A DNA stretch of 24,827 nucleotides from a virus. Positions 1 through 24,827 of this stretch are shown piece after piece (position 1 is the stretch's first letter; every line of letters begins with the position of its first letter). The stretch covers positions 1 through 24,827 of the IMG/VR virus record IMGVR_UViG_3300031631_000023; one strand, given 5' to 3'. Position numbers and translations under genes: made by a program. Under the pieces are notes generated by a model that did not search any database, was not told the origin of the DNA, and saw nothing but the letters and a program-made list of their open reading frames with translations.

Positions 1-18
1 TCGGGGGGAGGCGCGCTC

Positions 19-222
19 TTAGGCGCCGAACTCTACGATTCTTCCCGCGAGCTTACCGAAGTGCATCACGGCGAAAAGGGCAGTCGTGTCACAAGACGCC
101 TTCGCGGCGGGGACAACGTCTCGAAGCACAGCCAACGTCTCAGCGTCAGTGCGGTAAGCCTTGCCGTCCATCTCGAAGGTCTTGTTCAGGGTATTGCTGC
201 GAGGGGCGGTGGTGGTCTGCAT
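19..222 (-). CDS. Small hypothetical phage protein (67 aa)
   Basis: I do not recognise this protein. It is soluble, with no membrane segment and no cysteine cluster. It reads as a short beta-hairpin-like start (KTFEMDGKAYRT) followed by a helical region. The ATG at 220-222 is chosen because AGAGAG lies about 8 bases upstream and because a possible promoter (264-291) would start transcription near 257. A GTG at 259-261 would add 13 residues but would lie at or before that transcription start. It is the last complete leftward gene in the window, separated from the next gene by about 150 bp. Function unknown. Confidence 0.6.
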   Translation of the reverse strand: MQTTTAPRSNTLNKTFEMDGKAYRTDAETLAVLRDVVPAAKASCDTTALFAVMHFGKLAGRIVEFGA

Positions 223-263
223 GGCGTGGCTCTCTGGGTTGTTGTGTTTCTCTTCGCCCACCC

Positions 264-291
264 AGTGTATCTATCTGGCCACGTAGCGCAA
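264..291 (-). promoter_or_regulatory. Possible sigma70-type leftward promoter
   Basis: On the minus strand TTGCGC (286-291) is followed after 16 bases by TACACT (264-269). It lies in the 140-bp gap between the genes ending at 370 and starting at 222, one of the few gaps in the leftward arm. The predicted transcription start near 257 would leave a leader of about 35 bases before the ATG at 222. Both boxes are imperfect, so this is tentative. Confidence 0.35.
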
Positions 292-369
292 GGGATACGT
301 GACGATGGTGTGAAGATAAATCAGACAAGCCGCGAAAAGCCACGCCAACCGCACGGAACCAAGGCGGAA

Positions 370-729
370 TTATTTTTCAGCCGCAACCTTCCGAGCGGCC
401 AAGGTCGCCAAGTCGCCGCGGAGTTGCTGCACCTCGCGCAGTGAAAGTCGCGCGGCCATCCGCAGCAGGCCATCGGCGGACCGGTCGATCCTGCTCAGTT
501 CGCCGCGGGTCTGCGCTAGGTCGCGCTTGGCCTCGGTTAGCTGCGCGTGCAACTCGATTTTTGTGATGTGCCGCAACCGCTTGCGCAGCGGTCGCGCCTC
601 GTGGTCGTCGCAGCGCCGGCCGTAGCCTGACGACGTGGCCGATCCAAATCCGAGGTGAGCCCGCTTGGCGCACTCGCCGCGGCTGCGTGATCCACCGAGC
701 CAGTTGATGCAGGTTTTACAGGTCGCCAT
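370..729 (-). CDS. Small zinc-knuckle and coiled-coil protein (119 aa)
   Basis: Function unknown. The first 45 residues carry four cysteines (C4, C7, C20, C40) as C-x2-C-x12-C-x19-C-D, a likely zinc site. Residues about 50-119 are charged and heptad-like (LTEAKRDLAQTRGELSRID), suggesting a coiled coil. The ATG at 727-729 is preceded by GGGGG at a good distance; a longer frame reaching 789 would overlap the upstream resolvase gene much further. The chosen start overlaps that gene's end by 14 bp, so translation is probably coupled. The cysteine layout resembles the C-terminus of the portal protein in this window. Presence is likely; the role is open. Confidence 0.75.
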   Translation of the reverse strand: MATCKTCINWLGGSRSRGECAKRAHLGFGSATSSGYGRRCDDHEARPLRKRLRHITKIELHAQLTEAKRDLAQTRGELSRIDRSADGLLRMAARLSLREVQQLRGDLATLAARKVAAEK

Positions 730-1246
730 CGGTCGCCCCCTTTGTGGATCGCTTGCGCGGTTGCTCGGCGGCGAAGATCGGATCGTCAAACGTCGTCACC
801 CCGCCAATCTCTCGCCGCCCTTCTGGCGCGTCGCGGATCGTCAACTCAAGGCGCGGCGTGCCGGCTCGCTCGGCATACAACTTGTAGACGGTCAGCCCGC
901 ACACGATGTTGTCGTCTGGCCAGATGCAGAGCTGCGTCACGAGGTCCAACACAACCTTGGCGGTGTTGTCCACATCGGGCGTCACGGTCGCCCACATCAG
1001 CCCGTCGTGGTGGCGCTTCGTCAGCAGCCGTTGCGGGCGTTTAAGGACTACCACAAGGTCTACATGGACGGCGCTCGTGTATGGCTCGTCTGGGCGCTGT
1101 GCCTCCACGTATGGCGCCGCCTGTGCTCGCCACTTTGTCACGTTTGGCGGTGTCATCAATCCGGCGTGCTTGCCGCGCTTGACCAGCCTTGGTCGGTTCG
1201 TCGGTGGAGGACTCAGCGGTATCACGGCGTATAGTTCGGCGGTCAT
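716..1246 (-). CDS. rusA: RusA-family Holliday junction resolvase
   Basis: A RusA-like endonuclease, expected to act as a homodimer and cut four-way DNA junctions symmetrically so that branched replication or recombination intermediates can be packaged. The diagnostic core is present: PDVDNTAKVVLD at residues 90-101, a DD pair at 111-112 and a lysine at 122, matching the family's PDxDN...K...D, DD and K pattern of catalytic acids. The N-terminal part (residues 1-70) has the proline-rich start and beta strands usual for the family. At 176 aa it is longer than E. coli RusA (about 120 aa), with a basic C-terminal tail. The start overlaps the upstream gene by 4 bp. It sits at the distal end of the recombination operon. 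Confidence 0.9.
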   Translation of the reverse strand: MTAELYAVIPLSPPPTNRPRLVKRGKHAGLMTPPNVTKWRAQAAPYVEAQRPDEPYTSAVHVDLVVVLKRPQRLLTKRHHDGLMWATVTPDVDNTAKVVLDLVTQLCIWPDDNIVCGLTVYKLYAERAGTPRLELTIRDAPEGRREIGGVTTFDDPIFAAEQPRKRSTKGATDGDL

Positions 1247-1491
1247 TCCTCGCCCCCCAGTTGCGAAACCTCAACACCCTCGGACGCCGGCAGACCCGCG
1301 GACATCCGCCGAATCTCCCGGTTCACATCCGGCACGTAGACCGCTGGCGCGTACTCACCGGGCCACGACCGCGACCGGACATTGCCGGTCTTCACGTCGA
1401 GCAGTCGCCAGCCTGTGCCGGTCACCTGAGCCCGGTAGCGCAGGCCGTCGTAGTGCAGGGTGCCGTCTGACACTCTTGTCCAGCCGCTCAT
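1243..1491 (-). CDS. Hypothetical protein (82 aa)
   Basis: Not recognised. The N-terminal half looks like a small antiparallel beta domain (WTRVSDGTLHYDGLRYRAQVTGTGWRLLDV alternates polar and hydrophobic residues); the C-terminal third is acidic and probably flexible. It starts within the last codons of the upstream gene (4-bp overlap) and ends in a 4-bp overlap with the resolvase gene, so it is a translationally coupled operon member between the methyltransferase and the RusA-type nuclease. Confidence 0.7.
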   Translation of the reverse strand: MSGWTRVSDGTLHYDGLRYRAQVTGTGWRLLDVKTGNVRSRSWPGEYAPAVYVPDVNREIRRMSAGLPASEGVEVSQLGGEE

Positions 1492-1799
1492 GCCACCCTC
1501 CCGAGGTCAATCTCACCATCCGCGAACGGCTGAATCCGCTCGGCCTCGATCAACCCCGCGCAGGTGCAGTGCCAGACCGCGCCGCGACCCGTGCCGGCAC
1601 AGGCGATCAGGTCCTTGTGTTTCAGCCGCGCGGTAAGGTCTCGGTGATTGGGCGGAAGTTTGATATGCACCTTCACGGCGGCGCCCGTTTGCCCGCCGTG
1701 GATGGCGAGGAATAGCAGCGCTTTGGCTTCGGTTGATCCGGCGATGACGCGCTTCGTCATTCCTGCGCCGGCTCTTACTGTTTTGTCTGGTCGTTTCAT
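1488..1799 (-). CDS. Small basic, possibly winged-helix protein (103 aa)
   Basis: Not recognised by name. Residues about 22-90 read like a compact alpha/beta fold that could be a winged helix: helix (STEAKALLFLAIHG), a turn, basic residues (LPPNHRDLTARLKHKDLIACAG), then a strand-like wing (AVWHCTCAGLIEAERI). The protein is basic, fitting a DNA-binding accessory factor, but this is inference. The ATG overlaps the methyltransferase stop codon (ATGA), so the two are translated from one message. A second ATG at residue 14 is possible but lacks the overlap. Confidence 0.65.
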   Translation of the reverse strand: MKRPDKTVRAGAGMTKRVIAGSTEAKALLFLAIHGGQTGAAVKVHIKLPPNHRDLTARLKHKDLIACAGTGRGAVWHCTCAGLIEAERIQPFADGEIDLGRVA

Positions 1800-2368
1800 C
1801 GTGTTGCCTTTGTGGTGAGGACCTTGAGCACGGCGGACTGAATGCCTGCGTCTGCAAGTCCGGTCTGTAGTTCGAGCGCGATACCCTCACACCACGCGAT
1901 AAAGCATGTAGTGACCATCGCGCTGCCGTGTGCCTTGCCGTCGCTGCCGACGAACTTGATGCGTCCCGTTTGCTGGACGATGAAGGCGCCGTGCTCGGCT
2001 TCAAACACGCTCTTGCGCCACGCCTTCGTTTCGGGTCGCGTCGGGACTAGAGCGATGACTCCCGCGCCTTCGTTGTTTGCGATTCGGCACCGCTCAAGCC
2101 ATGGGCCTACATCCGAATAGGGCGGATTAACGAATATACTCCGCGCGTCCCACGGCATTTGCAGTCCGTCATCCCCATCACTCAAGCAGTAGGTGCGCTC
2201 GGTCATCTTGTGCGACGGCGCGCCCGGATGGCAGCACGGATCCAACTCAATACCACCGAGAGCGAATGACACCGCACCGAGGATGTGTGGTGGCGTGAAC
2301 CAGTTATCACCCTCGCCGTCGTGGAGGTCGGTCGTGTGCTGTGATGGCTCAAGCCCAGGAAGGAACAT
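1796..2368 (-). CDS. Phage DNA N6-adenine methyltransferase (Dam-like)
   Basis: A SAM-dependent adenine methyltransferase of the phage Dam-like family (DNA_N-6-adenine methyltransferase type). It should methylate adenine N6 in a short DNA target, protecting phage DNA from host restriction or marking it. Visible features are the start WFTPPHILGAVSFALGG (residues 23-39), then ELDPCC (41-46), DGDDGL (64-69) and the catalytic NPPY at 81-84 followed by S and a PW. This order is typical of the family, as is the 190-aa length. The ATG at 2366-2368 has GAGAGGGTGAG upstream; a longer frame to 2482 would run into the ATPase gene. A hairpin leader precedes it. The target sequence cannot be read from the protein. 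Confidence 0.88.
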   Translation of the reverse strand: MFLPGLEPSQHTTDLHDGEGDNWFTPPHILGAVSFALGGIELDPCCHPGAPSHKMTERTYCLSDGDDGLQMPWDARSIFVNPPYSDVGPWLERCRIANNEGAGVIALVPTRPETKAWRKSVFEAEHGAFIVQQTGRIKFVGSDGKAHGSAMVTTCFIAWCEGIALELQTGLADAGIQSAVLKVLTTKATR

Positions 2369-2389
2369 CGTCTCACCCTCTCGAAGAAA

Positions 2390-2433
2390 CCAGCAGCGAC
2401 TGACGCTCAACAACCAACGCGCGCCGCTGCTGG
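2390..2433 (-). promoter_or_regulatory. Hairpin leader or attenuator before the methyltransferase gene
   Basis: A perfect 9-bp inverted repeat, CCAGCAGCG (2390-2398) with CGCTGCTGG (2425-2433), encloses 26 bases. In the leftward transcript it is followed by UUUCUUC and then the ribosome site of the methyltransferase. A smaller hairpin (CCCGC/GCGGG) lies just upstream near 2438-2452. The layout looks like an attenuator between the ATPase and methyltransferase genes. Whether it terminates is untested. Confidence 0.4.
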
Positions 2434-2459
2434 GGTCCCGCGAATTGCGGGGGTTTGGT

Positions 2460-3944
2460 CTAGGTGCGGACGGTGCCGCCAAGCATGATCGCGTCGCCCT
2501 CGTCGCCCATCACCTCGATGAACAACTGCACCTTCGCGGCCTTGGCCATACCGAAGATCGCGCGCTTGCTGTCCTCGTCCAACGACTCGCCGCGGTGGAT
2601 GATCATCACCCGAATCGCCGGGTTGCAGGCGATGGCGATGGCGAATGAGACGCGGATACGGGTTGCTGTGTTGGCCTGCGCGAACGGTAGGCCGTTAAAC
2701 GTCACGCCGCCCTTGGCGTCGAATCCAATCCCCTCAATGGGCATGGGTGCGGCGGCAATCTGCGCGCGGCGGTCGTCGTCGAAGGTTTGGATCTCACAGC
2801 TGAGGTCGTCGGCTTTCTTGGCGGTGGCCTGCACGCTCAGGCGCATCTGCTCGCGGCGCTGGTTGGCACGCACTTGCTCGTTGATGGCGTCGGCGCCGTT
2901 GATGGCGGCACGGATGACTTCAAGGTCGGGTAGACCATCGTTCGCAGTCGTGGCAATCCCGACCGCATCCAACGCTTTTTGTGCGGCCTTGGCGTGGTCG
3001 GTGCGGGCGGACTCTGCGGCGGAAACAGCGTCTGCCGCGTCCTGCTTCCGCCGATCGTCGGTCGCGGTGATGGCGCGCATACTCTCCGCCTCGCCGGCCG
3101 CAATGCGCTGCATACGGCGAATGTAAGCGGTCTTGGCGGCATCCAATTCGTCCTTTAGTTGCTCCTCGCTGTCAGCCCGGTCCGCAGTGATTGCGGCCTT
3201 CACGCGGTCGGAGTCGAGCGTGAGCCCTGCCGGGTCGTATGCGCTCAGCCGCGCGCTGTTTTCCAGCGCAGCAGCGTTAGAGTCCATGTCGCTCGCCACG
3301 CCTACAGCCCGATCCGCCGTCGCGGTCGTTGTGCGAGCCCTCTCCCACTTGCCCTGCGCCTCGGTCATCTCCGCAGTCAGGTCGGCAAGGCTCACCGGCT
3401 CATCTGGCGCGGCGGCGTGGAGCTCCGCGGCGTCGAGCGCGCCCTGCTCACGCTTCAGATCTCGCTTCACGTCAGCACGTGCAGCGAACGCAACCCCCCG
3501 CGCCTTATCCAGCGTGCCGAGGTCGAGACCGGACAGTTCGCGCAGCAGGTCTGCGCGTCGGCGGTCATCCTCCGGCCGCGAACCCTCTGCGAACGTCAGC
3601 GGGTTGAGCAGGGTCCCGACTTTCTTGGCCAGCCACGCCTGCCCAGCCGTGAGGCCGTCCGCCGTTTTGATGCTGAGGTACGCACCTTTGGCGGTTGCCT
3701 TCAGGCGGATCGTCGTGCCGTCGTCCAGCGTGGCCTGGATGCTGCCCTCGTCGGCGCCGGTGCGAATAAGCGCGGTAGGGTGCGATCGCTTGCCGGTCAG
3801 CAGGTACAGTAGCGAGTTCAGAAGTTCGCTTTTGCCGCTGCCGTTCTTGCCGGCGACAATGAACGGCTCCAACGTGTCCGGGTTGATCTCGGCGAATTCG
3901 ATTCCGGTGATATTCTTGATTATTAACTGTGTGATGTGGCTCAT
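2460..3944 (-). CDS. Rad50/SMC-like AAA ATPase (phage recombination)
   Basis: An ABC/SMC-type ATPase with the two halves of its nucleotide-binding head at the ends and a long helical middle, as in Rad50 and SbcC but much shorter (494 aa). Walker A is GKNGSGKS at residues 32-39. Residues about 130-400 are rich in A, R, E, D and K and read as coiled coil. The C-terminal head contains ATRIRVSFAIAIACNP and IRVMIIHRGESLDED (about 444-458), where the Walker B aspartate position is His while a following Glu is kept. The gene follows recT by 83 bp. Proteins like this often accompany phage annealase/exonuclease pairs and probably assist end processing. The exact role is inferred. Confidence 0.8.
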   Translation of the reverse strand: MSHITQLIIKNITGIEFAEINPDTLEPFIVAGKNGSGKSELLNSLLYLLTGKRSHPTALIRTGADEGSIQATLDDGTTIRLKATAKGAYLSIKTADGLTAGQAWLAKKVGTLLNPLTFAEGSRPEDDRRRADLLRELSGLDLGTLDKARGVAFAARADVKRDLKREQGALDAAELHAAAPDEPVSLADLTAEMTEAQGKWERARTTTATADRAVGVASDMDSNAAALENSARLSAYDPAGLTLDSDRVKAAITADRADSEEQLKDELDAAKTAYIRRMQRIAAGEAESMRAITATDDRRKQDAADAVSAAESARTDHAKAAQKALDAVGIATTANDGLPDLEVIRAAINGADAINEQVRANQRREQMRLSVQATAKKADDLSCEIQTFDDDRRAQIAAAPMPIEGIGFDAKGGVTFNGLPFAQANTATRIRVSFAIAIACNPAIRVMIIHRGESLDEDSKRAIFGMAKAAKVQLFIEVMGDEGDAIMLGGTVRT

Positions 3945-3972
3945 TGGTCTGCCTCTTTGCTTACTCGTGTGG

Positions 3973-4003
3973 ACCCCGCCCGCTGATCTGACACGGGCGG
4001 GGT
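3973..4003 (-). promoter_or_regulatory. GC-rich hairpin between recT-like and ATPase genes
   Basis: A perfect 10-bp inverted repeat, ACCCCGCCCG (3973-3982) with CGGGCGGGGT (3994-4003), has an 11-base loop. It fills most of the 83-bp gap after the recT-like stop codon. No U-run follows on either strand, so it is not a classic intrinsic terminator. It may slow polymerase, protect a 3' end or mark an RNA processing site. Confidence 0.45.
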
Positions 4004-4027
4004 GGCCGGCGTTGTGCCGACGTTTGG

Positions 4028-4945
4028 TTACGTGGACGGCCCTCCGATGATGTCGCCGTTCTCGTCGAGTTCGGGGCCGTCGTCGATCTCGACGATGACA
4101 GTCTCGGCCTCGACCTCGATCACCTCGCCGGTGTCTTCGTCGTGGGGCGGGACCTCCACCGCGTGATCCAGCATCGACGGGGCGCGCACCGCCGCGGGTC
4201 GAGACGTGTCCGCCCCGATGTCCATCTCTCGCATTGCCAGGCCGCGGGCGGTGATCTCATCGTTACCGCCGCTGAACACGCCGTCAGCCCATGCCGCGCG
4301 GATTCCGGTCTTGCGAAAGAATCGCTCCGGGTATCTAGAGCTGATGCTGTCGGTGCGACTCGCCGCCATGTTCCGCAGGATGCGATCGCCGGGGATGACG
4401 TGGTAGACGGTCGACCCGTCGACGTGATCGATCTGGAGGTAGACACCTCGCAGGCCGGTCGCGTCGAGTTTGATATTTTTCTTGTATGCGAACGACCGGG
4501 ACCCGAACGGGTCATCACCCTGCCGCCCGTGGGAGTCGACGCGCCACTGATTCGGGGCGATCTCCGTGGCTGTGAATGGATCGCTTGTGTGGACGACGTG
4601 CGGCGTCACTTTGCGAATATGCTCCTGCTGTTCGGCGAGGTACACGTAGCCGCGGAACATGATCTCCGCGTGGAGTTTTCCGCCGCGCGGGATGAATGCG
4701 ATATGACCGTGAGCGCCGGGGAGGACGCCAAGTTCGGCGCACTTGAGGACAGCGCGCAGCTGCTCGCGAGGGTGGATGCCGGCGAATGCATCGTCGGCGA
4801 ACGCGGCCACGCACGTTCGGCGGAATTGATACGGATCGAGCCACGCGGGCAGGCCGGCGATGATGGTGGAGGCGATGGCCTCGCTATGCAGGGTTCGGCT
4901 CAGTGGGCCGTCGCCGGCTGCTTTCAAGATGTCTGTCGTGCTCAT
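4028..4945 (-). CDS. recT: RecT-family single-strand annealing protein
   Basis: A RecT-type recombinase (305 aa) that should coat single-stranded DNA made by the neighbouring exonuclease and anneal it to complementary strands. The RecT core is visible: AELGVLPGAHGHIAFIPR (about 70-87) followed by EIMFRGYVYLAEQ (about 94-106), equivalent to the family's G-x-x-G-L-I/A region, then conserved aromatic and basic residues up to about 230. The C-terminal 70 residues are acidic (EVIEVEAETVIVEIDDG) and probably disordered, which may bind a partner or host SSB. The start is set by GGAGGTG and overlaps the exonuclease stop by 4 bp, so the pair is coupled like recE/recT. Confidence 0.88.
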   Translation of the reverse strand: MSTTDILKAAGDGPLSRTLHSEAIASTIIAGLPAWLDPYQFRRTCVAAFADDAFAGIHPREQLRAVLKCAELGVLPGAHGHIAFIPRGGKLHAEIMFRGYVYLAEQQEHIRKVTPHVVHTSDPFTATEIAPNQWRVDSHGRQGDDPFGSRSFAYKKNIKLDATGLRGVYLQIDHVDGSTVYHVIPGDRILRNMAASRTDSISSRYPERFFRKTGIRAAWADGVFSGGNDEITARGLAMREMDIGADTSRPAAVRAPSMLDHAVEVPPHDEDTGEVIEVEAETVIVEIDDGPELDENGDIIGGPST

Positions 4946-5958
4946 TGGTCATCACCTCCGAGGCTCTCGGCCTCTTGCTCATCCCACGTGCTGAGGCCCA
5001 TCCCCGGCGCGTACTGCGGCCATGACCGCGGGGCGTGGCTCATCGTCTCATCGTGCCGTTGTGGCCAGTCTCCCGACCGCTCGGCGGTGACGTATAGGCT
5101 CAGCGCCTCCTGCCACAGGGCGCGGCCACACAGTTGCATCTGGCTCGGCTCGTCCTCGGCTAGCCCGTCATCGAGTTCGGGCTGGGTCACGCACGGGATG
5201 ACGCAGGCGCGGCTTGTTTTTTCATGCTGCGCGATCCAGTACGGGCGCAGCGGCGTTGCGCGCGGGTCATCCTCAGCGGTCCCGCTCTGGATCATGGCCA
5301 GACGGACGATCGTGGAGTACAGATCGAGCTGCGCGGGGTAGCCGAGTTTGGATGCCTCGGTGCGGATGAATGCATCCGGGTCGGTGTCTGATGCCGCCTT
5401 GAGGTCGCCCAGATAGAACCCCTGCGGAGTCATCCACAGCAGGTCAGCCTTGCACTTGACCCACACATCGACCCAGCGCCCGTCAGTGAGTCGAACGGGC
5501 AGCAGCGCGATAGCAACCACCTCCCCGTGAGACTTGGCCAGCATGGCGGCGGCGCCTTTGTGCCTGCGGATGATGGCGCTGGCGGATTCAGCATCGCCCC
5601 ACGCTTTCGGCCCCACTGGTGTGACGCCCTCGGCCTGTAGCGCGGCTTTGTACGCCTTCGCATCTTTGCTGCGGAATGCGTCGTACTCGCTGAGACAGAA
5701 CTCCGACTTGACCGCATTGGGATCGAGCGTCAGCGCATGCACAAGGCGATTCAGCGCCCGCCCGGCAGTGTCAGTGCTGATCCCTTTCGCGGCGTCGTCA
5801 GCGGCACGCTTGGCCGCTGCCAGCGACTTGAGCACCGCAACCTTCGCACGGCTCCAATTGAGCGCCGGTAGCTTACGGTAGACGGGCTCAGGGCAGTCGT
5901 AGTAGATGCCGGCAACGAGCCCGCCGTCGTCGTTGATCCATGGTGTTGTGTCGCTCAT
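4942..5958 (-). CDS. RecE-like PD-(D/E)XK exonuclease
   Basis: A predicted 5'-3' double-strand exonuclease of the PD-(D/E)XK (RecB/YqaJ/RecE-like) superfamily, partner of the RecT-like protein. Expected active-site elements are in order: a helix with RLVHALTLDP (His74), Glu146, Asp172 within VKCKADLL, then GDLKAAS with Asp185 and Lys187 as the D-x-K pair, and a GYPAQLDLYS helix (207-216) typical of motif IV. At 338 aa it fits the phage putative exodeoxyribonuclease VIII group (DUF3799-like). It starts in a 4-bp overlap with the 31-aa membrane protein gene and ends in a 4-bp overlap with recT. Residues after 300 are acidic and probably flexible. Confidence 0.85.
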   Translation of the reverse strand: MSDTTPWINDDGGLVAGIYYDCPEPVYRKLPALNWSRAKVAVLKSLAAAKRAADDAAKGISTDTAGRALNRLVHALTLDPNAVKSEFCLSEYDAFRSKDAKAYKAALQAEGVTPVGPKAWGDAESASAIIRRHKGAAAMLAKSHGEVVAIALLPVRLTDGRWVDVWVKCKADLLWMTPQGFYLGDLKAASDTDPDAFIRTEASKLGYPAQLDLYSTIVRLAMIQSGTAEDDPRATPLRPYWIAQHEKTSRACVIPCVTQPELDDGLAEDEPSQMQLCGRALWQEALSLYVTAERSGDWPQRHDETMSHAPRSWPQYAPGMGLSTWDEQEAESLGGDDQ

Positions 5959-6050
5959 CGAACAGCCTCCTCAAACATAAGAAAGAACACGTATCCGCTA
6001 ATGATTCCACAAGCCACGTAGGCTAGGAACTCTTTGATCTTGAACATCAT
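5955..6050 (-). CDS. 31-aa single-span membrane protein
   Basis: A very short gene, read as M-M-F-K-I-K-E-F then a hydrophobic run (LAYVACGIISGYVFFLMF, about residues 9-26) and an EEAVR tail. It looks like a bona fide single transmembrane helix with a positive N-terminus. Its ATG overlaps the stop of the upstream zinc protein (ATGA at 6047-6050) and its stop overlaps the ATG of the exonuclease gene (5955-5958). This double 4-bp coupling is how the operon's other real genes are joined. Function unknown; a membrane anchor or host-modifying microprotein are possibilities. Upstream GGAGGGCG provides a ribosome site. Confidence 0.65.
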   Translation of the reverse strand: MMFKIKEFLAYVACGIISGYVFFLMFEEAVR

Positions 6051-6469
6051 CGCACGCCCTCCCCATTGCAACGTTTACACGCCCCGCCGAACGATTTACC
6101 GCTGCCGGTACACGACCCGCACGGGCATGTTCCCTCAAACCACACGCTGATTCCGGCGATCTCCGAACTCCACATGCGCCCGATGCGTAGCAACTCCCCA
6201 AATGCGTCATGATGAGCGGTCGCACGGATCATATCGCCAAGCGGTGCGGTGGCGCTGACGACCGAAGCCCTCGGCACCACGCACCCGCGGTCATGCTCGC
6301 TATCAGAGCGCAATTCAACGCTAACGCTACCGACCGGGAGCATGCCGCTGCCGATCGTGACGCTTGGCGCGCCATTGGAATTGATGCGATATCGCGCCTC
6401 AAACATGCCTTGAGGCCTGTTCAGATTCGCCACAACGATCTTCCACTCTTCCAGTGTGATGTCACTCAT
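6047..6469 (-). CDS. Hypothetical protein with DnaJ-type zinc motifs (140 aa)
   Basis: Function unknown. The N-terminal 110 residues are a mixed alpha/beta domain with no recognised motif. The C-terminus has two C-x2-C-x-G-x-G motifs, CGSCTGSG (117-124) and CKRCNGEG (131-138), the pattern used by DnaJ zinc fingers to bind one zinc. A protein on the opposite arm (14314-14598) carries the same pair. The start is the ATG at 6467-6469, preceded by GGGG; it follows a 189-bp non-coding gap and so probably heads a sub-operon running into the exonuclease and annealase genes. Confidence 0.75.
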   Translation of the reverse strand: MSDITLEEWKIVVANLNRPQGMFEARYRINSNGAPSVTIGSGMLPVGSVSVELRSDSEHDRGCVVPRASVVSATAPLGDMIRATAHHDAFGELLRIGRMWSSEIAGISVWFEGTCPCGSCTGSGKSFGGACKRCNGEGVR

Positions 6470-6658
6470 ACATACCCCAACCCCGCACCAACTCCACGAT
6501 GGAAGAAGGCAACAGGGAGCCTGAGAACCAGTTCAGGTTCTTCGTAGTGAAGGCGCGGGGTTGAGAGTCCGTGCCTGTTCAACTGCTTTCCACACAGTGC
6601 GGTCTCTCTCCGCCCGGCAAAGCTATTCGACTTTGCGGCGGGCGTCAACTAGTTTTGT
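6470..6658 (-). other. Intergenic region with stable hairpins
   Basis: No convincing gene lies here. The main feature is a hairpin at 6611-6644: CGCCCG and GCAAAG pair with CTTTGC and CGGGCG around an 8-base loop, with a 2-base bulge. It sits 15 bases after the stop of the upstream zinc protein. A second, weaker hairpin (AGAACC/GGTTCT) lies near 6525-6545, and a GTTGA/TCAAC dyad spans 6560-6583. On the minus strand no U-run follows the main hairpin, so termination is uncertain; mRNA processing or a structured leader for the downstream gene are alternatives. Confidence 0.45.
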
Positions 6659-7075
6659 TTACTTGGGTAGAGAAAGTTTGGCGTCTGCCGCTGCCATGGA
6701 TGCCAGGTCCCGCTTCAGGTCGTCGATGGCGTCGAGATAACCCACGACGCCAACACAGTCAGCGCCGCACACGCTGCAGCAAGCGTCCTCGTCGACTCGC
6801 GCGTGTGGTCCGCAATCTGGGCAGGTGTACGACCCGTCGCGCTCCCGCTTCAGGGCGGTGATCTCGTCGGCTCCACCGCACAGGCATTTGTGGACCTCAA
6901 CCGCGAACGAGTGCGTCCACACCTCCAAAAACTCAGCGTCCAACATGGTCGTTTCGCGGCTCCTATTATCGTCTCTGAGCAGCACCGCCAAAAGTGGATC
7001 GGCGCTCATTTCGATGTTTCCGATCACTCGCTTGATCTGTTCTGATGCTGCGTTCATCGCGTCTCGTTCACTCAT
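6659..7075 (-). CDS. Zinc-ribbon-like hypothetical protein (138 aa)
   Basis: Not recognised by name. Residues 64-107 are cysteine-rich: CLC at 64-66, CPDC at 85-88, CC at 99-100, then C103 and C107, consistent with a zinc ribbon or two small zinc sites. The flanking N-terminal 60 residues are helical and acidic. The ATG at 7073-7075 overlaps the stop of the 45-aa gene, preceded by GAGGGGGAAG. A much longer frame reaching 7345 is rejected because it would cover two other coupled genes. A zinc-binding nucleic-acid or protein-contact role is plausible but unproven. Confidence 0.72.
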   Translation of the reverse strand: MSERDAMNAASEQIKRVIGNIEMSADPLLAVLLRDDNRSRETTMLDAEFLEVWTHSFAVEVHKCLCGGADEITALKRERDGSYTCPDCGPHARVDEDACCSVCGADCVGVVGYLDAIDDLKRDLASMAAADAKLSLPK

Positions 7076-7209
7076 CGCTTCCCCCTCAAACAAGCCACTC
7101 CACGCGGCGGTTTCGATTCCTGCGCCCTGGCCAACTGCCGGCGCTCCTGCTCTATCGCCAGCTCGCGGCGCTGCTCTTCGATGGTCATGGGTTTGCGGTC
7201 GTTGTTCAT
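7072..7209 (-). CDS. 45-aa basic helical protein
   Basis: A short gene (MNNDRKPMTIEEQRRELAIE... ending LRGKR) whose middle is a charged amphipathic helix rich in E, R and Q, followed by a basic tail. Its ATG overlaps the stop of the upstream gene (ATGA at 7206-7209) with GAGG upstream, and its stop overlaps the ATG of the zinc-ribbon gene (7072-7075). It fills what would otherwise be a 130-bp hole in a tightly coupled operon, the main argument that it is real. It may bind nucleic acid or a partner protein; no family recognised. Confidence 0.6.
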   Translation of the reverse strand: MNNDRKPMTIEEQRRELAIEQERRQLARAQESKPPRGVACLRGKR

Positions 7210-7508
7210 TTGGACGCCTCAAGGGCGGTGAAGGTGTCGGAGTCTTTCCACGCCTGCTCGAACCCGACTTCTGGGGAGTAGTGGCAGGATGAAATACCGT
7301 CCGACATGCCACCAGACCAGCCCTCGCCGTATGCCTCCTCGACAAGCGCGGTCAGCACTTTGATCCGCGCGTATGCGGCGTCGAGGGCGGCGGCGTGGTC
7401 GCGCTCGATCATCGCGATCGCAGCGAGGTTCATTTTGCCAACCTGCGCGACCCGTAGGGCTACACCGTCGAGTGTGGCCTGTAGCCTGTCCTCTGTCTCG
7501 TTGCTCAT
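7206..7508 (-). CDS. Hypothetical helical protein (100 aa)
   Basis: Not recognised. Residues 1-60 are predominantly helical with heptad-like spacing (TEDRLQATLDGVALRVAQVGKMN, then IERDHAAALDAAYARIKVLTALVEEAY), suggesting a coiled coil. The last 40 residues are more varied, with a glycine-rich turn and a single Cys. It starts in a 4-bp overlap with the upstream gene and ends in a 4-bp overlap with the 45-aa gene. Its place just downstream of the helicase suggests an accessory replication or host-interaction role, which is only inference. Confidence 0.68.
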   Translation of the reverse strand: MSNETEDRLQATLDGVALRVAQVGKMNLAAIAMIERDHAAALDAAYARIKVLTALVEEAYGEGWSGGMSDGISSCHYSPEVGFEQAWKDSDTFTALEASK

Positions 7509-7813
7509 GGTCTTGCCTCAGTGTGAGTTGTGGTGGCTCGCGGCACCCACGTGCCGTCCTTAATCAATTCGCGAGCATGAGTCCTCAGTAGCAGGTTTGC
7601 GTCGCGTATTGGGCGACCGCCAACGCTGACCCAATCTCGCTCCGTCCAGTGCGCTACGAACTCGCGCAGCGCCTTGTCTGTGTAGCGCAGGCTCGCCGCG
7701 TACCGGTGCAGGTCGGCGAACGTCGGTGGCCAGTCCGCGAGGTCTGCCCACATGTACTCCCCGCCATTGCGCGGGATGTGCGGGCGCTCGCTGAGTTGAT
7801 GTTGGCTATCCAT
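7505..7813 (-). CDS. Hypothetical protein after the helicase (102 aa)
   Basis: Not recognised. After a short polar N-terminus it has aromatic and acidic residues (WADLADWPPTFADLHRYAASLRY), then helices and a basic C-terminal third. The domain resembles a small helical replication accessory protein in composition only. The start overlaps the helicase gene by 8 bp and the stop overlaps the next start by 4 bp, so it is in the helicase message. The cluster of tryptophans (W23, W28, W56, W61) hints at a protein- or nucleotide-binding surface. Confidence 0.68.
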   Translation of the reverse strand: MDSQHQLSERPHIPRNGGEYMWADLADWPPTFADLHRYAASLRYTDKALREFVAHWTERDWVSVGGRPIRDANLLLRTHARELIKDGTWVPRATTTHTEARP

Positions 7814-9128
7814 GGCTCACCCACTGGTTTGTTGTTTTGTCGCGGAACGTCTGGGTCGGCCCGTCCCACTCAAGGTCGATCGTCCCACACGTGCCTTGGC
7901 GGTTCTTGCCAACGATCAGTTCTGTTGCGTTCGGGTCCGCGTCTGGCCGGTCTTGGTACGCCGCTTCGCGGTACAGGAACGCGATGATATCGGCGTCTTG
8001 CTCGATCTGCCCCGACTCGCGCAGGTCTGACATGTTCGGGCGCCGGTCCGCCCGCTTGTCGCACTCGCGGTTGAGCTGCGCGAGGGCGATGACGCAGACG
8101 CGCAGCTCCTTCGCGAGCGCCTTGAGCCCACGCGAGACCTCAGCCACCTCGGCTTCCCGGTTCGTCTGCCGCCCGTCAGCGCGCACGAGTTGCAGGTAGT
8201 CGACAATGACCACGCTGATTCCGTGTTCGGCCTTCGCCGCCGCCGCCGCCGCCCGTATCTGACCGATCTTCAGCGCTGGCCGGTCGTCGATGTGCAACTT
8301 GATGCCGCGCATGTCTTCGACAGCTTGGATCATCCGCGCATCCTGTGCGTCCGAAAACTGCGCTCGGTCGATCCGTTGCGCCGGTACGCGGGATGTTGAC
8401 GCGAGGTGACGTTGGCCCAACTCGGCAGTGCCCATCTCCAGCGAGAAAAACAGCGCCGTGTTGGTTTTGCCTGTCGCGCCGTCGACTGAGGATCCAACAT
8501 CGGCGGCGAGTTGCAGTGAGAGCGCGGACTTCCCCATCCGAGGGCGGGCGCCGATGATGATCAACCGAGGCTGGCGAATGCCGCCTAGTTTTTCGTTCCA
8601 GCCACGCAGTGATGTTTGGATTCCCGGCGTCACCCCTTCGGCCCGCGCCTTCTGTGCGGTGATGAGCGCCGCCTCTGCCGCCTCCGCAATCGTCACGGTC
8701 GCGCCGTTGCCCCGCCCGCCCTCGCTAAGGGCTGTAGCGGCCTCAGCGATAGCTGAGAGGGCCGCTGCGTCGTCGTCAGCCTCCAGCGCGGCAATGGCGC
8801 CACTAGCAGCCGCGTGTGCCCGTCTCCGTCTGGCGAGCGCCGTCACCGTCTCGCAGTGGTGGCGGATCGAGTAGCTGGTGCATCCGTCGCCCTCCAACTG
8901 AATGAGCGCCTTGAGGCGTCCTTCTTTGGATCCCATCGACGTGTGGACCGTTACCGGCGTCACCGGCGAGCCGGCTTGGCTCAACTTCAGGATGGCGCCG
9001 AACATGTCGCGCAGTTCGGGGTGGTAGATGTCGCTCGGGTCGATCGGTGGGATCGAGATCTTGCGGCGGTAGCCGATGTAGTAGCCGACGATTGCGCGCT
9101 CGGATGTCTCGTTGAAAAATACGTTCAT
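7806..9128 (-). CDS. dnaB: Replicative DNA helicase (DnaB family)
   Basis: A hexameric 5'-3' helicase that unwinds phage DNA at the replication fork. The 440-aa length and domain order match DnaB: a helical N-terminal domain (residues 1-130), a linker helix, then a RecA-fold ATPase with Walker A GARPRMGKS at 193-201, SLEM at 229-232, Walker B VVIVDYLQL at 306-314, AQLNRE at 350-355 and the arginine-finger/loop KNRQG at 408-412. The linker segment PGIQTSLRGWNEKLGG (168-183) is also typical. The gene starts in a 4-bp overlap with the HNH gene, with GGAG upstream. With the upstream initiator it parallels the O-P arrangement of lambdoid phages, except that P is a loader and this is the helicase itself. 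Confidence 0.95.
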   Translation of the reverse strand: MNVFFNETSERAIVGYYIGYRRKISIPPIDPSDIYHPELRDMFGAILKLSQAGSPVTPVTVHTSMGSKEGRLKALIQLEGDGCTSYSIRHHCETVTALARRRRAHAAASGAIAALEADDDAAALSAIAEAATALSEGGRGNGATVTIAEAAEAALITAQKARAEGVTPGIQTSLRGWNEKLGGIRQPRLIIIGARPRMGKSALSLQLAADVGSSVDGATGKTNTALFFSLEMGTAELGQRHLASTSRVPAQRIDRAQFSDAQDARMIQAVEDMRGIKLHIDDRPALKIGQIRAAAAAAKAEHGISVVIVDYLQLVRADGRQTNREAEVAEVSRGLKALAKELRVCVIALAQLNRECDKRADRRPNMSDLRESGQIEQDADIIAFLYREAAYQDRPDADPNATELIVGKNRQGTCGTIDLEWDGPTQTFRDKTTNQWVSHG

Positions 9129-9604
9129 GCTGTTGCTCCGTCGTACACGGTTGGCGTGTTGCTCAAATGCCAGCGTCTATGGTGCGACTTGCACAGCGCT
9201 CTGACGCTCATCCAGTCGCACTCCCGGTATGAGTCATGGTGCCACTCGTGCCGGCCGTGGCATGTTTCGTCTCGCTCTGAGCATGGGTGTTTTGCTGCGG
9301 GCAGTATTTTTCCAGCCTTAACGGCATGGCCAATGATGTTCCCCACGCGCAACTTCCATGGGTGCTTGTTGTAGCGCCTCATGACGCGAGCGGATTCGGC
9401 GGCCCTCCCGATCTCTGTGGCCAGTCGCGGGTCTCTGTATGACTTCATAATCGCCCTGCCCTTGGTGGTCGCCCTATACCGTCTTTGATTTTCGGCCCAG
9501 CAAGTTTTACACCACGCCTGCAATCCGTCTTTCGTGGTTTTGTTGTTGTAGAATTTGTCGTGTGGCTGACTTTCTCCACACTTCGTACATCGCTTCAAGC
9601 GCAT
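9125..9604 (-). CDS. HNH-type zinc endonuclease-like protein
   Basis: A likely HNH/endonuclease VII-like nuclease, to be taken cautiously. The N-terminus has two CxxC pairs (C6/C9 and C32/C35) separated by a DKFYNNKTTKDGLQAWC-type segment that is common in phage HNH proteins. The C-terminal half has C108, C115, then HEWHHDSY (119-126), C138 and SHHRRWH (140-146), an HNH-like set of histidines and cysteines. The ATG at 9602-9604 has GGAG 7 bases upstream; an ATG at 9625, overlapping the initiator stop by 4 bp, would add 7 residues. It lies between initiator and helicase genes, where it may resolve or nick replication intermediates or be a mobile insertion. Confidence 0.75.
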   Translation of the reverse strand: MRLKRCTKCGESQPHDKFYNNKTTKDGLQAWCKTCWAENQRRYRATTKGRAIMKSYRDPRLATEIGRAAESARVMRRYNKHPWKLRVGNIIGHAVKAGKILPAAKHPCSERDETCHGRHEWHHDSYRECDWMSVRALCKSHHRRWHLSNTPTVYDGATA

Positions 9605-9621
9605 GATATTGCTCCATAATG

Positions 9622-10452
9622 TCATTCTGGGAACTGCTCTCTTCTACGTCTCTCTCCGGGCGGCGACGTGTCCCCGTAGTTCCCGCTCTCAACCTTCGCC
9701 GCGTTGGTCGGGTTGCACAGCCAAACGAGGCTTGCCTTCCATTGGCGATCATTCTCCCCGCGAAGGTGCGCGCCTCGTGATGCGGCCTTGAATAATCCAT
9801 CCCAGTCGTAGCCCGAGCCGTTGGCCTTGATTGCTTTGGCGACTGTCTTGGTGATGGCTGGTGAAGGCATGCCGTCTGCGTCGGTGTTGATTTTTGGCAT
9901 CTTCGCCGGGACGCATGTGGCTAGGTAGGCACTGACTACGGCAACAACGGCCTTGTTGGCTTTCTCCTTCGGTGCTGCTTTAGGCGAAGCCGGTGCAAGG
10001 GTTAGTTGTTCAATGGATCTGTTAGTTGTCTGTTCTTGGATCTGTTCTTGGTGGGACACCTCGCCACCACCCGTGGGACGCCTCACCACCACCCGTGGGA
10101 CGCCTCGCCTCATGGGGTAGGACTTCTCGCCACCACCGTGGGACACCTCACCACCACCGTGGGACATATCGTCAAAACGCTTGAAGTTAAGCGTGTATAG
10201 GCTTGAAGTCTGGCCCTTTGCGTCGCCTTCACGAAAGCGATCTGTGATGGTGATAAGTCCTTTTCGGGCAAGACTGTTGAGTGCGCGGCTGACCGTCTTG
10301 CGGCACGATCCAAGCATGTCGGCGATGGTCCGTTGTGACGGGTAACACGTGTCTCGCTTGTCGGCGTGGAGCGCGAGCACGAGTAGCACGCCCTTCTCGG
10401 TGACGGTGACGCCGGGGTCTTTGATGATGCGATCAGGGAGGGCACCAAACAT
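9622..10452 (-). CDS. Replication initiator (lambda O-like, winged helix)
   Basis: The predicted origin-binding protein. Residues 18-90 form a winged helix (TEKGVLLVLALHADK, then YPSQRTIADMLGSCRKTVSRALNSLARKGLITITDR). Residues 94-134 are a low-complexity linker encoded by the iterons. The C-terminal motif, YDWDGLFKAASRGAHL (215-230) with WKASLVWLCNPTNAAKV (238-254) and SGNY (256-259), matches the conserved tail of phage replication proteins that recruit the helicase machinery. This domain order, with repeats between the two halves, is that of lambda O. The start has GGAGGG upstream. It should bind the iterons and load the DnaB-type helicase encoded two genes downstream. Confidence 0.85.
   Translation of the reverse strand: MFGALPDRIIKDPGVTVTEKGVLLVLALHADKRDTCYPSQRTIADMLGSCRKTVSRALNSLARKGLITITDRFREGDAKGQTSSLYTLNFKRFDDMSHGGGEVSHGGGEKSYPMRRGVPRVVVRRPTGGGEVSHQEQIQEQTTNRSIEQLTLAPASPKAAPKEKANKAVVAVVSAYLATCVPAKMPKINTDADGMPSPAITKTVAKAIKANGSGYDWDGLFKAASRGAHLRGENDRQWKASLVWLCNPTNAAKVESGNYGDTSPPGERRRREQFPE
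10051..10171. repeat. Iteron array within the initiator gene (probable origin)
   Basis: Five tandem units plus a partial sixth, with consensus GTGGGACRCCTCRCCACCAC and one or two extra C. Units begin at 10051, 10073, 10095, 10117, 10138 and 10159, with periods 22, 22, 22, 21 and 21. Because 22 is not a multiple of three, the same DNA is read in different frames, so conservation is at DNA level rather than protein level. A T-rich stretch (about 10008-10050) with a tandem TCTGTTCTTGG lies on one side, and an inverted repeat ACGCTT-6-AAGCGT (10177-10194) on the other. In lambda the origin iterons also lie inside gene O. Confidence 0.75.
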
Positions 10453-10455
10453 CGA

Positions 10456-10698
10456 TCAACCCTCCAGCTCGGAGATCATGACTGCGATGGTTTGGAACCA
10501 GCGTAAATGGGCGTTCCACAACGTATCGTCGACGTGGTCTTGCGGGTGGCTGTCAATATCGCGCGCCAGCCGTTTAAGTTGCTTTCGGATCGCTGGCGAG
10601 TGTTCGTCTGCCAAGTCCCAAATGAGTAGGATTGATTCGATCTGGTAATGAAACGCCAGCGCGTTCTCAATGCCGGTAACATGATCTCTCGTTGTCAT
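10456..10698 (-). CDS. Small helical protein upstream of the initiator (80 aa)
   Basis: Not recognised. It is almost entirely helical, with an amphipathic segment (ALAFHYQIESILLIWDLADEH, 13-33) and conserved-looking aromatic residues near the C-terminus (WNAHLRWFQTIAVMI). It starts at the ATG at 10696-10698, 12 bases after the end of a long leader stem; a GTG at 10705-10707 would add three residues. The ribosome site is weak (GGGTGGATA). It is the first gene behind the strong internal promoter and structured leader, three bases ahead of the initiator gene, so it may regulate replication. That is inference from position. Confidence 0.65.
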   Translation of the reverse strand: MTTRDHVTGIENALAFHYQIESILLIWDLADEHSPAIRKQLKRLARDIDSHPQDHVDDTLWNAHLRWFQTIAVMISELEG

Positions 10699-10709
10699 TG
10701 TATCCACCC

Positions 10710-10792
10710 TTGAACGCTGCCCAACACGCGCAGCAAACGCGAGTGAAGAGCGACTCGGGACCTTTCGGTCACATGTGTTGAGCAGCGTTCAA
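10710..10792 (-). ncRNA. Structured leader RNA with three-way junction fold
   Basis: In the leftward transcript TTGAACGCTGCTCAACAC (10792-10775) pairs along its whole length with GTGTTGGGCAGCGTTCAA (10727-10710): 18 bp with a single G-U pair. On the opposite strand that position would be a C-A mismatch, pointing to function in this transcript. Inside are a GACC-GAAA-GGTC hairpin with a GNRA tetraloop (10770-10759) and a CGAGT-8-ACTCG hairpin (10757-10740), giving a three-way junction. The stem ends 11 bases before the ATG of the 80-aa gene. It lies about 60 bases downstream of the promoter's start. No known RNA family is recognised; it could act as a cis-regulator or be a small RNA. Confidence 0.6.
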
Positions 10793-10857
10793 AAGTGAAT
10801 CGTTGCCCTTCTAGGTCCCCGTTTGCTGACAGGGAGCGCTCCATTGAGCACGCGAGA

Positions 10858-10887
10858 ATCATACGCACAGATGGCGCGGGGGGTCAA
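10858..10887 (-). promoter_or_regulatory. Strong sigma70-type promoter for the replication genes
   Basis: TTGACC (10882-10887, minus strand) and TATGAT (10858-10863) are separated by 18 bases, close to consensus. Transcription would start near 10850, leaving a leader of about 150 bases that contains the three-way-junction structure before the first gene. The -35 box lies just before the stop of the upstream gene. This allows the replication genes to be expressed independently of the small-gene block upstream. Confidence 0.65.
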
Positions 10888-10890
10888 GAT

Positions 10891-11106
10891 CTAGAGGATG
10901 ATGCAGGGCGTCTTGCCGGTCATGGTGTCGGCGGTGAACCAGTTGCTCTCCGAGTGCTTGATGATTGTGTACGCTTTCACGTCGACGTGGCGACCAAGAT
11001 CGACGTGCTCGTAATGCACCCAGCCGGTCAGCCGGATAACATGCGTCTCCGGCGGCAACTCTTGGAGGGCTGCGATTAGTTCGGCTACTGTTGTTGGTTT
11101 GCTCAT
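10891..11106 (-). CDS. Hypothetical protein (71 aa)
   Basis: Not recognised. The N-terminus (SKPTTVAELIAALQELPPETHVIRL) is a helix followed by a strand, a layout common in small phage proteins; later it has alternating strands (VDVKAYTIIKH, NWFTADTMTG). The ATG at 11104-11106 has GGAG seven bases upstream and overlaps the previous stop by 4 bp. A longer frame to 11364 is rejected because its extra part is arginine-rich shadow sequence opposite two better genes. It is the last gene before the internal promoter. Confidence 0.7.
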   Translation of the reverse strand: MSKPTTVAELIAALQELPPETHVIRLTGWVHYEHVDLGRHVDVKAYTIIKHSESNWFTADTMTGKTPCIIL

Positions 11107-11303
11107 GATTCTCCATTGGATTCGATGCCCAGGATTCGGTCGATCTCGGCGTACAGCGTCCGGGTCCCCACAATGCGCTCGTCGACGGTGAGGTCGGGCT
11201 TGAGCAGCAGGTCGGAGGCCCGCTGCAGCGTCGCTAGGTGCGCGGATTTTTCGGCGTTGAGTTCGGTGTGAAGCTGCTCGTTCTCTTGGTCTTGGTCGCT
11301 CAT
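11103..11303 (-). CDS. Small coiled-coil protein (66 aa)
   Basis: Not recognised. Residues 1-45 are a charged helix (SDQDQENEQLHTELNAEKSAHLATLQRASDLL) with leucines at heptad-like spacing, so it probably forms a coiled coil or oligomerises. It overlaps both neighbours by 4 bp. Its start carries the junction sequence GACCAATGA shared with three other genes in this arm. Confidence 0.68.
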   Translation of the reverse strand: MSDQDQENEQLHTELNAEKSAHLATLQRASDLLLKPDLTVDERIVGTRTLYAEIDRILGIESNGES

Positions 11304-11881
11304 TGGTCATCCTTCGCGAGCTCGTGGACTCGCCTGACATCGGCGACGAATAGCGCCACCTCATCCGTGCCTAGGTGCATTTGCGGTATCATCGCAATCG
11401 GATCTTGGTCCGGGCCGCCGTGCTGCCACGATAGTGTGGCGCTCATGCCGTGCATCACGCCGCGCACATACCCGCCCGCGTATCCGCTGAGTATCGACGG
11501 CTCGCAGTCCGGCCACACGGCGGCAACAGCGGCCTCGATCCGGTCTCGACGCGCCCGCTCTTTCGCCGCGGCCAACAGGTCGACAGTGTGTGGCAGGACG
11601 GTTATCGCGAATGCGCCGCTCCCCTTCTCGCACGGCCTGTGTAGCGTCCACGTCCCGTCGCCGTCGTTGGTCGGGATCTTGCGGGCGTAGGTCTCGCGCC
11701 GCTCGGTCCATGCGAGCCCGCGCCACCAGGTATCGGCGTACGTGTCCGAGTCGCAGATGTAGAGGCAATCCAGCCACTCGATAACTGCCGCGCGTGCGTC
11801 ATCCTCGGCGATGGCGTGGCCTCGCAGCACCACCTCGTCCGTCACTGGGTGGCCTAGGTCGTCGGTTAGCTCCACGATCAT
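11300..11881 (-). CDS. Hypothetical protein (193 aa)
   Basis: Not recognised. The protein is acidic, with aromatic clusters near the N-terminus (WLDCLYICDSDTYADTWWRGLAW) and a central helix (DLLAAAKERARRDRIEAAVAAVW). No membrane segment and no catalytic motif I can name. It ends in DDQ just before the next start, and its own ATG overlaps the stop of the upstream gene (4 bp). It is the largest of the small early unknowns and the best candidate in this block for a host-takeover or anti-defence function, by position only. Confidence 0.7.
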   Translation of the reverse strand: MIVELTDDLGHPVTDEVVLRGHAIAEDDARAAVIEWLDCLYICDSDTYADTWWRGLAWTERRETYARKIPTNDGDGTWTLHRPCEKGSGAFAITVLPHTVDLLAAAKERARRDRIEAAVAAVWPDCEPSILSGYAGGYVRGVMHGMSATLSWQHGGPDQDPIAMIPQMHLGTDEVALFVADVRRVHELAKDDQ

Positions 11882-12126
11882 TGGTCACCCGCCAGCATGT
11901 CGAACGCGCCGTCAACCACGGCGTCAGACACCTCGTCGATATCGCCCAGGCGGGTCGCTGTGACGCCCTCGGCGGTGAGGACGAATCGCCAACGACTGTT
12001 AGCGGCGTCGTCGTGCGCACAGACCGTCAGCGGAGCGTCAACGCGCTCATGGAAGTCCCACGCGGCGCACGCGACCCGTTGCGCCTCGGCTTGGCTTGTG
12101 GCGTTGATTATGGTGATGGTGATCAT
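11878..12126 (-). CDS. Hypothetical protein (82 aa)
   Basis: Not recognised. It begins with a beta strand (MITITIINATS) then a helix (QAEAQRVACAAWDFH), then strands (LTVCAHD, WRFVLTAEGVTATRL) and a C-terminal helix, a ferredoxin-like or ACT-like alternation; this is a guess from pattern alone. The ATG at 12124-12126 has GGGGACC upstream. A longer frame to 12267 has proline- and arginine-rich extra residues and would overlap the next gene. It ends GDQ within a GACCAATGA junction. Confidence 0.65.
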   Translation of the reverse strand: MITITIINATSQAEAQRVACAAWDFHERVDAPLTVCAHDDAANSRWRFVLTAEGVTATRLGDIDEVSDAVVDGAFDMLAGDQ

Positions 12127-12137
12127 TTGGTCCCCTG

Positions 12138-12320
12138 TTATGCGTTGAGTTTGGGCAGGCCGCATGCCTCGCGGGCGTCCTCCCACGTGTGGCCTGGGTC
12201 GGGTACGTGGGCCAGGGCAGGATCGCCGCCCACATCCGCGCGGACAATCCACCCCTGCGGCGCCCACATGATGTCCGTGGTGCTGTCACCGAACCTGTTC
12301 CACTTCGTCTCGTCATTCAT
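12138..12320 (-). CDS. Hypothetical protein (60 aa)
   Basis: Not recognised. A tryptophan-rich small domain (W7, W19, W24, W46) with a strand-turn-strand start and a C-terminal helix (TWEDAREACGLPKL). It has a GGAGACGAC ribosome site. Its 5' leader is a diverged copy of the leader of the next gene upstream (12407-12586), and a terminator-like hairpin separates the two. Confidence 0.68.
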   Translation of the reverse strand: MNDETKWNRFGDSTTDIMWAPQGWIVRADVGGDPALAHVPDPGHTWEDAREACGLPKLNA

Positions 12321-12356
12321 TTGTCGTCTCCGGTGCAGTCGTCTCTCACCCAGAAA

Positions 12357-12383
12357 CCCGCCACGAACTGAATCGTTGGCGGG
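12357..12383 (-). terminator. Leftward terminator or attenuator
   Basis: On the minus strand CCCGCCA (12383-12377) pairs with TGGCGGG (12363-12357), extended by three more pairs after a one-base bulge, and is followed directly by TTTCT. It stands 24 bases past the stop of the first leftward gene (12407-12586). The short U-run suggests a leaky terminator that would give that gene higher expression than the rest of the arm. Confidence 0.5.
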
Positions 12384-12406
12384 CGTTTGGGGTTGGAGTG
12401 GTGGGG

Positions 12407-12586
12407 TTACTTGCCGTACTTAACCCAGCGGCCGGCGGCGCGGATGGCCCCTGTCGATGTGGTGTAGTGGCGACTCGGTTTGTGGTGACATGGGGCGTTT
12501 GTGCCGTCGCTGTGAACGTTGCAGAAGATTACACAACCGCCCGCGGTGATGGTTGCGCTTCGGTTGTTGTCGGTGATGGTGGTCAT
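12407..12586 (-). CDS. First leftward early protein, small (59 aa)
   Basis: Not recognised. It starts MTTITDNNRS, followed by strands (SATITAGGCVIFCNVH) and a basic C-terminal half (HHKPSRHYTTSTGAIRAAGRWVKYGK). Two cysteines and several histidines in the middle could bind a metal but form no clear motif. The ATG at 12584-12586 has GGAGAGAG upstream. It is the first gene of the leftward arm, directly behind the early promoter, the place where phages often keep regulators or host-takeover proteins. Confidence 0.68.
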   Translation of the reverse strand: MTTITDNNRSATITAGGCVIFCNVHSDGTNAPCHHKPSRHYTTSTGAIRAAGRWVKYGK

Positions 12587-12621
12587 TTGCTCTCTCCGGT
12601 GTAGTTCCTCTCTGCCCCCGA

Positions 12622-12650
12622 ACGATAGACACCCCGGCACACCGTGTCAA
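12622..12650 (-). promoter_or_regulatory. Leftward early promoter (pL-like)
   Basis: A perfect -35 TTGACA (12645-12650, minus strand) and -10 TATCGT (12622-12627) with a 17-base spacer. Transcription should start near 12615, about 30 bases before the ATG of the first leftward gene. An 8-bp palindrome AACCGGTT (12649-12656) touches the -35 box, and two further dyads lie between it and the rightward promoter, suitable for repressor control. Confidence 0.7.
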
Positions 12651-12660
12651 CCGGTTTCGT

Positions 12661-12694
12661 GAACTTAGTTCTACGACGCATGAGAACAAAGTAC
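12661..12694. promoter_or_regulatory. Candidate operator pair in the divergent control region
   Basis: GAACTTAGTTC (12661-12671) is a perfect odd dyad (GAACT-T-AGTTC). GAACAAAGTAC (12684-12694) is a similar imperfect dyad, its centre 23 bp away, about two helical turns. Both lie between the -35 boxes of the two divergent promoters, where the HTH protein encoded at 12734 could bind to switch transcription. Binding is inferred. Confidence 0.45.
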
Positions 12695-12698
12695 GCGC

Positions 12699-12727
12699 TT
12701 GTGGTTTACCCCAGACTCGCGTACGGT
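12699..12727 (+). promoter_or_regulatory. Rightward promoter of the repressor gene (leaderless)
   Basis: TTGTGG (12699-12704) and TACGGT (12722-12727) are 17 bases apart. The -10 box ends six bases before the ATG of the HTH gene at 12734, so transcription would begin at or within a base or two of that ATG. No Shine-Dalgarno is present between them. Both boxes are imperfect, so this is a medium-confidence call. Confidence 0.5.
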
Positions 12728-12733
12728 GCCCAC

Positions 12734-12955
12734 ATGAACAAACGAAAAACATGGGCAGAAGAACTCGACGAATGGCTGACGACGGCACCGTGCACCGCTA
12801 CGGCGTTCGCGCTGTCGCTCGGGTTCTCCAAGCAGCATCTCAGCATGTTGCGGGGTGGCAGTCGTAAACCGTCTGATGAGCGCATGGACGCGATCCAGAA
12901 GGCCACCAAGGGCAAGGTCAAGGCTCGTTGTCGTGCTTGTGGGAGGCGGTCATGA
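12734..12955 (+). CDS. Cro/CI-like HTH transcriptional regulator (73 aa)
   Basis: A small helix-turn-helix protein that probably binds the dyads in the divergent control region. Residues 21-41 (TATAFALSLGFSKQHLSMLRG) form the HTH, followed by the GSRKPSDERMDAIQKATKG helix that is common in Cro-like proteins; the basic C-terminus contains CRACGRR. At 73 aa there is room only for a DNA-binding domain, so it is Cro-sized rather than a full CI with a cleavable domain. The ATG has no ribosome site and coincides with the predicted transcription start, which suggests leaderless translation. An upstream frame to 12644 would cross the promoter and is rejected. Confidence 0.78.
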   Translation: MNKRKTWAEELDEWLTTAPCTATAFALSLGFSKQHLSMLRGGSRKPSDERMDAIQKATKGKVKARCRACGRRS

Positions 12956-13125
12956 GTGCGATGTCAAGTAGCGCGCGCGATCACAAGGATCGCAGCGCCA
13001 AGGATTGTGTTTGTGGCGGTCATAGCACCAACGCGCGCAAGCCTCGGCGGCGCTGGAAGGGGCGGTCTAGGCGTCTAGGCCTGTTGCTGCGAACGCAGGT
13101 TTTGCGCGAGGTGAGTGATGGCTAA
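12952..13125 (+). CDS. Small basic protein (57 aa)
   Basis: Not recognised. Strongly basic in the middle (RKPRRRWKGRSRRLGLLLRTQ), with a CVCGG cysteine pair. It could bind nucleic acid. The start overlaps the regulator stop by 4 bp and has GGAGG at a good distance, so it is co-transcribed and coupled with the repressor-like gene. Confidence 0.6.
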   Translation: MSAMSSSARDHKDRSAKDCVCGGHSTNARKPRRRWKGRSRRLGLLLRTQVLREVSDG

Positions 13126-13309
13126 GCCCATACCAGACCGCCGCGTCCACCTCCGCAGCGCCACGAGTCCGCACCGAGACATGGCCGTCTGTCGGTCGCC
13201 GAGGAAGGGTCAGAAGTTCAGCACTGACCCGGATGAGGTTGACTGCAAGGGGTGCTGTCGCTCGCAGGCTTGGCAGGCCTTGAAGATGGCGCAGAGGGGG
13301 ACCCGATGA
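13118..13309 (+). CDS. Small zinc-binding-like protein (63 aa)
   Basis: A small protein with C25 and a CKGCC cluster (43-47), after VHLRS near the N-terminus. The pattern HLRS...C...D-x-V-x-C-x-x-C resembles small zinc-binding proteins frequent in phages of high-G+C hosts; the function of that group is unknown to me. The ATG at 13118 is preceded by GAGGTGAG and overlaps the upstream gene by 8 bp. Confidence 0.62.
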   Translation: MAKPIPDRRVHLRSATSPHRDMAVCRSPRKGQKFSTDPDEVDCKGCCRSQAWQALKMAQRGTR

Positions 13310-13557
13310 ACAAACGCCAGCGAAAGAAAGCCACGGTCACGACCGGACTGTTGCACCACCTGCGCAGCTCCGACGACGATGACGCCTGGTACGCCGCTCA
13401 TGAGAGGCTGGTGTCGAGGATAGACGACCGAGGATGGAGGCAGCACCGAGGGTGGAACTGCCTGTCGTCGATTATGGCCTGCGGGCCGTGGTCGTCTTTC
13501 TTGTGTGCTGCGAATGATGCGAGTCGGCTTGCCGACGCTGCTAGGCGTAGCCGGTAA
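13306..13557 (+). CDS. Hypothetical protein (83 aa)
   Basis: Not recognised. It starts MNKRQRKKATVTTGLLHHLRS, then an acidic DDDD turn and a helix (AWYAAHERLVSRI), with two cysteines and aromatic residues in the last third. It overlaps the previous gene by 4 bp and is the last gene before the 237-bp intergenic region, so it closes the regulator operon. Confidence 0.58.
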   Translation: MNKRQRKKATVTTGLLHHLRSSDDDDAWYAAHERLVSRIDDRGWRQHRGWNCLSSIMACGPWSSFLCAANDASRLADAARRSR

Positions 13558-13794
13558 GCGCAAGGACAAGCGGAGCGCGTAGTCCTCACAAGCGCAGCGC
13601 AGTAGCCCGAGTAGGGCGTGATGGGGGTAGAGGGTCGGTCTAGGGGTTTGACTCTATACAGGGGGTCAACGTGGCTTCGCGGGGTTACGGCTCAATCCGG
13701 TCGGTGCACCCCAATGATTACGGCACCCTTGACTGACCGTCAGTTTTGAGTAATCGTGTGACCGTCCAGATGGGCAGCAACGCAGGGGGAACGT
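13558..13794. other. Intergenic region with repeats and dyads
   Basis: No gene or tRNA is evident. From left to right: a near-exact direct repeat of ACAAGCGSAGCGC at 13566-13582 and 13588-13605 (period 22); a hairpin GCCC-5-GGGC near 13605-13617; a G-rich tract with four or more G-runs (about 13613-13665); a TTGAC-12-GTCAA dyad (13648-13669); and a dyad ACTGAC-C-GTCAGT (13732-13744). It divides the regulator operon from the packaging and head operon, so it may hold late-gene control or packaging sites. Confidence 0.45.
13729..13756 (+). promoter_or_regulatory. Possible rightward promoter with overlapping dyad
   Basis: TTGACT (13729-13734) and TAATCG (13751-13756) with a 16-base spacer. The palindrome ACTGAC-C-GTCAGT (13732-13744) overlaps the -35 box, as an operator might. 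TGACCGTC occurs three times here (13734, 13759, 13806). This would transcribe the genes from 13795 onward, including the terminase genes. Tentative. Confidence 0.4.
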
Positions 13795-14043
13795 GTGGGA
13801 ATTCATGACCGTCCAAGGTCGGTGTACGAGGGTACCGGGGAGGCCGAGGTCTTGATCCTCATCGCTGAAGGTGTCTGCAACACGTTCCGCGAGTTCCCCA
13901 GTTGCTGCGAACTGACTCAGGCCCAGGTGCGCCGCACGCTTGATGGGCTGCGCAAGAAGCATCTCATCATCTACCTGCCACATGGCAAGGCGTGGAAGGT
14001 CACCCGCGCGGGCCTCAAGTCCTATGAGGAGGTGTCGGGATGA
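13795..14043 (+). CDS. Winged-helix-like DNA-binding protein (82 aa)
   Basis: Probably a transcriptional regulator. Residues about 16-80 fit a winged helix: helix (EAEVLILIAEGVCNTFREF), turn, recognition helix (LTQAQVRRTLDGLRKKH), then a wing (LIIYLPHGKAWKVTRAG) and a closing helix. It starts at GTG 13795, with GGGGGAAC just upstream. It is the first gene behind the possible late promoter and the repeats at 13734-13813, which it may itself bind (inference). A later GTG at 13822 is an alternative start. Confidence 0.62.
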   Translation: MGIHDRPRSVYEGTGEAEVLILIAEGVCNTFREFPSCCELTQAQVRRTLDGLRKKHLIIYLPHGKAWKVTRAGLKSYEEVSG

Positions 14044-14309
14044 TCGGTGAGCTACTTTCATCTGCCGCCGCAAGATGGCGACGTGCTGACTCCAACGAGG
14101 TGGTGCGAGTGCTTGCTGAGATTGAGCAGATCTCATCAGGTGGCGGTGATGCTGAGTTGGCGAGGGCATACCAGACGGAGCTCGCCGTGCTCAGGTCCGC
14201 GCTGGATAGCCCGCCTGCCAAGTCGGTCGCCAAGCCGAGGCCCAAGCGCGTGAAGCGCAGCAAGATAACCGCGACGCCGAAAGGGTCGCTCTCCAACTGG
14301 CAGAGGTGA
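14040..14309 (+). CDS. Hypothetical helical protein with basic tail (89 aa)
   Basis: Not recognised. Residues 1-55 are helical (NEVVRVLAEIEQISSGGGDAE..., then LARAYQTELAVLRSAL); residues 58-85 are basic and proline-rich (KSVAKPRPKRVKRSK), which could contact DNA. The ATG at 14040-14042 overlaps the previous stop and has GGAGG upstream. It may be an accessory factor of the packaging operon, but this rests on position only. Confidence 0.62.
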   Translation: MIGELLSSAAARWRRADSNEVVRVLAEIEQISSGGGDAELARAYQTELAVLRSALDSPPAKSVAKPRPKRVKRSKITATPKGSLSNWQR

Positions 14310-14313
14310 CCCA

Positions 14314-14598
14314 ATGAAGCACGCACTAAACGCAGCCGCTACGCTGTCATGGCGCAACAGGAGCAGCACTCTGCGCAAGATGCCGCAGCACGACCGTCAG
14401 CGCCGGTGGGTCGCTTTGTGCGGCGATCGGTTGGTCTCGCCGGCCTCGGTGCCGAACGGTGAACCGACCTGTGCGGGGTGCCGAGAGTCGCTTGGATTGG
14501 TTCGGTTGTGGGTGACTTGCGTGCCCTGCAACGGCACGGGTGAGTCTGCGGATATGTCGGGTGATTGCGCGGACTGTGATGGGTTGGGGGAGGTCTGA
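14314..14598 (+). CDS. Small protein with DnaJ-type zinc motifs (94 aa)
   Basis: Function unknown. The C-terminal quarter has two C-x2-C-x-G-x-G motifs, CVPCNGTG and CADCDGLG, the DnaJ zinc-finger pattern. A further CAGC pair precedes them. The N-terminal half is basic. The same paired motif ends the protein at 6047-6469 on the opposite arm. GAGGTG serves as ribosome site. A zinc-binding adaptor role is likely but unspecified. Confidence 0.65.
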   Translation: MKHALNAAATLSWRNRSSTLRKMPQHDRQRRWVALCGDRLVSPASVPNGEPTCAGCRESLGLVRLWVTCVPCNGTGESADMSGDCADCDGLGEV

Positions 14599-14599
14599 G

Positions 14600-14821
14600 A
14601 TGTACACGACGAAAACGCCAGCGCTGACTGTGGAATTGGCTGCGGTTCTCGTTGAGGTTATCCGCGCCCGGTCCAAAGCGGATCGGGGGTCTGTCAGTGT
14701 TGACGGCTATCTTCGGTCGGTCGGGGTTGACCCATATTCGGTCTATAATGTTAGCGCGCACCCCTCCCCGCATGGCGGGATCCATATTCACATTGAGCAT
14801 TTTGGGATTGGGGAGGTCTAG
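14600..14821 (+). CDS. Hypothetical protein (73 aa)
   Basis: Not recognised. An N-terminal helix (ALTVELAAVLVEVIRARSKA) is followed by a short beta-like part ending HGGIHIHIEHFG, which repeats histidines at alternate positions. The start at 14600 has GGGGGAGG upstream; the longer frame from 14540 lies inside the previous gene. It precedes the small terminase gene by 5 bp. Confidence 0.6.
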   Translation: MYTTKTPALTVELAAVLVEVIRARSKADRGSVSVDGYLRSVGVDPYSVYNVSAHPSPHGGIHIHIEHFGIGEV

Positions 14822-14826
14822 GAGTT

Positions 14827-15321
14827 ATGACGAAGCCAACGGGCAAGCCCCGCAAACCAAACAAGCGCAAACGCCCCCTAGCCGGTGCGGCCAAGCACAA
14901 CGCCAAGGCGGCAAAGGACGGAGCGCCGCTTCACGCCCAGGCTTGGCGAATGTGGGTAGACGAGGGGCTGACCTACCGCGAGATCGGTGAGCGCTTCGAG
15001 ATCGGCCTGTCCACCGCCCGCGACTGGGTGAACAAGGCCGCAGCTGAGATTGCCGACGAGGCAGCCCACCGACGCAAGACCTACAGCGAGGCGGCGATAG
15101 AGCGACTGCGGAAGGCTGCGGCCATTTCGTATCGGCGACACGCAAGCGCCGACGGTGAGGCGAAAGACCTGACGGCTGCCATCGCGGCCGAGAAGCGGAT
15201 CGCGGACATTATTGGCCTGGACGCTCCGAAGGCGATCCAGGTGACGGGAGAGGGTGGTGGGCCGCTCAGGGTCACCACGATGACAGATGCTGAACTGAGT
15301 GTTGCGGCGGGGGAGGGTTGA
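14827..15321 (+). CDS. terS: Terminase small subunit
   Basis: The likely DNA-recognition subunit of the packaging motor. After a basic N-terminus (KPTGKPRKPNKRKRP), residues about 49-69 form a helix-turn-helix (TYREIGERFEIGLSTARDWVN), followed by helices for oligomerisation (YSEAAIERLRKAAAISYRRH, then LTAAIAAEKRIADIIGLDAP). The C-terminal VTGEGGGPLRV resembles the tail of many phage small terminases, which contacts the large subunit. The 164-aa length is typical. It lies two genes before the large terminase. Assignment rests on the HTH, the tail and the position. Confidence 0.78.
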   Translation: MTKPTGKPRKPNKRKRPLAGAAKHNAKAAKDGAPLHAQAWRMWVDEGLTYREIGERFEIGLSTARDWVNKAAAEIADEAAHRRKTYSEAAIERLRKAAAISYRRHASADGEAKDLTAAIAAEKRIADIIGLDAPKAIQVTGEGGGPLRVTTMTDAELSVAAGEG

Positions 15322-15322
15322 T

Positions 15323-15544
15323 ATGCACGAGGATGGCGAAATCTTCACGATGTTCCGGCTTGAGGCTGTCGCGCGAACGTCCGACAGCGGCGTGCTTGAG
15401 ATGTTCGTGCGCGTAGTCCGAGAGGGCGAACATGCTGACATGGTGAAGTGGCAGTGTGCTGGCGAGGGACCCGTACAGGTTGGGTGCTGGGTCAAAAGGG
15501 GGGAGGGCGAGGTTGTTGGGCACAGGCTCAAGGATGTTCTGTGA
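15323..15544 (+). CDS. Hypothetical protein between terminase genes (73 aa)
   Basis: Not recognised. Strand-rich: FTMFRLEAVARTSDSGVLEMFVRVVRE, then MVKWQCAGEGPVQVGCWVKRG. It reads as a small beta domain. The ATG at 15323 has GGGGGAGGG upstream, and its stop overlaps the GTG start of the large terminase by 4 bp. Genes inserted between the two terminase subunits vary among phages; some assist packaging, but nothing here shows that. Confidence 0.62.
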   Translation: MHEDGEIFTMFRLEAVARTSDSGVLEMFVRVVREGEHADMVKWQCAGEGPVQVGCWVKRGEGEVVGHRLKDVL

Positions 15545-16956
15545 CCAAGACCGCCGCCCAGAAAGCCGCGAGCCAAGAACTGGCCAAGCGCGAACAAGCT
15601 CGGCGCAGCTTCATGCACTTCGTCAGACGGACGTTCAACAACTTTGATGAGGGTTGGCATCACCGCGTCCTGTGCGCCCGCCTGCAGCAATTCAGCGACG
15701 ACGTGATAGCCGGTAAGAGCCCGCGACTGCTCATCGCCATGCCACCGCGCCACACGAAAAGCACCATCGTGTCTGAGCGATTCCCCGTCTGGCACATGAG
15801 CCGGACCGAAGACCACGAGGTGGTGTGTGCATGTAGCGCCGCCTCCCTCGCGAACGACATGAGCAAAGGGGCGCGCCGCATCGCTCAAGAGTCGGCGGTG
15901 TTCATGCCCCAACTGACGCTGCTCAGTGAGGCGGTCGAGAAGTGGCGCGTGCGCGGTGGCGGTAGCTATAAGGCAGTCGGTATCGACTCGCTGTTCTTGG
16001 GCTCAGGAGCTCACGTTCTCGTTATCGACGACCCGTTCAAGGCGCCGGGCGGCATCGTCTCAGATGTCGAGATCGTCAAGGTCATCCGCTGGTACCGAGA
16101 CACGGCCTACAACCGTCTATCCCCCGGCGGCGGCGTGCTCCTAATGCACCAACGCCTTCGCGACGACGACCTAGCTGGCTTTGTTCTCAGCGAGCAAGAG
16201 AAGGGCGGCGATAAGTGGGACACGCTCATCCTGCCGGCCATCGCCGAAGAGGACGATGAGTATCGAAAGAAGGGCGACCCGCTGCAGCCGTCTCGGTTCT
16301 CAGCCCAGAAACTGGCGCAGATTAAGGCCGTCACGACGCCGGATCAATGGGAGGCCAAATACCAGCAGAGGCCGAACCCAGAGGGCGGCGGCATCTGGAA
16401 GGTGGCGTGGTTCCGAACCTACCTCGCAGACCCAGGCGGCGGTCAAATCGTCATGACCATCGACACCGCATCCAAGGCGTCAGAGAGCAACGACCCCAGC
16501 GCTATTCAGGTGTGGCGCCACCTCCCCGACCGCAAGATCGACGGCTCCGATTCCTTTCTACTGTTCGCTTGGGCAGAGCGCTTGGAGACGCCAGAACTGA
16601 AGCGCATGATCCGGTCGCTGGCTCGGACCTGGAAACCTCACATCGTGCTGATCGAGGACAAGAGCAGTGGCGAGGTGCTGATCCAGCAGTACCGAGACGA
16701 GGACGACTGGAAGTGGCCTATCGAGGCTGTGCTGCCCACGAGAGACAAGGAAACGCGCGCCCGTGTCGAAGCCCCGGCCATCTACGCCGGACGCTGCGCC
16801 GTGCCTGAATACGCCGTGTGGCTGCCCGCCTTCTTGGATGCGGTGCGCAAATTCCCGGCCAAGCCACGCGACCCGGTGGATGCCACGAGTCAATATCTCA
16901 AATACATCCGCTCAGGCGGCGACACATCCCGCAGATTGCGGGCGTTGTACGGGTAG
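15541..16956 (+). CDS. terL: Terminase large subunit (ATPase-nuclease)
   Basis: The packaging motor: it cuts the DNA concatemer and drives the genome into the prohead using ATP. The ATPase domain has a Walker A-like MPPRHTKST (67-75) and Walker B VLVIDDPFK (159-167). The C-terminal RNase H-like nuclease has TIDTASKASESNDPSA with Asp308, VLIEDKSSG with Glu372/Asp373, and a late acidic residue in PRDPVDATSQYLKY. The 471-aa length is typical. The GTG at 15541 overlaps the previous stop (GTGA) with AAGGA upstream; the longer frame from 15448 lies inside the preceding gene. The C-terminus is of the type seen in large terminases of myo- and siphophages with DUF1073 portals. Confidence 0.95.
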   Translation: MTKTAAQKAASQELAKREQARRSFMHFVRRTFNNFDEGWHHRVLCARLQQFSDDVIAGKSPRLLIAMPPRHTKSTIVSERFPVWHMSRTEDHEVVCACSAASLANDMSKGARRIAQESAVFMPQLTLLSEAVEKWRVRGGGSYKAVGIDSLFLGSGAHVLVIDDPFKAPGGIVSDVEIVKVIRWYRDTAYNRLSPGGGVLLMHQRLRDDDLAGFVLSEQEKGGDKWDTLILPAIAEEDDEYRKKGDPLQPSRFSAQKLAQIKAVTTPDQWEAKYQQRPNPEGGGIWKVAWFRTYLADPGGGQIVMTIDTASKASESNDPSAIQVWRHLPDRKIDGSDSFLLFAWAERLETPELKRMIRSLARTWKPHIVLIEDKSSGEVLIQQYRDEDDWKWPIEAVLPTRDKETRARVEAPAIYAGRCAVPEYAVWLPAFLDAVRKFPAKPRDPVDATSQYLKYIRSGGDTSRRLRALYG

Positions 16957-16985
16957 GGCACTGTAGCCACCGGAGGTGCCGCACC

Positions 16986-18560
16986 ATGGCCGACAATCAG
17001 AACGCAAGATCTACCCTGCCAACCGAGCTGCAGGGCGTGGACATCGCAGCCAAGCGCGCGACCATGGACGGGTTCGACAGCATCACCCGCGCCATCAACA
17101 CGTCCGGCCTTGCCGCGAATGAGCGCAAGGGGTTCCAAACCGCATCGATGCTCAGCGACAACGAGTTGACCTTCGCGTACCGCCAAGACGCGCTGGCGAT
17201 GGATGCGGTACAGAAGCCGCCGATCGATATCACCCGCGCGTGGTGGGATATCCAGAGTGAGAGCGCTGAGGATAACGCCAAAGAGGTTGAGGGCTGGATC
17301 GATGATCACGGCTTCCGTGTGCTCTTCAAATACGCGATGATCTGGGCTCGCCTGTACGGCGGCGCCGCTATCGTGCTCGGCGTGGATGACGGCCAAGAGC
17401 CATCCATGCCGATTCGCGAGGCGTCGATCCGCGATGTCAAATGGGCTCGCGTGGTCGACCGTCGTTACATCCACGTGCTGATGCGGAGCCGGGATAGCGA
17501 GTCGTGGGATTTTGGCAAGCCAATGCTCTACAACGTCGGGCTGCGCTACGCCGGTTCCCAGGTGGTCCACGCGTCGCGGGTGCTGGCCTTCATCGGTGAG
17601 CCCCTGCCGGACGACTACCGCGACGAGGTGGACGGGTGGGGCGATTCCGTGCTGGAGCGCTCGTGGGACGCCATCAGCCGCTACAACACGGCGGCACGGT
17701 CTATCACCATCGCCTGTGAGCAGTTTATCCAAAGCAAATTCATGGTCAAAGACCTAGCCGATTGGATCACAAGCGAGGGCGGCGCAGAGAAGGCATTGAA
17801 GCGCTTGCGAGCCCTCAAGATGGGTTTGTACACCGGCGGCATTGCCATGGTCGACAGCGCCGTGGAGGACTTCACGCGTGAAGGTCTCGCCATGACGGGG
17901 CTCACTGACTCACTCGTGCAACTGCGCAAGGACGTTGCCGGCGCGCTCAAGCGGCCAGAGTCGCAGATCTTCGGGCAGCAGCAGGGCACGACCCGCACGG
18001 GAGCCGCGGCCGATCAAGCTACCTATTTCGCCAGCATCCGCTCACAGGCCAAAGAGGATGGAGAGCCGCAGCTCAAACAACTGATCAACATCATCGCGCA
18101 CGCCAAGAGGGGGCCGATCAAGGGCGTGGGTCTCGACTACACGCTGCGTCCCGGCATCCTCGCTGAGCCTGACCCCGAACAAGAGGCGAAGACCCTGAAA
18201 ACCGAATCCGAGGCCGCAAAGATTCTGATCGAGGCTGGGGTCATCTACCCGTCCGAGGCTCGTAAGGCCATCACGGGTGAGGATTCGCGGATCATCGCGA
18301 ACACGGACATCACCGCGCTGATCGAAGAGGATGAGATGGAGGACGATATCGACAAGAGTGACCCCACCGGCGCTGTCGCTGGCACCAACGCCGATCCAGA
18401 GATGGACAGCGCCCGCCCCGCCTCATACAGGATGGCAGACGTTGGCGCGGCCATGTGCCTCGATTGCGCGTTCCGCCGCGACGCCAAGGGCTCGCCTTGG
18501 TGCGACTCGTTTAACGGCATGGTTGCCGACGCTTTCACCTGTGATTCGTTCAAGTTGTAG
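16986..18560 (+). CDS. Portal protein (DUF1073-type) with Cys-knuckle tail
   Basis: The dodecameric portal at the head vertex through which DNA passes. The sequence matches the DUF1073 group: VQKPPIDITRAWWDI near residues 75-89, then FKYAMIWARLYGGAAIVLG, YHVLMRS-like strands, the VHASRVLAFIGEPLP region, and a RPESQIFGQQQGT loop. Databases sometimes label this domain anti-CBASS Acb1-like because of fused homologues; here neighbours and length say portal. It is 524 aa. The last 35 residues add C-x2-C-x11-C-x12-C (C491, C494, C506, C519), probably a zinc site. The ATG at 16986 has GGAGG upstream; the longer frame starts inside terL. Confidence 0.9.
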   Translation: MADNQNARSTLPTELQGVDIAAKRATMDGFDSITRAINTSGLAANERKGFQTASMLSDNELTFAYRQDALAMDAVQKPPIDITRAWWDIQSESAEDNAKEVEGWIDDHGFRVLFKYAMIWARLYGGAAIVLGVDDGQEPSMPIREASIRDVKWARVVDRRYIHVLMRSRDSESWDFGKPMLYNVGLRYAGSQVVHASRVLAFIGEPLPDDYRDEVDGWGDSVLERSWDAISRYNTAARSITIACEQFIQSKFMVKDLADWITSEGGAEKALKRLRALKMGLYTGGIAMVDSAVEDFTREGLAMTGLTDSLVQLRKDVAGALKRPESQIFGQQQGTTRTGAAADQATYFASIRSQAKEDGEPQLKQLINIIAHAKRGPIKGVGLDYTLRPGILAEPDPEQEAKTLKTESEAAKILIEAGVIYPSEARKAITGEDSRIIANTDITALIEEDEMEDDIDKSDPTGAVAGTNADPEMDSARPASYRMADVGAAMCLDCAFRRDAKGSPWCDSFNGMVADAFTCDSFKL

Positions 18561-18569
18561 GGGTAACCA

Positions 18570-19373
18570 ATGCCCATCCCCGACCGATACCCCCGCCGGA
18601 TTGAGCGCCGCCATCAGAAGCGTTTGCGCGCATACGTCGCCGCGTTCGTGCCCATCGTGCGGTCCGAGTTCATCGCCCGCCTGCCTGAGATGTACCTGCA
18701 ACCCGTGAGCGACTCCGAGGGCTCGCCGGTTGTCGACGACCTGGTGGTTTTCAGCGAGGCGCTTGGCGAACTACGACTGAAGTGGGGCGAGGACATCGCC
18801 ACGCAGGAACACATCGAGGAGACGTGCGCGATGACGGCGGCGGAACTCGATGCCTTCAATGCTCGCTCGGCGGCGCGGTCCCTTCGCTCGGTGGGAATCA
18901 AGGGCGTTATCACCCCGCAGATGGCCGCACTACTGCCGGGATGGGTCGAAGAACACACCGCGCTGATTGTGCGGGGCGGTCTGTGGCGCGGCATACCGGT
19001 AACGCCGCTGGGTGAAAAGACAATCTCCCAGATCGGCGACGTGGCGCTAAACGGATTCGTTAAGGGGCTGCGTCACGAGGAAGTGGCCGACGAGATCGAG
19101 AAGCGTCTCGGTGTCATGCGGTCCCGCGCCAACCTCATCGCCAGAGACCAAACCAACAAACTGAACGGGAAAATGACCGAGAACCGCTATATAGACGCGG
19201 GGATCATTCGGTACACGTGGCAGACATCGCGGGATGAGCGGGTCAGAGAGACACACGCGGAGCTCGAAAATACAGAGTGGGACTTCCGAAACCCGCCTGC
19301 CATCGGCAATCCAGGAACTCCGATTTCTTGCCGATGCGTAGCCGAACCCGTACGCCCAAAACGAGGACAGTGA
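18570..19373 (+). CDS. MuF / SPP1 gp7-like head morphogenesis protein
   Basis: A minor head protein of the Mu gpF/SPP1 gp7 family, associated with the portal and needed for head assembly or for ejecting DNA. The family's C-terminal domain is clear: LIARDQTNKLNG (189-200), the strand YTWQTSRDERVRETHAEL (215-232), then NPPAIGNPGTPISCRC (241-256) and AEPV. The N-terminal 140 residues are helical. It is 267 aa and follows the portal gene directly, the usual order. AGGGGT serves as ribosome site. No toxin domain is fused to it. Confidence 0.9.
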   Translation: MPIPDRYPRRIERRHQKRLRAYVAAFVPIVRSEFIARLPEMYLQPVSDSEGSPVVDDLVVFSEALGELRLKWGEDIATQEHIEETCAMTAAELDAFNARSAARSLRSVGIKGVITPQMAALLPGWVEEHTALIVRGGLWRGIPVTPLGEKTISQIGDVALNGFVKGLRHEEVADEIEKRLGVMRSRANLIARDQTNKLNGKMTENRYIDAGIIRYTWQTSRDERVRETHAELENTEWDFRNPPAIGNPGTPISCRCVAEPVRPKRGQ

Positions 19374-19374
19374 G

Positions 19375-20556
19375 ATGACAAACCAGACCCAAATCTTCGA
19401 CCGGATCCACCTCAACACGAGTAAGATCAAGGAACTTGGCGACGGCTCGCTGATGGTGCCCGCTCGGTTCAGTCGCGCAGGTATCCAGCACTACGGCGCC
19501 CCACGATTCGACGCGCTCACCCCTGTCATGCGCAAGGCCGAGGATTGGCTTGATGCCGGCACGGTCTCGCAGCTCGCAGGCTTGGCCATCACCATCCGCC
19601 ACGCAGCCATGGTCGACGAAGACAACGTGCGCGACCTGTCGATCGGTATGGTCGCCACTGACGTGCATGTTGACGCCGCCGGATACACCGCCGGCCACAT
19701 CATCGTGCAGGGGCGGGAGGGAAAAAAGCTGATCCTCGATGGCGACATGCTGGAGTTGTCCGTGGGCTACTACGCCACGTTCCACCAAGAGTCCGGCATT
19801 CATGACGGCGTGCCGTATGAGTGGGTCATGAAGCCGGTCAGCATGAACCACGTAGCCCTACTTGAGCGCGGTCGTGCCGGCGGTGCCAGACTCATGCTTG
19901 ACACCGGCGAAAATGGATTGCACTGTTTCCAGCAACAGTCACCATCGATTGTTCCAGGAGAGCACACAATGACTGAGCCGAAAGCCCCAGAAGTAAACTC
20001 CGCAGGCCAAGGCTGGCTGTCTGTCGTCGTGGACGGCGAGACCGTCAAGGTTCGCCAAGGTCCGGCTGACATGATCGTGCGCCTCGCCAAAGAGCGCGAC
20101 GTTGCTGTTGCTGATGCGGCCGCGAACAAGACCAAGGCTGAAGAGGCCGAGGGCAAGATCGCCGGCATGGCATCCGACCTGCAGAAGATCAAGGACGCCG
20201 CTCCCGACAAGGACGCCTTGCGCGCCGAAGTCAAAGACGAGTTGGGTCGACGCTTCATCCTTGAAGCCAACTGCAAGAGCGTTGGTGTCGAAGTCGCCGA
20301 CAGTAAGAGCGACGCGGACCTGATGCGCGAGGCTATCGGCCTACTCGACGGTGACGTGAAAATCGACAAGATGCCCGACGCCGGAATCGGCGCGCTCTAC
20401 ACCTATCTGCTCGGCAACGAGAAGAAGGCGAGCGACGCCGACAAGAGCCTGCGCGTGACTCTTGACGAGATCGCCACGGACAAAAAGGGCGACGACGCGA
20501 CCCCTAACCCGGTCGCGGTTGCTCTCGGCAACATCGGCAAGAAAGCAAGCAAGTAG
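19375..20556 (+). CDS. DUF2213-type prohead protease fused to scaffold
   Basis: Residues 1-185 match the DUF2213 group of capsid maturation proteases: MVPARFSRAGIQHYG (27-41), the GMVATDVHV strand, DMLELSVGYYATF (124-136) and SMNHVALLERGRAGGARL (156-173). It should cleave scaffold, and perhaps capsid, inside the prohead. The exact catalytic residues are not assigned. Residues 199-393 are charged and helical (AAANKTKAEEAEGKIAGMASDLQKIKD) as expected of a scaffold. An in-frame ATG at residue 199 has its own ribosome site, listed separately. The gene follows the MuF-like gene immediately. Confidence 0.85.
   Translation: MTNQTQIFDRIHLNTSKIKELGDGSLMVPARFSRAGIQHYGAPRFDALTPVMRKAEDWLDAGTVSQLAGLAITIRHAAMVDEDNVRDLSIGMVATDVHVDAAGYTAGHIIVQGREGKKLILDGDMLELSVGYYATFHQESGIHDGVPYEWVMKPVSMNHVALLERGRAGGARLMLDTGENGLHCFQQQSPSIVPGEHTMTEPKAPEVNSAGQGWLSVVVDGETVKVRQGPADMIVRLAKERDVAVADAAANKTKAEEAEGKIAGMASDLQKIKDAAPDKDALRAEVKDELGRRFILEANCKSVGVEVADSKSDADLMREAIGLLDGDVKIDKMPDAGIGALYTYLLGNEKKASDADKSLRVTLDEIATDKKGDDATPNPVAVALGNIGKKASK
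19969..20556 (+). CDS. Internal-start scaffold protein (nested in protease gene)
   Basis: Within the protease gene an ATG at 19969 is in frame and preceded by AGGAG (19956-19960) with 8 bases between. It would give a separate 195-aa protein starting MTEPKAPEV, equal to the coiled-coil scaffold part. Lambda does the same with C and Nu3. This scaffold would be made in excess over the protease fusion and removed from the prohead. The residues before it (HCFQQQSPSIVPGEHT) look like a linker. Confidence 0.65.
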   Translation: MTEPKAPEVNSAGQGWLSVVVDGETVKVRQGPADMIVRLAKERDVAVADAAANKTKAEEAEGKIAGMASDLQKIKDAAPDKDALRAEVKDELGRRFILEANCKSVGVEVADSKSDADLMREAIGLLDGDVKIDKMPDAGIGALYTYLLGNEKKASDADKSLRVTLDEIATDKKGDDATPNPVAVALGNIGKKASK

Positions 20557-20580
20557 CCCTAGGCTGCACAGGAGCATCAA

Positions 20581-21750
20581 ATGACTGCCGTTTCCAATAC
20601 GCACTACCAATCCACCCTCGCAGTTCAGCCCATCGGAACCGTTGGCGAAGTCGCCGACAATACCGGGCTTGAGAAGTACGCCAACCGCATCAACGGCGAG
20701 GGCTCAAGCGTCGGCTTCGGTCGCGCTGTGATGCGCGACGGTTCGAGCGCGGCGAATTTCAAAGCTGTCGCCGGCACGACCCCAGACATCATGGGCGTAA
20801 CCATCGTCAGCACGGCGCAGACCGCGATCGACTCCGACGACCGGACCTACGCGGACGGCGACCAGGCTCGGCTGCTCTACGACGGCACAGTGTGGATGGA
20901 GGCCGCGGGCACGCTCGCAGCCGGTGACATCCCCTACATCGGGACCAGTGGCGTCGACCAGGGCAAGCCCGGCCCGGCGTCCACCGGCGGCACGTACCCA
21001 CAAACATCGCTGACCCTTTCGGGCGCTCTCGATGACGGGCAGGGGCGCGTCCAGACGATGACCTGGAGCGGTAATTTCGTCAACTTGAACGTGATCAACA
21101 TGACGATCGGCGGCGAGGCCATCCCCGCTGTGACGTTCGACACAGACCAAGGCACTACCGCCGGGATGCTCAAGACGGCGCTAGAGATTGCGCTCGCAGC
21201 CAGCAACCAGCAGGCGCTCGTGTCCATCACAGACCCCGGCACCGATCTTGTATTCACGATAACGAGCCTGGACCAACCCTGGAGCGCCACGGCGCAGGCC
21301 ATCACCGGCGTTGTCGTCACCCTCGGCCTTGGACAGGTAACCGAAACCATCGCCGACCAGCAGGCCGGCGCGGCTCCGCATAGCCTCTCCATCACGGTTG
21401 GCGCTACCCCAGTGTCGACGGTGTGGAGCGGATCCAGCGACGACACCATGCACAACTTCGCCGAAGAACTGGCCGGTGTTGCCGCAGCCTCTGGCGCTGT
21501 CGTGACTGAGGTGCCGAACGGTGACGACTTGACCATCGTGCTCACGGGCGCGACCAAGGCGGCTGACATCATCGACCTCGCCGCGGCTACCGTGACGGGC
21601 GGCGACAACGCTCGCACCATGTCAGTCGACAACGAGCTTGTTCCGGGTGTTGCCGCTACTGCGGTGCAGTGGACGCAAGCCCGTGCATTGACCGCTGCGA
21701 CCGATGGTAACCTCGTCAAGATCGCCGTCGCAGTCACCCCACAGCCCTAA
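20581..21750 (+). CDS. Head decoration (cement-like) protein with two inserted repeats
   Basis: A capsid-associated structural protein, by position between the scaffold and major capsid genes. Residues 1-130 (TVGEVADNTGLEKYANRINGE, then VGFGRAVMRDG, RTYADGDQARLLYDGTVWMEAAG, AGDIPYIG) and 358-389 (ATAVQWTQARALTAATDGNLVKIAVAV) resemble the two parts of small cement proteins (Gp24/DUF2190-like). Between them are two repeated beta/alpha domains, about 170-262 and 267-355, each with a [V/I]xG..[I/V]xxV[F/W]xxxxxxT..M/L start followed by a helix. They may form surface extensions. AGGAG serves as ribosome site. Confidence 0.75.
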   Translation: MTAVSNTHYQSTLAVQPIGTVGEVADNTGLEKYANRINGEGSSVGFGRAVMRDGSSAANFKAVAGTTPDIMGVTIVSTAQTAIDSDDRTYADGDQARLLYDGTVWMEAAGTLAAGDIPYIGTSGVDQGKPGPASTGGTYPQTSLTLSGALDDGQGRVQTMTWSGNFVNLNVINMTIGGEAIPAVTFDTDQGTTAGMLKTALEIALAASNQQALVSITDPGTDLVFTITSLDQPWSATAQAITGVVVTLGLGQVTETIADQQAGAAPHSLSITVGATPVSTVWSGSSDDTMHNFAEELAGVAAASGAVVTEVPNGDDLTIVLTGATKAADIIDLAAATVTGGDNARTMSVDNELVPGVAATAVQWTQARALTAATDGNLVKIAVAVTPQP

Positions 21751-21787
21751 TCGCTGAGAGTAGAGCCTACGGGCAATGGAGAAAGAC

Positions 21788-22891
21788 ATGGGAAACCAGA
21801 ACAAGCCGGTACTCGACACGCGATTGCAGTCCGTCATGGACATGATCGACAACGGGCATCGTCGCATCGTCGCCCCCGCGAACATGCACCGGATCATCCA
21901 GGACGCGTCAGCCTTGGATCCAGTCCTCGGCCGGCTCGCGTCGGTCGGCATGTTCGACTCCACGACCACTCGCGGAGGTCAAGTTCGCGATGCCGCGGGG
22001 TTTGCTCTCATCCGTGAACTCGCCAAGGTGAGCGCCAAAGGCGTCGAGTACATGGAGCAGAACCTCAAGAGCGTTGAGCAGATTCCCGAGGTCGGAGACG
22101 CCCCCGGAATCGGCCACTCGACCTACGAATGGTACTACGAATCAGCATCCGGCAAGGCGCGGTGGTCCGCGGAGCTCGAGGGCAACTTCCCCTCGGCAAT
22201 CGTGGATCGCAACGGATTCAACGCGACGAAATTGACCAACACTCTTGCGAGTTACAGTTGGAGCACTCTTGACCTAGCTCGCGCCGCGCTGATCCCCGGA
22301 TTCTCGCTGCCTGAGAAGAAGTCAAAGCGCTGCCACCGCATGATCGCAGAGGCGATTGACGAGGCTGTGTTCTTGGGTACGGCTGACATCGCGCTTCCCG
22401 GCCTGCTCAACCAGCAGGCGCTCGTTGACAACGTGCAGAACACCGGTGGCGCGTTGTCTGGGCTGACCCCTGACGCGCTCTACGATTTTTTCGCGGCCCA
22501 TTTCCGGGCCTACATCACCAAGTTCGGTGACGCGAACAAGTTCGGCTTCCACGTGTTGCTACCGCTCTCGGTCAAGCTGCTGCTCGACACGAAGCATCAG
22601 GGCACCGGTAAGCAGTTCACGGTTGCTGACCTGCTCATGCAGTCGTTCGGCGGGTACGGGTTCCGTGGCTGCGACTATAACCGCTTCATGGACACCGCCG
22701 GCACCGGCGCCAGCGCCATGCTGTGCATCTACCCGCGTGATGCCGAGGTTGCCGGTCGCGTCACTGCCACCAACTACACCGAGGGCACGCCGGACACCGA
22801 GGGCTTCACAACCACGGTCAAAGCGTTCGGCCGCACCGGTGGCGTCGCCGTGTTCCGTCCCGCCTGCATCCGCTACGGATACGACCTCTAG
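21788..22891 (+). CDS. Major capsid protein (DUF2184-type)
   Basis: The main shell subunit, probably HK97-fold. Position (after decoration, before connectors), length (367 aa) and the sequence style fit the DUF2184 group: a long N-terminal helix region, WYYESASGKARWSAELEGNFPSA, SYSWSTLDLARAALI, a FHVLLPLSVKLLLDTKHQG segment, ADLLMQSFGGYGFRGCDY, and a C-terminus GVAVFRPACIRYGYDL. The ATG at 21788 is chosen because GGAG lies 7 bases upstream; an ATG at 21776 adds four residues (MEKD) and has no ribosome site. A strong hairpin terminator follows. Confidence 0.85.
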   Translation: MGNQNKPVLDTRLQSVMDMIDNGHRRIVAPANMHRIIQDASALDPVLGRLASVGMFDSTTTRGGQVRDAAGFALIRELAKVSAKGVEYMEQNLKSVEQIPEVGDAPGIGHSTYEWYYESASGKARWSAELEGNFPSAIVDRNGFNATKLTNTLASYSWSTLDLARAALIPGFSLPEKKSKRCHRMIAEAIDEAVFLGTADIALPGLLNQQALVDNVQNTGGALSGLTPDALYDFFAAHFRAYITKFGDANKFGFHVLLPLSVKLLLDTKHQGTGKQFTVADLLMQSFGGYGFRGCDYNRFMDTAGTGASAMLCIYPRDAEVAGRVTATNYTEGTPDTEGFTTTVKAFGRTGGVAVFRPACIRYGYDL

Positions 22892-22920
22892 CAACCCTCC
22901 CCGCTGCCCTCGCGGGACTG

Positions 22921-22953
22921 ACGCCCGGTCATCCCTCGCGGGTGGCCGGGCGT
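22921..22953 (+). terminator. Intrinsic terminator after the major capsid gene
   Basis: In the RNA positions 22921-22934 pair with 22940-22953 along 14 bp (two G-U pairs) around a 5-base loop, followed by UUCCCUUU. It sits 30 bases past the capsid stop and just before the ribosome site of the next gene, so it is probably leaky and sets a high capsid-to-connector ratio. CCCTCGCGGG occurs both here (22933) and at 22907. Confidence 0.65.
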
Positions 22954-22968
22954 TCCCTTTGGAGCCTC

Positions 22969-23328
22969 ATGGCCGTCACTGCTGCCGATATCCAAGCCAT
23001 GCCAGGGCTCTCCGGGGCGGACGTGGATGATGTCAACTTTTGGCTGTATGCCGCCGTCGATTTCGTCTCCACGTCGTATTTCTCGACGACAGACCTGCAC
23101 GACCGAGCCACCAAATACTGGGTGGCTCACGGTCTCACCCTGCAAATGGCGGTCGGCATGGACGCTTCGGGTCCCATCAAGAGCAAGAAAGTCGGCGACG
23201 TGTCTGTGTCTCACGCCGTCGTCGATGCTGACATTGGGTCGACCCCGTGGCTGAATCAGACGCAGTGGGGGCAGCTGTACAACCAGATGGTGCGACGCCT
23301 GCTCGGCGATGTCGTGTTGTCCATCTGA
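22969..23328 (+). CDS. Head-tail adaptor (DUF4054-like)
   Basis: A connector protein expected to bind under the portal. The sequence starts VTAADIQAMPGLSGADVDDVNFWLYAAVDFV and continues with HDRATKYWVAHGLTLQMA, the helix pattern and AHxL motif of DUF4054 adaptor proteins, followed by KSKKVGDVSVSHA and a final helix. 119 aa is a typical length. The ATG at 22969 has GGAG 4 bases upstream. It ends overlapping the next start (TGATG), in the usual order after the major capsid gene. Confidence 0.72.
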   Translation: MAVTAADIQAMPGLSGADVDDVNFWLYAAVDFVSTSYFSTTDLHDRATKYWVAHGLTLQMAVGMDASGPIKSKKVGDVSVSHAVVDADIGSTPWLNQTQWGQLYNQMVRRLLGDVVLSI

Positions 23329-23873
23329 TGGCTGCGCGCCCGTCACTCGATGAGAGCCCGCTATCTGCCGCCCGTTGGCGTCGGATGCGCCTGACGCTCG
23401 AAACACTCGACGGCATGTATGTGACGGTCGGTGTTCACGGCGATGACCAAGACAACGCACGGAGCGAGGACGGTGGGCAAACCGAGAGCCGCGCAACTAA
23501 TACCGAGGTGGCCACAATCCATGAGTTCGGCGATCCATCACGCAACATCCCGGAACGGTCATTCATCCGCAGCACGATAGACGGCGAGCGCCCGGCCATA
23601 CTTGATGACATGAACGACGCCATGGACCGGTCAATAGAATTCGGCAACGTTTTGCGCAAGATGAAGCGCGTTGGCGTCTACACGGAGAAGAGAATCCGGG
23701 AGACCATCCGCCGCGGTATCGCGCCGATCCTGTCGTCGCAGACGTTGGAAAAGCGGCGGTCAAAGCTCAAGAACGGCAAGCCATCAAACGGCAAGTTCGG
23801 CAACACCGAGACCCCTCTAATCGACACGGGGCAACTCATCCAATCCATCGCAAGCAAAGTGGAGGGTGTATAG
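23328..23873 (+). CDS. Neck / tail-completion protein (HK97 gp10-like)
   Basis: Probably a neck or tail-completion subunit. The motif IHEFG followed by NIPERSFIR (64-81) is characteristic of HK97 gp10 and related phage proteins, as are the strand YVTVGVHGDD before it and the end LIDTGQLIQSIASKVEGV. A central helix (MNDAMDRSIEFGNVLRKMKRVG) lies between. 181 aa. The ATG at 23328 overlaps the preceding stop (TGATG); a downstream ATG at 23385 is possible but uncoupled. Confidence 0.72.
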   Translation: MAARPSLDESPLSAARWRRMRLTLETLDGMYVTVGVHGDDQDNARSEDGGQTESRATNTEVATIHEFGDPSRNIPERSFIRSTIDGERPAILDDMNDAMDRSIEFGNVLRKMKRVGVYTEKRIRETIRRGIAPILSSQTLEKRRSKLKNGKPSNGKFGNTETPLIDTGQLIQSIASKVEGV

Positions 23874-24259
23874 TGGCCGTCACGCTCAACCTAGGCCCCG
23901 TGGTCGACTGCTTTGCGTCTGAGTCGGTCACGCGCACGCGCAAGCCCACGCCGACAATCAACGCGGCCGGCCATGCCGTGCAGGGCTCCATCACGACCGC
24001 CACCATCAACGGCGCGTTTCAGAGACCGGGGCCTGACGCGCTGCAGCGTCTATCCGAGGGCCTACGCTCGCGGGCCACGTGGCTCATGCACACGACCGCG
24101 GATGTCCGTGGTGCGTCGCAGGCAAGCGTCGGCGGTCGCACTGCTGTCATGGCCGATCTGATCACGTATACAGGCATCACGTACACCGTCGTTGACATCA
24201 CCGGCCAAACGTCTCAGGGCAATTACCGGCGTGTCATCCTGCTCGACGGGGAGGCGTAG
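23873..24259 (+). CDS. Putative head-closure / head-tail joining protein (128 aa)
   Basis: No family recognised with certainty. Strand-rich and short, with SESVTRTRKPTPTINAAGHAVQG near the start, a GAFQRPGPDALQRLSEGLRSRATW middle and a VMADLITYTGITYTVVDITGQTSQGNYRRVIL end, whose GITYTVVDI and final strand resemble phage stopper-type proteins. The GTG at 23873 has GGAGGG upstream and abuts the preceding stop. Its place between the neck and tail-terminator genes supports a joining role. Confidence 0.65.
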   Translation: MAVTLNLGPVVDCFASESVTRTRKPTPTINAAGHAVQGSITTATINGAFQRPGPDALQRLSEGLRSRATWLMHTTADVRGASQASVGGRTAVMADLITYTGITYTVVDITGQTSQGNYRRVILLDGEA

Positions 24260-24261
24260 CC

Positions 24262-24774
24262 ATGGCTCTCGATTGGACCGTCATCGACACCGCCATCAAG
24301 GTGTGGCTCGACACCGCCGCCCCAACAATCACATGGGCGCGCGGCGACCAGAACCTACCCGTGCTTGCTCACCCGTGGGGAGTCTGGAAGTGGCGCACAG
24401 GCGGCGGCAAGCGCAGCAACCAGGGCGCGATTCCAGATGAGCGCCATCAGTCCAGCACCACCGAGAGTCAAATTTTTAAGTGGCGAATCCACCAGTTACA
24501 GATTGATATCTACTCAACGGAAACGGTCGGAACTACCGCGCTGACCCTCGCTACAGAGGTGCAGGACAGCCTTGAGTTTGAGTCCGTGCGCATCGCCTTG
24601 AGCGCCGCCGGGCTTGTCCTCACGGCTCAAGGGCAGCCCCGCGACCTCACCGCATTGTTCCAAGATCAATACGAATCCCGAGCCATTGTTGAAATAGTGG
24701 CACAAACGGTAGACACTGCCACCGAGACGGTCGGTAGTATCGCCACGGCTGACATCACCGGATCACTGACCTAG
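24262..24774 (+). CDS. Tail terminator-like protein (LIC_12616-like)
   Basis: A probable neck/tail terminator capping the tail tube. It has the layout of the LIC_12616-like phage neck terminator group: an N-terminal helix (DWTVIDTAIKVWLD), WARGDQNLPVLAHPWGVWKW, then KWRIHQLQIDIYS strands, a helix (TTALTLATEVQDSLEF), and a C-terminal strand region (QYESRAIVEIVAQTVD). 170 aa. It follows the joining-protein gene by 2 bp. The assignment relies on pattern and position. Confidence 0.68.
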   Translation: MALDWTVIDTAIKVWLDTAAPTITWARGDQNLPVLAHPWGVWKWRTGGGKRSNQGAIPDERHQSSTTESQIFKWRIHQLQIDIYSTETVGTTALTLATEVQDSLEFESVRIALSAAGLVLTAQGQPRDLTALFQDQYESRAIVEIVAQTVDTATETVGSIATADITGSLT

Positions 24775-24782
24775 GAGACCCC

Positions 24783-24827
24783 ATGTCCATCATCCCACTG
24801 AGTGAATACGTTAGCGTTACCATCGCA
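24783..24827 (+). CDS. Start of a tail sheath-like protein (DUF3383-type), truncated by window
   Basis: Only 15 codons are inside the window: MSIIPLSEYVSVTIA. The start IPLS-x-x-V-x-V resembles the N-terminus of DUF3383-type sheath proteins, which follow the LIC_12616-type gene in phages with contractile tails. GGAG stands just upstream. With so little sequence this is a tentative call. Confidence 0.5.
   Translation, partial: MSIIPLSEYVSVTIA

Follow-up and report, generated by a model that had tools for sequence, protein, structure and literature searches.

A predicted structured leader RNA ahead of phage replication genes that resembles C4/CI-type RNA switches

What is the function of the noncoding stretch that precedes the replication genes of this phage? 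The window analysed here, a 24,827-nt contig of an uncultivated phage, is divided into leftward genes, which run from about 12640 to the left end and comprise early and replication genes, and rightward genes, which begin at 12644 with a repressor-like gene and continue with packaging and head genes. Within the leftward set, an interval of about 190 nt that lacks an open coding frame separates a small gene that ends at 10891 from a small ORF that starts at 10698. By analogy with the antisense RNAs through which phages P1 and P4 stay dormant, these nucleotides probably specify a leader RNA that is a distant relative of the C4/CI-type RNA switch, a relationship that is still unproven.

Genes and signals around the leader

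The noncoding stretch opens with a promoter-like site and is followed by the small ORF and the replication genes:

10887-10858, minus strand: promoter-like site TTGACC-N18-TATGAT, 10/12 consensus matches (a consensus match only)
10456..10698, minus strand: small ORF of no known family, 80 aa from ATG or 83 aa from GTG at 10707
9622..10452, minus strand: replication initiator (O-like, HTH_36), which starts 3 nt past the small ORF stop
7806..9128, minus strand: DnaB-like replicative helicase, downstream in the same operon

The initial annotation had placed a near-consensus promoter at 10858-10887, and the site is indeed present, its first hexamer beginning 4 nt past the stop codon of the upstream gene; promoter-like sites of such quality number 2 in 5.5 kb versus 1.2 expected by chance. 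The position of the promoter, the predicted fold, the strand preference and the gene order all support the proposal that a leader RNA precedes the replication genes. A coding leader is ruled out by stop codons in all three frames, and an intrinsic terminator was likewise rejected because no T run follows the stem described below.

Other elements of the window bear on replication and immunity. A 22-nt repeat occurs in at least 4 copies at 10050-10158, inside the initiator gene, and these repeats, about 550 bp downstream of the stem RNA, are a likely lambda-type origin within the O-like gene. Farther upstream, the repressor-like HTH gene (12644-12955, plus strand) is divergent from a second promoter-like site (12650-12622, minus strand), and the 12622-12955 region is probably the immunity switch that heads the leftward operon. 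The capsid protein had no match in the phage collection or among 294 genomes of one trial phylum.

A 26-bp stem and its strand preference

The principal element of the leader is a long stem that encloses smaller hairpins and takes up a ribosome site:

10702..10800, minus strand: stem RNA of 26 contiguous base pairs (arms 10800-10775 and 10727-10702) with 47 nt enclosed
10759..10770, minus strand: hairpin 1, GACC-GAAA-GGUC (predicted fold)
10741..10756, minus strand: hairpin 2, GAGU-CGCUCUUC-ACUC (predicted fold), whose loop sits where P1 C4 has b'
10704..10711, minus strand: ribosome-site-like AAGGGUGG in the 3' arm of the stem (sequence and predicted fold)

The stem was initially described as having 18 bp with one deviation, a single G-U pair. 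Those 18 bp are only the inner part of the 26 contiguous pairs, and the deviations were undercounted: four pairs are non-Watson-Crick, and each of the four is a G-U pair in the leftward RNA and an A-C mismatch in the opposite strand. The accompanying claim of strand-specific pairing is supported by these deviations and by the predicted stabilities: over a 181-nt region, the leftward RNA has a folding energy of -84.1 kcal/mol (z -6.35, with 0/200 shuffles as good) and the rightward RNA one of -64.1 kcal/mol (z -2.69). The asymmetry of all four deviations favours the RNA strand and is suggestive only, its chance being 1/16 if each deviation is a transition. Under DNA folding, both strands are about equally stable.

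The stem is the longest inverted repeat found in the window, and the best helix score was 23.2, versus at most 19.2 when the whole window was dinucleotide-shuffled 60 times. Other phage contigs contain a comparable helix roughly every 0.1-0.3 Mb, and several of these are apparently iterons or operators; length alone is therefore no proof of an RNA.

The interior of the stem had been described as a three-way junction with two hairpins, one of them capped by a GAAA tetraloop. Both hairpins and the tetraloop are predicted, and a weak third hairpin (GCGU-UUGCU-GCGC), also predicted within the stem, means that the junction is three- or four-way. The stem had further been thought to end just before a ribosome site; rather, it contains AAGGGUGG, the ribosome site of the small ORF that precedes the replication initiator, and this sequence is predicted to be fully paired (unpaired probability about 0). 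The ends of the stem are AUUCAC... (5') and ...GGGUGGAU (3').

Likeness to C4 and CI antisense RNAs

In P1, the annotated order is promoter, a1, b1, C4 RNA, a2, b2, icd and ant1, and the C4 RNA has a 17-bp stem that holds a tetraloop hairpin, a hairpin with the b' loop, and a single-stranded a' before the 3' arm. If the present RNA had the C4 anatomy, the strand after hairpin 2 should therefore match the leader, and a perfect 9-nt match was found there:

10816..10835, minus strand: leader hairpin of 7 bp (predicted fold); the a1-like target is centred on its 6-nt loop CAGCAA
10820..10828, minus strand: a1-like target CAGCAAACG, perfect 9-nt complement of a' (10739-10731)
10731..10739, minus strand: a'-like recognition strand CGUUUGCUG, which follows hairpin 2, precedes the 3' arm and lies in part within weak hairpin 3 (loop UUGCU)
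10805..10811, minus strand: possible b1-like target GAAGGGC, 7 bp including one G-U to the hairpin 2 loop

The a1-like target lies about 90 nt upstream of a', at the place of a1 in P1, and the centres of both sequences fall in predicted loops. A 9-nt match was reached by 17/5000 shuffled leaders when the a' strand was considered and by 53/5000 when the whole enclosed region was considered; the corresponding level was reached in 6/835 and 8/835 real segments and in 1/67 of the other long hairpins. Overall, the probability of the a1/a' match by chance is about 0.003-0.015, and the same test on the opposite strand gave 6 nt only. The b1-like sequence begins 8 nt beyond a1 (7 nt in P1), and a match to b' of this quality, which arises in 39% of shuffles, is no better than chance. 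Duplex energies between leader and loops discriminated poorly, P1 and P4 included.

Downstream of the RNA, a search for a2/b2 (seqC in P4) yielded no candidate better than chance. Positions 9272-9299, located in an HNH gene some 150 nt ahead of the helicase start, are complementary to both RNA loops (9 + 7 nt); as a seqC-like second target (9299-9272), this sequence was rejected as chance, since it was reached or beaten in 66/500 shuffles (0.13).

The layout shared with the P1/P7 C4 RNA (RF01695, with c4-a1b1 RF03163) is extensive. In both cases, a promoter is followed by a leader target and a long closing stem, which encloses first a hairpin capped by a tetraloop and next one whose loop is larger, and the recognition strand a' comes right before the 3' arm; a small ORF follows, with the main gene at once behind it (icd-ant1 in P1). 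The differences are that the stem here has 26 bp rather than 17 bp and holds the ribosome site, that no clear a2/b2 is present, that RF01695 has no match at the region, and that the downstream gene is a replication initiator, whereas that of P1/P7 is an antirepressor. In P4, the leader of the alpha replication operon carries a C4 RNA (74.9 bits). The P4 CI RNA, a member of RF01695, base-pairs with one sequence upstream of it (seqA) and one downstream (seqC) and thereby ends transcription of the replication genes (PMC4825925). Shared with P4 are the C4-type layout in the leader of a replication operon and the complementary sequence upstream in the same leader; unlike P4, the present leader has no intrinsic terminator past the target, no seqC equivalent and no sequence similarity. 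Processed C4-type RNAs have an RNase P-type 5' end (GGW) and a CCA-like 3' end (PMC5320573), and the stem here lacks the GG...CCA-like termini used by RNase P in C4.

In a sensitive Rfam scan of 261 nt, the sole match was to c4-2 (RF02944), which belongs to the C4 antisense RNA clan; the match lay on the right strand and covered the whole model. The match scored 18.6 bits versus a cut-off of 41, with an E of 0.25 for the region against all families and 0.006 for c4-2 as a single family in the window; over the whole window and all families it is lost among chance matches. Much of this score may come from what any long stem would contribute. Among 50 other phage records compared with c4-2, one gave a match, at 12.4 bits. 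The RNA shares with c4-2 the GAAA tetraloop in hairpin 1 and the CGCU that starts the second hairpin, and differs from it in the segment behind hairpin 2.

The description of the RNA as undescribed is doubtful, because its anatomy follows that of P1 C4 and P4 CI, although its scores against the curated C4 families stay under their cut-offs. Given this score, the lack of a second target and the lack of RNase P-type ends, we do not file the stem RNA as a member of the C4 family; that it works like a C4/CI RNA we hold with moderate confidence.

Relatives, proposed mechanism and alternative readings

Viral contigs were searched with the helicase, initiator, small ORF, capsid and exonuclease proteins and with two DNA patterns, genome contigs with the small ORF and the initiator, and phages and plasmids by DNA or protein. 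The only relative found to carry the leader is a second contig of the same phage (L031:1-13267), which is 99.5% identical to the window overall and identical across the leader. The other 30 DNA-pattern matches in viral contigs were dismissed as chance, none having a convincing second arm. The search with a covariance model of the stem RNA that the initial annotation had proposed found nothing in 84 other loci.

By what mechanism might the leader act? We assign a probability of roughly 45% to a divergent C4/CI-type antisense RNA module that controls the replication operon. This reading builds on how the RNA folds and which strand it favours, on the complementary loops, on the order of the genes and on the burial of the ribosome site; from these we infer transcription, processing, action in trans and a role in immunity. 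Leftward transcription, begun at the 10887-10858 promoter or reading through from the early operon, would expose the a1 loop CAGCAA first, and the RNA would then fold into the 26-bp stem RNA with two or three small hairpins. The stem RNA may be cut out of the leader and accumulate, and its a' strand, through the UUGCU loop, could contact a1 of new leaders loop to loop in a pairing that extends to 9 bp. By analogy with P4 CI and P1 C4, such pairing may cause an early end of transcription or prevent translation of the small ORF and of the initiator gene coupled to it. The replication genes would thereby be held off, for example in a lysogen or against a superinfecting phage. It is also conceivable, if rather doubtful, that the leader belongs to an independent, so far undescribed class of phage leader RNA that does not descend from C4 and has arrived at the same design, in which the initiator is gated by a stem that buries the ribosome site and by a loop that kisses a hairpin in the same leader.

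To our knowledge, RNA immunity of the C4/CI kind has been well studied in only a few enterobacterial phages and satellites. If the antisense reading is true, the present locus would be a divergent case before a lambda-O-type initiator, found in a phage that has no known relatives, and would point to a wider use of RNA in controlling phage replication than curated models detect. Searching for a stem RNA plus upstream loop complementarity would then be expected to find members that covariance models have missed.

The main alternative mechanism, which we consider possible with the odds somewhat against it, is that the leader is purely cis-acting: the stem masks the small ORF's ribosome site, and its opening or cutting sets how strongly that ORF and the coupled initiator are expressed. 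A duplex of 26 bp is a likely RNase III substrate when it is uninterrupted, as the stem is here, and the full enclosure of the ribosome site, the placement of target and recognition loop on one transcript, and the failure to find a second target are all consistent with control in cis. The a1/a' match would then be an intramolecular kissing loop or chance; by itself, however, a cis-acting leader predicts neither the C4-like order of hairpins nor a 9-nt match at the places of a1 and a' in C4.

The palindrome could instead act as folded or palindromic DNA, either as an operator or as a single-strand initiation signal near the origin. An inverted repeat of 26 nt, the nearly equal folding of both DNA strands and the likely origin repeats about 550 bp off would suit such a role, and the long inverted repeats of other DnaB phages are often iterons or lie at divergent promoters. 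We nevertheless regard a DNA-level element as unlikely because the pairing deviations, G-U in the transcribed strand in four of four cases, favour a transcribed RNA; moreover, the 47-nt spacing of the arms is unlike that of an operator, and the element is located between a promoter and a start codon. Least probable of all, in our estimation, is a chance or passenger palindrome without a role, such as the remnant of a small mobile element. Its restriction to one phage and the frequency of similar hairpins in other phage contigs would be expected of a passenger, but no second copy was found in 2.9 million viral contigs or in plasmids, no clear target-site duplication is apparent, and the element fits exactly between the promoter and the ribosome site.

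Long hairpins or inverted repeats were also observed in other phages that encode DnaB. One contig (L088:3043-3159) carries a long hairpin that encloses three hairpins just upstream of an early ORF, and this hairpin, which has no relevant Rfam match, is more stable in the transcribed strand. Two others (L046:6854-6959 and L053:6727-6858) have long inverted repeats about 1 kb before DnaB that are apparently iterons within the preceding ORF.
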